NCBI RefSeq assembly: GCF_024721305.1
Contig: NZ_JAMXOD010000002.1
Coordinates: 124,001 to 188,000 of the forward strand
DNA from: Aequitasia blattaphilus
GTDB taxonomy: Bacteria; Bacillota; Clostridia; Lachnospirales; Lachnospiraceae
Length of the DNA stretch: 64,000 nt
Reading direction: 5' to 3'
In this document: positions 1 through 64,000 of the stretch, piece by piece
Layout: each line of letters begins with the position of its first letter
Numbering within the stretch: the stretch's first letter is position 1
Program-made: the position numbers and the translations under genes
Notes under the pieces: generated by a model
Databases searched by the model: none
Seen by the model: the letters and a program-made list of their open reading frames with translations, nothing else
Told to the model about the DNA's origin: nothing

Positions 1-171
1 AAAAGGATTTACTCCCTTCGTAATCAAAAGTGCCGTTACAGCTGCTCCCAACGGAAAACTTCCATCCACTGTCAAATCAGGAAAATCCAATATCTTATAG
101 GTGATATAAACCCCCAACCCTAAAATCCCATAAATTAGTCCTTGCTCTAATATGGATATCAAAAAACTCAT
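1..171 (-). CDS. ABC transporter permease, N-terminal part (TrpY-like)
   Basis: This is the first 57 codons of a gene that runs off the left edge. The start ATG directly follows the TAA of the substrate-binding protein gene, with no spacer, so the two are co-transcribed and probably translationally coupled. The visible protein begins MSFLISILEQGLIYGILGLG and continues through a hydrophobic stretch to a DFPDLTVDGSF motif. That motif is characteristic of the permease family (COG4120) that partners COG2984-type binding proteins. It would form the membrane channel of the importer whose solute receptor is encoded just upstream. The family call rests on the N-terminus and on the partner gene. Confidence 0.8.
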   Translation of the reverse strand, partial: MSFLISILEQGLIYGILGLGVYITYKILDFPDLTVDGSFPLGAAVTALLITKGVNPF

Positions 172-1185
172 TTACTTCACCTCAATACTTTCAAAGCTTT
201 CTACTGCTGTATCCATCAATTCATTACTGATTTTAATATCAAGATTTTTGGAAACCTCCAAATTTACATAAAACCCTGGTTCTGAAATTGTCTCGAATGG
301 TATTCCAGAGGCTTTTTCCTCTCCCTTTAGTATCTTTGCCGCCATTACCCCTGTTTGTTCTCCAAGAGCTATATAGTCAATCCCCTGTGCTGCAAGGCAG
401 CCAATCTTAACTTGTTCAATTTCACTTCCAAACACCGGAATGTTTTTCGCATTTGCCTTATCCAATATCCCTGGAAGGGATGCAACTACTGTATTATCTG
501 TTAGATTCGACACACAGTCTATCCCTGTAAGTAAAGTTTCTGTCGCAAGAGCAACCTCCGAAGTATTATTCACTCCCACCTCTTTTATTTCAAAATCAAA
601 CTCTGGTGCCAGCTCTTTATATTCTTCAATTGCTGCCACAGAATTCGCCTCACTTGTTGTATACATAATTCCAATCGTCTTTGCTTTTGGTAAAATCTCA
701 CGAATCATCTCCAACTGCTCTTTTACCGGAAGCTGATCTGAGGTTCCAGTTACTTCTCCCACTCCATTGCCATCTGCATCTGACAGTTCTGCCGCTACAG
801 GATCCGTTACTGCTGTGTAAACCACCGGAATATCTGTATCCATTGCCGCATTATAAGCACTTTGTGCACTAGGTGTTGCAATGGCACAAACCATATCCAC
901 TTTACCCGACACAAATCCGTCTGAAATTTGGGATACAACACCCATATCTGCTTGTCCGTTTTTATATTGAACTGTTAAGTTTTCTCCTTCAACAATTCCT
1001 TCTTTTTTTAAGCCCGCTAAAAAACCCTCTCTACAGTTATCCAAAGAACCATGCTCTGCAAACTGAGAAATACCGATTTCATAGCTTTCCTTTCCCTCTT
1101 CTTTTGTTTCTTGCTTCTGACAACCTACTGCTAATCCTGCTACTAATGCAACTCCTAATAATCCTGCTACGAATCTCTTTTTCAT
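172..1185 (-). CDS. trpX: ABC transporter substrate-binding lipoprotein, TrpX-like (337 aa)
   Basis: Predicted extracellular solute receptor of an ABC importer. A signal peptide ends in a lipobox with Cys22 (AVGC), so it should be lipid-anchored on the outer face of the membrane. The rest has the COG2984 bilobed receptor pattern, including the SQFAEHGSLDNCREGF motif near residues 40-55 and IGIMYTTSEANS near 171-182. The gene lies behind a T-box leader whose specifier reads TGG (tryptophan), which matches the known TrpXYZ group of tryptophan transporters. The permease gene follows without a gap. Tryptophan as substrate is inferred from the T-box and the family, not from binding residues. Confidence 0.88.
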   Translation of the reverse strand: MKKRFVAGLLGVALVAGLAVGCQKQETKEEGKESYEIGISQFAEHGSLDNCREGFLAGLKKEGIVEGENLTVQYKNGQADMGVVSQISDGFVSGKVDMVCAIATPSAQSAYNAAMDTDIPVVYTAVTDPVAAELSDADGNGVGEVTGTSDQLPVKEQLEMIREILPKAKTIGIMYTTSEANSVAAIEEYKELAPEFDFEIKEVGVNNTSEVALATETLLTGIDCVSNLTDNTVVASLPGILDKANAKNIPVFGSEIEQVKIGCLAAQGIDYIALGEQTGVMAAKILKGEEKASGIPFETISEPGFYVNLEVSKNLDIKISNELMDTAVESFESIEVK

Positions 1186-1217
1186 ATTTCATTTACCTTC
1201 CTTTTCTTTTTCATACT

Positions 1218-1491
1218 AAAAAACCGCCCCAAACCAAAGGTTTGAGGCGGTAATAATTAACTATTATCGCGGTACCACTCAAATTGACAAAATGTCCACT
1301 CGCTTATGTACAATCATACATACCAAATTGATAACGGGTTTGGTTCCCGACACACCATACTTTCCATTTCAGGCGGTCCTCAAAAGTCCATTCAATCTTC
1401 TTCTCATACAGCAATCCCACCACCTGCTGCTCTCTTAAATGATTTTCTGAAAATCTACTACTCTTTCTCATCGGTTTCTTTTATTAATACA
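1218..1491 (-). promoter_or_regulatory. T-box leader, tryptophan (UGG) specifier
   Basis: On the minus strand this 5' leader has the standard T-box layout. Stem I contains an AGTAG motif and an AGAGAGCAGC distal segment. The specifier loop reads GAATGGACTTTTGAG, with TGG at 1388-1390. The conserved T-box GAGTGGTACCGCG lies at 1268-1280. An intrinsic terminator hairpin (ACCGCCTCAAACC pairing with GGTTTGGGGCGGT, then a T-run) lies at 1218-1250, immediately before trpX. Uncharged tRNA-Trp should stabilise the antiterminator and switch on the importer. The specifier was placed by alignment with the Thr and Cys T-boxes in this window. Confidence 0.9.
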
Positions 1492-1492
1492 T

Positions 1493-1521
1493 AAGATACT
1501 CCAAATCCAAAGATTTGTCAA
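1493..1521 (-). promoter_or_regulatory. Sigma-A type promoter of the trpX T-box leader
   Basis: TTGACA (1516-1521), a 17-bp spacer and TATCTT (1493-1498) on the minus strand. It starts only a few bases after the stop codon of the upstream symporter gene, so trpX has its own promoter. Confidence 0.75.
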
Positions 1522-1526
1522 CACCT

Positions 1527-2912
1527 TTAATCCTCAATGATTGGAACAGGTGTATCATCTTTCTCGTCCAAATTGTTGATGTATTTTTTCGTTTCTGCCA
1601 CAATAACATTGGACAAGAGCAGGATTGCTACCAGGTTCGGTATCGCCATTAAAGCGTTCAATGTATCTGCAATCAACCATACAATATCAAGTGCTACAAT
1701 AGGCGCAATTGCTGCAACAGCAATGTAGAGAATCTTATATCCTACTAATACTTTGCTTCCTGCGAAATACTCAACACAACGTTCTCCATAATATGCCCAT
1801 CCAAGTACAGTAGAATAAGCAAAGGAAATAATTCCAAGCGTTAAGATGATTGGTCCAAGATAAGGAATCTGACTAAATGCCATGGATGTTAAAACACCAC
1901 CATTTGGAATTTCATCTGCATTAATCGTTGGATTTTTCATAATGGTTGAAACAAGTACAAGACCTGTCATCAAGCAAACAATAACCGTATCCCAGAACGT
2001 ACCTGTTGAAGAAACAAGAGCCTGACGGACTGGATTCCTTGTCTGAGCTGCTGCTGCTGCAATAGGAGCAGAACCCATACCAGATTCATTGGAGAAAAGT
2101 CCACGGGCAACACCAAAGCGCATTGCCATCAAAATACCAGATCCCACTAATCCACCTGCAAAAGCAGAAGGTTTAAACGCTGCTGTGCAAATAGCACCAA
2201 TTGCCGGGATAATGAAATCATAGTTGATAATTAAAATAATCAAACAGCCTAACACATAAAAAATTGCCATAAATGGAACCAGCTTTTCTGTAACTTTTGC
2301 AATGGATTTGATTCCGCCAAAGATTACGATTGCCGTTAGAAAAGCAACAACAAGTCCTACCACCAACGGAGGAACGTTAAAGTTTTCTTTTGCAACTGTT
2401 GCAATTGCATTTACCTGAGTCGCACATCCAATACCGAAGGATGCAATTCCACCAAATATTGCAAAAAGCATACCCAGCCACTTCATATTAAGACCACGCT
2501 CAAGAGCATACATTGCTCCACCTTGCATACGTCCGTCTTTCGTTTTTACTCTGTACTTAACTGCAATTAGTGATTCTGCATATTTCGTTGCCATGCCGAA
2601 AACACCACTTAACCAACACCACAGTACCGCTCCCGGTCCACCAAGAGCAATTGCCGTACCGACTCCTATAATATTACCCGTCCCAATCGTAGCGGCAAGA
2701 GCTGTTGTAAGCGCTCCGAACTGTGAAACTTCTCCCTCTGCATCAGGATCTTTTGTGACAGAAAGCTTAATACCCTTTGTAACAGATTTGATTTGAATGA
2801 ACCCCAATCGAAATGTCATAAACACATGAGTTCCCAGTAATAAGATAATCATGGGCCATCCCCATACGACCGAATTAATTTTACCAATCACTTCATTTAA
2901 TGTCTCTAACAT
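1527..2912 (-). CDS. agcS: Alanine/glycine:cation symporter family protein (461 aa)
   Basis: Polytopic membrane transporter of the AGCS (sodium:alanine symporter) family, importing alanine or glycine with Na+ or H+. About ten hydrophobic helices are visible. Family motifs include GTGNIIGVGTAIALGGPGA in the N-terminal third and RGLFSNESGMGSAPIAAAAA in the middle. The start is the ATG preceded by AGGAGGG five bases upstream; an in-frame codon 24 bases further upstream has no ribosome site. The gene stands alone between the trpX leader and the folate genes. Substrate preference cannot be read from the sequence. Confidence 0.9.
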   Translation of the reverse strand: MLETLNEVIGKINSVVWGWPMIILLLGTHVFMTFRLGFIQIKSVTKGIKLSVTKDPDAEGEVSQFGALTTALAATIGTGNIIGVGTAIALGGPGAVLWCWLSGVFGMATKYAESLIAVKYRVKTKDGRMQGGAMYALERGLNMKWLGMLFAIFGGIASFGIGCATQVNAIATVAKENFNVPPLVVGLVVAFLTAIVIFGGIKSIAKVTEKLVPFMAIFYVLGCLIILIINYDFIIPAIGAICTAAFKPSAFAGGLVGSGILMAMRFGVARGLFSNESGMGSAPIAAAAAQTRNPVRQALVSSTGTFWDTVIVCLMTGLVLVSTIMKNPTINADEIPNGGVLTSMAFSQIPYLGPIILTLGIISFAYSTVLGWAYYGERCVEYFAGSKVLVGYKILYIAVAAIAPIVALDIVWLIADTLNALMAIPNLVAILLLSNVIVAETKKYINNLDEKDDTPVPIIED

Positions 2913-3053
2913 AAAAACCCTCCTTCTCTCCCACACCTATTATAGTATTGTGTTCATAGTAGTTCTTTGTCTAAGCACATTCTACAATGATTGGAAAAAT
3001 AAGGCAATACTTTTGAGCAATTTGCATAGTTGACAGTCATTTCACAAAGAAAA

Positions 3054-3069
3054 AGAATCTTAAGATTCT
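3054..3069 (-). terminator. Possible terminator after folD
   Basis: A perfect 16-bp palindrome, AGAATCTTAAGATTCT, lies one base after the folD stop codon and is followed on the minus strand by TTTTCTTTG. The stem is short and AT-rich, so it is a modest candidate for the end of the one-carbon operon. Confidence 0.5.
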
Positions 3070-3070
3070 C

Positions 3071-3913
3071 TTAAGATTCTGCTGATTCTATTACGTGTTT
3101 TGCTAAAACAGAGGATGTAACACTTCCGGTTCCTCCTGGAGTCGGACTAATATATGAAGCCAATGGCTCTACCTGTTCGTAGTCTACGTCGCCACAAAGC
3201 TTTCCTTCTTCGTCTACATTGATTCCCACATCTACAACCACACAGCCTTCTGACACCATAGAAGCTTTTATCATTTTGGGCACTCCTGCTGCAGCCACCA
3301 ATATTTCAGCTCCTTTACATGTGTCTTCTAAATTCTTCGTTCTGGTATGGCAAATCGTCACCGTGGCATTTTCCTGCAGAAACAGTATAGAAAGGGGTTT
3401 CCCAACCACACTGCTTCGTCCTACAATGACAACCTCTTTTCCTTCAATTGGAATTTCAAAATGCTTCAGCATCTCAATCACTCCTGCAGGCGTGCATGGA
3501 GCCACTCCCTTCTTGTCATTCGCAAACACTCTTCCCATGTTAACTGGACTCATACCATCTACATCTTTTCGTGGATGAATCCTCTCTTTAACGGGCTCAA
3601 TATTTAAATGCTTTGGCAATGGCTGAAACACCAGAATTCCATGAACCTTATTGGATACATTCAATTCATCAAACTTTTTTTCAAAGTCTTCCTGTGTTAC
3701 ATCTTCGGGGAGAACCGCTGTTTCACACACAACTCCAAGACCCTCCAGTCTCTTTTTGGCACCTCTTTCATAGGATAAGTCTTCTTCTTTTTCTCCTACT
3801 CTAAGAATTGCCAGACTTGGAATAATTCCAGATTCCTTTAATTTTTCCACACGAAAGATTAATTCGTTTTTCATGGACTTTGCCACTTCCATGCCCTTCA
3901 TTACTACAGCCAT
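3071..3913 (-). CDS. folD: Methylenetetrahydrofolate dehydrogenase, FolD family, probably without cyclohydrolase activity (280 aa)
   Basis: Cytoplasmic one-carbon enzyme interconverting methylene- and methenyl-tetrahydrofolate. The Rossmann motif VVIVGRSSVVGKPLS, the KDVDG motif (116-120) and the C-terminal PTPGGTGSVTSS are present. The bifunctional family has a YxxxK motif whose lysine (human Lys56) is essential for the cyclohydrolase step. An ungapped alignment puts Ala52 there (SYERGAKKR). The usual VQLPLP is VFQPLP, so the supporting glutamine (human Gln100) is Phe96. This looks like a dehydrogenase-only FolD. The start is the second in-frame ATG, seven bases after AGGAGG; the first ATG is only one base from it. 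fchA lies 11 bases upstream and could supply the hydrolysis step. Confidence 0.9.
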   Translation of the reverse strand: MAVVMKGMEVAKSMKNELIFRVEKLKESGIIPSLAILRVGEKEEDLSYERGAKKRLEGLGVVCETAVLPEDVTQEDFEKKFDELNVSNKVHGILVFQPLPKHLNIEPVKERIHPRKDVDGMSPVNMGRVFANDKKGVAPCTPAGVIEMLKHFEIPIEGKEVVIVGRSSVVGKPLSILFLQENATVTICHTRTKNLEDTCKGAEILVAAAGVPKMIKASMVSEGCVVVDVGINVDEEGKLCGDVDYEQVEPLASYISPTPGGTGSVTSSVLAKHVIESAES

Positions 3914-3924
3914 TCTCATTCCTC

Positions 3925-4551
3925 CTATTTTAATTGTCCTAATACCTTCTGATAGATTTGTTTTTTCAATTCTTCAGATTTTAGTATGATTTTCTCCGCA
4001 TAAAGATTAAGTTCCCTGGCCTTTTCTTTATCTTTCATACTCTTCGTATTGATAAAGACATTTAAGGAGGCGCCTTCCACTGCACTGTGGGCAAAAAGAA
4101 TTCCTACGCCTACATCACTGATTGCCATAACGCTTCCTTTTTCACCTAGTTCATCTAACAACTCTTCAATCTCAAGAGCTGTTTCCATGATAGCCAATGG
4201 TGCTGTTGTGGCATTCAATAGGGCTTCTTCCATAATTCTAGCCTTTTCTTCCTTTTCCTCTTCCGTATTTGCCGGAAGACCATAGGCTCTTGATAATGGT
4301 TCAAACACCTTTGCATCTTCATCTGTTAAATGGATCATTTTTTTCTTTAAAATCTGAAGCTGATCCATTGCACTTTTAACATCTTCTTCGACTGCTGCAT
4401 ATTTCTTCTTTCCAACTGTCAAATTCCCTACCATAAGTCCAAGAGCCGCTCCTAAAGCACCGACTGCTGCCGATGCTCCTCCGCCTCCGGGAACCGGATT
4501 TTTTGAAGATAACTCCTCGATAAATTCCGTTGCTTTCTTTTCTAACATCAT
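3925..4551 (-). CDS. fchA: Methenyltetrahydrofolate cyclohydrolase / cyclodeaminase family protein, FchA (208 aa)
   Basis: Small all-helical cytoplasmic enzyme of the cyclodeaminase/cyclohydrolase family, which includes formimino-THF cyclodeaminase and the methenyl-THF cyclohydrolase FchA. The family signature NPVPGGGGASAAVGALGAAL lies near residues 18-37, followed by MVGNLTVGKKKY. Its place directly before a FolD lacking the cyclohydrolase lysine favours the cyclohydrolase role over histidine degradation; no other histidine-utilisation genes are near. The start chosen is an ATG eight bases after GGAGG. An upstream in-frame GTG overlaps the aldo/keto reductase stop codon but lies inside the ribosome site. 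Confidence 0.88.
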   Translation of the reverse strand: MMLEKKATEFIEELSSKNPVPGGGGASAAVGALGAALGLMVGNLTVGKKKYAAVEEDVKSAMDQLQILKKKMIHLTDEDAKVFEPLSRAYGLPANTEEEKEEKARIMEEALLNATTAPLAIMETALEIEELLDELGEKGSVMAISDVGVGILFAHSAVEGASLNVFINTKSMKDKEKARELNLYAEKIILKSEELKKQIYQKVLGQLK

Positions 4552-4565
4552 CCCGTTATCCTCCA

Positions 4566-5393
4566 CTAAAAATCAAAAGAATCCGGGTCTGGACCCGTTC
4601 TTAAATTCTGATTTAAGCTACTAATTTTCTCCATATCCTCTTTACTAAGTTCAAAGTCAAACACCTGAATATTAGAAATAATACGTTCCTTTTTCGCAGA
4701 CTTTGGAATCACAGCGATTCCGTTTTGAATTTCATACCGAAGAATAATCTGTGCCGGAGTCTTTTCATATTTTTCAGAAAGAGCCACTAAAATGTCCTCT
4801 CCAAATAAATTATCTTTGTTTCTTCCCAAAGGACTCCATGCCTGTGGCAAAATGTTCTTTGATTTCAAATACTTCCTGAGAGGCTCCTGAGTCAGCCTTG
4901 GATGGCATTCTATTTGATTGACTGCCGGAACCACTTTTGCACATTTCAGTAATTCCTCTATATGGTAATCCTGAAAATTACTTACTCCAATGGTTCGGAT
5001 TCTCTTCTCTTCATATAATTCTTCCAAGACCCTCCAAGCTTCCTGATATCCTTCTGCCGGCCAGTGAATCAAGTACATATCCAGATAGTCCAGACCCAGG
5101 TTCTCCAAGCTTCTTTCGAAAGCTTCTTTTACCTTCCCGCCTCGAACATCATCATTCCAAACTTTTGTGGTAACAAAAATTTCTTCTCTTGCCACGCCGC
5201 ATTGTTTGATTCCTTTGCCTACGCTTTTTTCATTTCCATAAAACATAGCAGTATCAATCAATCGGTACCCAGCTTCTACAGCATATTGAACTGATTGTAT
5301 TGTTTCTTCGCCATCTTCTGTTTTGTAAACGCCCAGTCCCAAGACTGGCATCTCAACTCCATTGTTAAGCACATACTTTTTTTGAGTATCCAT
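4566..5393 (-). CDS. Aldo/keto reductase (275 aa)
   Basis: NAD(P)H-dependent cytoplasmic oxidoreductase of the 2,5-diketo-D-gluconate reductase branch of the aldo/keto reductase superfamily. The catalytic tetrad is visible in order: Asp in YRLIDTAMFYGNE, Tyr in the same motif, Lys in VTTKVWN and His in YLIHWPAEGY. The C-terminal cofactor motif IAVIPKSAKKERI is also present. Length matches the family. It is the first gene of the operon that continues with fchA and folD, with only 14 bases before the fchA start. The physiological substrate cannot be predicted, and a functional link to folate is not established. Confidence 0.9.
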   Translation of the reverse strand: MDTQKKYVLNNGVEMPVLGLGVYKTEDGEETIQSVQYAVEAGYRLIDTAMFYGNEKSVGKGIKQCGVAREEIFVTTKVWNDDVRGGKVKEAFERSLENLGLDYLDMYLIHWPAEGYQEAWRVLEELYEEKRIRTIGVSNFQDYHIEELLKCAKVVPAVNQIECHPRLTQEPLRKYLKSKNILPQAWSPLGRNKDNLFGEDILVALSEKYEKTPAQIILRYEIQNGIAVIPKSAKKERIISNIQVFDFELSKEDMEKISSLNQNLRTGPDPDSFDF

Positions 5394-5422
5394 TCATTTT
5401 CCACCTTTCCTACTATTTTGGT

Positions 5423-5451
5423 AGTGTATCTTAAAAGTAGAAAAATTTCAA
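5423..5451 (-). promoter_or_regulatory. Candidate promoter of the aldo/keto reductase-fchA-folD operon
   Basis: TTGAAA (5446-5451), a 17-bp spacer and TACACT (5423-5428) on the minus strand, placed in the 62-bp gap just after the ptsI stop codon. Confidence 0.55.
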
Positions 5452-5455
5452 TACT

Positions 5456-8505
<3,050 letters not shown>

Positions 8506-8513
8506 TCAGCATT

Positions 8514-10507
<1,994 letters not shown>

Positions 10508-10529
10508 TTCACTATTATGATCTTTCTTT

Positions 10530-10787
10530 TTACAAATTTCCTTCAAAAAAATCTTTCATTCCTTGTACTGCAGCTTCCTCGTCTTCTCCCTCCACTTCAA
10601 CGGTGATAGAGTCATTTTGTTTAATACCGAGGCTCATTAGGGCTAATAACTTTGTCCCAGCTGCCTCTCGTTCTCCTTTCTTAACCACAATCTTTGAAGT
10701 ATACTTACCGGCCTCCTTTACAAGTAATCCGGCTGGTCTTGCATGCATTCCAATCTCGTCCGTAATCACATACTCAAAACTCTTCAT
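10530..10787 (-). CDS. ptsH: HPr family phosphocarrier protein lacking the Ser46 site (85 aa)
   Basis: Small cytoplasmic PTS phosphocarrier that takes phosphate from EI on His15 (GMHARPAG, His at exactly position 15) and passes it to EIIA. In low-GC Gram-positives HPr is also phosphorylated on Ser46 by HPrK for carbon catabolite repression, in a motif like NLKSIMGVMSLG. Here the aligned segment is AGTKLLALMSLG and residue 46 is lysine. It should therefore work as a phosphocarrier but not as a HPrK substrate or CcpA corepressor. It lies between the HAD gene and the RAT site of bglP, inside the beta-glucoside regulon. Confidence 0.92.
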   Translation of the reverse strand: MKSFEYVITDEIGMHARPAGLLVKEAGKYTSKIVVKKGEREAAGTKLLALMSLGIKQNDSITVEVEGEDEEAAVQGMKDFFEGNL

Positions 10788-10815
10788 AATTCTGTTTCTC
10801 CCTTCTCTTTTTTCT

Positions 10816-11634
10816 CTATATTAATTTTAATAGATTCATTGCTTTATACACCCCATCTGCTTCCTGTGTATCTGTCACATAATCTGCCACTTTTTTTAGT
10901 GCATCTATTCCATTGCCCATAGCCACTCCAATGCCTGCACTTTGAATCATTTCCATATCATTGTATCCATCACCAAAGGCAACTACGTTCTTTTTTTCAT
11001 ATCTACAATGTTTTATAATTCTCTCCATGGCTTTCGCTTTTGTAACACCCTTTTTTTGTATTTCTCCATCTTCATAATCTCTTCCTTGTACAACACTATT
11101 TGGAAGAAAGTCAAATTCCGTCTGGAAATTCTCAATCATTTCTTTGTGATAGTCTCCTTGACTAAAATACATAATTTTGTTGATTGTATCAATCTCCTTC
11201 AAATCTTTAACTTGGATAAATTCTTCCATAATTTCAGCGACTTGCTCCGCAGGAAAATACCCATCTCTCAAAATCTTATTTCTTACTTTTTCATGACCAC
11301 TCGCCGTCAAATAAGAGCCTTCGTTGTTTTCCAGTACCGCTGCTATTTCATTATTCATGGATATGAAATCAAGAAGTCTGTGTACCACATCTCTATCCAT
11401 TTCTTCTTTTAAAATCACTTTGTTTCTATACTCTCCATAGATTCCGCTGCCTAAAACAAATCCATCCCATGCTATTTTACTCAGCTCTTTTGGCAGGCTT
11501 CCTTTCGAACGCCCAGAAGCAATGATTAGTTCATGACCCTTTCCTTTGGCCTTATTCAACGCTTCTATGGTTTTAGGTGACAATTTCCCATCACCTCCCA
11601 GTAATGTCCCATCTATATCGAAAAACAATATCAT
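10816..11634 (-). CDS. HAD-family hydrolase, Cof type (272 aa)
   Basis: Cytoplasmic sugar-phosphate phosphatase-like protein of the HAD IIB (Cof) subfamily. Motif I is FFDIDGTLL at the N-terminus, motif II is IIASGRS, and the C-terminal FGDGYNDMEMIQSAGIGVAMGN carries the metal-binding aspartates. Length is typical. It overlaps licT by four bases and is followed 28 bases later by HPr, so it belongs to the first part of the beta-glucoside regulon. A role in removing phosphorylated sugar by-products is plausible but is inferred only from context. Confidence 0.88.
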   Translation of the reverse strand: MILFFDIDGTLLGGDGKLSPKTIEALNKAKGKGHELIIASGRSKGSLPKELSKIAWDGFVLGSGIYGEYRNKVILKEEMDRDVVHRLLDFISMNNEIAAVLENNEGSYLTASGHEKVRNKILRDGYFPAEQVAEIMEEFIQVKDLKEIDTINKIMYFSQGDYHKEMIENFQTEFDFLPNSVVQGRDYEDGEIQKKGVTKAKAMERIIKHCRYEKKNVVAFGDGYNDMEMIQSAGIGVAMGNGIDALKKVADYVTDTQEADGVYKAMNLLKLI

Positions 11635-12461
11635 CCTTTTGTTATCCTTTCAATTTGTATTGTCAAATCCAGGATTTCACTGGAGCTGACCTCTATTTCA
11701 TATTCTTTTTTTATAAAATCAGCAATTCGTTTTACACATAGATAAGATTTATGATACCTTTCTGTAACCACTTGCTCGATTACTTCGTCCTGTGCCTGTG
11801 TCATCTCGCCGCCAATAACTCTTTGCGCAAAATATTTTATGTATGTCAGGAAATGCTCTGCCTCTGGAGAATCCTCTTCTAATTCAATTCCAAAGAAATA
11901 CTGAATGATTTTTAATGTGCTTTGAATCAGCTTTGCAATATTGATTGTTTCTGGTAAATCATTCCCCAGTCTTGCATTGATGAAATGCAATGCAATGGAC
12001 GCCGCTTCATCCTTGGGCATATCTGTCCCTAGTCTTTCATTAATCAAGAGAACCGCCTCCTCCCCGACACGATACTCCTTTTTGTAAAGTCTCTTAATAT
12101 CGTAAAGCAACGGGTTATGGAATTGAATATTCTCCCTTTGTCTCTCTCTGGCAAAATTGATATGATCGGTTAGGGTAAGGTAAATACTCTCCTGGATTTT
12201 ATCTTTGATATAAGTCTTTGCATTTTTAACAATCTCTGTAACCAGCTCAAAAATCTCCAATGGAATTTCACTTAATAAATCCTCGAACCGTTGCGCTTCT
12301 CCTTTTCCCTCCATACGGAAGATCTTTTCAATCTTATCCTCTTCTATCCTCATTCCAACTTTTTTCCCGAATCCAATGCCTCGTCCCATTACGATAATTT
12401 CTCTGTTTTTATGGTCTAAGGAGCTGATAATGTTATTATTAATTATTTTTAATATTTCCAT
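11631..12461 (-). CDS. licT: PRD-containing transcriptional antiterminator, LicT/BglG family (276 aa)
   Basis: RNA-binding antiterminator for the beta-glucoside operon. The co-antiterminator domain (1-55) has INNNIISSL and VMGRGIGFGKKVG. PRD1 keeps both histidines of the family: LTDHINFA and IALHFINA. PRD2 has lost both: the LicT motif THLKFFAQR reads TYIKYFAQR (His207 to Tyr) and LTIHIERV reads LTIQIERI (His269 to Gln). PRD2 is where HPr~P normally activates LicT, so only EII-dependent control through PRD1 should remain. The start is an ATG eight bases after AAGGAGG. Its own transcript begins with a RAT/terminator, giving autoregulation. Confidence 0.92.
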   Translation of the reverse strand: MEILKIINNNIISSLDHKNREIIVMGRGIGFGKKVGMRIEEDKIEKIFRMEGKGEAQRFEDLLSEIPLEIFELVTEIVKNAKTYIKDKIQESIYLTLTDHINFARERQRENIQFHNPLLYDIKRLYKKEYRVGEEAVLLINERLGTDMPKDEAASIALHFINARLGNDLPETINIAKLIQSTLKIIQYFFGIELEEDSPEAEHFLTYIKYFAQRVIGGEMTQAQDEVIEQVVTERYHKSYLCVKRIADFIKKEYEIEVSSSEILDLTIQIERITKG

Positions 12462-12480
12462 CTTCCTCTCCTCCTTATCG

Positions 12481-12548
12481 AAAAAAACCACCTAAAAACA
12501 TTAATGAGATTAATGCTCTAGATGGTTTTGCCGTTTCCGTAACAATCC
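12481..12548 (-). promoter_or_regulatory. RAT antiterminator site and terminator before licT
   Basis: The RAT core lies at 12524-12548 on the minus strand (GGATTGTTACGG, then AAACGGCAAAACC). It overlaps a terminator in which AACCATCTA pairs with TAGGTGGTT around an inner CATTAAT/ATTAATG stem, followed by a T-run ending near 12481. LicT should control its own synthesis here. Confidence 0.92.
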
Positions 12549-12568
12549 ATAAATCTTCTGTTAGGACA

Positions 12569-12597
12569 ACCTTATCAAACATGCTTTCGTTTGTCAA
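12569..12597 (-). promoter_or_regulatory. Promoter of the licT / beta-glucoside regulon
   Basis: TTGACA (12592-12597), a 17-bp spacer and TAAGGT (12569-12574) on the minus strand, about 20 bases before the RAT core. No CRE-like palindrome was recognised by eye next to it. Confidence 0.75.
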
Positions 12598-12633
12598 TTT
12601 GAAATGTTCATTTTGTGTCTTTTCTACAAAATA

Positions 12634-13578
12634 TCACTCTTTGATTTGTGCAAATTTAAAATCCGGTGCTCCCATCAAATCATACGGCGTCACCTGATAT
12701 ACGTAATAATTCAAGTAATTACTAAACAATGCATTGGAGTGGCTTCTCCAGCTTAAATTCGGACGATTTTCATCATTATCATCCGGATAATAGTTAAAAG
12801 GTATCTTTATTTCCATTCCTTTTTCTTTATCTCTTCTGTACTCTCGGTCAAGAGTAATACGGTCATATTCAGAGTGACCCATTACAAAGATCTGCTTCCC
12901 TTCCTTCGCCATCAAAAGATATACTCCTGCCTGAGGTGAGTCTGCCAGAATTGTCAGATCCTCACAAGCCTCTATTTTGTCCCGGCTCACTGTAGTATGT
13001 CTGGAATGGGGAGCATAAAAAATATCATCAAAACCACGTACCAAAGGCACTTTCCGATTCATTACCTTATGCTCAAAAACCCCAAACATTTTTTCCTCTA
13101 AAGGCTCTTTGTCAATGCCATAGTGGTAATAAAGTGCGGCCTGAGCTCCCCAGCAAATATGCAGAGTTGAAGTAACATTCGTCTTCGTCCACTCCATAAT
13201 CTTCTTTAATTCTTCCCAATAATCCACCTCTTCAAAGGGAAGTGTCTCCACTGGTGCGCCGGTAATAATTAATCCATCCAGCTTATCATCCTTTAACTCA
13301 TCAAAGGTCTGATAAAATTTATTCAGATGGCTGGTCGGTGTATTTTTTGATTCATGAGAAGATACTGCCAAAAAATGCACATCGACTTGCAGTGGTGTAT
13401 TGGACAAACAGCGAAGAAGCTGTAACTCCGTATCTTCTTTTAAAGGCATCAAATTTAATACACCAATCTTAATGGGTCGAATGTCCTGATGGGTCGCCCT
13501 GTGTTCATCCATTACAAATATATTTTCGTGTTCCAGTATTTCTTTCACTGGCAGTTCATTTTGTACTCGAATCGGCAT
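12634..13578 (-). CDS. metA: Homoserine O-acetyltransferase, MetA type (314 aa)
   Basis: Cytoplasmic enzyme that acylates homoserine, the committed step of methionine synthesis. Catalytic Cys142 (HICWGAQ), His235 and Glu237 (MGHSEYD) fall at the expected positions. Residue 111 is glutamate (ITGAPVE). In MetA proteins Glu111 marks acetyl-CoA users and Gly111 marks succinyl-CoA users, so acetyltransferase is the better name despite common annotation as succinyltransferase. The gene starts 18 bases after thrS with no terminator between, so it can be read from the threonine T-box promoter upstream. Confidence 0.93.
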
Positions 13579-13596
13579 AGTATCTTTTATCTCCTC

Positions 13597-15504
13597 TTAC
13601 TTTATTTCTTTTGAGTCAATCTCGTCTTTCACTTCTTTTATAAATTCATCCAGCTTCTTCTGTCCTAAATCTCCACCAAATCGGCTTCTGACAGCTACCA
13701 GCTCTTCTTCCTCTTCTTTTGCACCTACCACTAACATATAAGGAACTTTTTTCATCTGAGCTTCCCGAATCTTGTAACCGATTTTCTCTGCTCTCACGTC
13801 AATTTCACCACGAATTCCTGCTTTTCTTAAAGCCTCCAGAACCTTGTTTCCATATTCCATATGTTTATCGGAAATTGGAAGAACCTTCACCTGAACTGGC
13901 GCAAGCCAAGTTGGGAATGCTCCTGCAAAATGCTCTATTAAAATTCCAATAAATCTCTCAATCGAACCAAAAGCAACGCGATGAATCATAATCGGTCTAT
14001 GTTTCTCGCCATCTGCTCCTGTATACTCCAAATCAAATCTTTGAGGCATTTGCATATCTAATTGAATCGTACCACACTGCCACGTTCTTCCTAATGAGTC
14101 TTCAAGATGGAAATCAATTTTCGGTCCGTAGAAGGCTCCATCTCCTTCGTTAATGACATAATCCATTTCCATTTCGTCCAATGCACCCTGAAGCCCATTG
14201 GTTGCAATTGCCCAGTCTTCATCACTTCCCATGCTGTCTTCCGGTCTTGTCGAAAGCTCTACATGATATTTGAATCCGAAGAGGCTATAGACCTCATCAA
14301 TCAGTCTGGTGACTCCTTTTATCTCATCTTTTATCTGCTCTTTCGTCATATAGATATGAGCATCATCCTGAGTAAAGCAGCGAACTCTAAACAGACCATG
14401 GAGTGCTCCTGATTTCTCATGTCTATGCACCAATCCCAACTCACCTGCACGAAGTGGCAAATCTCTGTAGGAATGTGGTTCATGCTTGTAAACCAACATT
14501 GCACCTGGGCAATTCATTGGCTTCACTGCGTAATCTTCCTCATCAATCACTGTTGTGTACATATTATCTTTATAATGATCCCAGTGTCCTGAAGTCAACC
14601 ATAGTTCTTTGTTTAAGATGATTGGTGTGCTGATTTCAACATAACCATTTTCTCTGTGCAATTCTCTCCAGTAATCAATCAACGTATTTTTCAAAACCAT
14701 TCCATTCGGCAAGAAAAACGGGAATCCCGGACCTTCATCCGTCATCATAAATAAATCCAATTCTTTCCCAAGCTTTCTATGGTCTCTCTTTTTTGCTTCT
14801 TCTAATCTCTCAAGATAGGCTTCTAAATCTGCCTTCTTTGGAAATGATGTTCCGTAGATTCTTGTCAGCATCTTGTTTTTCTCATTTCCTCTCCAGTAAG
14901 CACCTGCAAGAGATGTGAGTTTAAATGCTTTCACTGCCTTCGTAGACATTAGATGCGGTCCGGCACAAAGGTCTGTAAAATCTCCTTGCTGGTAGAAGCT
15001 GATTTCTTCTCCCTCTGGCAAATCTTCCACTAATTCCACCTTATAAGGTTCGTCCATTTCACGAAGCAGAGCAATAGCCTCTTCTCTTGGTTTTGTAAAT
15101 CTTTCGATGGCCAGATTTTCTTTTACAATCTTTTTCATTTCTTTTTCGATTTTTTCTAAATCTTCTTCCACGAATGGAATTTCTCTGTCAAAATCGTAAT
15201 AAAATCCATTTTCTATAGCAGGTCCAATTGCAAGCTTTGTCTCTGGAAACAAGCGCTTAACTGCCTGAGCCATTATATGGGCTGAGGTATGGTGAAAGGC
15301 ATGGGCTCCATCCTTTGAATCAAAGGTTAATATTTCAAGCTCCACATCCTGATGGATTACCATACGTAAATCAACAAGTTCTCCATCTACCTTTGCAGAG
15401 GTTGCCATTCTTGCTAATCCCTCACTAATATCCTTCGCGATTTCAAATACAGACATCGCTTCACTATATTCTTTTACAGAACCATCTTTTAATTTAATTT
15501 TCAT
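13597..15504 (-). CDS. thrS: Threonine--tRNA ligase (635 aa)
   Basis: Charges tRNA-Thr in the cytoplasm. Full-length architecture: TGS domain (1-60), editing domain with HAFHHTSAHIMAQ (about 89-101), class II catalytic core with the zinc/active-site motif MNCPGAMLVYKHEP, and a C-terminal anticodon-binding domain. It has no T-box directly ahead of it; the 38-bp gap to the wall-protein gene holds only a ribosome site. The threonine T-box lies two genes upstream at 17429-17670. A tRNA-Thr(GGU) gene is also in this window. Confidence 0.96.
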   Translation of the reverse strand: MKIKLKDGSVKEYSEAMSVFEIAKDISEGLARMATSAKVDGELVDLRMVIHQDVELEILTFDSKDGAHAFHHTSAHIMAQAVKRLFPETKLAIGPAIENGFYYDFDREIPFVEEDLEKIEKEMKKIVKENLAIERFTKPREEAIALLREMDEPYKVELVEDLPEGEEISFYQQGDFTDLCAGPHLMSTKAVKAFKLTSLAGAYWRGNEKNKMLTRIYGTSFPKKADLEAYLERLEEAKKRDHRKLGKELDLFMMTDEGPGFPFFLPNGMVLKNTLIDYWRELHRENGYVEISTPIILNKELWLTSGHWDHYKDNMYTTVIDEEDYAVKPMNCPGAMLVYKHEPHSYRDLPLRAGELGLVHRHEKSGALHGLFRVRCFTQDDAHIYMTKEQIKDEIKGVTRLIDEVYSLFGFKYHVELSTRPEDSMGSDEDWAIATNGLQGALDEMEMDYVINEGDGAFYGPKIDFHLEDSLGRTWQCGTIQLDMQMPQRFDLEYTGADGEKHRPIMIHRVAFGSIERFIGILIEHFAGAFPTWLAPVQVKVLPISDKHMEYGNKVLEALRKAGIRGEIDVRAEKIGYKIREAQMKKVPYMLVVGAKEEEEELVAVRSRFGGDLGQKKLDEFIKEVKDEIDSKEIK

Positions 15505-15542
15505 CTATTCTTCCTCCTTGTTCGTTTGAGTCATGTAAAAAG

Positions 15543-16964
15543 CTATTCAATCCACTCACCGGTATCATCTACATACCATTGCCCTATCCATTCGTCACGA
15601 GCCATTGTGCCATCTTTCTTTAAGTAATAATTACCAACCCAACATTTTTTTGAGAGTCTGCCATCACCACGATAGTGCTTCCAGTTCCCTTTTCCTATGT
15701 TCAGCCATCCCGTGTGCATAGCGCCCGATTTGGTTATGTAATATTCTGTGTCTAATTGCAGAAACTCATCCGACGCCATAATACCGTCTGATTTCAGATA
15801 ATACCATTGGTTCTGATAGAATATCCACTGGCTCCCCAGTTGGCATCCCGAGCCTCCAAAATAAACCCATGTATTTGTCTCAATTTCCACCCAGCCTCTG
15901 GCCATACGTCCACCGTTTAACAGAAGATACGTGCCGGTATCGTCACTAATCCATTCGTTATCGGCCATCGAACCATCGGCTTTCAAATAATACCACTCAC
16001 TATTATAAAATACCCACTGGTTCTTACATTGCTTACCATTTTGGCCAAAATAAATCCATTTGTTATTCTCTTTGACCCAGCCTACGAGCATGTCTCCACC
16101 AGAACGAAAACGGTAGGGAACGCCATCTATCGTACGTTTAGATCCATTGTACATAACGCCAATTGTCTGTCCATTACTTTCTGCAGCGTCGAAATAGTAC
16201 CACTTACCATTTATAAATTCCCAACCAGATATTTTCATTTGTCCATCAGATTTAAAATAAACCCATGAATCTCCCCATTTTTCCCAACGAGACTGATCAC
16301 CGATATAAGAATTCTTAAATACATAGTAGGTATATGCCCATGCATCATTGATATGAGTAATTGCTACGCCGCCGAAGGTAGGATGACTATGGAAAAATTT
16401 CTCATCATAGGGATTCTCCCCCCAGAAAAAACCTGTGTGCATATCTGCACCGGCAGTCTTGCTTTTCATATATATGATGTCACCCTTTTCAAGGACTCCA
16501 GAAGACATCATCTCATTTTTCGTTGCAAAACTATATTTTTCAATAGGAGCAGCAAGACAAAAATCCTCCCAGTTAAATCCATTTGCTATACCACCATGGC
16601 GGTTTGCCACTTGACCGATTGGTTCGATATCTGCACCTGCTGCTCTCATTGAGTAAGCAACTAATCCAGTACAGCTTAAGCTCGGTGAACCATTGTAAGG
16701 ATCGCCGTTCGGTGACATTACATTATATTGATTACTTCCTGCCGCAAAAATGCTTCGATAAGGCGTACCCAGTAAGTAACCGTCGTTCTCATGAGCGCTT
16801 AAGAATCGATATAGGCTTCCTGGCTGTGCACCCAGATAAACATCCAGCTTCTGCTCAAAGGCATAAGCATTACCTGTTGGAACAAACGTGGATATAAAAA
16901 TAGTCAGTAAAAGAGCTGTGACCATTCCTACAAAAAACAAAAAACATTTTTTTACTGTATTCAT
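15543..16964 (-). CDS. Secreted NlpC/P60-like protein with cell-wall-binding repeats (473 aa)
   Basis: Exported protein with a signal peptide or signal anchor (residues 1-35, ending near NAYA). An NlpC/P60-like cysteine peptidase domain covers about 45-230, with the probable catalytic Cys in SLSCTGLVAYSM and His in ADMHTGFFWG. The remaining half is a run of about 20-residue cell-wall-binding repeats of the WVYF...G.. / WYYL..DG.M type. The domain would cut peptidoglycan stem peptides while the repeats hold the protein on the wall. It overlaps the thioesterase gene by ATGA and precedes thrS by 38 bases. Substrate bond is not determined. Confidence 0.82.
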   Translation of the reverse strand: MNTVKKCFLFFVGMVTALLLTIFISTFVPTGNAYAFEQKLDVYLGAQPGSLYRFLSAHENDGYLLGTPYRSIFAAGSNQYNVMSPNGDPYNGSPSLSCTGLVAYSMRAAGADIEPIGQVANRHGGIANGFNWEDFCLAAPIEKYSFATKNEMMSSGVLEKGDIIYMKSKTAGADMHTGFFWGENPYDEKFFHSHPTFGGVAITHINDAWAYTYYVFKNSYIGDQSRWEKWGDSWVYFKSDGQMKISGWEFINGKWYYFDAAESNGQTIGVMYNGSKRTIDGVPYRFRSGGDMLVGWVKENNKWIYFGQNGKQCKNQWVFYNSEWYYLKADGSMADNEWISDDTGTYLLLNGGRMARGWVEIETNTWVYFGGSGCQLGSQWIFYQNQWYYLKSDGIMASDEFLQLDTEYYITKSGAMHTGWLNIGKGNWKHYRGDGRLSKKCWVGNYYLKKDGTMARDEWIGQWYVDDTGEWIE

Positions 16965-17398
16965 TCGTTTTCCTCCTTATCCTTTTGCAGTCCTTTTAAA
17001 AACATTTCATGAAATTGTGAGCTTGCAGTTTTTAAAGACAAAGGTTTCCCCTTCGTTGTGATAAAACAGTGCTTTGTCTCTCCTTTACAATGAACCTGGT
17101 TTGTTCGATCACTGATAATCTCATATGAGACCGTCAATTTAATGCCATTATACTCCTTAATTCTCGCCTTCACATAGACGGTATCTCCAAATCCAACCAT
17201 TCTTAAATACTTTGCATCTACGCTTAAAACCGGGCTCATAATCCCTTCGTCTTCCATTGTCTCATATCCAAGACCAAGCTTCTCCATATAGTCTGTTCTT
17301 GCTTCTTCAAACCATCGAATGTAGTTGGAGTGATGTACCACACCCATTTGATCCGTTTCATAGTATTGTACCTTATGCTCGTAAATATGATTATCCAC
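16961..17398 (-). CDS. Acyl-CoA thioesterase, 4HBT (YbgC/FadM-like) family (145 aa)
   Basis: Small cytoplasmic hotdog-fold thioesterase. The family motif YYETDQMGVVHHSNYIRWFEEAR, with its catalytic Asp, is near the N-terminus. The start chosen is a GTG eight bases after GGAGG, giving MDNHIYEHKV. The longer in-frame Met start would lie inside the T-box terminator, so it is rejected; an ATG 15 bases upstream overlaps the ribosome site. This is the first gene behind the threonine T-box, followed with an ATGA overlap by the wall protein. Its acyl substrate is unknown, and the link to threonine is not obvious. Confidence 0.85.
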   Translation of the reverse strand: MDNHIYEHKVQYYETDQMGVVHHSNYIRWFEEARTDYMEKLGLGYETMEDEGIMSPVLSVDAKYLRMVGFGDTVYVKARIKEYNGIKLTVSYEIISDRTNQVHCKGETKHCFITTKGKPLSLKTASSQFHEMFLKGLQKDKEENE

Positions 17399-17428
17399 TG
17401 CTATTTCCTCCATTTTAAATATAGATAT

Positions 17429-17670
17429 AAAAAAACCCTTGCAATATAAAAAATACTGCAAGGGACGAGTTCATAATTGACTCGCGGTTCCACCCTCGTT
17501 GTACCGGACTTATCCGGAACCACTTCATTTTGACGATAACGGTGTCACCGAACCCTATTAAGGCCGCTCAGAGGTGGTTTTCAATTAAGTCTAAACGAAG
17601 AAGCTTCCAGCCATGGCTTCTCTCTCTGCATCTTTTCCTTAATCTACTCTTCTCTTCAACGCTTTCCATC
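17429..17670 (-). promoter_or_regulatory. T-box leader, threonine (ACC) specifier
   Basis: On the minus strand Stem I contains AGTAGA and AGAGAGAGAAGCC. The specifier loop reads GAAAACCACCTCTGAG, with ACC at 17576-17578. The conserved T-box AGGGTGGAACCGCG lies at 17483-17496. A terminator hairpin at 17429-17464 pairs CCCTTGCAGTATT with ATATTGCAAGGG before seven T. Uncharged tRNA-Thr should activate the thioesterase, wall-protein, thrS and metA genes downstream. ACC fits the tRNA-Thr(GGU) encoded at 29470-29542. Confidence 0.92.
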
Positions 17671-17676
17671 TAGGGT

Positions 17677-17705
17677 ATTATAGCACGCTTATTTTGTTCA
17701 GGCAA
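17677..17705 (-). promoter_or_regulatory. Promoter of the threonine T-box operon
   Basis: TTGCCT (17700-17705), a 17-bp spacer and a perfect TATAAT (17677-17682) on the minus strand. Confidence 0.75.
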
Positions 17706-17716
17706 GAGCTCTTTTC

Positions 17717-20599
17717 TCAAATCTTCTTACCCTTATTTTGATTCATTTGATGGATGATTTCCTTTTTCTCGAAAGGTATATCACAAATTTCAAAAGATGG
17801 TTTCCCTAAGAAATAGCCTTGCACATAATCAATTCCCATTTCGATTAAAACTTCCAGCTCTTCCTTTTCTTCTACCCCTTCTGCAATAATCTTAATATTT
17901 CGTCCTTTCGCATATTCCACCATATTTCGAATCAAGCTTTGGCGATTATAATCATTGTGTATTCCCTGCACAATTGCCATATCAATCTTAACGTAGTCTG
18001 GCTGTATACTGAGTAATGCTGATTCCGAATTATAACCCGAGCCAAAATCATCAATGGCAATATGGGAATGGATGCTTTTGAAATAATCAATCTTCGTCTT
18101 CAGTGTATTTTTGTCGGCTTGTTCGCTCTCAATTATTTCAACTACCACATCCTCTGAGTGGATACTGTGTGTATCAAAAAGCTCCTGCAGCCAATTGATA
18201 TCTAATAATTGATTCGGTATTGAATTCAAAAATAACTTCTTATTCTTGAAAGCCTCTCTATTTTTATCATAACTCTCAATGCTGCATAAAAAGGTAAGCT
18301 TTTCAATGTCTGGTAGACGAAATTGATCCGTCGCCAAGCGCATAACATCATCTGGTGAGCTTAATCCATCAATCTGAGGACGCATCAACGCTTCATAGGC
18401 AAATATTTCACCCACTTTAATATCCACAATCGGCTGAAAGGCATAACGTATTTTTCTACCCTCAATCAATTTGTTAAGCTTTTCTTTTCCCTGAAGCAGA
18501 AGTCCATTCTTCTGGTAGGATTCCATATTAAATTCCTTCAGGACTCCTTTGTAGCTTTTCTTCGCTTCATACATTGCAAAATCAGAGAATCGAATCAATT
18601 CGTCATAGTCCAAGCTATCCTCTGGATACCAGGAGACACCTCCTGTTGCTCGTACCGAGACCTCCTCACCATCGGGCATCACCATTTTTGTATGAGCAAA
18701 TTCATTTTGCAGCTCCCATAATTCATCCAGAGTTTCATTTTTCGAATTGCAATAAGGAATAATCGCAATAAACTCATCTCCTGATATTCGCCCCAGGATT
18801 CCATCATCACTATTCGCTTCTACAAAACGTCTTAAAACCTCTGACGCTCTCTTTATATATTGATCTCCACAATCATGGCCATAGGTATCATTCACATACT
18901 TCAAGTTATCCATATCCCATATTACTACTGCGGACAACGACCTATTCGGTTCTTGTAAAAGCTGCTTTGCCTTTTTACTAAATACCCCTCGATTTAGCAA
19001 ATGAGTCAAAGGATCGTAATTTCTTTCTCGTCTCTCCTTCGTTACATCCATTAAAGCAATCAGAGTTTTCTGTTCATCTCGTTTTAAGTTAAAATGCAGC
19101 CATTTTTCTTTTTCTCTGTTTATCTCGAAGTCAAACTCATCCTCGGTTAAAAGATATTTTTCTAAACCAGTATCATGAATATACTCTTCGAAGTACTCTC
19201 TTGAAAGCTTCCCTTTTAAAAGCTTTCTTTTGTCCATTTCCAGTAAGTCAACTACTTGTCTCGTACTAAAAACAATATCTTGCTCCTTATCAAATTCAAC
19301 AACACCAAAGGGCAAATCTACAAGCTCAATAATTTGTGAAACTTTCTCCCCATTTTCCTTTACCTTTTTATTCAGCCGACTAATCGCATGACCCAAATCA
19401 TCGATTTCCATCATATTGGAATCTTCTATTTCAAAATGATCATCTACATTTTGTTTGCTGATTACATTCGACATCTTAACAATCGGCTTTGCAAACTGGA
19501 TACTGGCCAGCACCGAACTAACGATTGCAATTAGAATGGATGCAAAAAAGGCCATACCAACATTTGCCTTTAACTGATCCGGTCCCTTTAAAAGCGCTTC
19601 ACTATTATCGGTACCCATTAAAACAAACTCAGCTTTTTCTTGATGAAATTCACTGCCATAAGCAGAGCCCAGCACCTTTACGTCTCCGTAGGTATTGCCC
19701 AGCCCTTCCACTTTGTTTAATCCAAAAGAGCTCTTTTCATCCGATACAACTAAATGCTCTTCCAGATTTTGATCGCTGAGAAGCCCTGTTACAACAAGAG
19801 GCGTGTATGTATTCTCATCCACTCTCCTTGCCAAAATATAGGAACCCGTCATAGCCGAATCCAATTCTTTAGCCGGCATATAACTGGCGATTTGCTCTTT
19901 GCTGATTCCGACACCCACACATCCATACGTAACCCCATCCTTTCGCAATGGAATCACGTATGCCATACGCTCTTTTTCTCCTTCATCCCATGCAAAGCTG
20001 CCCAACCAGCTTCCCAATGCGGATTCTTTTAAATACAAATATTTTTCACTTTCTTCCACCAATTTCTCAATGGAAGAAAAAAAGTTTTCTCCTGTCACTG
20101 GGCCAAACACTTCACTCCAGTTTTCATGAGCCACCGCATTTGAATTCCTTAGAATATCTGCTTCCCCTACTCTTAGCGTTGTTGTCATCTTGTCACTGGA
20201 AAATAAAAGCCCCTTGTGACTCTCATTTTCTTTTTGGGTCAGTATGATAAATGCATCATTAAACTCTTGCGTGTTTAAAAGCGACTCCACTTCAGGAGCC
20301 ACTCGGGTCAAGAACTCTTTTGCCGAAATATCATCCGCCGATTCTTCTAAAACACTTTGCATTTTAACATGCTTTTCTTCCAACGTATTTCGAATGATTA
20401 AGCTTCGACTATCCAATTGATTCCGACGATTATCTATCATATTAATAAAATGGTTGGCGGCATTCTTTTCCAGATTGCCAAACCCACCATTTAATAGAAT
20501 TGCAAGACAGCAAAGTACACCTTGTACCAAGGTGATTGCTGTCATTATAATTACCAATCGTCCAATGATTGAATACCTGCTCTTTTTTCTCCTCTCCAT
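17717..20599 (-). CDS. Membrane GGDEF-EAL cyclic-di-GMP signalling protein (960 aa)
   Basis: Makes and/or degrades cyclic di-GMP. Order: TM helix 15-37, large extracytoplasmic sensor region (about 40-344), TM helix 345-367, a HAMP-like linker, a PAS-like segment (about 425-520), GGDEF with RISGDEF (606-610) and EAL with EALMRP (737-742). The EAL residues appear intact: DDFGSGYNSES, DYVKID and EGVEE. SGDEF is a tolerated variant of GGDEF, so both activities are possible. It lies 27 bases after the SEC-C gene on the same strand. The ligand of the outer sensor domain is not recognisable. Confidence 0.92.
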   Translation of the reverse strand: MERRKKSRYSIIGRLVIIMTAITLVQGVLCCLAILLNGGFGNLEKNAANHFINMIDNRRNQLDSRSLIIRNTLEEKHVKMQSVLEESADDISAKEFLTRVAPEVESLLNTQEFNDAFIILTQKENESHKGLLFSSDKMTTTLRVGEADILRNSNAVAHENWSEVFGPVTGENFFSSIEKLVEESEKYLYLKESALGSWLGSFAWDEGEKERMAYVIPLRKDGVTYGCVGVGISKEQIASYMPAKELDSAMTGSYILARRVDENTYTPLVVTGLLSDQNLEEHLVVSDEKSSFGLNKVEGLGNTYGDVKVLGSAYGSEFHQEKAEFVLMGTDNSEALLKGPDQLKANVGMAFFASILIAIVSSVLASIQFAKPIVKMSNVISKQNVDDHFEIEDSNMMEIDDLGHAISRLNKKVKENGEKVSQIIELVDLPFGVVEFDKEQDIVFSTRQVVDLLEMDKRKLLKGKLSREYFEEYIHDTGLEKYLLTEDEFDFEINREKEKWLHFNLKRDEQKTLIALMDVTKERRERNYDPLTHLLNRGVFSKKAKQLLQEPNRSLSAVVIWDMDNLKYVNDTYGHDCGDQYIKRASEVLRRFVEANSDDGILGRISGDEFIAIIPYCNSKNETLDELWELQNEFAHTKMVMPDGEEVSVRATGGVSWYPEDSLDYDELIRFSDFAMYEAKKSYKGVLKEFNMESYQKNGLLLQGKEKLNKLIEGRKIRYAFQPIVDIKVGEIFAYEALMRPQIDGLSSPDDVMRLATDQFRLPDIEKLTFLCSIESYDKNREAFKNKKLFLNSIPNQLLDINWLQELFDTHSIHSEDVVVEIIESEQADKNTLKTKIDYFKSIHSHIAIDDFGSGYNSESALLSIQPDYVKIDMAIVQGIHNDYNRQSLIRNMVEYAKGRNIKIIAEGVEEKEELEVLIEMGIDYVQGYFLGKPSFEICDIPFEKKEIIHQMNQNKGKKI

Positions 20600-20626
20600 C
20601 TATCTCCTCCCCAAAAGAAACAAATG

Positions 20627-21133
20627 CTATTTACCGCAGCATTTCTTGTATTTCTTCCCAGATCCACAAGGACAGGGATCATTTCTGCCTATCTTTTTAT
20701 CTTTGCGAATTGTTCCAGATTCTTTCTGTTCCTTATAAAGCGCTTTTTGCTCTTCTTCCGTAAAAATATCATCCCACTCTGGCAGCTCATAGAGCCATTC
20801 TGCCTTCGCATCCACCATATTTTTATAAAGAGTTGCTTCATCAAATATTAAGTTAACGATTGTATCCTCTGTTACTGTGTCTAAATCATTGGGTGTAATC
20901 AAACTGTCGTTAATTCCATCCAAGAAACCTACCATCGTAAGAACATCCAGGCCAACCTTCTCCGCAATGTCTTTTAAGCTTCCTTCCAGCTTTTCATTTG
21001 GGTTGCTTAATAATTTTTCGTAAACTGCCGTTTCACTTTCAAAATAATTTTCCCAAAACTTCTCTAACTTTCCTCTTTCTTCCTCTTCGTTGTATGCAAT
21101 TGCTTGCCATTGATCATATAATGATTTTGCCAT
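20627..21133 (-). CDS. SEC-C motif protein (168 aa)
   Basis: Cytoplasmic protein ending in a SEC-C zinc-binding motif, [20 protein letters not shown], as found at the SecA C-terminus and in many small proteins. The upstream part is helical and acidic with no recognised enzyme motif. The start is an ATG nine bases after AGGAG; a longer frame upstream has no ribosome site and would run through the promoter. It is the first gene of a two-gene unit with the GGDEF-EAL protein. Function unknown. Confidence 0.85.
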
Positions 21134-21155
21134 TTGTAAAACTCCTATCTTTTGT

Positions 21156-21183
21156 ATTATACTAGATACTATACATGGTTCAA
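21156..21183 (-). promoter_or_regulatory. Promoter of the SEC-C / GGDEF-EAL unit
   Basis: TTGAAC (21178-21183), a 16-bp spacer and TATAAT (21156-21161) on the minus strand. It sits in the 76-bp gap to the divergent small membrane-protein gene, whose own promoter must overlap this region. Confidence 0.6.
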
Positions 21184-21209
21184 AAGAATCTGTAAAGAAA
21201 GGATTATCT

Positions 21210-21416
21210 ATGAAAAAATTAAAACGCATTTTAGCACTTGTTGGAGCTGCCTCATTGGCACTTATGTACGGAAGCACACTCCTGTTTGCATTTATTGATC
21301 ATTCCAAAAGCCAGGGGCTATTAAAAGCCTCCATAGCAACAACCATCCTACTTCCTGTTCTTTTGTATGCCATTACCTTGGTTTACAAACTTGTGAAAAA
21401 AGACCCACCTAATTGA
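21210..21416 (+). CDS. Small membrane protein, unknown function (68 aa)
   Basis: One of the few plus-strand genes. The product has a basic start (MKKLKRI) and two hydrophobic helices (about 8-30 and 42-60) joined by a short polar loop, with a basic tail. AGAAAGGATT lies just before the ATG, a reasonable ribosome site. It ends in a terminator-like hairpin. It is not a shadow of another gene, because the opposite strand is the intergenic region and the discarded upstream extension of the SEC-C gene. No family recognised. Confidence 0.7.
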
Positions 21417-21430
21417 TGAGTCTTTTTTCT
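21396..21430 (+). terminator. Terminator between the convergent small genes
   Basis: AAAAAAGAC (21396-21404) pairs with GTCTTTTTT (21420-21428) across a 15-base loop, so it could terminate in both directions. It overlaps the 3' ends of both small genes. Confidence 0.55.
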
Positions 21431-21546
21431 TCGTTCTGTATAACCTTTATCTTTTCTCTTCGTGGATATCGAATCATCTCCTGTATTTTCTCCAAATACT
21501 CTTCAATCGATATCGATTCACCCTTAAAAACTTCTTGTCTGTTCAT
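21409..21546 (-). CDS. Small charged protein, unknown function (45 aa)
   Basis: Short reading frame MNRQEVFKGESISIEEYLEK..., preceded by GGGGAG seven bases before its ATG. The product is soluble, rich in Glu, Lys and Ile, and has no recognised motif. It lies between purA and the small plus-strand gene, and its end overlaps that gene by eight bases. The good ribosome site supports it; the small size and lack of a known family keep it tentative. Confidence 0.45.
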   Translation of the reverse strand: MNRQEVFKGESISIEEYLEKIQEMIRYPRREKIKVIQNEEKRLIN

Positions 21547-21649
21547 ATCATTTCTCCCCTTATGCCATTAACTATATTTATAATACAAAATAAATATGTC
21601 AGCATTGTGGCGATTTTCTAAAGTTATGATTATGAAACATTAAGAAATT

Positions 21650-22930
21650 CTAAATATTTCTAAAGATTATTTCTTTTCTTCCTGGTCCATTGGATACCAT
21701 TTTAATTGGATAACCAATTTGCTCTTCTACAAATTCAATATATTTTCTACAGTTCTCCGGTAACTTTTCATACTCTGTAATTCCTCGGATATCACTCTTC
21801 CAGCCTGGCAAAGTCTTATATACAGGTTTTGCCTTTTCCAATCTTGCAGTGGTTGGGAACTCAGTTGTCACTTCTCCGTCAATCTCATACCCAACACAAA
21901 CTTCTAACTCATCCAAATAACCTAATACATCCAAAACAGTGAAAGCCACAGAAGTGGTTCCCTGAATTCGGCAACCGTACTTCGATGCAACACAGTCAAA
22001 CCAGCCCATTCTTCTGGGTCTGCCCGTTGTGGCTCCAAATTCCCCTTTGTCTCCTCCTCGCTTACGTAGTTCATCTGCCTCTTCACCAAATATCTCACTC
22101 ACGAAAGCGCCGGCACCAACAGCTGAAGAATACGCCTTACAAACCGTAATAATTTCTTTAATTTCATAGGGAGGAATTCCTGCGCCAATACTTCCATATC
22201 CTGCTAAAGTAGAGGAAGAGGTAACCATTGGATAAATTCCATGATCAGGATCCTTTAAGGAACCTAACTGACCTTCCAGTAAAATTTCTTTGTTTTCTTT
22301 AATCGCATTATTTAAATACAATGAGGTATCACACACAAAAGGCTCTACCATTTTTCTATATTCGGCAAGTTCTGACATAAGTTCATCCTCAGTCAAAAGA
22401 GGCTTATGGTAAAGATGTTCAAATAAAACATTCTTTTGTTCCACAACCCTTTTCACTTTATCTTTTAAGATTTCTTCGTCAAAAAGTTCACTTACCTGAA
22501 ATCCTATTTTTGCAAACTTATCGGAATAAAAAGGAGCAATACCGGATTTCGTGGAACCAAAAGAGTTCTTGCCTAATCGTTCTTCTTCATAGGCATCCAA
22601 CTTCTTATGATAGCTCATTACAATCTGCGCACGATCCGATACCAATAGATTCGGCATCTTCACACCCTTTTCAACAATTTCCTGTACTTCCTTAAATAAT
22701 TCCGGTATATCAAGCGCTACACCGTTCCCAATTACATTGGTTACGTTATCGCAGCAAACGCCGGAGGGAAGTGTATGGAGAGCAAACCGTCCATGATCAT
22801 TGATAATTGTATGGCCTGCATTTGCACCACCTTGAAATCTAACTACTATATCCGCTTTTGGTGCCAGCATGTCCGTGATCTTACCCTTACCTTCGTCACC
22901 CCAATTCGCACCTACTACTGCTTTTACCAT
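21650..22930 (-). CDS. purA: Adenylosuccinate synthase (426 aa)
   Basis: GTP-dependent conversion of IMP and aspartate to adenylosuccinate, the first committed step to AMP, in the cytoplasm. The N-terminal P-loop NWGDEGKGKITDML, GGANAGHTI, FGSTKSGIAP and TGRPRRMGWFD motifs are all present, and length is typical. The start ATG follows AGGAGG by six bases. It is a single gene with its own promoter; cls lies behind it on the same strand with a 79-bp gap. Confidence 0.96.
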   Translation of the reverse strand: MVKAVVGANWGDEGKGKITDMLAPKADIVVRFQGGANAGHTIINDHGRFALHTLPSGVCCDNVTNVIGNGVALDIPELFKEVQEIVEKGVKMPNLLVSDRAQIVMSYHKKLDAYEEERLGKNSFGSTKSGIAPFYSDKFAKIGFQVSELFDEEILKDKVKRVVEQKNVLFEHLYHKPLLTEDELMSELAEYRKMVEPFVCDTSLYLNNAIKENKEILLEGQLGSLKDPDHGIYPMVTSSSTLAGYGSIGAGIPPYEIKEIITVCKAYSSAVGAGAFVSEIFGEEADELRKRGGDKGEFGATTGRPRRMGWFDCVASKYGCRIQGTTSVAFTVLDVLGYLDELEVCVGYEIDGEVTTEFPTTARLEKAKPVYKTLPGWKSDIRGITEYEKLPENCRKYIEFVEEQIGYPIKMVSNGPGRKEIIFRNI

Positions 22931-22973
22931 TTTTATTCCTCCTAGTGTAAACTAACATTAAACCGCAAGCCTC

Positions 22974-23002
22974 ATTATACAACACTTTCTTCCCTCTGTA
23001 AA
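22974..23002 (-). promoter_or_regulatory. Promoter of purA
   Basis: TTTACA (22997-23002), a 17-bp spacer and TATAAT (22974-22979) on the minus strand, about 45 bases before the purA start. No purine riboswitch fold was recognised in the short leader. Confidence 0.65.
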
Positions 23003-23009
23003 TTGATAA

Positions 23010-24572
23010 TTACATAAGTGGCGCAAATAGCCGAAGTGCCTTTCCCATCAAAATATAGTACCAGCTGCGCTTTTCAACTTCCATCATACTTACCTTATGA
23101 CAGCGTTTCAGAGTGTTTTGAAAGTCCATTTCTATTCTGTGCACTTCCATATTGTTATAGATAAATGCACCACACTCAAAATGGAGATACAAGCTGCGAT
23201 AATCCAAGTTAATCGTTCCTACTGCTGCTGTATCATCATCTGACACAAATACTTTTGCATGAATAAATCCAGGATTGTATTCGTAAATTTGTACTCCGGC
23301 CATAATCAGCTCTTTGTAATACGTTTTCGCCACAGCATAGGCGTACCATTTATCCGGTATATGGGGCATTATAATAACGACTTCTATACCGCTCTTTGCT
23401 GCTCTTGTAAGAGTTGTAATCATTTCATTATCTAAAATCAGATAAGGTGTCATAATGTGAACATACTTCTTTGCATGATTCAGCATATGAAAATAAACTT
23501 CTTCCCCTACATTCTCATTATCAAAAGGACTGTCAGCATAAGGAATTACGTATCCTAAGCCTCTCTGGAACCCACTGCTTTGTCGCGTCAGATATTTACG
23601 ATAGTTCTCTGTTTCTTTACTTTCCGCGTTCCACATTTCCAAGAACATCATTGTAAAACTTTGAACCCCATCACCTTCTAACATAATCGCCGTATCTTTC
23701 CAGTGTCCAAAGCGCTTTACTCGATTGATGTATTCATCAGATAAATTAATTCCTCCAGTAAAGGCCACCCTGCCATCTATCACCAATATCTTTCTGTGAT
23801 CTCGATTATTTTGTATGGTTGACAAAAACGGCTTTAGACTTCCCATGACTTTACATTTGATTCCAAGACGCTCCATCTGTTTGTGGTAATCCCAAGGCAA
23901 TGTCGTGAGAGAACCCAGTCCATCATACATAAAACGAACCTCTACTCCTTTTTTTACCTTATCTACCAAAATATCCAGAATAGAATTCCACATATATCCT
24001 TCTTTTACAATGAAATATTCGAGAAAGATAAATTTTCGTGCCTGCTTAAGCTGGATGAGCATCTCCTCAAATTTTTCCTCACCCAATGCAAAATATTTTA
24101 CGTCTGTATTTTGATAAGTAGGAAATCCCAATTGTCTATGAAGATAATGAGCCAATAATGAATTTGCCGATTTACTTGTTTTAATAGCCGCAAGCACGCT
24201 AGGATTTTGTTGACGGTAGGGCTCTGTTTCTATGTGTTGAGCCGCAAGCTTGCCCTTTAAAATATGACTCCCTGGCTGTATTTTAACGTAAAGATAAAAC
24301 AACATTCCCACACCAGGAAACATGAGTATCAGCAAAATCCATGTCATCTTAAAGGCTGGATTTCCAACTGAATTTATGAGATGTATGATTACAATACTTT
24401 CTACTAATATTAAAAGCCCATATATGTATGGCAGATATTCTCTCAAGTATTGTACACTAATAAAAAGAATTGCAATTTGTAGTATGATAGCCAGGGCAAT
24501 AATGCCAATTCTGCTAAATACAATCTTAAACAATCCTTTTTTTGCCTTAACTTGTGTCTCCTTTGGCTGCAT
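23010..24572 (-). CDS. cls: Cardiolipin synthase (520 aa)
   Basis: Membrane phospholipase-D-family enzyme that joins phosphatidylglycerol molecules into cardiolipin. Two or three hydrophobic helices occupy residues 15-95. Both HKD motifs follow: HRKILVIDG (first) and HAKVFVSDDD with GTINLDYRS (second). Length is slightly above the typical 480-510. ATGCAGCC start lies behind GGGAG. A weak promoter-like TTGTAA-17-TACAAT lies in the gap shared with the divergent small gene. Confidence 0.93.
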   Translation of the reverse strand: MQPKETQVKAKKGLFKIVFSRIGIIALAIILQIAILFISVQYLREYLPYIYGLLILVESIVIIHLINSVGNPAFKMTWILLILMFPGVGMLFYLYVKIQPGSHILKGKLAAQHIETEPYRQQNPSVLAAIKTSKSANSLLAHYLHRQLGFPTYQNTDVKYFALGEEKFEEMLIQLKQARKFIFLEYFIVKEGYMWNSILDILVDKVKKGVEVRFMYDGLGSLTTLPWDYHKQMERLGIKCKVMGSLKPFLSTIQNNRDHRKILVIDGRVAFTGGINLSDEYINRVKRFGHWKDTAIMLEGDGVQSFTMMFLEMWNAESKETENYRKYLTRQSSGFQRGLGYVIPYADSPFDNENVGEEVYFHMLNHAKKYVHIMTPYLILDNEMITTLTRAAKSGIEVVIIMPHIPDKWYAYAVAKTYYKELIMAGVQIYEYNPGFIHAKVFVSDDDTAAVGTINLDYRSLYLHFECGAFIYNNMEVHRIEMDFQNTLKRCHKVSMMEVEKRSWYYILMGKALRLFAPLM

Positions 24573-24677
24573 TTACTGTTCTCCCATCATTTTTTTATAA
24601 ACTTTCCTCACAAGGTATTGTATAATTTTTTGATTCATATTACAATAGTAACAATAATATTTCGAAAGGAGAAGTTC

Positions 24678-24905
24678 ATGAAGAAATTCATATCATTTTG
24701 TCTCAAATTACTGGTTATTATGACCGTTATTGCTGGGGTAGTATATGTAATCAAAACTTATTTTTCATCTGATGACGAGGATGAGTTCGTCGATGACTAC
24801 AAGGACTTAGACTTTCGTTTAGATGAAGACTTAAAGGATGTAAACGACCGTGAGTACGTTACACTTTCAAACAACAACGAATCCAACGAATCGGAATCCT
24901 TATAA
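24678..24905 (+). CDS. Small membrane-anchored acidic protein (75 aa)
   Basis: Plus-strand gene with a strong ribosome site (AAAGGAG, six bases before ATG) and a perfect terminator right after it. The product has one N-terminal helix (about 5-26) and then an Asp/Glu-rich tail (SSDDEDEFVDDYKDLDFRL), presumably with the acidic part outside. No family is recognised. It lies between the divergent cls gene and the convergent glnS gene. Confidence 0.78.
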   Translation: MKKFISFCLKLLVIMTVIAGVVYVIKTYFSSDDEDEFVDDYKDLDFRLDEDLKDVNDREYVTLSNNNESNESESL

Positions 24906-24907
24906 TT

Positions 24908-24940
24908 AAGAGGCTGTTGCACTTTTTGCAACAGCCTCTT
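24908..24940 (+). terminator. Bidirectional terminator between the small gene and glnS
   Basis: A perfect 14-bp stem, AAGAGGCTGTTGCA and its complement, around a five-base loop and followed by TTTCAC on the plus strand. On the minus strand it is followed by TTAATTATA, seven bases after the glnS stop codon, so it can also end glnS. Confidence 0.9.
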
Positions 24941-24947
24941 TCACTTC

Positions 24948-26585
24948 TTATTTCGGCAAACGAAATGTACTCTTTAAAGACACAATCCGATTAAATACCA
25001 TGTTCTCTTCTGTTGAATCTTTTGTATCAATACAGTAGAAGCCATTTCTTACAAATTGGAAGCTTTCTCCAGGCTTAGCATCCTGAAAATTATTTTCCAC
25101 GTAAGCATTCCGAACTATTTTAAGCGAATCCGGATTGATTGCATAGGTTCGATCATCCTGAATGAGCTTCTCATAGAGGCGTACCTCTACCTTTTTCCCG
25201 TCCAGTGCATTAACCCAGTGAATCGTTCCTTTTACCTTTCGCCCTGTAAATCCAGAACCGCTTTTTGTCTCTGGATCATAGGTTCCATACACACAAGTAA
25301 CATTTCCTTCATCATCCAAATCATATCCTGTGCATTTCACAAAGTAAGCACCCATAAGCCTTACCTCATTATCTGGATACAAACGGAAATACTTTTTCGG
25401 CGGAACCACCATAAAGTCCTCACGTTCAATATAGAGTTCCCGGCTAAAGGTTAACTCCCTTTGTCCCAGCCCTTCATTTTCCATGTTATTTGGCATGGAA
25501 AGCTTCTCTGTTTTTCCCTCAGGATAATTTTCAATAACCAGCTTAACCGGATCTAAAATTGCCATCATACGAGAACGCTTTAATTTCAAATCTTCTCTTA
25601 TACAATATTCCAGCATCGCATAATCTACAATACCGTTACTTTTTGAGACTCCCACCATTTTCACGAACTCTTCTATGGCTTCTTTTGTATATCCTCTTCT
25701 TCTCAGAGCTGAAAGCGTAACCAGTCTGGGGTCATCCCATCCGTCTACTGTCTTTTCATCCACTAGTTTTTTGATGTATCTTTTTCCCATGACCACATCC
25801 GACAAATTTAGCTTTGCAAACTCAATCTGTCTTGGACGAGGATCAAATTCCGTTTCCTTTACAACCCAGTCATAAAGAGGTCTGTGATCTTCAAATTCCA
25901 ACGTACAGATTGAATGGGTAATTCCCTCAATTGCATCCTCAATAGGATGTGCAAAATCATACATGGGATAAATACACCACTGATTTCCTGTTCTGTGATG
26001 AGAAATATGTGCCACTCGATACAGCACCGGATCTCTCATGTTCAGATTTGGAGATGCCATATTAATTTTTGCCCGCAGAACTCTCTTTCCATCTTCTACC
26101 AGTCCATCTTTCATTTCCTGGAAAAGACTGAGATTTTCTTCCACGCTTCTTTCTCTATAAGGACTATTCTTTCCTGGCTCTGTTAAAGTGCCTCTATAGT
26201 CTCTTATTTCATCTGCTGAAAGATCATCCACGTATGCAACCCCCTTGTTAATCAGTCGGATTGCACACTCATACATTGTATCAAAATAATCAGAAGCAAA
26301 GTGAAGGTGATCCTTAAAATCCACTCCCAGCCATTTCACATCTTCCATAATTGATTCCACATATTCCACATCTTCTTTTACCGGATTGGTGTCATCAAAC
26401 CGAAGATGAAAAGTTCCTTTATAATCCTTAGACAGTCCATAATTTAAGAGCACAGATTTTGCATGTCCAATATGGAGATAGCCATTGGGTTCCGGTGGAA
26501 ATCTGGTACATACCTCGCTGTATACACCTTCTTCTAAATCTTTATCTATTTCATGTTCAATAAAATTTCTTGAAACAACTTCCAT
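24948..26585 (-). CDS. glnS: Glutamine--tRNA ligase (545 aa)
   Basis: Class I aminoacyl-tRNA synthetase charging tRNA-Gln. The HIGH motif is [16 protein letters not shown], the KMSKS equivalent is [10 protein letters not shown], and the C-terminal beta-barrel anticodon domain is complete. It starts 25 bases after the L,D-transpeptidase gene with no terminator and no T-box, so it is probably transcribed with it. Presence of GlnRS means glutamine can be charged directly; GatCAB elsewhere is not excluded. Confidence 0.95.
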
Positions 26586-26610
26586 TACACTTTCAAACTT
26601 CCTTTCAGTA

Positions 26611-28146
26611 TTAATAAATTACAATTGTGGTACCGCTTGGTATCGTGTCGTAAATCCACTTAGCCTGATCAATTGGCAATCTTACACATCCTGCTGATAC
26701 ACCTACTCCCAGACGATCATCATAAACTGCATTGCCACCCGGATAATAAGGTACAGAATGGAATAGATAATCACCTAAAATCTGAGTGTACCAATAACAA
26801 TACAGACCATGGGATACAAAATGGTGTCCCTTGATTCCAACATGGTAAACCCCTTTAATTGTTGGTGTTCCCGGAGCGCCATCTCCACAAAGCCAGTATG
26901 CAATATTCGTCCATGAACCACCTGAGCGCTCAAACACCCCTACGTGATGGGTATTACAGTCTACTGCCAAAAGATAGTTCGTAGGACTTGAATATCCTTC
27001 AATAACCTGTCTCATTCCTTCAGACGGACCAGTCACCCATCGTCCGGATGCATCTAAACGATATCCGTCAATTTCTCTGGAATGTGCCATTGCCCCTCTT
27101 GGGCCGCCTCGCGGATCCTTATATCCAAATAGATAATACCAATATCCATTCTTGGACTGCCATCCTTCCAGCATACGTCCATCACCGCCCATGAGATACC
27201 AGTTACTTCCATCCCATGCCCAGTCATCAACCATTCTTCCTGATGTTTTATGAAAGTAATACCAGGAGTTATTCAAATATTTCCATCCTGTTACCATAAC
27301 ATTTGTTTCGGGATCTAAATAATAGAAACCAGAGCCAACTTGAATCCAGCCGCCTTCTAAATGACTGTCAGAATTAAAGTAGTACCACTGCCCATCAATC
27401 ATATACCAGCCGGTAACAGCATCTCCACCTTTATTGAAATAGTAGTTCGTTCCGCCAATCTCCATTTTAGACCCATTAAACATAAGGCCGTTTTCCAGCA
27501 TATAATACCAGCGTCCATTTGATAACACCCAATTATCCCGAACCATAGCACCACTATTGGTATAAAAGTACCAGTTGCTTCCATCTTGAAGCCATCCTTT
27601 TACCATAGCCCCAGTTCCATTGAAAGTATAAACTGAATTACCAATCGTTAAGGTCTTATGGTATACCATCTTGGAATTATCATCCATATAGTACCAAATG
27701 CCCCTGTCTTCCACCCAGTTATTACGAACCTTTTGTCCGCCGCCTAACCGATAAAAGCTCCAGTCCACACCGTTTCCAACCCATCCGGTTTTCATAGAAC
27801 CATCTGCTGCTAATAAATACAGATTGTTTTGGTATTGGATTTCCTGGCCTTTCACCATCTTTCCATCTAAGTAGTAGTACCAGCGTCCATTTTCGCCTTC
27901 CTTCCAAACACCCTCATCATCTGCTGTTTCCATGATAATCTCATCTTGTACCTCTGGTACTTCTGGTACTTCTTCCTGCTTTATCTCCTCTTCCTGCACG
28001 TCTGTCTCTTGCAGGTCTTCTTTTTGAATCTCTTCATTTTGTACCTCTTCTTGCTGTACCTCTTCGTTTCCCTCCGTTGCTCCTGCAACTAATGGAAATG
28101 AAAACGAAAGCAGAAGTGCCAGAAGCAGAACCCTCATTCTCTTCAT
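26611..28146 (-). CDS. Secreted L,D-transpeptidase (YkuD) with cell-wall-binding repeats (511 aa)
   Basis: Exported wall enzyme. Signal peptide 1-23 (ending GATEG), then a Glu/Gln-rich spacer (24-72), about a dozen WYY cell-wall-binding repeats (73-375), and a C-terminal YkuD domain (about 380-511). The catalytic motif is [11 protein letters not shown] with Cys487, and the conserved His lies upstream in DYLFHSVPY. It would make 3-3 peptidoglycan cross-links or attach proteins to the wall. A -10 box TATAAT lies at 28176-28181; the matching -35 position falls in the hairpin repeat. glnS follows 25 bases later. Confidence 0.9.
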
Positions 28147-28194
28147 AAACTGTTCCTCCCTTAATGTGATAATTCATTATAGCAAAAAAAGAAT

Positions 28195-28220
28195 AAAAGG
28201 ACTAGACCTAAGTCTAATCC
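28195..28220 (-). repeat. 26-bp direct repeat copy 1 (terminator of the HipA-like gene)
   Basis: Identical over 26 bp to 29438-29463. Read on the minus strand it is a terminator: GGATTAGAC, loop TTAG, GTCTAGTCC, then TTTT. The stop codon of the HipA-like gene lies inside the hairpin. Confidence 0.9.
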
Positions 28221-29374
28221 TTTTCATTTACAATATTCTTATACTTTCTCCCTCGATATGTCAGACCTGACTCTATTTTTCGAATTCTTTCCTCGCTCAT
28301 ATCTGCTGATTGTTTGAAAATATCATAAAGCAAAAATGGAATTTCTTCTGTCCGTATATTAGGCGGAATACTCTCCATATGCTTTATCATAGTATCTTGT
28401 GTCTGATAGAAGGAATTACACTTTATATCTTGTTTGATATCAATTCTTGGTGTAGACAAATCGAACCACAAGCTATTCCCACTATCAAATATTGGTGCCA
28501 GTTTTATCCACTCCAATGTGACTGCATTTCGAATTATCCCAAAATTATTTGTATGTCGATCACTATTACCAATAATATAGTCCGTAGCAATCATGTAATC
28601 CACTTCATCTGCCACATTCTCTATCCCATGATCCAAACAAATGTTTTTAAAATGTTGTAAGTAAGATATTTGATTATCCTTTTTCACAGATTCTAGAATA
28701 TTTCTTGCTGATACAAACTCCGTTTTTACATCCACAAAATTTTCACATACAGAGTAGGGAATATCATCTATGTTTTTCAACCTATAGGACACATAATTGG
28801 AACAATTGTTTAGCTTATGCATCTCACTTGCAAATACTTCATTGAATGGCTCTTGCATGTAGTTATGTGACCCCTGCTTGTAAAGCATGGCTTTGCCATC
28901 CTCAATCATCCATGCCTTTGCCAGATTTCCAGACGTAGTATATGCCGGATTCAAATCCAATGTATCACCAACCTGTACATAATCTCGTTTTAATAGAACG
29001 GTGTCTATTTCAACCGAAAAATCGTTTTCAAAAAAATTGATTTCTTCCCATTTCAAATTTCTTTCAGCCGGACAAAGCCAATAATGATCCGTCATATTTA
29101 ATCCGAGATTTTTCAGCATTAATTCACTGGCATTGTCAACACCTATCCGCTCCAACAGTTCCTTAAATCCATACCGTGTGTTCGGAATTTGCCGTTCTTC
29201 CAGCCAACGGGCAAACATTTTTTTGTTGATAGAATTTCCAACCCTTCCCACACCTATAGGGAGAAGTTCTACTGCATCTATTTTTCCACTGTTTACAAGT
29301 CTATTTGTTTCGTCGTCAAATGTACATGGAAAAACAATAGTATTTTTATGTTTTAAGAAATATTCTCTTTTCAT
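28214..29374 (-). CDS. HipA-like protein kinase (386 aa)
   Basis: Cytoplasmic protein with the C-terminal kinase core of the HipA/CtkA group. Visible are a TTSGNLAKAWMI motif (147-157), Lys166 in AMLYKQG as the likely ATP lysine, the catalytic NSDRHTNNFG (270-279; HipA has DRHxxN) and metal-binding DSGNSLW (297-303). The N-terminal third is not a standard HipA N-domain. No hipB-like antitoxin gene lies next to it, so it is not a classic toxin-antitoxin pair. It is a single gene between exact 26-bp repeats. Target unknown. Confidence 0.78.
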   Translation of the reverse strand: MKREYFLKHKNTIVFPCTFDDETNRLVNSGKIDAVELLPIGVGRVGNSINKKMFARWLEERQIPNTRYGFKELLERIGVDNASELMLKNLGLNMTDHYWLCPAERNLKWEEINFFENDFSVEIDTVLLKRDYVQVGDTLDLNPAYTTSGNLAKAWMIEDGKAMLYKQGSHNYMQEPFNEVFASEMHKLNNCSNYVSYRLKNIDDIPYSVCENFVDVKTEFVSARNILESVKKDNQISYLQHFKNICLDHGIENVADEVDYMIATDYIIGNSDRHTNNFGIIRNAVTLEWIKLAPIFDSGNSLWFDLSTPRIDIKQDIKCNSFYQTQDTMIKHMESIPPNIRTEEIPFLLYDIFKQSADMSEERIRKIESGLTYRGRKYKNIVNEKD

Positions 29375-29405
29375 TTCCCTTTCCCCCTTACATTACTGGT
29401 ACTTC

Positions 29406-29434
29406 ATTTTAACATAGAACAATATCCTTTTAAA
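29406..29434 (-). promoter_or_regulatory. Candidate promoter of the HipA-like gene
   Basis: TTTAAA (29429-29434), a 17-bp spacer and TAAAAT (29406-29411) on the minus strand, just inside repeat copy 2. The -35 box is weak. Confidence 0.4.
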
Positions 29435-29437
29435 GCA

Positions 29438-29463
29438 AAAAGGACTAGACCTAAGTCTAATCC
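29438..29463 (-). repeat. 26-bp direct repeat copy 2 (terminator of tRNA-Thr)
   Basis: Identical to 28195-28220. The hairpin 29442-29463 begins seven bases after the tRNA-Thr 3' end and is followed by TTTTTGC, so it is the natural tRNA terminator. Confidence 0.92.
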
Positions 29464-29469
29464 CTAAAG

Positions 29470-29542
29470 AGCTGCCAAGCGGACTTGAACCGCCGACCTC
29501 CGCCTTACCAAGGCGACGCTCTACCTACTGAGCCATGGCAGC
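29470..29542 (-). tRNA. tRNA-Thr (GGU anticodon)
   Basis: A 73-nt cloverleaf. The acceptor stem GCTGCCA pairs with TGGCAGC. The D arm is GCTCAGTAGGTAGAGC. The anticodon arm TCGCC-TTGGTAA-GGCGG carries anticodon GGT, and the T arm contains GGTTCAAGTCC. CCA is not encoded. It reads ACC, the specifier codon of the threonine T-box at 17429-17670. Confidence 0.96.
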
Positions 29543-29559
29543 ATACTGCAACGATATTT

Positions 29560-29589
29560 ATAATACAATATCTTCATGGCTCTTGTCAA
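29560..29589 (-). promoter_or_regulatory. Promoter of tRNA-Thr
   Basis: TTGACA (29584-29589), an 18-bp spacer and TATTAT (29560-29565) on the minus strand, directly after the stop codon of the CNNM/CorC-like gene. Confidence 0.75.
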
Positions 29590-29591
29590 TC

Positions 29592-30893
29592 CTATTCAAT
29601 AATTTTTGTTACCGTCTCTAAAATTCTGTGGTTTTCCACTCGTTTCACCTGAATATACAGTCCATAAGCTGTTAAGTCAAACTCTTCATCATCCTTTGGA
29701 ATCCGATCAATTTCTTTTAGAATAAAACCTCCAAAAGTATCATAATCTTCATCTTCTACCGGCAAATCAACTTTCAAGGTTTTCGCAACATTATTAAGAT
29801 CAGCACCGCCTCGAATCAGCCATTCCTTCTCTGAGCGCTGCTCAATCTCCTGAGGCTGTACTTCTTCCTGCAGATCATACAAATTTCCTACAAGCTCTTC
29901 AATCAAATCATGTAAGGTAACGATTCCTGTAACTCCACCGTACTCATCTACTACTACCGCAATGTAGATTCGATTTTCCTGCATATTCCGAAACATCACA
30001 TTGGCCTTCATGCTTTCCGGAACGAAGTATGGCTTTAGAACCGCTTCCTTAAGAGCATTCTCTTTGGTACGCTCTGAAAGTCTGAAATATTCCTTGGTGT
30101 CCAAAATCCCTATGATATTTTCCTTGTCACTTTCATATACCGGATAATTGGTGTGATGACTTTCATAGATGATTGCATCCCATTTTTCAATGTCGTCTTC
30201 CATATCCAGGATTGTCATATCCACTCGATGTGTACAGATTTGTGCCACATCAATATCATTAAATTCAAAGACATTTTCAATCAATTCCGTCTCATCCTTT
30301 TGAATGTTTCCCTGTGCTCTTCCTGCCAGAAGCATCATACGAATCTCTTCCTCTGTCACAGGCTCTTCCTCTTCCCCTGGATTCATTCGCAAAAGGCGTA
30401 ATACACCATTGGTTGATTTCGTCAAAATGAAAACCAAAGGAGCAAATATTTTAGAAACCCAGTATAAAAGTCCCGATAAAGAAAGAGCCATTGGCTCAGC
30501 ACGCTTCATTGCAATACGTTTTGGCACCAATTCTCCAAATACCAATGTAAAAAAGGACAATATCAAGGTAATCACTACGACAGCAATGGTATTAAGTGCG
30601 CTTCTTGGAACACCGACTCCTGCACCAATCAGAGCCTCCACCAGAGGCTTCGCAAAACTATCTGCCGCAAATGCACTTCCCAATAATCCGGCCAAAGTAA
30701 TGGCAACCTGAATCGTAGCCAGAAACTTTGCCGGCTGCTGGGTTAAAGCAATCAGTCGTCCTGCCCTTTTGTCCCCCTGCTCTTTTCTGTTTTTAAGCTT
30801 TGTTTCATTGGTTGAGATGACTGCAAGCTCCGCACTTGCAAAAATTGCATTCAACCCAATCAGAACAATCTGTAACAGCAAAGGTCCTAACAC
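29592..30893 (-). CDS. CNNM/CorC-family membrane protein with CBS domains (433 aa)
   Basis: Often named hemolysin (TlyC-like); the family is linked to Mg2+ or Na+ transport rather than haemolysis. A DUF21 membrane domain with about four helices (1-155) carries FGELVPKRIAMKRAEP. Then come a pair of CBS domains (about 205-330, with DEYGGVTGIVTLHDLIEELVG) and a C-terminal CorC_HlyC domain (about 345-430, with DYDTFGGFIL). The start is a GTG behind AAGGGGTG and overlaps the rlmB stop by seven bases, so it is the last gene of the cysE operon. Confidence 0.9.
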   Translation of the reverse strand: MLGPLLLQIVLIGLNAIFASAELAVISTNETKLKNRKEQGDKRAGRLIALTQQPAKFLATIQVAITLAGLLGSAFAADSFAKPLVEALIGAGVGVPRSALNTIAVVVITLILSFFTLVFGELVPKRIAMKRAEPMALSLSGLLYWVSKIFAPLVFILTKSTNGVLRLLRMNPGEEEEPVTEEEIRMMLLAGRAQGNIQKDETELIENVFEFNDIDVAQICTHRVDMTILDMEDDIEKWDAIIYESHHTNYPVYESDKENIIGILDTKEYFRLSERTKENALKEAVLKPYFVPESMKANVMFRNMQENRIYIAVVVDEYGGVTGIVTLHDLIEELVGNLYDLQEEVQPQEIEQRSEKEWLIRGGADLNNVAKTLKVDLPVEDEDYDTFGGFILKEIDRIPKDDEEFDLTAYGLYIQVKRVENHRILETVTKIIE

Positions 30894-31636
30894 ACAGCAT
30901 CACCCCTTTGTCTCACAATCTCGTAAGCAAAAACGCCACAAGCCACAGATGCATTTAAAGAATCAATATCCCCCTTCATAGGGATCGAAATTACATAATC
31001 ACAAGTTTCTTTTACCAGCCTTGAAACGCCTTCTCCTTCATTTCCAATCACTAAGCCAATAGGGCCTTTCAAATTGGAACGATACATCACTTCCCCATCC
31101 ATATCGGCACAGGCAAACCACAAACCTTCCTTTTTCAACTCTTCCATGGTTTTGACTAAATTCGTAACCTTTGCTACCGGTGTATAATTAATGGCTCCTG
31201 AGGAAGTTCTGGCCACTGTTGCCGTAAGAGAGGCTGCTCTTCTCTTTGGTATAATCACTCCATGGGCACCTGCCAAATTTGCGGTACGGATAATCGCCCC
31301 CAGGTTATAGGGGTCTTCAATTCCATCCAGCAAAATCAAAAAGGGGTCTTCTCCTTTTTCTTTTGCCAGCGCCAGCATATCTTCCACTGTGCTGTATTCA
31401 TAACTTGCAACGTAAGCAATCGCACCTTGGTGCTTCCCTGTAGCAGAAATCTGAGTAAGGCGCTCCTTGGTTACAAAATTCAAAATTGCATCTGTCTTTT
31501 TAGCTTCTCTTATAATACTTCGTATTGGCCCATCCATACATCCGTCTAAAACAAACAGCTTATCAATAGGCTTTTTGGCACGAAGTGCCTCTAGTACGGC
31601 ATTTCGTCCTTCAATAATGGATTCTTCTTCTCTCAT
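30887..31636 (-). CDS. rlmB: 23S rRNA (guanosine(2251)-2'-O)-methyltransferase RlmB (249 aa)
   Basis: SPOUT-class methyltransferase acting on 23S rRNA in the cytoplasm. An N-terminal substrate-binding domain (1-75, IIEGRNAVLEAL) precedes the trefoil-knot catalytic domain with DPYNLGAIIRTANLAGA, IGNEGEGVSRLV and DSLNASVACGVFAYEI. Length is typical. It overlaps mrnC by four bases and the following CNNM gene by seven, so it is translated as part of the cysE-cysS operon. Confidence 0.93.
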   Translation of the reverse strand: MREEESIIEGRNAVLEALRAKKPIDKLFVLDGCMDGPIRSIIREAKKTDAILNFVTKERLTQISATGKHQGAIAYVASYEYSTVEDMLALAKEKGEDPFLILLDGIEDPYNLGAIIRTANLAGAHGVIIPKRRAASLTATVARTSSGAINYTPVAKVTNLVKTMEELKKEGLWFACADMDGEVMYRSNLKGPIGLVIGNEGEGVSRLVKETCDYVISIPMKGDIDSLNASVACGVFAYEIVRQRGDAVC

Positions 31637-32076
31637 TTACTATTTAATCCTTCCAGTCCTGTTTGGACTAATTCAATTAATCTTTTGTAGTCTCCTTTTA
31701 AATACAAATACCCTACTAAGGCTTCAAACCCAGTGGCTCTTCTATAGTCTGTCACACTCTGGTTCTTTGCAGTGGATACACTTCTTGTATTTCGGCCTCT
31801 TTTATACACATCATGCTCCTCCTGAGTGAGCTGATCCTGTATGATTCCCATGATTTCCGACTGTGCTTTTGCATTTACATACTTACTATTTTCCTGATGC
31901 ATCTTTCCCGCCGGTTTATTACCCTTATGTACAATGATGGTTTTCATAATCATATCATATACGCAGTCTCCTATATAAGCAAGAGTCAGGGGAGAATATC
32001 CCCGCAAATCTAATTCCGGCAAAGAAAAACTTTCCTTAATACACTCATTCAACGAAGGGGTTATGCTTTTTTCCAT
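31633..32076 (-). CDS. mrnC: Mini-ribonuclease III (147 aa)
   Basis: RNase III-domain protein without a dsRNA-binding domain, which in Firmicutes matures 23S rRNA. The motif LTLAYIGDCVYDMIMK holds the catalytic acidic residues, and RRATGFEALVGYLYLKGD carries the second acidic cluster. It overlaps cysS by 16 bases and rlmB by four. The cysS-mrnC-rlmB order is widely conserved in Firmicutes. Confidence 0.94.
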   Translation of the reverse strand: MEKSITPSLNECIKESFSLPELDLRGYSPLTLAYIGDCVYDMIMKTIIVHKGNKPAGKMHQENSKYVNAKAQSEIMGIIQDQLTQEEHDVYKRGRNTRSVSTAKNQSVTDYRRATGFEALVGYLYLKGDYKRLIELVQTGLEGLNSK

Positions 32077-33467
32077 TTTACACCTTCTCTGGTATCCTCT
32101 AAAACGATTCCCTGTTCTAAAAGCATATCTCTTATTTCATCTGCACGTTGGAAATTTTTCTCTTTTCTCGCCGTTTGTCTCTCCTCGATTAAGGCCTCTA
32201 TTTCAGTATCTAAAATCTCTTCTTTTTTCTCGATGATAATTCCCAGTACATCATTCAGCTTTTTCAAAAGAGCGTACAACTCACTCAAATACTCTTGTCC
32301 ACTCTCTTCATCCGTATTGGTATTGATAAATTTCACCAGCTCAAATATAGCAGAAATTCCATCTGCCGTATTAAAATCATCTTCCATGGCTTTTTCAAAG
32401 GATCTCTGATACTTCTGGGCTTCATCCAGATAGAGTCTCTCAGTCTCTTTAATGGATGCATCTCCCGCCTTCTCCATCAAAAAACGAAGGTTGGCTGCTG
32501 CATTTAAAATACGCTCCAAGCCATTCTTAGATGCTTCCATTAGGTCTTTTGAGAAATTCAATGGACTTCTGTAGTGAGCTCCCAGCATAAAGAATCGAAG
32601 AACCTGTAAATCATACTCCTTGCTGACCTCTCGTACTGTTCTGAAGTTTCCAAGAGACTTGCTCATTTTTTTGTTATCAATATTTAAAAATGCATTGTGC
32701 ATCCAATACTTGGCAAATTCTTTCCCGTTAACAGCTTCACTTTGGGCAATCTCATTTTCATGATGGGGAAATACAAGATCCTCTCCACCAGCATGAATAT
32801 CAATTTCCTCTCCCAGATAACGCTTTGCCATCTCGGAACATTCAATGTGCCATCCTGGTCTTCCATCACTCCAGGGTGATGGCCATGAAGGCTCCCCTTC
32901 CTTCTTTGGCTTCCAGAGTACAAAATCAAAAGAATCTTCCTTTTCATCTTCTCCTGAAACCTTTAAGGTTCTGTTTCCAGATACTAAATCATCTAAATTT
33001 TTATGGGAAAGCTTTCCGTAGTCTTTAAACTTTCTTACACGATAGTATACCGTACCATTTTTTTCATAAGCATAATCCTTATAAACAAGGGTTTTAATCA
33101 TATCAACCATACCGTCAATTTCCTGAGTTGCCAGAGGATGGGTTGTCGCCGGCATAATATTCATTCCTGCCATATCTTCCTTACACTCAGCAATATACTT
33201 GGTGGAAATTTCGGAAGCCTCTACTCCCTCTTCTTTTGCCCGATTAATAATCTTGTCATCCACATCTGTAAAGTTGGAAACAAAATTTACATGATAGCCT
33301 TTGTACTCAAAATATCTCCTCACGGTATCAAAGACAATCATTGGCCTTGCATTTCCAATATGGATGTAATTGTACACCGTAGGACCACATACATACATCT
33401 TTACTTCCCCTTCTTTTAAAGGAATGAATTCTTCTTTTTTTCTGGTTAAAGTATTATATAACTTCAT
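32061..33467 (-). CDS. cysS: Cysteine--tRNA ligase (468 aa)
   Basis: Class I synthetase charging tRNA-Cys. The N-terminal motif YVCGPTVYNYIHIGNARP contains the zinc cysteine and the HIGN signature; WHIECSEMA and GGEDLVFPHHENE complete the zinc site, and KKMSKSLGN is the KMSKS loop. It overlaps cysE by 14 bases, so both are controlled by the cysteine T-box upstream. Confidence 0.96.
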   Translation of the reverse strand: MKLYNTLTRKKEEFIPLKEGEVKMYVCGPTVYNYIHIGNARPMIVFDTVRRYFEYKGYHVNFVSNFTDVDDKIINRAKEEGVEASEISTKYIAECKEDMAGMNIMPATTHPLATQEIDGMVDMIKTLVYKDYAYEKNGTVYYRVRKFKDYGKLSHKNLDDLVSGNRTLKVSGEDEKEDSFDFVLWKPKKEGEPSWPSPWSDGRPGWHIECSEMAKRYLGEEIDIHAGGEDLVFPHHENEIAQSEAVNGKEFAKYWMHNAFLNIDNKKMSKSLGNFRTVREVSKEYDLQVLRFFMLGAHYRSPLNFSKDLMEASKNGLERILNAAANLRFLMEKAGDASIKETERLYLDEAQKYQRSFEKAMEDDFNTADGISAIFELVKFINTNTDEESGQEYLSELYALLKKLNDVLGIIIEKKEEILDTEIEALIEERQTARKEKNFQRADEIRDMLLEQGIVLEDTREGVKWKKA

Positions 33468-34125
33468 AGGTTTTATCTCCTTCGCTTTTTTCGATTGTTT
33501 TTACTCTTTTTCTTAATTCCCGGACTTCTTTCCCTAAGCGGGCAATTTCATTGCTGATTGGATCCGGCAAATCCACATGATCCATGTCAGACCTTGGGAT
33601 TTTCTGGTTGTCTCTTTTTACAATCCGCCCTGGTACCCCAACAACGGTACAATTAGGTGGGACTGCTTTTAAAACAACAGAACCTGCACCGATTTTACTA
33701 TTTTCCCCTATTGTAAAAGAGCCTAATATCTTAGCACCGGCACTGACCATCACGTTATCTTCTAATGTTGGGTGTCGTTTTCCTTTTTCTTTTCCGGTTC
33801 CACCCAGGGTCACCCCTTGATATAAGGTTACATTATCCCCTACAACAGCCGTTTCACCAATGATTACACCACTTCCATGGTCAATAAATAATCCCTTCCC
33901 TATTGTAGCTCCAGGATGAATTTCAATTCCTGTTTTTCTTACTCCTCTTTGTGATATCCAGCGAGCCAAAAAATACCGTTTCTTCAAAAACAGCTTATGA
34001 GCAACACGGTATCTTAAAATCGCCTTAAAGCTTGGGTATAGAAGCACTTCCATATTGGACTTAATTGCAGGATCCCGCTCCCGAATCACCTTAATTTCTT
34101 CTTTAATATAGGATAAAATTTTCAT
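33454..34125 (-). CDS. cysE: Serine O-acetyltransferase (223 aa)
   Basis: Acetylates serine with acetyl-CoA, the first step of cysteine synthesis in the cytoplasm. It has the short CysE form found in Firmicutes. An N-terminal helical part (1-60) precedes a left-handed beta-helix of hexapeptide repeats with GIEIHPGATIGKGLFIDHG, GDNVTLYQGVTLGGTG and GAGSVVLKAVPPNCTVVGVP. A coiled-coil tail follows. It is the first gene behind the cysteine T-box, with cysS overlapping its end. Confidence 0.95.
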   Translation of the reverse strand: MKILSYIKEEIKVIRERDPAIKSNMEVLLYPSFKAILRYRVAHKLFLKKRYFLARWISQRGVRKTGIEIHPGATIGKGLFIDHGSGVIIGETAVVGDNVTLYQGVTLGGTGKEKGKRHPTLEDNVMVSAGAKILGSFTIGENSKIGAGSVVLKAVPPNCTVVGVPGRIVKRDNQKIPRSDMDHVDLPDPISNEIARLGKEVRELRKRVKTIEKSEGDKTYEVI

Positions 34126-34143
34126 CTGTTCACCTCCATAACG

Positions 34144-34384
34144 AAAAAAAACCTCATCTCATTAAGAGACGAAGTTTATCCGCGGTTCCACTCTAATAGA
34201 GAGAATCAGTCCTCTCCACTCATACACGTAACGTGTGCTAGACGTATCCGGCTACTTACTTCACCGAATCAACTCCAAAATGCACTTCTCCTGTCCTTCA
34301 TCTAAAACCGCTTTCAGCCAATGACGGTTCCTCTCTATAGACTCCACATAGGGTACTCTTTTCTTCATCGTTTTTATCTTGTTA
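34144..34384 (-). promoter_or_regulatory. T-box leader, cysteine (UGC) specifier
   Basis: On the minus strand: AGAGTACCC in the lower Stem I, AGAGAGGAACCGTC as the distal segment, and a specifier loop GAGAAGTGCATTTTGGAG with TGC at 34282-34284. The T-box AGAGTGGAACCGCG lies at 34181-34194. The terminator (34144-34175) pairs ACTTCGTCTC with GAGATGAGGT before eight T. Uncharged tRNA-Cys should turn on cysE and cysS together. Confidence 0.92.
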
Positions 34385-34389
34385 AAAGT

Positions 34390-34418
34390 ATTCTAGTAGA
34401 CTTTTACTGCATTGTCAA
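34390..34418 (-). promoter_or_regulatory. Promoter of the cysteine T-box operon
   Basis: TTGACA (34413-34418), a 17-bp spacer and TAGAAT (34390-34395) on the minus strand. The TGA stop codon of aroD lies inside the -35 hexamer. Confidence 0.78.
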
Positions 34419-35119
34419 TCCTGCTTTAATATCTTTCTCAATTCATCAATCTCAATTTGCCCCGGGGCACTTTCTTTTCCCACCATTGCAAAAGTAAGTA
34501 TGGAAGAATAGTTTAAAGGATGAATTCTGGTATCACTCCCCAACTCTCCCATTGCAATAATAATCTTTGGATTCTGTATTTCCTTGTTTGCTTCCTCCAC
34601 ACCTTCTCTTAAAGTTACTAAATCGACTTCTGAATTCGGCATTACCGCAACCTTTAAGACATCTCCCGACAGACTTTCCATCTCTTTTAGTTTCGCTGCA
34701 ATCTCCTCTTTTTCCGGTGTTTCGGCAAAATTGTGATAACTTGTAATTACTTTTTTGTTTTTTTCTTTCGCTTCCTTTATCAAACCTACTCGGTCCTTAA
34801 TAAGATTTGCTTCCATATCAATATATGAAATCTCATCTCGATTCGTCACCAATGAAAGAAGTGCAAAGTAAGCTTCCTTTGTTATGGGCTCATTTCCGCC
34901 TTCAAAAGGTGTTCGGAAGGTAAACAGTATTGGAATTTCTCCTAATATCTCTTTGAGTTCTTCTAAAAGCTCAAAAAGAAAACATTCCTCCATCCAATAT
35001 TCAAAATGGTCAATCCTCAGCTCCACCATATCCGGTTTCTTTTTTGCAATCTCTTTTGCCTTTGCCAGTATTTCTGCTTTTGTGCTTTCTACAATTGGAA
35101 CACAAATCATGACATCCAT
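34415..35119 (-). CDS. aroD: Type I 3-dehydroquinate dehydratase (234 aa)
   Basis: Third step of the shikimate pathway, in the cytoplasm. Type I (Schiff base) residues are visible: VELRIDHFE with the conserved Glu-Arg, YHNF with the catalytic His, and LKVAVMP with the catalytic Lys. The C-terminal MGELGSDTRI matches the usual MGxxGxxSR. It is about 15-20 residues shorter than most at the N-terminus, but starts with the canonical ICVPIV strand. It follows the acetyltransferase gene by 16 bases and is the last gene of that operon. Confidence 0.93.
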   Translation of the reverse strand: MDVMICVPIVESTKAEILAKAKEIAKKKPDMVELRIDHFEYWMEECFLFELLEELKEILGEIPILFTFRTPFEGGNEPITKEAYFALLSLVTNRDEISYIDMEANLIKDRVGLIKEAKEKNKKVITSYHNFAETPEKEEIAAKLKEMESLSGDVLKVAVMPNSEVDLVTLREGVEEANKEIQNPKIIIAMGELGSDTRIHPLNYSSILTFAMVGKESAPGQIEIDELRKILKQD

Positions 35120-35135
35120 ATTTTCTCCTTGTCAG

Positions 35136-36134
35136 TTATACAACTTCGTCAATTAGAATCGGTGAAAGAGGAATTATCTTTTTGAACTCATCTGCCATTC
35201 TTTCACTCATTACAACATCTTTTTCGTTTTTTAGCTCATCAACACTAATAGAACCAAAGATAAAAGAAGTAAATGCCGCAATTGGCAAACTCCCCTCACT
35301 ATTCGTTCCTGGTCCTTCCATAATCATGGCTTTCGAGTTTTCTGTCCCGGAAACAATGTAACTTTTATTGTTTTCCTCTAATATGGAATCCGTAACATCG
35401 AATACCACAGCCGTTAAGCCTTTTAAAGACAAATGAGAAAGAACCTTTTTGACATCCAGAATTCGTACCATAATTTTGGGGTCACTCATTGTACTTTCCT
35501 TCACATATGGCTTATATCCTATGATTTTATCCGCCTTTTTATAAACCATTAATTTGCCGCCATCGCTTTCATACTCTTGAATTAAACGATTAAAATAAGC
35601 CGCATCCTTATAAGTAAACACTTTATACTTATCCTGATTCTTTCTGTTTTCCTCTTGGCCTAAAATCTCTGTATCCACCGGAGTCAAAACAGATACCTCT
35701 GTTCCCACCGCCAAAGGTTCGTTTTCATCGTAAAAATCCCATTCCACCTTGGTTACACTCCTGAAATCATAGGGCGCATAAATTGCTTCTGCAACGGGCA
35801 TCAAATAGGTGAAGCTCTCTCCTTCATCTCTCAAATCTTTTAGGATTCTTTCTAAAAGGAACTTCATATAATGGCGCTTCCGATATTCTTTCTTCGTTGC
35901 AACTGCTACAATATAATGAAGATTCAAAATTTCTCCTGCTACTTGAATCCGATAGGGATTCAAATGAATCATGGATACTATTTGCTCGTCTTCTTCCAAT
36001 ACATATATGGTATTATCCTTGATTTTTTCCTGATAATAATAATCTACAAAGGAGGAACTGTCTTCTGAAAAAACCTCTTCATACAACCCTCTTGTTTTTA
36101 TATTATCCTCTTGTTCCAATCTATAGATTTTCAT
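35136..36134 (-). CDS. GNAT acetyltransferase, Eis-like (332 aa)
   Basis: Cytoplasmic N-acetyltransferase of the Eis/COG4552 type. An N-terminal GNAT domain contains [23 protein letters not shown] as the acetyl-CoA binding segment (about residues 78-100). A central GNAT-like region follows, then a C-terminal sterol-carrier-like domain (about 225-332) ending in hydrophobic residues. The start used is ATG in [10 protein letters not shown], overlapping ispF by 14 bases; the upstream frame lies inside ispF. The substrate (aminoglycoside, peptide or other) is unknown. Confidence 0.83.
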
Positions 36135-36663
36135 GCTTTCCACACCCCTGACACCCTTCGCACTTGGGCATAATATCGTAGCTGTAATTCTGTATTGTCT
36201 CAAGACTTGCAATTACCGAAGATGCAATTCCTTCTTCTCTCCCGGTAAAACCTAAACCTTCTTCCGTTGTAGCTTTTATATTAATCTGGTCTAGCGTAAT
36301 ATGACAAGCCTTTGCAATTTTCTCTCTCATCTCATCAATATAGGGTGCCATCTTTGGCTTTTGGGCAATAATCGTTGCATCGATATTTCCAATTACATAC
36401 AGCTTTTCTTCAATGAGCTTTACGACCTCTTCTAAAAGCTTCATACTATCTGCACCTTTATACTTTTCATCTGTATCCGGGAAATGCTTGCCAATATCTC
36501 CAAGGGCTGCTGCTCCCAGCAATGCATCCATAATCCCATGAGTGAGTACGTCTGCATCCGAATGGCCTAAAAGACCTTTCTCAAAGGGAATATGAACTCC
36601 CCCCAGAATCAACTCTCTGTTTTCCACTAATTTATGAACGTCGTATCCTAATCCAACACGCAT
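36121..36663 (-). CDS. ispF: 2-C-methyl-D-erythritol 2,4-cyclodiphosphate synthase with Cys-rich tail (180 aa)
   Basis: Fifth step of the MEP isoprenoid pathway. Zinc and substrate motifs are complete: [38 protein letters not shown] and [17 protein letters not shown]. The enzyme normally ends about 157 residues in, shortly after that last motif. Here a tail of roughly 20 residues ends in [14 protein letters not shown], a CxxCxxC cluster. The ATG follows GAGGAATAAC and nearly touches the upstream gene, with which it forms an operon. Confidence 0.94.
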
Positions 36664-36664
36664 G

Positions 36665-36994
36665 TTATTCCTCTTTTTCTTCTACTTCTTCTGTTTCATC
36701 CGCTGCTTCTTCTACAGCAGGTGCTTCTTCTGTTGCAGCTTCTTCAATAACAGGATTCTCGGTCTCTGTAGCCTCATCCTGCTCTTCTGCCTCTTTGTCA
36801 AGCTTGCTTTGATCTGCCCCTTGTTTGAGAGTCAAAACCACTAAAAACAGCCCTAATAATATGAAAGCACCTCCAGCAAGGGCAAAACCAATTTTTGCTC
36901 CGGGCTCTCCGGCCAAAACGTCTCTTACTAACTGATATCCTAAATAAATCAGATATACTCCTACAACGATTCTTAATATACTATTTCCCTTCAA
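36665..36994 (-). CDS. Small membrane protein with acidic tail (109 aa)
   Basis: Two predicted helices (about 6-24 and 34-56) followed by a long Glu/Ala-rich C-terminus (residues 65-109). The start is a TTG ([12 protein letters not shown]) eight bases after AGGAGG; no ATG fits. It is the first gene of the ispF, acetyltransferase, aroD operon. A -10 box TATAAT lies at 37026-37031 on the minus strand with only a weak -35. No family function recognised. Confidence 0.78.
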
Positions 36995-37054
36995 TATCGT
37001 TTCCTCCTAAATGCATAGTGAGTTCATTATACCATATCATTGAAAATCTGGACA

Positions 37055-37090
37055 CAAAAAAAAGAAACCAATCTCTTAGCTTCCTTTTTT
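37055..37090 (-). terminator. Terminator of the tRNA-Val/tRNA-Met unit
   Basis: On the minus strand AAAAAAGGAAGCTAA pairs with TTGGTTTCTTTTTT around a GAGA loop, with two G-U pairs, and ends in a run of eight T. It begins two bases after tRNA-Met. Confidence 0.88.
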
Positions 37091-37092
37091 AG

Positions 37093-37166
37093 TAGCGGGA
37101 ACTGGATTTGAACCAGCGACCCTACGGGTATGAACCGTATGCTCTAGCCAACTGAGCTATCCCGCC
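37093..37166 (-). tRNA. tRNA-Met (CAU anticodon, elongator type)
   Basis: A 74-nt cloverleaf. The D arm is GCTCAGTTGGCTAGAGC, the anticodon arm is TACGG-TTCATAC-CCGTA, and the T arm contains GGTTCAAATCC. The acceptor stem GGCGGGA pairs with TCCCGCT, with a G-U at 1-72. The loop TTCATAC and the pairing fit elongator tRNA-Met rather than initiator; tRNA-Ile2 with a modified CAU is less likely. Confidence 0.93.
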
Positions 37167-37200
37167 ATATGAAATTTATACAACTTTTTTTCGTTGTAAA

Positions 37201-37273
37201 TGGGACCAATAGGGCTCGAACCTATGACCCCCTGCTTGTAAGGCAGGTGCTCTCCCAGCTGAGCTATGATCCC
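37201..37273 (-). tRNA. tRNA-Val (UAC anticodon)
   Basis: A 73-nt cloverleaf. Acceptor stem GGGATCA pairs with TGGTCCC, D arm GCTCAGCTGGGAGAGC, anticodon arm CCTGC-CTTACAA-GCAGG with anticodon TAC, and T arm with GGTTCGAGCCC. It is transcribed together with tRNA-Met, 34 bases downstream. Confidence 0.95.
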
Positions 37274-37309
37274 ATTATCTGCGGGCTCTTATCTCGAACC
37301 CGCTTTGCT

Positions 37310-37339
37310 ATTATACTATTGGATTAAGTGGATTGTCAA
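37310..37339 (-). promoter_or_regulatory. Promoter of the tRNA-Val/tRNA-Met unit
   Basis: TTGACA (37334-37339), an 18-bp spacer and a perfect TATAAT (37310-37315) on the minus strand, between purL and the tRNA genes. Confidence 0.8.
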
Positions 37340-37363
37340 CACCTAAAATCATCTTTTTTAAAA

Positions 37364-40300
37364 TTATTTAAAGTACTTAATTCCCGACTCGAAAATTCTC
37401 AAATCCTGCTCTCCCACAATGTTCATTGCCACACTTCTGTCACGTCTTTCTGAATGAGCCATTTTACCTAAGATTCTTCCATCCGGACTTGTAATACCTT
37501 CTATTGCTCCATAGGAACCATTTACATTCCACTCTTCATTCATGGATACATTTCCCTTTGGATCACAGTACTGTGTCGCAACCTGACCATTTTCAAACAG
37601 CTTATCCAGCCATGCTTTCTCTGCAACAAATCTGCCTTCTCCATGGGATGCAGGATTTACGTACACATTTCCCAGCTCAGCACCTTGCAGCCATGGAGAT
37701 TTATTGGATACTACTTTTGTATAAACCATTTTTGAAATATGTCTGCCAATGGTATTGTATGTTAAGGTAGGAGCATCCTGTGTCTGTCCCGTAATACTTC
37801 CATTTGGAACAAGTCCCAGCTTAACCAGTGCCTGGAACCCATTACAGATTCCCAGGCAAAGACCGTCCCGGTCTTGAAGAAGTTTTTCCACCTCTTCTTT
37901 TATGACTTCATTTTGGAATGCCGTTGCAAAAAACTTTGCAGAACCGTCTGGTTCATCTCCGGCACTAAATCCGCCTGGGAACATAATAATCTGTGCATTT
38001 TTGATTTCATCCTTAAAGCCTTCTATGGATTCCTTTATATCATCACCAGATAAGTTTTTAAAGATTCTGGTTGAAACTTCTGCTCCAGCACGTTCAAAGG
38101 CTTTTCGGCTGTCATATTCACAGTTTGTTCCTGGAAATACCGGAATAAAGACTCTTGGTTTTGCCACCTTGTTTTTACACACGTAAATATCTTTTGCTTC
38201 ATACAGAGGACTTGCCACCTCTTCCTCCCGGCTCTCCTTTGACACCGTTGGGAATACCTTTTCCAATGTACCTTCCCAATTTTTCAATGCAGCTGCCAGC
38301 TCAATTTTGTCTTCCTTGTAACAGAAAGATTTTTCAGAAGTTACTTCTCCTACTAACGTATAAGTACCTGCCAACTCTTCTCCCGCTTTTACTTCGACTA
38401 AGATATCTCCAAAGGCCGGGCTGAAAAGTTCAGAAGCACTAATGGAATCTTCCACCTTTACTCCTAATTCATTTCCGAAAGCCATTTTTGATATTGCAGA
38501 CACTAAACCATGGCGGTCCAAGGCATAAGCAGATGCTACTTTTCCTGCCTTCATATCTTTATTTAAAGCATCATAAGCGGCCATAATATTAGCATATTGT
38601 GGCATATCATATTCATCCCTTGCAATCCGAAGCCAGAACAGCTTATTACCTGCCTCTTTTAATTCTGGCGTAATCATCTCCCCTTCTTTTCCAATATCCA
38701 CTGCAAAAGATACGAGAGTTGGTGGCACATCAATCTCTTCAAAGGTTCCCGACATACTGTCTTTTCCACCAATGGAAGGAAGACCAAAGCCAAGTTGTGC
38801 ATTATAAGCTCCTAAAAGAGCTACAAAAGGCTGACCCCAACGCTTTGGATCATCTTTCATACGCTTAAAGTATTCCTGGAAAGTAAAACGAATCTTTTGG
38901 TACTCTCCGCCACAAGCTACAATCTTTGCCACAGATTCTGTAACAGCATAAGCTGCACCGTGGTAAGGACTCCAGGTAGATAAGTAAGGATCAAAACCAT
39001 AACTCATCATAGTAACGGTATCACAATCCCCTTCTAAAACAGGAAGTTTTGCTACCATGCTCTGAGTCTCTGTTCTTTGGTAAAGTCCTCCATGAGGCAT
39101 AAATACAGATGCTGCTCCAATGGAACCGTCAAACATCTCAACCAACCCCTTTTGGGAGCATACATTCAAATCTTTTAAGGTCTCTAACCATTTCCCCTTT
39201 ACATCATCTACTTCTACATTTTTTAATACACTGTCCGATTTACTCGGTATACTTACCTCTACCTTCGTCTCTTGATGCGCTCCGTTGGTATCTAAGAAAG
39301 CTCTGGATAAGTCAACAATCTTCTTTCCTCTCCATGTAAGAACAAGTCTCGGTTCCTTCGTTACCGTTGCAACTACAGTTGCTTCTAGATTTTCAGATGC
39401 TGAATAAGCCAAAAACTGATCGACGTCTTTTGGATCTAAAACAACTGCCATTCTTTCCTGGGATTCTGAAATAGCAATTTCTGTGCCATCAAGACCGGCA
39501 TATTTTTTCGGAACCTTATCCAGTTCTACTTCCAGACCATCTGCCAACTCACCAATTGCAACAGAAACACCACCTGCACCAAAGTCATTACACTTTTTAA
39601 TAAGAATGCTGACTTCTTCTCTTCTGAACAGTCTCTGGATTTTTCTCTCTGTTGGAGGATTTCCCTTTTGTACCTCTGCTCCACTTTCCTTGGTAGATTC
39701 TTCTGTATGAACCTTTGAGGAACCAGTAGCACCACCGATACCATCACGGCCAGTTCTTCCCCCTAATAATACAATTATATCTCCTGGATCTGAATTCTCT
39801 CTTTTTACTGCTCTTCTAGGTGCAGCTCCTAGAACAGCCCCAATTTCCATACGCTTTGCAACGTAATTAGGGTGATATATTTCTTTGACACTTCCTGTTG
39901 CCAGTCCGATTTGGTTTCCATAAGAGCTGTATCCATGAGCCGCTTCTCTTACAATCTTCTTCTGTGGAAGCTTTCCCTCTAAGGTATCCCTTACTGGAAC
40001 TGTAGGATCTGCTGCTCCCGTTACACGCATAGCCTGGTACACATAGGTACGTCCTGATAATGGGTCACGGATTGCTCCCCCCAGACAAGTTGCCGCTCCA
40101 CCGAAAGGCTCAATCTCTGTTGGGTGGTTGTGGGTTTCATTTTTAAAGTTTACAAGCCACTCTTCCTCTACTCCATCAATGCTTACTGGTACCACAATTG
40201 AGCAAGCATTAATTTCATCTGTTTCTTCCTGGTCTTCCAGCTTGCCTTCCTTTTTCAGCTTACGCATTGCCATAAGAGCTAAGTCCATCAAGCAAACGAA

Positions 40301-41113
40301 CTTATCCTCTCTGCCAGCAAATATTTCGCTATGATCCTTTAAGTACTGCTTATACGTGTCTTCTATTGGATTCTTGTAATCTCCTTCTCCAAAAGAAACA
40401 TCTGTAAGCTCCGTTAAAAAGGTAGTATGTCTGCAGTGATCAGACCAATACGTATCCAATACACGAATTTCTGTCATGGATGGATTGCGGCTTTCCTCAC
40501 TTTTGAAATACTTCTGAATATGCTGAAAATCCTTAAATGTCATTGCAAGTCCAAGAGAGTCATACAACTCTTTCAATGTACTTTCTTCCATATCTTTAAA
40601 ACCGTCAAAGACAATCACATCTTCAGGTTCATTGTATTTAGTCACCAAGGTTTCCGGTTTTTCCATTCCTGTTTCTCTGGAATCCACTGGATTGATGCAG
40701 TGATTTTTGATTCGTGCTTTCTCATCTTCTGACAAAGTACCTTCGATTACGTAAGTCGTTGCAGTCTTAATAACTGGCTGCTCTTCTTCCTTAATAAACT
40801 GAACACATTGCTCAGCAGAGTCTGCTCTTTGATCATACTGTCCCGGGAGAAATTCCACTGAAAAAATGAAATCCTCTTTTCCAGAATCAAAATTTTCGAA
40901 AAACAGCTTATCTACAGGGGGCTCACTAAATACACCATTACAAGCCTTTTGAAAGCTGTCTTCTGATAAATTTTCCACATCATAGCGAATTAAAACCCGA
41001 ACATTATTTACGCCCTTAATGCCAAGGTAATCCTTGATTTCGTCCTTTAAATCTTTTGCTGCTACTGCATACTCTCTTTTCTTTTCTACAAAAATACGTC
41101 TTACACTGCTCAT
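37364..41113 (-). CDS. purL: Phosphoribosylformylglycinamidine synthase, single chain (1249 aa)
   Basis: Fourth step of purine synthesis, ATP- and glutamine-dependent. This is the large fused form in which synthetase and glutaminase are one protein, unlike the PurS/PurQ/PurL complex of Bacillus. Motifs in order include SDHCRHTTF, NFKNETHNHPTEIEPFGGAAT and GGKDSMSGTFEE. The C-terminal class I glutaminase domain (about 990-1249) has the nucleophile in CLGICNGFQALVKLG and the His/Glu motif GKMAHSERR. Start MSSVRRIF follows GGAGGAGAAAGC. It is a single gene here. Confidence 0.96.
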   Translation of the reverse strand: MSSVRRIFVEKKREYAVAAKDLKDEIKDYLGIKGVNNVRVLIRYDVENLSEDSFQKACNGVFSEPPVDKLFFENFDSGKEDFIFSVEFLPGQYDQRADSAEQCVQFIKEEEQPVIKTATTYVIEGTLSEDEKARIKNHCINPVDSRETGMEKPETLVTKYNEPEDVIVFDGFKDMEESTLKELYDSLGLAMTFKDFQHIQKYFKSEESRNPSMTEIRVLDTYWSDHCRHTTFLTELTDVSFGEGDYKNPIEDTYKQYLKDHSEIFAGREDKFVCLMDLALMAMRKLKKEGKLEDQEETDEINACSIVVPVSIDGVEEEWLVNFKNETHNHPTEIEPFGGAATCLGGAIRDPLSGRTYVYQAMRVTGAADPTVPVRDTLEGKLPQKKIVREAAHGYSSYGNQIGLATGSVKEIYHPNYVAKRMEIGAVLGAAPRRAVKRENSDPGDIIVLLGGRTGRDGIGGATGSSKVHTEESTKESGAEVQKGNPPTERKIQRLFRREEVSILIKKCNDFGAGGVSVAIGELADGLEVELDKVPKKYAGLDGTEIAISESQERMAVVLDPKDVDQFLAYSASENLEATVVATVTKEPRLVLTWRGKKIVDLSRAFLDTNGAHQETKVEVSIPSKSDSVLKNVEVDDVKGKWLETLKDLNVCSQKGLVEMFDGSIGAASVFMPHGGLYQRTETQSMVAKLPVLEGDCDTVTMMSYGFDPYLSTWSPYHGAAYAVTESVAKIVACGGEYQKIRFTFQEYFKRMKDDPKRWGQPFVALLGAYNAQLGFGLPSIGGKDSMSGTFEEIDVPPTLVSFAVDIGKEGEMITPELKEAGNKLFWLRIARDEYDMPQYANIMAAYDALNKDMKAGKVASAYALDRHGLVSAISKMAFGNELGVKVEDSISASELFSPAFGDILVEVKAGEELAGTYTLVGEVTSEKSFCYKEDKIELAAALKNWEGTLEKVFPTVSKESREEEVASPLYEAKDIYVCKNKVAKPRVFIPVFPGTNCEYDSRKAFERAGAEVSTRIFKNLSGDDIKESIEGFKDEIKNAQIIMFPGGFSAGDEPDGSAKFFATAFQNEVIKEEVEKLLQDRDGLCLGICNGFQALVKLGLVPNGSITGQTQDAPTLTYNTIGRHISKMVYTKVVSNKSPWLQGAELGNVYVNPASHGEGRFVAEKAWLDKLFENGQVATQYCDPKGNVSMNEEWNVNGSYGAIEGITSPDGRILGKMAHSERRDRSVAMNIVGEQDLRIFESGIKYFK

Positions 41114-41179
41114 GCTTTCTCCTCCATGAAATATTTACCTGATTGTTTCATATTATCATATCGGCTTACATTAGTAAAA

Positions 41180-41887
41180 TTAATATGTCTTATATGTTTT
41201 ATTATTCATTCTTATCATAACTATAGAGATTATAAGTGGAAGCCCCAGAGAAAAACCGAAGAACCTTCCAATCCTTCCCAGTATTCCATAGAAAAATCCC
41301 TCTGGTAACATACGAATCATATAGTCTGTTTCCGGGTCAAATACCCAAAGGTCGTTGGTAAAGAACATCTCATGAAATATGGTAAAATACTTTGTAAAAT
41401 CCGTAGCAAATAAAATCCCAATTATTACCGTCAGCCCTCCAATTACACCAAAGGCCAAAAGGAATGCTCTTGGCAGCATATACTTCAAATCTGCTTTGAA
41501 TAGAATAAGAGCTGCAATCATTCCTATCAAAAGAATCAAGGCAATATTTCTAAGGAAAAGTCCGCCTAAAAACAGATCCTGCACATCCTTCATATGCAAA
41601 CGGTCCTGTTCGTTAAAGAAATCCTGACTTTTCCCTTCTACTGTGGTTTCGATAGAAAGGGTCTCTTCTCTTCCAATCAAATAGTCCATCATATAGCGGG
41701 TTACCGTCATAACATCTTCTATTTTCATATCCAAATCCTTTGTTACTTCATACTTTTCATACTGCTTTTTATAGAAGTTATATTCTGTGTCCCCATATAT
41801 TGCCATTTGAAAGCTGGTAATTAAAATCACAAAAATCAGTAAAACCATAGCAATTGTGGAAAATAAAAATTCAATTTTTTTCTTCAT
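41180..41887 (-). CDS. DUF1461 / TIGR01906 family integral membrane protein (235 aa)
   Basis: Membrane protein with four or five helices (about 8-30, 112-132, 140-160, 210-230) and a large outside loop after the first. The family pattern FHEMFFTNDLWVFDPETDYMIRMLPEGFF is present. Function of the family is unknown. It is a single gene, divergent from the LysR gene, and followed by purL on the same strand. The 94-bp gap to the LysR gene must carry both promoters. Confidence 0.85.
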   Translation of the reverse strand: MKKKIEFLFSTIAMVLLIFVILITSFQMAIYGDTEYNFYKKQYEKYEVTKDLDMKIEDVMTVTRYMMDYLIGREETLSIETTVEGKSQDFFNEQDRLHMKDVQDLFLGGLFLRNIALILLIGMIAALILFKADLKYMLPRAFLLAFGVIGGLTVIIGILFATDFTKYFTIFHEMFFTNDLWVFDPETDYMIRMLPEGFFYGILGRIGRFFGFSLGLPLIISIVMIRMNNKTYKTY

Positions 41888-41990
41888 AAGTCTAATCCTT
41901 TTTGTTTTCTTTTTATACTACCATAGAATACCTTGTAATTCACCCCTGAAACCCTTATAATTATCCTACTATATATAAGGAGTGCTAATA

Positions 41991-42863
41991 ATGGAAATAA
42001 ATTTCGAATTATACAAGGTGTTTTACTACGTTGCAAGAAGTCTTAGTTTTTCTGGAGCTGCCCGGGAGCTGTATATCTCCCAGTCCGCTGTCAGTCAGAG
42101 TATTAAGACTTTAGAAAAACGATTAGGGGTAACCCTTTTTGTACGCAGTACCAAGAAGGTATATTTATCCGAGGAAGGGGAAGTTCTTCTCCGGCATATT
42201 GAGCCAGCATTTAATTTAATACAACGGGGTGAGAATGTTTTATTAAATCCTAAAGAAAAAGCAGCTGAGCTTCGCATCGGTGCAAGTGACACAATCTGCC
42301 GTTACTTTTTGCTGCCCTTTTTAAAGAGCTTTCACAAGACCTACAAAGACATTCATATTAAAGTCATCAACGCAACCAGTCTTGGCTGTGTGGAGCTTCT
42401 TGAAAATAATCAGGTGGATTTTATCGTGGTAAATGCCCCCCACCCTTCTTTGCAAAATATTCCTGCTCCAAGAATTCTCAAAGAGTTTCATGATGTCTTT
42501 CTGTCCAGTCACGTATTTGACGAGTTAAAAGATAAGGTAATCTCTTTTCAGGATTTACTGTCCTATCCCATTTTGATGTTGGATAAAAACAGCACCACCA
42601 GTGCATTTCTACACCGTCAGTTTAACAAAAATCAATTGGAACTAAACCCTGAGATTGAAGTAAACAGTAATGATCTTTTAATTGACCTTGCAAAAATAGG
42701 ACTTGGGATTGCTTTCTTACCAGACTATTGTATCAATACAAAGGATAAAAATTTATTCGTTGTTCATACAAAGGACAAGCTGCCAAAACGACAGCTTGTC
42801 CTTGGAATCAATGAAAATTCTCCCGTTCCTGAACTGGTAGAAAATTTCATTTCTCTTTTTTAG
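41991..42863 (+). CDS. LysR-family transcriptional regulator (290 aa)
   Basis: Cytoplasmic DNA-binding regulator. The N-terminal winged helix-turn-helix (4-62) has FYYVARSLSFSGAARELYISQSAVSQSIKTLEKRLG. The effector-binding domain follows (about 88-290). The start is the ATG eight bases after AAGGAG; an in-frame GTG three codons earlier overlaps that site. LysR genes usually control a divergent neighbour, here the DUF1461 membrane protein, but no target site can be proven. It converges with the protease gene, four bases apart. Confidence 0.93.
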   Translation: MEINFELYKVFYYVARSLSFSGAARELYISQSAVSQSIKTLEKRLGVTLFVRSTKKVYLSEEGEVLLRHIEPAFNLIQRGENVLLNPKEKAAELRIGASDTICRYFLLPFLKSFHKTYKDIHIKVINATSLGCVELLENNQVDFIVVNAPHPSLQNIPAPRILKEFHDVFLSSHVFDELKDKVISFQDLLSYPILMLDKNSTTSAFLHRQFNKNQLELNPEIEVNSNDLLIDLAKIGLGIAFLPDYCINTKDKNLFVVHTKDKLPKRQLVLGINENSPVPELVENFISLF

Positions 42864-42867
42864 ATAA

Positions 42868-45534
42868 TTAACGCCATACTCCGTTTGCATCCACCCAATA
42901 TCCGTCTGGGGTTTGGGTGTTGGTCAGCATTGCTCCACTGGAGCCCAAATAATACCATGCACCATCGTATATCCATTGGTTTTGGCACATTCTTCCGCCC
43001 CATTCAAAGAAGTACCAGCTTCCATTGATAAAGCCCCACTTATTTTCCAACATAAACCCACTGCCATTCAGGTAATACCATGTACCTCCTTGGTAAAGCC
43101 ATGTGTTGGACAGCATTGCTCCACTGGAGTTAAAGTAAAACCATCCATGGTAACTTCTATCCCAGTCCCAGCCTATTTTCATAGCTCCGGTACTGGTATC
43201 CAGTGAGTACCATTTCCCACCGTCTACTATCCATCCCTTAACTTTTTGTCCATCCCGGTAGTAATACCAGGTTCCCTTTTCTTTACTCCATCCTTTTGGC
43301 GTTACCGTCACCTTACAGGTAGCAGTTTTTCCGTTGCTGGTCTTTGCTGTAATCGTAGCAGTACCAACATTTACACCAGTTACACTTCCTGATGCATTCA
43401 CTTTGGCAACCTTTGTGTTACTGCTTGTCCAGGTAATGGTCTTACTAAGGGTCGTGTTCGTTGGCCCAATCGTTGCCTTTAATGTAAAGGCATCACCTTT
43501 GCTGATGCTCCTGCCAGTCTGATTAAGCTTCACGCTGGTAATCGGTATTTCCGAGACGGTCACTTTACAGGTGGCAGTCTTTCCATTACTGGTCTTTACC
43601 GTAATCGTTGCACTTCCTGCCTTGATTCCTTTTACGACACCTCCACTGGTAATAGTCGCAACCCCCTTATTGCTGGTGGACCAGGTCAAGGTTTTACTGT
43701 CTGTTGTATTCGTTGGCAAAATGCTCCCTTTTAATGTGGCACTTGCCCCTCGATACACGGAAAGAGTTGTTTTATCAAGCTTTACTCCTGTAATTCCAAC
43801 ACCTTTTACAGTAACCTGGCAGGTTGCTGTCTTTCCATTCACTGTTTTTGCTGTTATCACTGCATTTCCCGGCTTCACTCCAGTTACAACTCCGCTGCTG
43901 CTTACCTTCGCAATATTATTGTTATTACTAGACCAGGTAATGGCTCTGCTTTGTGTGGCATTTGATGGAGCAATCGTTGTTTTTAAGGTTGCACTGTTGG
44001 TACCGTTGAGTGATACGGTGGTTTTATCTAGTGCAAGTCCAGTAATCGGAATAATCGATTGCTGAATTGCTAAATCTGCATTTACCAATCCATTTCCATA
44101 ATAAGGATCGTAGCCTGCTGCTCCTTTATCTGTGGCAGTCGAATAAAGTATGCTCTTTACTTCTGCAACGCTTAAGCTTGGCTTAACAGACTTCATCAAA
44201 GCAACAATACCTGAGACAACAGGTGCTGCCATAGAGGTACCGCTTTTCACTTCATATTTGCTGTTTCCACTGGCACTTGTGCTCCAGATATTATACCCTG
44301 GTGCCGCAATATCCTTATAATTATTGTATCCCCATCCAGGAACGATGCTTCCCCCACTATTCGTTGCTGTAACTGAGATACATGCATCTAAATCCGAGGG
44401 GAAATGAAAGTTTTGAATCTTCCCACTGTTTCCGCCGGCACACACTGTAACCACACCTTTTTTAGCTCCGGCTTCTATTGCATCCTTTACCAATTTGTCA
44501 TATTGATAAGCGGAACCATTTAAGGATGCTTCTGTAACTCCCGCTTCATAGTAGGCTCCAAAGCTCATGTTCACTACACTTGCACCAGCATTGACTGCCA
44601 TATTGTATGCTTCTGCAACTTTTGAACTGTAACAACCTTGTACTCCATCTACCTCTTCAAAAACATTATAGATAAGGAGTTTTGTATGAAATGCTACACC
44701 GGCTCCACCTTTTCCATTTTTTCCTGTTGCCGCAGCAATTCCTGCCACATGGGTTCCATGTCCTCCTAAATCTGTAACTGCACTGGAATTCTTGACCACG
44801 TCATAGGTTCCAGCTATATTTCCGCTTAAATCTTCATGGGTCGTTAAAGCACCAGTATCTAAAATAGCAATCTTTACATTGCTGCTATTCATATCTAAAT
44901 TATTCCATGCTTTTTTTATTCCCACTTCATTATTGTTTAGATGCCACTGGTTGGTTGCAATATTGGGATCATTGGCTTCTTCCTCCAACGTATAAAAGAA
45001 GTTAGGTTGTACGTAGAGAACCTCCGGTCTTTCTTCATACTCCAGCATCTTATCTTCTATATTTTCTGTGGTTTCCACAACTACTAAACTGGAATCCTCG
45101 TTGGAAATCACTTCTTTTACTTCATCCTGTGTGACTTCTTCCACTGCTTCTTCTGTAATTGCTTCATCTACTGTAACAACGATAAACTCATCTGATGCCA
45201 CAGCTCCCTCTTCAACAAGTGCTTTGATTTCTTCTTTCTTTTCCTGAACCTCTGGTGATTCTACCTCTGGCTCTAACTCTGGCTCTGTTAACTGAGATAG
45301 CTCTGCCTCTTCTTCTGGCAGCTCTTCCTGAGCAGGTTCTTCTTTGGGCTCTTCTTTGAACTTTTCTTGGGACTCTACTTGTCCTTGTCCTTCTACTTCT
45401 ACCTCTACCTCTGTTCCCTCAGATATTTCTACCTCTTCCTTTATTTCCTCCTGGGCAATTGCTACAAGTGCATTAGACGAAAACAAAAAAATACACAGTA
45501 GTAAACAGATATACTTTTTTAAGACTCTCTTCAT
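42868..45534 (-). CDS. Secreted subtilisin-like protease with Big_2 and wall-binding repeats (888 aa)
   Basis: Exported serine protease (S8). Signal peptide 1-27; a very Glu-rich segment (29-100); a propeptide-like region to about 185; and a peptidase domain (about 195-490) with Asp226 (AILDTGA), His259 (GGHGTHVAG) and Ser434 (SGTSMAAP). Three bacterial Ig-like (Big_2) domains of about 80 residues follow, each starting ITxVKL/ITGLAL and ending TATCxVTV. Six or seven WYY cell-wall-binding repeats form the C-terminus. A weak promoter-like TTGGAT-17-TAAACT lies upstream. It should mature and act at the cell surface; substrates unknown. Confidence 0.92.
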   Translation of the reverse strand: MKRVLKKYICLLLCIFLFSSNALVAIAQEEIKEEVEISEGTEVEVEVEGQGQVESQEKFKEEPKEEPAQEELPEEEAELSQLTEPELEPEVESPEVQEKKEEIKALVEEGAVASDEFIVVTVDEAITEEAVEEVTQDEVKEVISNEDSSLVVVETTENIEDKMLEYEERPEVLYVQPNFFYTLEEEANDPNIATNQWHLNNNEVGIKKAWNNLDMNSSNVKIAILDTGALTTHEDLSGNIAGTYDVVKNSSAVTDLGGHGTHVAGIAAATGKNGKGGAGVAFHTKLLIYNVFEEVDGVQGCYSSKVAEAYNMAVNAGASVVNMSFGAYYEAGVTEASLNGSAYQYDKLVKDAIEAGAKKGVVTVCAGGNSGKIQNFHFPSDLDACISVTATNSGGSIVPGWGYNNYKDIAAPGYNIWSTSASGNSKYEVKSGTSMAAPVVSGIVALMKSVKPSLSVAEVKSILYSTATDKGAAGYDPYYGNGLVNADLAIQQSIIPITGLALDKTTVSLNGTNSATLKTTIAPSNATQSRAITWSSNNNNIAKVSSSGVVTGVKPGNAVITAKTVNGKTATCQVTVKGVGITGVKLDKTTLSVYRGASATLKGSILPTNTTDSKTLTWSTSNKGVATITSGGVVKGIKAGSATITVKTSNGKTATCKVTVSEIPITSVKLNQTGRSISKGDAFTLKATIGPTNTTLSKTITWTSSNTKVAKVNASGSVTGVNVGTATITAKTSNGKTATCKVTVTPKGWSKEKGTWYYYRDGQKVKGWIVDGGKWYSLDTSTGAMKIGWDWDRSYHGWFYFNSSGAMLSNTWLYQGGTWYYLNGSGFMLENKWGFINGSWYFFEWGGRMCQNQWIYDGAWYYLGSSGAMLTNTQTPDGYWVDANGVWR

Positions 45535-45650
45535 GTTGAATTCCTCCTAGATATTATTAGTTTACAATAATTCCGCTAAAAATCCAAATAAAGTTTTATA
45601 AAGCCTTATAAGTTTCTGTTCTACTACTATGTATTTTATACACTTACTTT

Positions 45651-46346
45651 CTATAAAACATTAAATACATTTAAAATATCTAAAATTCCCAGATGATTCA
45701 GATAATACACTATCGTTTCCATGATATATTCCTGAATCATCCAAATCAGCTCTCCACCAATAAAATATAGTAATATCCCACTGGATAAAAACAAACATAT
45801 GCAAGATACAATATAAGCATACGTACATCTGTCTGGCTTATCTTTTAATACCTCTTTGTATGCTCCAAATTCAATGATTGGCAACGCAAACCGGGAAACC
45901 ATAAAAAAGAATATGGATAACTGCCACGATAACAGCAAACTTATCACCATTAACAAGCCCGTTACAAATCCAAGCATTACTCTTGTTCCAGTAAGCGGCA
46001 GCATCTGGCCAAAGCTTACTTTAAAACCAAACGCACCTGCCCATGCCCGATTATACACAACCTTTAACAAATCCAAACCTGCTGTTAAAATCAAAGAAAA
46101 TAGTGCAATCTTGAAGAGAGCATAAGAAAACTCTTCGGTAAAATAAAAAATTCCTATTAGTGTTACCAACAATGCAATTACTGCTTTCAATCCTATAAAG
46201 AATCCACTGAAAAGAAGTCCTTCCTTCTGACTCATAGAAGCGGTCTGGCTAACTGGACTTTTTATAAGAGATGGCAGCTTTACAAACATCCCTCTTACAT
46301 CTTTCAGAAATGTTACTCCCTTTTCTGAAATAGAAATATCCCTCAT
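45651..46346 (-). CDS. Membrane protein paralogous to the zinc-ribbon membrane protein at 57019-57963 (231 aa)
   Basis: Integral membrane protein with about five helices, of a Yip1-like appearance. It aligns by eye along its whole membrane part with the 314-aa protein of the kinase operon: SLIKSPVSQTASMSQKE against PILKNPVTKTTKIAETK, VALLVTLIGI against LAILVTLIVV, and LPIIEFGAYKEVLK against VPFVEFACFRSIVK. It lacks the zinc ribbon of that protein. The start is the ATG four bases after GGGGGAG, leaving ten bases to the CHAP gene, so the two form an operon. Function unknown. Confidence 0.78.
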   Translation of the reverse strand: MRDISISEKGVTFLKDVRGMFVKLPSLIKSPVSQTASMSQKEGLLFSGFFIGLKAVIALLVTLIGIFYFTEEFSYALFKIALFSLILTAGLDLLKVVYNRAWAGAFGFKVSFGQMLPLTGTRVMLGFVTGLLMVISLLLSWQLSIFFFMVSRFALPIIEFGAYKEVLKDKPDRCTYAYIVSCICLFLSSGILLYFIGGELIWMIQEYIMETIVYYLNHLGILDILNVFNVL

Positions 46347-46356
46347 TTTTCTCCCC

Positions 46357-47892
46357 CTACTTAACCCACTGTCCTGATCCATTTACCCAGCATCCGTCTG
46401 GTGTATAAGCATTTGCATACATTTTTCCTCCGGCACCAAGGTAATACCAATGCTTTCCATCAAAATACCAGGTGTTCTGATACATGTTTCCGGCACTTCC
46501 AACGTAATACCAGACTCCGCCATCAAAAATCCATTTATTGGAATACATCCGGCCGCTTCCGTCCATGTAATACCATGCCCCATTAATAAAGGACCAGCCA
46601 TTTCCACGCATTGTTCCGCCCGTTCCCAAATAGTACCATGTCTTTCCGTCCTGAAGCCATTGATTTTCATACATTGTACCGCCGAATCCCAGATAATACC
46701 ATGCGTTATCAAAAAGCCACTGATTTTGTTCCATTATTCCACTGGCATTCACATGGAACCATTTATTTGTTCCATCCTTTACCCAGCAGTTTGCAGACAT
46801 GGTTCCATCACTTTTAAAGTAAAACCATGCTTTATAGGTATCACACCACATCCAGTTATTTTTCACCATTGCATTGTTGGCATAATAGTACCACTTTCCA
46901 TTGCTATTACTCCAGCCATTTGTACGGAACTGTCCCATATTCGAGCTGGTTGATGTGCCACCTACATTGGCCCACATCTGATACGTATATGTATGGCTGG
47001 ATCTTAAGCCATCTGCTTTTGCCTCTGCCACTAAGTTGATTCGATGATCCACTAACTCACTGGAACCGCCATGCTTCTTACTATGATCAATTACAAGGTT
47101 ATTGCTTTCATCCCATACCTTGACTCCAACCTCACTTACTGTGGCTTTACCTGGATTGTGTACTTGCCCGTAAAGCTGTGCATTCCATCCATCTGTCATC
47201 TCTACATCTATCGAAAGATAGGAGGGCGTTGTTGAGGCATTTGCCCATTTCGGACGAATCAGTCCCCAGTAAGGCATTCCCATACTTTTATAATTTCCTG
47301 TGATTTTTTCAATATATTGATGCCCTGTAAAATTTTGGTGATAAGTAATTGTATCAGACTCATAGATTGCTACGTGACCGTATTGATTTCCTGCATATGC
47401 TCCATAGATAATAATATCTCCTGGCTGTGGCTTTCCATCCTTAATACGAACCCATCCACTTGGCAGACTATTCTCAGCATAGTCGCAGCCGTTTCCAAGA
47501 ACCCAATTTTCACCCAGATACTGATAGTAGGCCATAATTAGATCCACACACTGAGCACCGTAGCTGCCGTCTGGATCTACCTTAGTACCAACTCTTGATT
47601 TGACCCAGGCAAGACCTTCCATATTTGATATGGTACCAGACTGAACGCTCATGATTGGAAGCTCTAAAGCTCTTGAGGCAATCGGAACTTCTTCCGTCTC
47701 TTCTTCCGGCACTTCTTCTTGCACTTCTTCTACAACCTCTTCTTGCGTTTCCTCTTCGATTGGTTCGGTATATTCATTTGAAGTTTCTGTATCGGAAGTC
47801 ACTTCCTCAGCTTTTACTGTAATCGTTCCAATTCCTGACTGTATGACAAGAGCTGCCGCCAGCATAATACACACAATTCTCATTTTCATCAT
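46357..47892 (-). CDS. Secreted CHAP-domain amidase with cell-wall-binding repeats (511 aa)
   Basis: Exported peptidoglycan hydrolase candidate. Signal peptide 1-28 (ending TVKAEE), then a Glu-rich spacer to about 70. A CHAP domain follows (about 90-220) with the nucleophile in GAQCVDLIMAYYQY and the His in GHVAIYESD. Next is a beta-rich domain (about 225-325) resembling the Bsp-like/Fn3-like modules of wall hydrolases, then about nine WYY repeats to the end. CHAP domains cut peptidoglycan amide or peptide bonds. It is the first gene of a pair with the membrane protein behind it. Confidence 0.9.
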   Translation of the reverse strand: MMKMRIVCIMLAAALVIQSGIGTITVKAEEVTSDTETSNEYTEPIEEETQEEVVEEVQEEVPEEETEEVPIASRALELPIMSVQSGTISNMEGLAWVKSRVGTKVDPDGSYGAQCVDLIMAYYQYLGENWVLGNGCDYAENSLPSGWVRIKDGKPQPGDIIIYGAYAGNQYGHVAIYESDTITYHQNFTGHQYIEKITGNYKSMGMPYWGLIRPKWANASTTPSYLSIDVEMTDGWNAQLYGQVHNPGKATVSEVGVKVWDESNNLVIDHSKKHGGSSELVDHRINLVAEAKADGLRSSHTYTYQMWANVGGTSTSSNMGQFRTNGWSNSNGKWYYYANNAMVKNNWMWCDTYKAWFYFKSDGTMSANCWVKDGTNKWFHVNASGIMEQNQWLFDNAWYYLGFGGTMYENQWLQDGKTWYYLGTGGTMRGNGWSFINGAWYYMDGSGRMYSNKWIFDGGVWYYVGSAGNMYQNTWYFDGKHWYYLGAGGKMYANAYTPDGCWVNGSGQWVK

Positions 47893-47928
47893 AAATTATC
47901 TCCCCTATAATTTTTAACTTTAAATTGG

Positions 47929-47957
47929 ATTTTATCACTTTTGCATAAATTTTGCAA
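47929..47957 (-). promoter_or_regulatory. Promoter of the CHAP gene
   Basis: TTGCAA (47952-47957), a 17-bp spacer and TAAAAT (47929-47934) on the minus strand, between the upstream terminator and the CHAP start. Confidence 0.6.
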
Positions 47958-47979
47958 ATTTTACCGTAGTAAATTAGTA

Positions 47980-48023
47980 AAGACTCCATAACGGATACAT
48001 CTCTGTACTCGCTATAGAGTCTT
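47980..48023 (-). terminator. Terminator of the transglutaminase-MBOAT-DHHW-lipoprotein operon
   Basis: On the minus strand GACTCTATAGCG pairs with CGTTATGGAGTC, with two G-U pairs, followed by TTTACTAATTT. It lies just after the lipoprotein stop codon. Confidence 0.7.
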
Positions 48024-48030
48024 CATTCAT

Positions 48031-48882
48031 TTACTGCTGATATCCACAAGATGGGCATCCTACTACTTCTACATTATTCTCACAATCCCACGCAGATGCT
48101 AAAGCACCTCCGCAAACGGGACAACCATTTGCATTTTGCTGAGGAGTCTCTTCCACTGGTGCTGGTGCAGCTTCCTGTGCTGCCGCCTGTTCAGCTGCTG
48201 CTTGCTCTGCTGCAGCTTGAGCCGCTTGAGCCGCCGCCTCTGCTTCTGCCGCCTGGGCTGCTTGTGCTGCTGCTTGAGCTTCCGCTGCTTGTGCAGCTTC
48301 TTCTTCACCCTTTGATGCTGCCTGAACCGCCGTATTTTCTGCAGTGTTTTCAACTTCTGCCTTCGCTGCTTTTTCTGCTTTCTTTTTCTCCACAAGCTCT
48401 GTCTCATATTCTTTCGTTGTTGCGGTTTTTCCTGTGGTTTTATCTACGTACTTGATGTATGCTAAATCACCTTCCACTACAAACTCAAGGTCTTCCATAT
48501 CTTTTACTGCCACATTGTGGTAAACCTCATATTTTTCATCCGCAAATACGGGAGAGATGTCTATTTCTTTGTCTCCATTGGCAACATGGATAATCGCTTC
48601 GCTGTCCTTCTTAAAAACAGCATCCTTCTCCATCAGATTTTCGCCCCACTTTTTCTCACTGGATGCCTTCACAAATAATTCCGCAATATCTTTGCCTGTT
48701 TTATTTGTTACCGTTAATGCTACGGTATCATCACTCTCTTCTCCAATCACTAACTCCGGAGTTTCTTTTTCTTCCTTAACCACTTTTTCTTCTGTTTTTG
48801 GTTCTGCAGTTTCTTCTTGTTTCTGACAACCAACTACTGAAAAGAGTAACATCATTACCATGATTGCAAACACTTTTTTCAT
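48031..48882 (-). CDS. Lipoprotein with Ala/Gln-rich helix and C-terminal zinc ribbon (283 aa)
   Basis: Signal peptide with lipobox VVGC (Cys19). An N-terminal globular part (about 45-170) is rich in beta strands, has the pattern of a FxLYD/DUF-like extracellular domain, and is not assigned. Residues 170-245 are a low-complexity helix made mostly of AAQAAEA-type repeats. The C-terminus is a zinc ribbon, NGCPVCGG and VVGCPSCGYQQ. A zinc ribbon on the outside of the cell is unusual. It is the last gene of the transglutaminase-MBOAT-DHHW operon. Confidence 0.8.
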   Translation of the reverse strand: MKKVFAIMVMMLLFSVVGCQKQEETAEPKTEEKVVKEEKETPELVIGEESDDTVALTVTNKTGKDIAELFVKASSEKKWGENLMEKDAVFKKDSEAIIHVANGDKEIDISPVFADEKYEVYHNVAVKDMEDLEFVVEGDLAYIKYVDKTTGKTATTKEYETELVEKKKAEKAAKAEVENTAENTAVQAASKGEEEAAQAAEAQAAAQAAQAAEAEAAAQAAQAAAEQAAAEQAAAQEAAPAPVEETPQQNANGCPVCGGALASAWDCENNVEVVGCPSCGYQQ

Positions 48883-48906
48883 CTTAAATATCTCCCTTCG
48901 AATTTC

Positions 48907-50304
48907 CTAATTCATTTTCACTTGCTGTATACTTCCTGATATCAGATAGCCATCCTTCGTATGAATCACAATCTCCATATCATAGCTTCCAGCTTTCATT
49001 GCTTTCGGCAAATAGTAAAGAGTAAAGCCATTTTCCTTGGCCTCTTCTCCTTCATATGCCGGAGCTGCCTCTAACGTATAACTATTATCCTCTGCTGTAA
49101 AGCGGACATATATCTCAGAGTCCTTTTCCAAATAAGCTGGATTAATCAAACCGCTCACCTTTCGATAGGACTCAAATTCCTCCTCTTTCAGGTCTGTTGC
49201 CAAATCCTGAACCTCGGTCTCTGTCATTTCAAAATCAAGAACCCGGAAAGGCGCCTGCATAATCGGAGCATTGTATACGAGGCGGTCTATATTTCTCTCG
49301 GCAATTTCCAACACACAGGTATTGGCTCCCATACTCACTACACTGTCAACTCGGTAAGGAATAATTCTTGAGAAATATCCTTGCCCATATTCCTCTGCCA
49401 AAAAGGGAATTAAGGCATTTCCAAAAGAATCACGGAACATTAGTAAGCTGTCTTCCCCCTCACTATTTTGCGTCTGAATCACCATCTTCATCATATCGTC
49501 TACTTCCTGGTCATAGGAATAGTTCCAGTCCGACTTTGTATAGAATTCCACTTCCTTGCTTTGGTTCTTCGGATAAAGAATTCGGTCTAAGTCTCCGGTA
49601 AAATCTTTTCGACTCTCAAAATCCTCTTCTTGATATACTGTATGACTCTTATCAAGGAAGGTTAACAATCCATCCTGAGCTAACGCTGCCCCTTTATTAT
49701 TCCAATGGGAATCTCTTTGATGGTACAGCGTCTCCTCTTCTTGAAAAAATGCTTCTCGTAAATCCAGAGCATTGACTCCCTGACTTTCGCATTCTTCCAA
49801 TACTTGGTCCATATTTGTATCCCCATCAATCTGCCCATAATAGGATGGCATATGCTCTGGATAAAGTGTATTTTTATTTGGAGCAATCATAAAACCAAAC
49901 TTGGCATTATGGGAATCTGCATATTCCTCCATCAAAGACACTACTTTCACAATATTGTGGGTCATTCTTGGGGAGAACAGATTCACCCTTTGATAATCCT
50001 TCAACGTATCCTTATAATACAACCAATTGTCCTCTCCTGCAATGACAATGTCTTGTCCTGAGACTCCGAACAATTGATATCGCAGCATAGAGTCCATCGT
50101 GATGAGCTCTTGTCTTCCTGCAAAATGATCGGAGAAATAATCCCCACTTTCACTTAGAAATTCCAGATTTAACTCTGGCTTTTTTGCCAACTCCTTATTC
50201 TCCGTGTTCTCCGGTTGTTCATAAAAAATCAAACCATACAGAGGAAATGCTGACAAAACAAAAAACAAAACAATATATAGAATAATCACCCTGCTATTTT
50301 TCAT
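48907..50304 (-). CDS. DHHW / AlgX-like SGNH acyltransferase partner protein (465 aa)
   Basis: Membrane-anchored extracytoplasmic protein with one N-terminal helix (about 8-28). It belongs to the DHHW family related to AlgX/AlgJ, shown by the motif YHQRDSHWNNKGAALA and by LLMFRDSFGNALIPFLAEEYG with a serine in the SGNH-type position. Such proteins work beside an MBOAT to transfer acetyl groups onto extracellular polysaccharides. The MBOAT gene ends 11 bases before this start. The start is ATG seven bases after AGGAGG; a GTG two codons earlier is too close to it. The polymer acetylated is unknown. Confidence 0.86.
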   Translation of the reverse strand: MKNSRVIILYIVLFFVLSAFPLYGLIFYEQPENTENKELAKKPELNLEFLSESGDYFSDHFAGRQELITMDSMLRYQLFGVSGQDIVIAGEDNWLYYKDTLKDYQRVNLFSPRMTHNIVKVVSLMEEYADSHNAKFGFMIAPNKNTLYPEHMPSYYGQIDGDTNMDQVLEECESQGVNALDLREAFFQEEETLYHQRDSHWNNKGAALAQDGLLTFLDKSHTVYQEEDFESRKDFTGDLDRILYPKNQSKEVEFYTKSDWNYSYDQEVDDMMKMVIQTQNSEGEDSLLMFRDSFGNALIPFLAEEYGQGYFSRIIPYRVDSVVSMGANTCVLEIAERNIDRLVYNAPIMQAPFRVLDFEMTETEVQDLATDLKEEEFESYRKVSGLINPAYLEKDSEIYVRFTAEDNSYTLEAAPAYEGEEAKENGFTLYYLPKAMKAGSYDMEIVIHTKDGYLISGSIQQVKMN

Positions 50305-50315
50305 GCTCACTCCTC

Positions 50316-51710
50316 CTAAAATCTAAAATAAATAAATGGATTATATGCATTTGAAGCAAGGCTTATCATAACCAATAAAAGGAGTCCAATGCTTCCAGCA
50401 TAAGAAATCGGTACAAACCACTTTGATTTTTCCAACCTGTTTTTCAAATTTGGAATTGCCAGTACTGCTCCAATGATTAGTATACATATATTTAATGGTG
50501 TTAACACTCCCATTACGGATACTTTATCGATTGCTGAAAAAGAAAAACCTGTGACAAACATCTTTTGAATCATAAAAAAGCCTTGAGCCAAAGTCTCTCC
50601 CCGAAAAATCACAAAGGTAACATTTACTACCACGAACATGTAAATACGCTTCAGCCAATTTTTCTTTATCTTTTGAATGGAAAAATATCTTGTATTTTCG
50701 ATGGTCAAAAGTGTTCCATGCAGCAATCCCCAAACCACAAAGCTCCAGTCTGCTCCATGCCACAGACCCGTCAAGAAAAATACGATGTACCGATTCAGAT
50801 AGGTTCTCACCTTTCCTTTTCGATTTCCTCCAAGGGGTATATACACGTATTCTTTAAACCATGTAGACAGGGAAATATGCCATTTGCGCCAAAACTCCTG
50901 GACACTGACAGCTCCATATGGATAATTGAAGTTCTCTTTAAAATGAAATCCAAACATTCTTCCCAAACCGATTGCCATATCACTATACCCACTAAAATCA
51001 AAATAGATTTGTAATACATAAGCAAAGGAGGCAATCCATGCCAGGACAATATTAATCTGGGTTTCTGGAAGACCATAAATTGTATCCACCATTTGAGCTG
51101 CTGTATTTGCAATTAGTACTTTCTTAGCCAAACCTATAATAAACCGTCTAATCCCTTCCCCAATGTCTTGGGCAGTTGCATAACGGTTATTGATTTCCTT
51201 ATGGATATCATGATATTTTACAATTGGTCCAGCAATCAGTTGTGGAAAAAAGGAAACATAGAGCAATGCATTTAGAAAGCTTGTTTTCTCTCTTTGTTGA
51301 TTCCTATAGGTATCGATTACATAAGACATTGCCTGAAAAGTAAAAAACGAAATACCGATTGGCATTGTAATGGCTGGAATCTCTATATTCAAATGGAATC
51401 CCCTATTAATGGTCTGTACAATCATAGGCGTATATTTAAAGAATACGAGAATTCCAATATTAAAAATCACACATAGAGCAATCCAAATCCTATCCCATCG
51501 CGGTTTTATTACAATTAAATTTCCTAAAACATTGTTTACAAGCACAGAACCTATCATAAGTAAAACATAGATAGGTTCTCCGTAGGCGTAAAACAGAAGG
51601 CTGACAAGAATCAGCCAAATGTTTTTTTGCTTAATTTTAGGTAATAATAAACTGACCACAAAGGTAATAGGGAGAAAAGCTGACAAGAAAAACATTGAAC
51701 TAAAAACCAC
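50316..51710 (-). CDS. MBOAT-family O-acyltransferase, AlgI/DltB-like (464 aa)
   Basis: Polytopic membrane protein (about ten helices) that passes acyl groups across the membrane. The family signature WRKWHISLSTWFKEYVYIPLGGN and the catalytic histidine motif FFLTGLWHGADWSFVVWGLLHG are intact. The start is a GTG four bases after GGTGGAG. It follows the transglutaminase gene by 30 bases and is followed by its DHHW partner. There are no dltA or dltC genes here, so O-acetylation of a wall polymer is more likely than D-alanylation. Confidence 0.92.
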   Translation of the reverse strand: MVFSSMFFLSAFLPITFVVSLLLPKIKQKNIWLILVSLLFYAYGEPIYVLLMIGSVLVNNVLGNLIVIKPRWDRIWIALCVIFNIGILVFFKYTPMIVQTINRGFHLNIEIPAITMPIGISFFTFQAMSYVIDTYRNQQREKTSFLNALLYVSFFPQLIAGPIVKYHDIHKEINNRYATAQDIGEGIRRFIIGLAKKVLIANTAAQMVDTIYGLPETQINIVLAWIASFAYVLQIYFDFSGYSDMAIGLGRMFGFHFKENFNYPYGAVSVQEFWRKWHISLSTWFKEYVYIPLGGNRKGKVRTYLNRYIVFFLTGLWHGADWSFVVWGLLHGTLLTIENTRYFSIQKIKKNWLKRIYMFVVVNVTFVIFRGETLAQGFFMIQKMFVTGFSFSAIDKVSVMGVLTPLNICILIIGAVLAIPNLKNRLEKSKWFVPISYAGSIGLLLLVMISLASNAYNPFIYFRF

Positions 51711-51740
51711 AATTCTCCACCTTCCCTTTCATTGACTCTC

Positions 51741-53237
51741 TTACATATAACTTCCCGGGGATGTTCCAAAGCAGTCCACACCGTAGGAATCATTGAGCTG
51801 AGGATCATAGATTTGTCCATTAATTACAACCCAGCCATGAACATGCCATCCACTTCCCCATACATTCAGCATTCCTGAACGGATTTGTGTATCGGAATAT
51901 CCCAGTCTTTTTGCCACTTGTCCAAACAAAGCTGCATAAGAATAGCAATTCCCGCTTCTTGTTTCCCACATGTTGATTGCATGCCACTGTTCCCAAGTAT
52001 ACTCGTCATTTCCATATGGGGTCCCAAACATTGTACGGTAAGAGCAATTGTCCAGAATCCATTGGTAACATGAATGAAGGTTCCATCCTGCCTGGCTAAT
52101 GAGTTGATCCACCACCTCTTGAACGGCTCTTTGTGCATCCTTTAACCAGATTCCATCTGCATTTACATCATAACCATCCGGAGTTTTCTCATTCACAAAC
52201 ATCCTTCCAGTTGTCTGATCAAAATAGTGCCAATTTCCATTAATCAAAGACCAGCCAAATACTTTTCTGCCGCTGCCATTATAGTAATAGGTCTTTCCTT
52301 CGTGATTCAACCAACCGGTAAACATTGCACCACTTGACTGCAGGAAATACTGTCCGTCACTCAATTGTATATATTCGCTCTTTGCCATTACCCCATTCTC
52401 ATACAGGTAATACCATGCGCCGTGAACGTAAGCCCAGCTGTTTTTCACCATTGCACCGCTGGAATTGTAATAAAACCAGCTCTCTCCATACTGGAACCAG
52501 CCAGTAACCATCCTTCCACTGCCATTAAAGGTATAAGTTGCCCCTCCAATATCCAAAGTCTGATTTGCAGCCATAACACCATTGTCTTTTAAGTAGTACC
52601 AAACTCCGCCTTGATTCAGCCAATTCTTCTTCATCATAGCACCACTTCCAGTGTAGTAATACCATGTTGTTTCGTATTGGAACCAGCCTGTAATCATGGC
52701 TCCTGAACCACGGAAGCTATAGGTAGCACCGCCAATGTCCAAGGTTTGATTGGATGCCATTACTCCATTCTCATTGAAGTAATACCAAATACCATTTACA
52801 TAGGCCCAGTTGCTCTTAACCATCCCACCATCATAGCGATAGTAGAACCACATATTCTCATATTGAAACCATCCACGAATCATCAGCCCATTTCCATTAA
52901 ATGTATAGGTCTGGTTATCGATGTCTAAGGTCTGATTTTTTGCAAGTTTCCCATCTGCTTGCATATAGTACCAGTTATCTCCCTCTGCAATCCACTTTGC
53001 TTTAGAAGTGTCTTCTGTTTGCAATGCCGTTTCCACAGGTTCCTCAACAGTCTGAGGCTCTATCTCTTTTTGCTCTTCTTGCGCTTCTTGCCCATCTTCT
53101 GTATCTGTAACTGCTACCTCTGTTTCTTGTTCAATCGTTGCCTCTTCTGGCTCTTGTGCATAGGCTGCTGTTGAAAATGCCAAGCAGAGAATACTCACGA
53201 TTAATCCTATCCGGATTCTTCCCATAATTTTTTGCAT
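51741..53237 (-). CDS. Secreted transglutaminase-like protein with cell-wall-binding repeats (498 aa)
   Basis: Exported protein with signal peptide 1-27 (ending AAYAQ), an acidic spacer to about 75, then about fourteen WYY/WFYY cell-wall-binding repeats in a very regular three-repeat superunit (TLDIG.ATY.F.GSGAM and similar). The C-terminus is a transglutaminase/protease-like domain (about 380-498) with the triad Cys in RSGNCYSYAALF, His in GWHVHGWVV and Asp in IYDPQL. The start is the ATG nine bases after GGAGGAGG. It may be a wall cross-linking or peptidase enzyme. It leads the MBOAT/DHHW/lipoprotein operon. Confidence 0.9.
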   Translation of the reverse strand: MQKIMGRIRIGLIVSILCLAFSTAAYAQEPEEATIEQETEVAVTDTEDGQEAQEEQKEIEPQTVEEPVETALQTEDTSKAKWIAEGDNWYYMQADGKLAKNQTLDIDNQTYTFNGNGLMIRGWFQYENMWFYYRYDGGMVKSNWAYVNGIWYYFNENGVMASNQTLDIGGATYSFRGSGAMITGWFQYETTWYYYTGSGAMMKKNWLNQGGVWYYLKDNGVMAANQTLDIGGATYTFNGSGRMVTGWFQYGESWFYYNSSGAMVKNSWAYVHGAWYYLYENGVMAKSEYIQLSDGQYFLQSSGAMFTGWLNHEGKTYYYNGSGRKVFGWSLINGNWHYFDQTTGRMFVNEKTPDGYDVNADGIWLKDAQRAVQEVVDQLISQAGWNLHSCYQWILDNCSYRTMFGTPYGNDEYTWEQWHAINMWETRSGNCYSYAALFGQVAKRLGYSDTQIRSGMLNVWGSGWHVHGWVVINGQIYDPQLNDSYGVDCFGTSPGSYM

Positions 53238-53283
53238 AAAAAAAGACCTCCTCCATCTCTTATCCCACATCAATCTAAAGATG

Positions 53284-53312
53284 ATTATAGCCTTTTGTAT
53301 ATTTTCTGTCAA
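53284..53312 (-). promoter_or_regulatory. Consensus promoter of the transglutaminase operon
   Basis: TTGACA (53307-53312), a 17-bp spacer and TATAAT (53284-53289) on the minus strand. This is an exact sigma-A consensus, so constitutive strong expression is expected. Confidence 0.88.
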
Positions 53313-53414
53313 TCCTATGCGGCTGATTATTTCGTTGTTTATAATACAAATTATTGTACTATTAGATTGTAATTTTTTCATAATACCGACTTGGGTATGG
53401 TGAAATAGTTATGC

Positions 53415-54326
53415 TTATTCCCATGCACCATACACCATCGATGAAATATCCGCTATTCGTTTTTGTGCTGTCGTACTATCCTGCAGATTGGACGACATTA
53501 CACATATGACATATGCCTTCTCACCTTTCCATATAATAGCCACATCATTCTCTACCCGATCCAGTTCTCCCGTTTTATTTGCTGATACACTGCCTTCAGG
53601 TAATCCACTTGGAATCTTATTTCTTCTCTCCTGATTTTTCAAGCAATCCAATATAAACTCCGAACCTGGAATCTCATTCTTATAGATTTTCTCCAAAAAT
53701 AGCCCACAGTCTTTTACTGAAGTATAATTATCATCCGAAGCATTTAAATCCAACATCACTCTCCCAATATGAGTGTTTTCATATCCATATTTTAATAAAT
53801 AAGCGTTTATGCGTTCAAAACCCACGACATTATTGCCTTCTCCGATTCGTTGTATAAGTGTATTGGTTGCATCATTGTCACTAATTGTCAGCATATTTCG
53901 GAGGAGCTCTTCCGTTTCTCCGTCAAAGCTTTCTCCGGCTTTAAGAATTTCCCAATTTTCATAAACTGTTCCTGCTATAAATAACTTGATTAAACTTGCT
54001 GACTGCATTTTTGTATTGCTGATTTCAACCATTTCATCTGTCATCAAATCTTTCAAGTATACAGCCCAAGTTTCCTGACTTTGAATACCAGGTTGGAGCA
54101 TCCCCTCTATTTCTCCCTGGAGATTTGTCAAAGGAGTTGGCTCTTCAACTGCCGGTTGTGGCTGCACCTCTTGCTGCTTTTCCTCTTCTATAACAAGCTT
54201 TTCTGCTTCTTTTTCGATCTGCACTTCTTCCTCGACTATCTCTTCTTCCTTACTGCATCCCATTGAAAATAGCATTAAGGAAAGAAGAAACAGTGCAGCA
54301 AGTTTTTTCTTTTTACTCATATCCAT
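53415..54326 (-). CDS. Class A beta-lactamase-fold serine hydrolase lipoprotein lacking Glu166 (303 aa)
   Basis: Lipoprotein (Cys24 in LFSMGC) with an acidic spacer and a class A beta-lactamase-like domain (about 75-303). Ser111-x-x-Lys114 (SLIK), Ser149-Asp-Asn (SDN) and Lys251-Thr-Gly (KTG) are present. The omega loop, normally RxExxLN with general base Glu166, reads RVMLDLN, so that Glu is Met191. Without it deacylation of beta-lactams should fail; a penicillin-binding or sensor role is more likely than resistance. It overlaps the amidase gene by 14 bases and is the last gene of the kinase operon. Confidence 0.86.
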   Translation of the reverse strand: MDMSKKKKLAALFLLSLMLFSMGCSKEEEIVEEEVQIEKEAEKLVIEEEKQQEVQPQPAVEEPTPLTNLQGEIEGMLQPGIQSQETWAVYLKDLMTDEMVEISNTKMQSASLIKLFIAGTVYENWEILKAGESFDGETEELLRNMLTISDNDATNTLIQRIGEGNNVVGFERINAYLLKYGYENTHIGRVMLDLNASDDNYTSVKDCGLFLEKIYKNEIPGSEFILDCLKNQERRNKIPSGLPEGSVSANKTGELDRVENDVAIIWKGEKAYVICVMSSNLQDSTTAQKRIADISSMVYGAWE

Positions 54327-55146
54327 AATATTGATTAATTCCTTTTACAATGCCAGAGACCATTTTCTGACGCATACTCTCATCCGCCATACTCTGATCA
54401 TCCTGTTGATTTGTCATAAAGCCCATTTCTAATATAATGACTGGGATGTTGCTCCAATTAATTCCCGTCATTGTATCATTTTCCTGTATCCCTTTATTGC
54501 TAAATCCGGTTGCTTCACAGTAACTATTTAGTACCAATTCTCCCAGACGTCGGCTAGGTTCATAAAGAGAAGGAATGTATGGATTCCCTGCGGATGGGGT
54601 CAACACAAGAGCTCCCATAGCTTCCGCATTTTCACTTCCATTTGCATGGATACGAACACTGATATCTGCACCTCTTTCATTTGCAAGAGTTGCACGTTCC
54701 ATATTGCTGATGGCTGTATCATTATCCTCACGGGTAAGCAAAACATCATAGCCTTGCTGGATCAGTGCATCTCGCAGCATGAGTGAAATATCCAGATTTA
54801 GCTGATATTCCGGTATCCCTGTAAACCTCCCCATCGTTCCTCCAGTTGCTTTTGCTTTCATCTCTGAGGAGCCAGGAGCATTCGGTTCCAATGCACTCAT
54901 ATCTACATGTGCCCCTTGATGCCCAGGATCAATCGCAATAAGAATCCCCTTTTTCACTGGCTCTGTATCTTGTTCCGTATCCTCTTCCTCTACCTTGGGC
55001 TCTTCCACTTGCTCTTCTATCTGTTGTTTTTTCTCTGGAATAATGAGTTTCGAAACACTATCCTCTTCCTTTGTATTCTCACTGCATGCAGTGATGAAAA
55101 TGAAAAAAGTGCAGATTAAAATAACAAACTTAATTTTCTTCTCCAT
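54313..55146 (-). CDS. N-acetylmuramoyl-L-alanine amidase, Amidase_3 lipoprotein (277 aa)
   Basis: Zinc amidase that removes stem peptides from peptidoglycan glycans. Lipobox FITAC (Cys21), Glu-rich spacer, then the Amidase_3 domain (about 67-275). Zinc ligands are His in IAIDPGHQG, Glu in IPEYQLNLD and His in RIHANGS; the catalytic Glu is in VIILEMGFMTN. It follows the YARHG gene by eight bases and overlaps the serine hydrolase gene, so it is part of the kinase/zinc-ribbon operon and links that operon to the cell wall. Confidence 0.93.
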   Translation of the reverse strand: MEKKIKFVILICTFFIFITACSENTKEEDSVSKLIIPEKKQQIEEQVEEPKVEEEDTEQDTEPVKKGILIAIDPGHQGAHVDMSALEPNAPGSSEMKAKATGGTMGRFTGIPEYQLNLDISLMLRDALIQQGYDVLLTREDNDTAISNMERATLANERGADISVRIHANGSENAEAMGALVLTPSAGNPYIPSLYEPSRRLGELVLNSYCEATGFSNKGIQENDTMTGINWSNIPVIILEMGFMTNQQDDQSMADESMRQKMVSGIVKGINQYYGYE

Positions 55147-55154
55147 AACTATAC

Positions 55155-55889
55155 CTAATTTGCATCAAGCTGATAACCTGAGGATGACATAGAAAATTCC
55201 ACGTCGCTTAAAAACTCAGCATTTTTCTTCTCAGTGTCTGACAAAAGATCATTGCTAAAATTTTCTGGCTGTATCGTCCCTCTGTACCATGACTTTGAGT
55301 TGAAATAGTTACTCAGCTCAGGTGATTGGAAAATTCTCCCTTTTCTCGCATAAATTTCGTTCTTGGCATAATTGATTTCTCTCAAACTCATACCCTTTAT
55401 ATCCGAAGAAGTTAAAATTCGTTGATGGCTATAAGAAATCATATAACCTGATGATGCATTGCTATTTGTTGAGGATTTATTTTCCGCTTTTTTCTCACTG
55501 GCTTCCTTCGCTGCCTTTGCTTCTTTTTTCGCTGCATCCGCTTCTTCTTTCGCTTTTTCAGCTTCTTTTTTCGCTTCCTCTATCTCTTTATTGGTTAAGG
55601 CATCCTTCGCAGCTTCTGCTTTCTTTTTTTCCTCTTCCAATTGTTCCTTTAATTGTCGTTCTACTTTTGCCGCCTCTTCTTTTTTTGCATTGTTTATCCG
55701 AACAAAAAAGAATCCCGCCACTCCTGCTATCAAACACACTACTATAATGACCGATATCAGAACAATGTGAGTATTAGACTGCTTTTTTACAGGTTGCTCA
55801 TATTGTTTTTGCGCCTCTAAAGCAGTACCACATTCCTCACAAAACTTCGCTTCTACAATATTATCATGTCCACAATTTTTACAAATCAT
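55155..55889 (-). CDS. Zinc-ribbon, transmembrane, coiled-coil and YARHG-domain protein (244 aa)
   Basis: An N-terminal cytoplasmic zinc ribbon (CKNCGHDN and FCEECGTA, residues 3-22) is followed by a TM helix (about 42-63) and a long charged coiled coil of Glu/Lys/Ala heptads (70-145). The C-terminal YARHG domain (about 155-230, NEIYARKGRIF) should lie outside. YARHG domains are common in surface proteins near peptidoglycan enzymes. It sits between the double-zinc-ribbon membrane protein and the amidase. It could relay between cytoplasm and wall; that is inference. Confidence 0.85.
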   Translation of the reverse strand: MICKNCGHDNIVEAKFCEECGTALEAQKQYEQPVKKQSNTHIVLISVIIVVCLIAGVAGFFFVRINNAKKEEAAKVERQLKEQLEEEKKKAEAAKDALTNKEIEEAKKEAEKAKEEADAAKKEAKAAKEASEKKAENKSSTNSNASSGYMISYSHQRILTSSDIKGMSLREINYAKNEIYARKGRIFQSPELSNYFNSKSWYRGTIQPENFSNDLLSDTEKKNAEFLSDVEFSMSSSGYQLDAN

Positions 55890-55912
55890 ACCCTGCTCCC
55901 TCCGTTATTTTC

Positions 55913-56773
55913 CTATTCTACCGGAAAACCACATTCCTTACAAAATTTATACCCAGGCTTTAGTTCCGAACCACATTGTTTGCAATTCATAATTGCTACT
56001 GAACTTCCACATGCGTTGCAGAATTTCGCCGAGTCATTTAATGAGTTTCCACATTTTGCACAAAACCTTCTGGGGATTGACGTACTCGAAAATGTTACAC
56101 TCTTTTGACTTCTTCCTACAAAAGCTGCTGCAACGACAAATGCCAGGGCTAAAAATGGCCAAAATGTCATAGATAATAGTTTTGTATGTTGATCAGCTAA
56201 AAACTCTGCATCTCTAAACATCTTATTCAGTTTGCTTATCAACGTCATAATCGTAATCAACCACACTCCTTGAATCACAATAAGTGGAATTCCAAACCAC
56301 TTTTTCTTCAAAAACAGTAATATAATCGATACAATATATATGAGTACCGTTATGATACACAAGCCCTGATAGAACGTATTATAAGTCTTAATATCATCAA
56401 TTATTTTTTGCTCTTCGGATCCAAGTTCTTCATCCATAAGGGCAAGGGCTTTCTCCCCGATTCCCAGCATACTGTCCGTTGTTTTCAAAACATAAGACCC
56501 ATCACGAACTGACAACCCGCCTTTTTGAATTACCTTCTCTACTTTTTTCATGAATGTCTCTAGTTTAGGCATACTTATTTTAATCCCAAAAGCTTCTGCC
56601 ATATCCATATACTCCATCGCTTCTTCAATTTCATAAGCAGCAGATTCATAGGCTTCTTCCAGCTCTTCACGATAGCTTCGATGCACGGTTACCCAATTCA
56701 TGAAAAACATTAACGCCGCCACACCTATTAGTACTAAAGCAATCCATTTTCTTTGTTCTTGATTTGTTTTCAT
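55913..56773 (-). CDS. Membrane protein with two C-terminal zinc ribbons (286 aa)
   Basis: One helix at about 12-30, a helical outside region (35-125) and two or three further helices (about 135-225). Then come two consecutive cytoplasmic zinc ribbons: FCAKCGNSLNDSAKFCNACGS (about 235-255) and CKQCGSELKPGYKFCKECG (about 263-281). No enzyme motif is visible. It lies in the middle of the kinase operon, 23 bases before the YARHG gene. Function unknown; the zinc ribbons suggest protein-protein contacts with the other zinc-ribbon products of the operon. Confidence 0.8.
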   Translation of the reverse strand: MKTNQEQRKWIALVLIGVAALMFFMNWVTVHRSYREELEEAYESAAYEIEEAMEYMDMAEAFGIKISMPKLETFMKKVEKVIQKGGLSVRDGSYVLKTTDSMLGIGEKALALMDEELGSEEQKIIDDIKTYNTFYQGLCIITVLIYIVSIILLFLKKKWFGIPLIVIQGVWLITIMTLISKLNKMFRDAEFLADQHTKLLSMTFWPFLALAFVVAAAFVGRSQKSVTFSSTSIPRRFCAKCGNSLNDSAKFCNACGSSVAIMNCKQCGSELKPGYKFCKECGFPVE

Positions 56774-56802
56774 TTCTCCTTCTCTCTTCCACTTTAAAAT
56801 AA

Positions 56803-56997
56803 TTATACTTCTACTTTATTGCCACACTTCATACAGAATTTAGCATCTGCATCAATTTTTTCTCCACAGGAAGTACAAAACTTTGTATTAAAGGCGGCAA
56901 TCTTATTCACTGCTGGCATTAAATCTGGTATACTCCTACTCTTCTCACTTTGATAAAATGCCTTCCCCAATTCTTTATATAATGTATTCACATCCAT
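56803..56997 (-). CDS. Small zinc-ribbon protein (64 aa)
   Basis: Soluble small protein. An N-terminal helix (MDVNTLYKELGKAFYQ) and a C-terminal zinc ribbon (FCTSCGEKIDADAKFCMKCG, residues 41-60) are visible. The N-terminal helix resembles residues 24-55 of the next upstream product (LYVDLGKQYYDRFKTNPLPELKPIV), so it looks like a free copy of that protein's cytoplasmic head. Ribosome site AAGGAA lies nine bases before the ATG. Function unknown. Confidence 0.78.
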   Translation of the reverse strand: MDVNTLYKELGKAFYQSEKSRSIPDLMPAVNKIAAFNTKFCTSCGEKIDADAKFCMKCGNKVEV

Positions 56998-57018
56998 CTC
57001 TATTTACCTTCCTTTTCT

Positions 57019-57963
57019 CTAGTAATATGAATTCAACAAATCCCAAACATTAAACTGACTCATCATATATTCTTTTGCACCTGCTGAAATAAGTGCAAAA
57101 ATGATTAAAATAATAATGAAAAATATTATCTTGGCTACCATAAAAATATAAAGCTTCTTATCTTCTGTGCATTTTACAATTGAGCGAAAACATGCAAACT
57201 CAACAAAAGGCACTACTATCATCATACATGCCATAATAAAGAGTGCAGCTTTAACACTAATCAATACTCCTAATGCCACAAAAATCATCCCTATGCTGTC
57301 ATATAATGCTTTTGTTCCTACCCAGGTGATCATTTCTGAATACGTTGTGTGTACATTAAAGGCTCTGGAAACCATATTACAAAACCATGCCCAGAAAGCA
57401 TCTACACCAAGGCTGAAAACAATTACTGCAAAAAAGATTTTCAGATAAGGCAGCTCTACAAACCATCCTGCAAAATCATCCACCTTAAGCACTACAATTA
57501 GAGTTACCAGTATAGCCAGAACCATCTTAGCAATCACAAATTCCATTCCAATTGCCACTGATTTCGTCTCTGCAATTTTCGTTGTCTTTGTGACAGGATT
57601 CTTCAATATGGGAATAATTTCCTGGAACATATTTTTTGCTCCTGAAATTACCTGTGTGCTTTTTTGATTAATCCACATAGCTTCTTTGGTCTGATGGAAA
57701 CTTCCCCCTTCCAGAGGATTTCCACAACCCTTGCAAAATTTATCCCCTATCTCATATTTATTCCCACATGCCTGACACTTATTATCTCCCAATTCAGTTT
57801 TCAATTGTTCAACAATAGGTTTTAGCTCTGGTAATGGATTCGTTTTAAAACGGTCATAGTACTGCTTTCCTAAATCCACATACAATTCATCTGGTACTTC
57901 CTGTTTTTGCACCTCTTGATTATTTTCATAATTTACAAATACTGTTTCATCTAAATCTCCCAT
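57019..57963 (-). CDS. Zinc-ribbon membrane protein (314 aa)
   Basis: A cytoplasmic N-terminus (1-110) holds a helical segment (DELYVDLGKQYYDRF) and a zinc ribbon (CQACGNKYEIGDKFCKGCG). A membrane domain of about five helices follows (150-300), with a Yip1-like look. The membrane domain is paralogous to the 45651-46346 product beside the CHAP gene. ATG follows AAGGAGAGAG. It is placed behind the 46-aa membrane peptide and before the small zinc-ribbon gene. Function unknown. Confidence 0.8.
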   Translation of the reverse strand: MGDLDETVFVNYENNQEVQKQEVPDELYVDLGKQYYDRFKTNPLPELKPIVEQLKTELGDNKCQACGNKYEIGDKFCKGCGNPLEGGSFHQTKEAMWINQKSTQVISGAKNMFQEIIPILKNPVTKTTKIAETKSVAIGMEFVIAKMVLAILVTLIVVLKVDDFAGWFVELPYLKIFFAVIVFSLGVDAFWAWFCNMVSRAFNVHTTYSEMITWVGTKALYDSIGMIFVALGVLISVKAALFIMACMMIVVPFVEFACFRSIVKCTEDKKLYIFMVAKIIFFIIILIIFALISAGAKEYMMSQFNVWDLLNSYY

Positions 57964-57974
57964 TTTCTCTCTCC

Positions 57975-58115
57975 TTACTCTTCTCTAATATTTTCTAAAA
58001 GAACTTTTTGTTGGCGTTTAAATCGACTCTTTCTTTTCAAAAATAGTATGATACTTGTAATGCATCCCGTGCATCCAAGTGCAATCGGCATTATTATTTT
58101 CAAAAAACTAATCAT
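57975..58115 (-). CDS. Small single-pass membrane peptide (46 aa)
   Basis: Reading frame MISFLKIIMPIALGCTGCIT... with one helix (about 3-26) and a basic, then charged tail. Its ATG overlaps the kinase stop codon by eight bases and is preceded by GGGGTGG four bases upstream. It ends 11 bases before the next gene. It fits exactly between two operon genes, which supports it as real. No family recognised; a regulator or partner of the kinase is possible. Confidence 0.65.
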   Translation of the reverse strand: MISFLKIIMPIALGCTGCITSIILFLKRKSRFKRQQKVLLENIREE

Positions 58116-60108
58116 CAAACCACCCCTTATTTTCCAATTGAGCATACGTCTGCCTCAATAAATCCATCTCTGCATCTGTTGGTAACCCTTCATCTGAATA
58201 CAATTCCATCGATTGATTAAAATATTCTCTAAACTCGTAATAGCTTCTACTGTTCTCTGAAATTGTTTCTTGCTTTTGCATTTCTACAAATGCAAATCGT
58301 TTGTAGATATTATAATCCTCACCATACTCATCCAGCATCTTATTAAGTACATCCTCACTTTGGGTGAGTTCTTCTTTTTTTAGATAAATTACTGCCAAAC
58401 TATCATATGTGTTATAAGATTCCCAATTCTTCTCTACTATTTTATTGATACACTCAATCCCATCATCTAAGTATTCTTCACTTTCATCTCCCATTGAAAT
58501 ATCTATTGCAACCAGACTATTGAGTAAATAAAATTGCTTTTCTTCTGGGATTTCTTCAATTCCTCTTAGTAAAACTTCTCTCGCCTCAACCTTTGCTTTT
58601 TGAGAGTTTAATATTTGACTCTGCTTAAGGATTGAACGCATCTTCATATCCATATCTTCTGTCAGCTTTTCACACTCTCTGAATTCCACCAAAGCGGCTT
58701 TCTTATTAGACATTTCCAGTTGAATTTCACCTTTTACATAGGAAATGCTATCTGCCTCTAATCCCAGTTCCTGGGCTTCATCAAGAATCACTTTCGCATA
58801 ACTTGTATCACCATCTTTTGCCAAGGCGATTGCATAATCTCTAAAATATATTGGCTCACTTTTATTGAAATCAATAACTTTCTCGTAGGCGCTGACCGCC
58901 TCAGAATATTTTTCCAGATTATAAAGGGCATCTGCCTTCAAGTAGTATATGTCATCCATCCTTTGCTCATCAATTTCGATCTTTTCATCCTCAAATATCT
59001 CATTGTCTATATAAGCAATACATTTCTGATATTCCTTCTTCTTTGATAGACCAAAGGCATGTTGATAATAAACTTCAACTTCATGTTGATCAATATTCTT
59101 TGCCTTATTGTAATACTCCTCTTCTGCTTCAAAATCTTCCTCTTCAATGGCTTCCATTTGAGCTTCTATATACGTATTATAATTATTTCCTCTAAATTCC
59201 TGATATTCCCATATCCCAAGAACAACTAAGAAAAGAGAAGCAAAAAAAAGGCTTATTATACCAATCGTTTCAAGTGTCTGCCTTTTTATTAAACGTCGGT
59301 AAAGATAATTATCTTTTCCGAGCTGCAAAAGTGCCTGCTCCATTTCATAGGCATTTTGAAAACGCTCATTGGAATCGCATTTGGTTACCTTGTCAATAAG
59401 GGTTGCAAAGGATTCATCTGTCCAATTTGCCAGCAAAGCGTAATTAATACCGCCATTGAATGTAGCAATTTTCTGCCCAGTGGCAATATAATACATGCAC
59501 GCTCCTAAGCTGTATAAATCTGAACGCTCATCAATCTCTTCGTCTGGTAAGGCTCCCGAAACCACCATACTGTATTGCTCTGGCGAGGTATATCCTCTCG
59601 TATAGCCCCAGACTTTACTATCGTTCATATAAAAGGCAATATTAAAGTCAATCAGACAGATTTTTCCCTGAGGTGTCAACATAATATTCGCCGGCTTAAT
59701 ATCTCCATGAATAATTGGTGGCCTTTGGCTATGTAAATAACGAATTGCCTCACACAACTGAAGCGTCCATGCTAAAATTTGTTGTTTACCATATCTTCGT
59801 CCTTCTGAAATCAGCTCATCAAAAGACTTTCCCTCTATATAACTCATAACGATGTATACGTAATTTTCTTCTGAAAAGAAATCCATGACTTGAGGCAAGT
59901 ATTCATGATTCAAGTTTTTCAAAATATCTACTTCTCTACGGAGTCTCTCGTCGGAATATCCTCTTCTTTCCACTGATTTAATCACAACATATTTTTGTAA
60001 TCTTCTATGGTAAACCTTATAGACTACACCCGATCCACCTCGCCCGATTACTTGCCACTTCTCTTTTTTACCATAAGATGATTCTATGTCATTATATTCA
60101 TTCGTCAT
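58108..60108 (-). CDS. Transmembrane Ser/Thr protein kinase with extracytoplasmic TPR region (666 aa)
   Basis: An N-terminal Hanks-type kinase domain (about 15-270) has the glycine loop IGRGGSGVVYK, Lys44 (VVIKSV), catalytic loop HGDIKPANIM (134-143), metal loop DFN (154-156) and GYTSPEQYS. HRD is HGD and DFG is DFN, so it is a non-RD kinase. One TM helix (281-300) leads to a TPR-rich region (about 320-650) that should be outside. No PASTA domains, so it is not PrkC/Stk1. The start ATG lies one base after the stop codon of the FHA-ABC gene. Confidence 0.92.
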   Translation of the reverse strand: MTNEYNDIESSYGKKEKWQVIGRGGSGVVYKVYHRRLQKYVVIKSVERRGYSDERLRREVDILKNLNHEYLPQVMDFFSEENYVYIVMSYIEGKSFDELISEGRRYGKQQILAWTLQLCEAIRYLHSQRPPIIHGDIKPANIMLTPQGKICLIDFNIAFYMNDSKVWGYTRGYTSPEQYSMVVSGALPDEEIDERSDLYSLGACMYYIATGQKIATFNGGINYALLANWTDESFATLIDKVTKCDSNERFQNAYEMEQALLQLGKDNYLYRRLIKRQTLETIGIISLFFASLFLVVLGIWEYQEFRGNNYNTYIEAQMEAIEEEDFEAEEEYYNKAKNIDQHEVEVYYQHAFGLSKKKEYQKCIAYIDNEIFEDEKIEIDEQRMDDIYYLKADALYNLEKYSEAVSAYEKVIDFNKSEPIYFRDYAIALAKDGDTSYAKVILDEAQELGLEADSISYVKGEIQLEMSNKKAALVEFRECEKLTEDMDMKMRSILKQSQILNSQKAKVEAREVLLRGIEEIPEEKQFYLLNSLVAIDISMGDESEEYLDDGIECINKIVEKNWESYNTYDSLAVIYLKKEELTQSEDVLNKMLDEYGEDYNIYKRFAFVEMQKQETISENSRSYYEFREYFNQSMELYSDEGLPTDAEMDLLRQTYAQLENKGWFDD

Positions 60109-60109
60109 A

Positions 60110-62437
60110 TTATCGCCTATCCTTTGAAACACGCCTTAAGACAATCATACTCAATACAACACAAACTAAAGCCATACCTATCAGCACACTCCAGTTTACC
60201 ACCAAATGCTTTGCAGTATGTTCAAAAAACTTTTCTGCTTTATGTGTCAACATTGGAAAGTCCTTTTGCATTTTTAAATCCATTTTATTCAGATTTGCAA
60301 TACTTCCCAAATCTTCCACAGCCCATCGGCTAATAGTAATTTTTGAAATAATATCTCCAACTCCTTTTAACTTAAACAGAATGCCTGAGAAAATCAATTG
60401 AACGATTAAGATAAAAGGTGCTATTACCATTGCTTTATCTGCATTTCTTACCATGGAAGATACCAAGAGTCCTATGGCGGATGCCGTAAGTACTGTAATC
60501 CACATAGTCAGAGACATCTCTACAAAAAGATTGTCGAAAAATATTCCTTCTTTGTTTTTTCCAACTAAAAGCAGGAAAATACATGTTAAAAGTAATGCTT
60601 GTATCAAACATAAAATTACCAACAGAGAAAATTTCGCACCAACATATGCAGGCAAGCGTAAATTTCCCATATACTCTCTTCGAACCATTGCTCTTTCTTT
60701 ACAGACTTCCTGTATTGAATTGAAAATTCCAATCCATATTCCAGAGCAACAAAGAGCAAATAGAATCGATTTCGTAGGTTCATATATAGAAAACACATCT
60801 TTTTCTGAAACAACCTTTAAAAGAATAGCAATAATAATTGGTTGTAAAACTAAAAGCATAAGCCTGGCCTTATCCTGAAAAAGTAAATCCATTGAGCGGG
60901 TAAACAAAATACCATATTGTCGTAATCCAGAATTCTTTCTCGTCTTTCCCTGAGACTTTCCGGAGCTTTCTTCTCCGCCACGAATTTCCGTTAAATCTGC
61001 CTGGTTCTGGCTCTGTGCAAAATACTCTGCCCAGCCATCTGTATTTTCTTCAAGAATATTATAGATATCTACAAAATCAGATGTTTTGAAAAACGTTCTC
61101 GCTTCCATTGGTGTCCCGCTAAAACATAATCGTCCACCACTTCCCATGAAAATTACTCGATCACATAAGTCAATGTTTTGAGTCGTATGGGTAACCATAA
61201 TAATGGTTTTATTTTGACTTTTAGACAATGCAGAAAGCGTCTCCATTAGCTTCTTTTCCGTTCCCGGGTCAAGACCTGATGTTGGCTCATCTAAAAAGAA
61301 AAGTTTCGGATCCGCCAGCAATTCCACCGCTATGCTGGCTCGTTTCTTTTGTCCGCCCGATAACTTTCGAATACAGGTATCTTTATGGATCGTCATATTA
61401 ATCGTCTCTAAGACTAGATCAATCCTTTCCTCTATCTCCTCTGTCGATGTATCATCTGGCATCTTTAACTTCGCCGCATAATAAAGCATCTTATATAGCG
61501 TTAAGTTTTCATATAAAATCTCTTCTTGTGGCACAAATCCAATCAAACTCTTTAGCTCTTGAAAACGACTAATCAAATTAGTACCATTAACATAAACCTT
61601 ACCTTCAAATTCTTTGTCGAAACCACTGATTAAATTCATAATTGAGGACTTACCTGCCCCGGAACCACCTACGATTGCAACAAACTCATTCGGCTTAATT
61701 TCCAGACTAACATCATTGATAATCGCTTTCGGCTGACTTCCTCTTCCGTTCTTTACCACCTTCGTAAGTTGTAATGCCTTAATTCCCAAACCTTCTTGGC
61801 GATTCAGATAGAAAATAGCATTTCTAGTATAGATAATCTGTTGGTCTAATATTTGAATCACATCTTTGTCATACAACGGTGTAACACCATTAATTACAAA
61901 ACCATTCAGGAGTGTTCCATTTGCACTCCCTAAATCAGACAAATAGAAATGTTCTCCTCTTTTTTCAATAATGCAATGATTTCTTGATACTCCTGGATTT
62001 GAGAACTGAACACTGTTGCCCTTACCTCTTCCAATTGTCACAGAGCCTTGGTCTAATTCGCTATAGTACCATGTGTTTTCACCTTGTAATTCATTGTAAA
62101 TAAGTAAAACCATGTAATCCGGATTTTTAAGGTTCCCGATTTTTAAAATCGTGTTATTAACCAGCTCCACGTATCCATATGCTTTATTCAAAAGAATTCT
62201 CTCTGAATAGTTCTCCAAATAAGTTCCATTGCTGCTATCATTGTCCCGGTAATAAACCTTGTCACCGCTAATGTAAAAATCTCCCTGACACTTTGAAACC
62301 ATCTCATCTGGAATAACAATATCACAAACATTACTGTTTCTGCCAACAACTAGATTTTCCTTTCCATGTTCTCCCAGATTGTATTCCGTAATAGTTCCCT
62401 GTGAATCAATAATTGTTAAATTATGTGTCATTTCCAT
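60110..62437 (-). CDS. FHA-FHA-ABC exporter fusion, ABCG-type half transporter (775 aa)
   Basis: FHA1 (about 8-100) has VGRNSN and SSNGTYL but a degenerate SKCQ in place of SxxH. FHA2 (115-205) is canonical: GR136, Ser151-x-x-His154, NG at 173. The ATPase (218-450) has Walker A GGSGAGKSS, signature LSGGQKKR, Walker B LFFLDEPTSGLD and the MVTHTT H-loop. About six membrane helices (515-770) follow, giving the NBD-TMD order of ABCG/ABC-2 exporters. Two FHA domains plus an adjacent kinase mirror Mycobacterium tuberculosis Rv1747 with PknF. Substrate unknown. Its ATG directly follows the TPR gene stop. Confidence 0.92.
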   Translation of the reverse strand: MEMTHNLTIIDSQGTITEYNLGEHGKENLVVGRNSNVCDIVIPDEMVSKCQGDFYISGDKVYYRDNDSSNGTYLENYSERILLNKAYGYVELVNNTILKIGNLKNPDYMVLLIYNELQGENTWYYSELDQGSVTIGRGKGNSVQFSNPGVSRNHCIIEKRGEHFYLSDLGSANGTLLNGFVINGVTPLYDKDVIQILDQQIIYTRNAIFYLNRQEGLGIKALQLTKVVKNGRGSQPKAIINDVSLEIKPNEFVAIVGGSGAGKSSIMNLISGFDKEFEGKVYVNGTNLISRFQELKSLIGFVPQEEILYENLTLYKMLYYAAKLKMPDDTSTEEIEERIDLVLETINMTIHKDTCIRKLSGGQKKRASIAVELLADPKLFFLDEPTSGLDPGTEKKLMETLSALSKSQNKTIIMVTHTTQNIDLCDRVIFMGSGGRLCFSGTPMEARTFFKTSDFVDIYNILEENTDGWAEYFAQSQNQADLTEIRGGEESSGKSQGKTRKNSGLRQYGILFTRSMDLLFQDKARLMLLVLQPIIIAILLKVVSEKDVFSIYEPTKSILFALCCSGIWIGIFNSIQEVCKERAMVRREYMGNLRLPAYVGAKFSLLVILCLIQALLLTCIFLLLVGKNKEGIFFDNLFVEMSLTMWITVLTASAIGLLVSSMVRNADKAMVIAPFILIVQLIFSGILFKLKGVGDIISKITISRWAVEDLGSIANLNKMDLKMQKDFPMLTHKAEKFFEHTAKHLVVNWSVLIGMALVCVVLSMIVLRRVSKDRR

Positions 62438-64000
62438 CTATTCTTGTCCTTCCGCGTAGTCACTGCGCACTCCATATCTTTCGAAAACCATATCGTATAT
62501 TCGCCCATCCGGTTCAACTCGATACAAAAAACTTGTCACTATATGAGTCTCCATATCGTCAAAACCTCGGTAAATTTCTCCCTCTGTCGAGGGCGAACCT
62601 GGCTCTAATTCTACATACTCCGGGATATATTCACCCTTTTCCCGCAGAATACTTAATAAATATTCCCTATTATCTCTGGGTTGTTCTTCTTCCTGATCCT
62701 CACTATCTTTTCTGAGAATTTCATTCGCCTCTTCATACACTGCCATATTAATAATAACTTTATCTGTCCCATCCGTTGTAAATGTTGAAGCATCCTTGAT
62801 ATTGCCTTCTTCATCAACTCGGGTAGAAACACCATTGAAATAAAGTAACGCATCACCTTCTATTTCCGAAAAATCATAGGACAATAAATAGTTCTCACTG
62901 ATATTTTGAGCGCTTTTTTCTAAGCCCCAGGCTTCTAACTTCTCAATGGTTTCTAGATTTTCTTCCTCAAAGTCAACAAACCCGCTCCCAATATAATCTG
63001 CCTTTATATACTCTTCAAATCCATTCGTTGTATATTGAACAGCAAACATTTGTAAATGAGAACCTGATGCAAACGTAAAAAGGTCAACCTTTGCATCTCC
63101 ACATATATATAGGTTTCCATCCTTCTCTTGAAGAAAAATCTTACCAACCTCTGAATCTCCATAGCCCATTACGTCTTCAAACATCGCATATTTATGCAAA
63201 GGGCGCAACGCACCCTTATGCTTTTCATACATTGTCATTGTTAGGATATTTCTCTCTTGATAAAAATGAGCAGCTTCCACTTCACCCTCATTTTCATAAG
63301 GCTCTATATTAATCGCCAAAATCTCATCTATATCATCATGATCAAAATCATATGTATAAGTCGCAATAGCACCACTTTTTTCTATTTGCTGTACTCCACC
63401 ATCTTCTAGATAAGAACACTCAAATGGACCCAGGCCTATCTCCTCCCCCGATGAAAAGATTCGCTCTGTTTCCTTTGTTGCTTTTACATCACATGCAATA
63501 TTAAAGACGGGTTCTACTTTCTTTTCTGTTTTTTCTGCTTTTACTTTTTCTTCCTTGGTCTTATCTTTATCTGCGGTTTTCTCAGTAGATTCTTCTTTTT
63601 TTTCTTCATGCTTTTTTTCTTTATTGGTTTTTACTTCTTCTAAAGCTTTTTTAGCCTCTTCATTATTTTCATCTTTTTCAACCACTTGGTTTAACTTTTC
63701 TTCTGCCTTATCATATTCTTCCAGCTGATTATAGGAATTCCCGGCTGCAACTTGTAAGTTATCGCTTTCTTTATCTGGAATTTTATCTATCCCATCCTCA
63801 TATACATCAACAGCTGCTTCATAATCACCTTCTTCTTCATATAAAGTACCTAGCTGAATATATGCATCCTTCTCTTTCGGATTGATTTTAATTGCTTTTA
63901 GATATTCTGCCTTCGCTTTATCGTAATCTAAGGCTTCTAAATAACGATTGGCACTATCCAATCTCGTTTGATACTTTCTCTCTTTTTGTTGTCCAAACAG
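62438..64000 (-). CDS. TPR protein, 5' end beyond window (at least 520 aa)
   Basis: The frame is open to the right edge; 13 codons lie before the TTG at 63961, beginning LFGQQKERKYQT, so the true start is outside. TPRs cover roughly the first 120 visible residues (YLEALDYDKAKAEYLKAIKINP and following). A Lys/Glu-rich linker (about 120-165) leads to a globular domain of about 340 residues with a DFDHDDIDE repeat resembling FG-GAP/EF-like calcium motifs. No catalytic motif is seen. It leads the visible part of the operon and abuts the FHA-ABC gene. Probably extracytoplasmic, but the signal sequence is not visible. Confidence 0.8.
   Translation of the reverse strand: MFGQQKERKYQTRLDSANRYLEALDYDKAKAEYLKAIKINPKEKDAYIQLGTLYEEEGDYEAAVDVYEDGIDKIPDKESDNLQVAAGNSYNQLEEYDKAEEKLNQVVEKDENNEEAKKALEEVKTNKEKKHEEKKEESTEKTADKDKTKEEKVKAEKTEKKVEPVFNIACDVKATKETERIFSSGEEIGLGPFECSYLEDGGVQQIEKSGAIATYTYDFDHDDIDEILAINIEPYENEGEVEAAHFYQERNILTMTMYEKHKGALRPLHKYAMFEDVMGYGDSEVGKIFLQEKDGNLYICGDAKVDLFTFASGSHLQMFAVQYTTNGFEEYIKADYIGSGFVDFEEENLETIEKLEAWGLEKSAQNISENYLLSYDFSEIEGDALLYFNGVSTRVDEEGNIKDASTFTTDGTDKVIINMAVYEEANEILRKDSEDQEEEQPRDNREYLLSILREKGEYIPEYVELEPGSPSTEGEIYRGFDDMETHIVTSFLYRVEPDGRIYDMVFERYGVRSDYAEGQE

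Follow-up and report, generated by a model that had tools for sequence, protein, structure and literature searches.

Do a transmembrane Ser/Thr kinase, an FHA-bearing ABC exporter, a series of zinc-ribbon proteins and two cell-wall enzymes, encoded side by side, act as one system? The question arises at the right-hand end of a 64,000-nucleotide stretch of Aequitasia blattaphilus DNA (the window), where a first-pass annotation had proposed a ten-gene operon in which the kinase controls both export and wall remodelling. To our knowledge, few Ser/Thr kinase substrates are known in gut Clostridia. Here a single kinase comes together with a short peptide that holds a candidate phosphosite, with putative FHA readers and with a micropeptide that may be regulatory, all of a size suited to work in vitro. 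We conclude that the kinase, the tiny peptide, the phosphate-reading exporter and the zinc-ribbon adaptors probably cooperate on the cell envelope, sometimes together with a wall-cutting set.

Layout and boundaries of the locus

The ORF listing of the window places all ten ORFs where the first-pass annotation had put them, on the minus strand and ending at 53415, with spacing that ranges from overlaps to gaps of 29 bp. Pfam confirms the families as they had been named (TPR, FHA-FHA-ABC, kinase, zinc ribbon, YARHG, Amidase_3 and Beta-lactamase2). The set does not, however, begin within the window. Its first gene, which encodes a zinc-ribbon/TM/TPR ectodomain protein with a TPR match (62438..64000), is truncated by the window edge. 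On the contig the full gene encodes 570 amino acids, and the part outside the window corresponds to an N-terminal zinc ribbon (at C12:188076) and a TM helix. In the whole contig an additional zinc-ribbon and TM gene of 219 amino acids lies 28 bp further upstream, and the set therefore has at least eleven genes.

The downstream limit at 53415 is plausible, since the next gene, which starts at 53237, is preceded on its own (minus) strand by a promoter-like site at 53312-53284 with 12/12 matches to TTGACA-N17-TATAAT. Promoter-like and terminator-like counts over the region are near the shuffle level (65 versus 56.8 and 7 versus 7.9, respectively), and therefore only this promoter was used. The gap upstream of the eleven-gene set measures 71 bp and contains no terminator-like site and, among the matches listed, no promoter-like site. 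Because the genes beyond it have the same orientation as the unit, read-in from the upstream polysaccharide cluster is possible. Rfam detected no RNA above threshold in the 20 kb scanned.

We distinguish module A (the zinc-ribbon/TPR protein, the FHA-FHA-ABC exporter, the transmembrane Ser/Thr kinase, the micropeptide and the small zinc-ribbon protein) from module B (the YARHG protein, the amidase and a PBP-A-like DD-peptidase). A search for the same gene order in other genomes, as the first-pass annotation had proposed, revealed a near-identical arrangement in three species of another genus; the order is thus more than chance.

The kinase and its micropeptide

The kinase (58108..60132) consists of a cytoplasmic kinase domain (Pkinase, 7.7e-42), one TM helix near residue 285 and a TPR ectodomain. 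It starts with GTG, an ATG at codon 9 being an alternative, and retains the catalytic residues K52, E67, H142-x-D144, N149 and D162 of a DFN motif. The genome has two Pkinase matches above cut-off, of which the second is a PASTA kinase adjoining a PP2C gene. Pfam finds no PASTA repeats in the kinase of the unit, and the NCBIfam Stk1 model gives it 131 bits versus a cut-off of 450. A kinase search of the contig set yielded one distant relative only, and whole genomes were used instead.

A 46-aa single-TM peptide (57975..58115) begins at 58115, where its start overlaps the stop codon of the kinase. Pfam gives no match for it, and a TM peptide of 41-48 aa is present at the same place in all eight close kinase orthologues, against micropeptide-type ORFs at the stop of 17 out of 427 non-kinase genes. 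This conserved peptide is new. We surveyed small ORFs at the stops of 41 kinase ORFs, those in loci for which the surrounding sequence was analysed (the kinase of G330 reaches the contig end, so its stop was not scorable). Twelve have a similar peptide (the eight close orthologues and the kinases of G076, G392, G080 and G624), three have an unlike small TM ORF (G529, G176 and G028), and 26 have none. This last group includes two kinases of the PASTA type, further HRD kinases and the non-HRD kinases of G507, G710, G256, G171 and G072. Since 26 of the 41 lack a small TM ORF at the stop, the micropeptide marks one kinase branch only.

The kinase also matches models of defence kinases, such as mad6 and PD-T4-6, which would fit an anti-phage or stress defence system. 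We consider that function highly improbable, because nearly all listed kinase matches fall within the kinase domain (one, MkoA, reaches as far as residue 383), the matches of the ABC protein are to three ATPase models, and PADLOC gives no match at 1e-10 for the remaining six of the eight scanned proteins. The complete MADS or PD-T4-6 gene set is not found among these eight proteins, which give kinase and generic ATPase matches only.

The FHA-FHA-ABC exporter

The 775-aa exporter (60110..62437) has the domain order FHA-FHA-ABC_tran-ABC2_membrane (Pfam: FHA 3.9e-30, ABC_tran 8.9e-28, ABC2_membrane 1.1e-18). With GR, SxxH and NG taken as the FHA motif positions, inspection by eye shows that FHA2 keeps all of them and that FHA1 has Gln in place of His. 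Two of the three FHA domains of the genome are located in this protein. The best solved relatives align over the ABC part and comprise many kinds of ABC transporter. By analogy, the exporter would transport a component of the envelope, with a lipid or a lipid-linked polymer as the likeliest candidate.

FHA-FHA-ABC proteins occur in 16 of 398 genomes, own included, at E<=1e-90. A count at E<=0.001 (195/195 genomes) was discarded as a measure, because every genome has ABC ATPases. Distant FHA-ABC genes beside other kinases or FHA genes were excluded from the system count; the one distant locus scanned with Pfam (G042) contains PP2C, vWA and further FHA genes.

Zinc-ribbon proteins and a conserved threonine motif

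ZR1 (57019..57963) begins with DETVFVNYE, followed by a short domain common to small zinc-ribbon proteins, a zinc ribbon that scores below the Pfam cut-off and five TM helices. The 64-aa ZR2 (56803..56997) has a ZR1-like short domain and a zinc ribbon, and neither the TVFVNY motif nor a TM helix. ZR3 (55913..56773) combines four TM helices with a C-terminal double zinc ribbon. In the fourth protein (55155..55889), a zinc ribbon, a TM helix near residue 36 and a charged stalk precede a YARHG domain (79.8 bits versus a cut-off of 27, 1.5e-22, Pfam), which by topology is extracellular; the YARHG proteins of G675 and G367 have no zinc ribbon. All six above-threshold Pfam zinc ribbons of the genome lie in this unit, as do seven of nine at E<=0.01. 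When the zinc-ribbon/TPR proteins were compared with the PDB by profile search, matches were confined to the TPR stretch, with none in the C-terminal part.

Of the eight genomes that have a close kinase orthologue, seven encode a small zinc-ribbon protein that opens with the segment DxTV[FL]VN[YF]; in G675, where the segment is missing, the 14.6 kb examined contain no FHA gene. Among 898 ORFs called mechanically, which include some spurious ORFs and, from overlapping stretches, a few genes twice, only nine have TV[FL][VIL] within the first 20 residues. This zinc-ribbon protein accounts for seven of the nine; of the other two, one is encoded upstream of a different FHA-kinase pair and the second is a hydrophobic leader. 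Standalone FHA proteins of relatives carry a TV[FL] motif ahead of the FHA domain in 6/6 cases. We propose the DxTV[FL]VN[YF] segment as a new candidate FHA ligand.

The wall enzymes

The lipoprotein N-acetylmuramoyl-L-alanine amidase (54313..55146) has a lipobox and matches Amidase_3 with 128.6 bits versus a cut-off of 27 (3.4e-37, Pfam). Its solved relatives are amidases, including CwlV and Rv3717, and the zinc-ligand residues were recognised by eye at what we take to be the motif positions. The last gene (53415..54326) encodes a probable lipoprotein (lipobox read by eye) with a beta-lactamase fold (Beta-lactamase2, 2.3e-38), whose best solved chain is 2j7v (TLL2115), presumably PBP-A. SxxK, SDN and KTG are kept, and one relative (G218) has SSN for SDN. 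The omega-loop glutamate, at a position assigned by eye, is absent in 12/12 sequences, and the NCBIfam class A beta-lactamase model gives 66 bits versus a cut-off of 200; we rejected a class A assignment on these grounds. The sequence features agree with those of PBP-A, and we predict a PBP-A-like DD-peptidase.

At E<=1e-40, 219 of the 396 genomes of the family have an amidase relative. The amidase and DD-peptidase genes adjoin or are fused in 16 of the best 20 amidase loci (own included; one of the 20, L076, ends at a contig end), and in seven of these the pair is fused, so that it forms a single polypeptide in several genomes. In many genomes the wall genes occur by themselves, which favours a reading of the kinase/FHA exporter set and the wall-turnover set as two independent adjoining units, co-transcribed for dosage only and without mutual control. 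Seven searched genomes with the wall pair (G382, G422, G367, G406, G218, G339 and G212) have no exporter at E<=1e-60, and G200 has both modules on separate contigs, which also argues for independence. We nevertheless regard independence as rather unlikely. The kinase is linked to wall genes in own genome, in the three species of another genus (g85: G086, G460 and G717) and in G675, and these do not form one clade in the amidase tree, which suggests that the joining happened more than once; the DD-peptidase tree groups own with g85. Furthermore, proteins of both modules share the zinc-ribbon handle, and G422 has a zinc-ribbon/TM/amidase protein.

Linkage in relatives

Modules A and B are joined in own genome and in the three g85 species, and in the further lineage of G675 the kinase is near module B without the exporter. 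The kinase, peptide, small zinc-ribbon and zinc-ribbon/TPR genes are together in all eight genomes. The link between kinase and exporter is looser: the two are neighbours, or separated by one FHA gene, in six of the eight, with the FHA gene intervening in five of these six. In G675 and G711 the kinase is present and no exporter was found at E<=1e-60; genomes can thus retain the kinase without it. Wall genes, which the first-pass annotation had included in the kinase system, are beside the kinase in five of the eight (own, G086, G460, G717 and G675, three of which represent one genus), whereas the amidase is away from it in G200, G221 and G711. Because of these three genomes, the differing family-wide counts and the absence of the exporter from G675 and G711, the unit is modular. 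Scattering of the genes in related genomes, named beforehand as an argument against one system, is hence a partial finding: the wall genes and the exporter show it, and the four genes kept together do not.

In own, G086, G460 and G717 the locus encodes both an amidase and an ABC membrane protein, and the ABC protein might accordingly be an FtsEX-like mechanical activator of the amidase and not an exporter. This seems improbable, as its membrane part matches ABC2_membrane and no FtsX family, and G200 and G221 carry the exporter and amidase genes at separate places.

A proposed membrane phospho-switch for envelope export

The best explanation, to which we assign a probability of roughly 0.5, is that the kinase, micropeptide, ZR1, FHA exporter and zinc-ribbon docks constitute a membrane phospho-switch for envelope export. 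It is built on which genes are present and how they are linked, on the conservation of the micropeptide and of the Thr motifs, and on the retained FHA and kinase residues, from which we infer phosphorylation, binding, export, substrate, sensing and, through linkage, kinase control of the wall enzymes.

The TPR ectodomain of the kinase would sense something outside, and the one-TM micropeptide may be a small subunit that tunes or holds the kinase. MgrB, the small one-TM partner of PhoQ, is a parallel. The active kinase would phosphorylate the threonine in the N-terminal DxTV[FL]VN[YF] of the small zinc-ribbon protein, here ZR1. The FHA domains of the exporter, and in relatives also a GarA-like FHA protein, would bind the phosphothreonine, and this binding could assemble exporter, adaptor and kinase and gate export of an envelope molecule. 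On the cytoplasmic side, the zinc ribbons carried by the membrane-anchored ectodomain proteins (TPR, YARHG and others) may serve as docking parts of this assembly, and in genomes that join module B to it, the two wall enzymes would trim the wall at the same site. The full chain, from a Ser/Thr kinase with a micropeptide subunit through a phospho-TV[FL]VN[YF] zinc-ribbon adaptor to the exporter FHA domains, in which zinc ribbons would give many envelope ectodomains, including amidases, a common dock in the cytoplasm, is tentative, at somewhat under even odds. It would give the repeated zinc-ribbon/TM/ectodomain architecture a testable job.

Counter to a phospho-switch are the absence of the exporter from G675 and G711, the restriction of the peptide to one kinase branch, the lack of the TVFVNY motif in G675, the lack of a standalone GarA-like FHA protein in own genome and the separability of the wall genes.

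Comparison with known systems

The closest known systems are PknF/Rv1747, GarA and the zinc-ribbon/YARHG proteins. Rv1747 is described as having two FHA domains, an NBD and a TM domain, and loss of Rv1747 in the mutant lowers the amount of PIM (PMC5549992); PknF and Rv1747 are a Ser/Thr kinase and an FHA exporter from one operon (PMC5549992; PMC3908365). The unit resembles this Mycobacterium tuberculosis pair in both its FHA-FHA-NBD-TMD exporter and the neighbouring transmembrane Ser/Thr kinase, a likeness of arrangement. One Rv1747 chain (6cah) is matched only weakly, and only by the FHA protein of a relative. Unlike PknF/Rv1747, the unit belongs to another phylum and has a TPR ectodomain, a TM micropeptide, a Thr-motif zinc-ribbon adaptor and wall enzymes in the operon.

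GarA has an ETTS phosphosite in an N-terminal extension before its FHA domain (PMC5448819) and has been described as unique to Actinobacteria (PMC12321487). Short FHA proteins in six relatives likewise have a Thr motif N-terminal to the FHA domain, although it is [PA]TV[FL] and not ETTS, and for one of these proteins the weak PDB matches include GarA chains. No small FHA protein of the GarA type is present in the window unit or own genome.

For YARHG proteins, Coggill and Bateman (2012) described a zinc ribbon inside, a TM helix and YARHG outside, and proposed a link to kinases and peptidoglycan, with the ribbon as part of a membrane-tethered transcription factor (PMC3355149). The unit has the same order of zinc ribbon, TM and YARHG. 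In contrast to the transcription-factor reading, the ribbon is reused here on many ectodomains beside a kinase/FHA set, which suggests that the ribbons serve docking.

The DD-peptidase PBP-A lacks the glutamate that class A beta-lactamases have in the omega loop (PMC11189452). The last protein of the unit shares this absence with PBP-A of Thermosynechococcus elongatus, its best solved match, and differs in being a probable lipoprotein that relatives frequently encode beside an amidase or as one half of an amidase fusion. The kinase resembles PrkC and the PASTA kinases as a transmembrane Ser/Thr kinase with an outer domain; unlike PrkC/StkP, it has no PASTA match, and HGD/HSD and DFN replace HRD and DFG. 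What is new here is the micropeptide, the DxTV[FL]VN[YF] motif, the Thr motif of the companion FHA proteins and the concentration of zinc ribbons and FHA domains in one unit.

Organization of the unit

The window (G000:C12:124001-188000, from a 3.2-Mb genome in 60 contigs) carries all ten minus-strand genes reported at 53415-64000 by the first-pass annotation; each is a true ORF of the family named there, and the distances between neighboring genes range from overlap to 29 bp. The set is incomplete, however. The unit comprises at least eleven genes: past the window edge, the contig sequence continues the first gene (570 aa in full, with an N-terminal zinc ribbon and a transmembrane (TM) helix) and reveals another zinc-ribbon/TM gene upstream of it. 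Farther upstream on the same strand are a hexapeptide transferase gene and, some genes later, one for a capsule-synthesis PGA_cap protein. Downstream of the unit, a promoter with 12 of 12 consensus positions precedes a choline-binding-repeat gene (51741-53237), the product of which has a weak transglutaminase-like match.

Kinase, FHA and zinc-ribbon domains of the genome are concentrated in the unit. Two Pkinase matches exceed the cut-off, in the kinase of the unit and in a PASTA kinase adjoining a PP2C gene, and two of the three FHA matches belong to the exporter of the unit. The third lies in a split pair of FHA-ABC ATPase and membrane genes beside a SpaA-type surface protein (L049:9088-14458; L numbers denote genomic stretches). 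Zn_Ribbon_1 matches fall in the unit in seven of nine cases at E<=0.01, and in all six cases over the cut-off.

Gene order in related genomes

Matches to the FHA-FHA-ABC protein at E<=1e-90 occur in 16 of the 398 genomes of the family, including the source genome. Close kinase orthologues (41-43% over near-full length) occur in seven more genomes, G086, G460 and G717 (one genus, g85), G200, G221, G675 and G711, and we compared gene order in these eight genomes. With ZTPR for zinc-ribbon/TM/TPR proteins, ABC for the exporter, KIN for the kinase, pep for the micropeptide, sZR for small zinc-ribbon proteins, MEM for a membrane protein and FHA for a standalone companion FHA protein, the source genome reads ZR0-ZTPR-ABC-KIN-pep-ZR1-ZR2-ZR3-YARHG-amidase-DD-peptidase (ZR1 and ZR2 belong to the sZR class). 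The g85 genomes read ZTPR-ABC-FHA-KIN-pep-MEM-ZTPR-sZR-YARHG-amidase-DD-peptidase, with one extra zinc-ribbon gene in G086. The order in G200 is ZTPR-ZTPR-ABC-FHA-KIN-pep-MEM-sZR, with YARHG-DD-peptidase-amidase on a separate 3.4-kb contig, and in G221 ZTPR-ABC-FHA-KIN-pep-MEM-sZR, with the amidase gene ~680 kb away and no DD-peptidase match at E<=1e-10. G711 has FHA-KIN-pep-MEM-sZR-ZTPR-ZTPR; its amidase gene, on a different contig, adjoins neither YARHG nor DD-peptidase genes. Upstream of this kinase module, separated from it by a few genes, is a PP2C/PASTA-kinase pair (L143:140-11725). In G675, KIN-pep is followed after ~0.65 kb, where an ORF was called on the opposite strand, by sZR-ZR-YARHG-ZR-sZR-amidase-DD-peptidase-ZTPR. 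A search for the exporter at E<=1e-60 found none in G675 or G711. The expectation of a shared order holds in part: kinase and wall genes are together in g85 and G675, but the amidase gene is apart from the kinase in G200, G221 and G711.

A micropeptide at the kinase stop

In all eight close orthologues, the kinase stop marks the beginning of a 41-48-aa peptide that has a single TM helix and ends in an LLxxI tail; seven copies overlap the stop codon, and the G675 copy begins just past it. The G076 kinase is also followed by a similar peptide, and those of G392, G080 and G624 by a second type with Y[GD]F at its end. Among 41 kinase ORFs surveyed, 12 were followed by a like peptide, three by an unlike one and 26 by none; any TM ORF of 30-75 aa was found at the stop of 17 of 427 non-kinase genes (>=200 aa, same loci). 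Over 49 codons, the G086 and G460 peptides differ by 13 synonymous and eight non-synonymous changes, third positions varying most, a pattern that resembles that of coding sequence. Titles and abstract openings in our literature search yielded no Ser/Thr kinase subunit of this kind.

Threonine motifs

The motif DxTV[FL]VN[YF] opens the small zinc-ribbon protein in seven genomes (own ZR1, G086, G460, G717, G200, G221 and G711), and is missing from the starts of those of G675 and G367 and from own ZR2. Among 898 called ORFs (315,594 residues), [DE]xT[VIL][FY][VIL] occurs 18 times: six times in the small zinc-ribbon protein, three in companion FHA proteins and nine elsewhere, the G711 motif falling outside this count by having Leu for Phe. 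Within the first 20 residues of the same ORFs, TV[FL][VIL] occurs nine times, in seven small zinc-ribbon proteins, a hydrophobic leader and a G710 protein. The last (L150:6818-7828), which starts MMERRNYETVFLRDE and is encoded upstream of an FHA-kinase pair, possibly represents a second adaptor family.

FHA domains favor certain residues at pThr+3. All six companion FHA proteins, which are GarA-like, have an invariant TV N-terminal to the FHA domain; inspection by eye revealed no comparable Thr motif in the FHA proteins of G392, G080, G624 and G710. A G330 FHA protein adjoining a kinase (L071:2301-3167) has ~8 T[ED] repeats, counted by eye, in its N-terminal tail. The ETTS phosphosite of GarA sits in an unstructured N-terminal extension (PMC5448819).

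The wall-enzyme module

Relatives of the amidase at E<=1e-40 are present in 219 of 396 family genomes. In the 20 top-scoring amidase loci (with that of the source genome among them, flanks <=1.5 kb), a DD-peptidase adjoins or is fused to the amidase in 16, seven of them fusions, and is neither fused nor neighboring in four; a YARHG gene is present in six. Single polypeptides of 513-627 aa with Amidase_3 and PBP-A-like domains occur in seven genomes (L077, L080, L081, L087, L088, L089 and L091); in one fusion examined with Pfam, both domains exceeded the cut-offs. In G422, one protein combines a zinc ribbon, a TM helix and Amidase_3 (L111:12504-13433), adjoining YARHG-amidase-DD-peptidase.

Among solved structures, the DD-peptidase matches 2j7v (PBP-A) best. 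SxxK and KTG are present in all 12 aligned relatives and SDN in 11, and the omega-loop glutamate, its position assigned by eye, is absent from all 12. PBP-A is described as a DD-peptidase without this glutamate (PMC11189452).

The module may have joined the kinase unit more than once. The amidase tree does not unite own, g85 and G675 sequences (support of separating nodes 0.736 to 0.967), and in the YARHG tree the own sequence groups with G382 (0.958); in the DD-peptidase tree, by contrast, it groups with g85 (0.813).

Proposed path and known systems

Gene content, micropeptide and Thr motifs together fit a path from kinase to adaptor to FHA-exporter, with putative phosphorylation, binding and transport steps, in which zinc-ribbon proteins would serve as docks and the wall enzymes would form an optional arm. 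By analogy with Rv1747, the mycobacterial FHA exporter paired with PknF, the cargo may be lipid (PMC5549992). In G221, a gene for a CDP-alcohol phosphatidyltransferase fused to PLD domains lies 23 bp past the small zinc-ribbon gene (L065:14466-16469), a weak hint of lipid export.

Titles and abstract openings, with most subscription papers outside this scope, contained no description of the full gene set; YARHG itself came up in five papers. That YARHG is a peptidoglycan binder linked with kinases is a published hypothesis (PMC3355149). The individual parts and the pairing of kinase with FHA-ABC exporter are already known.
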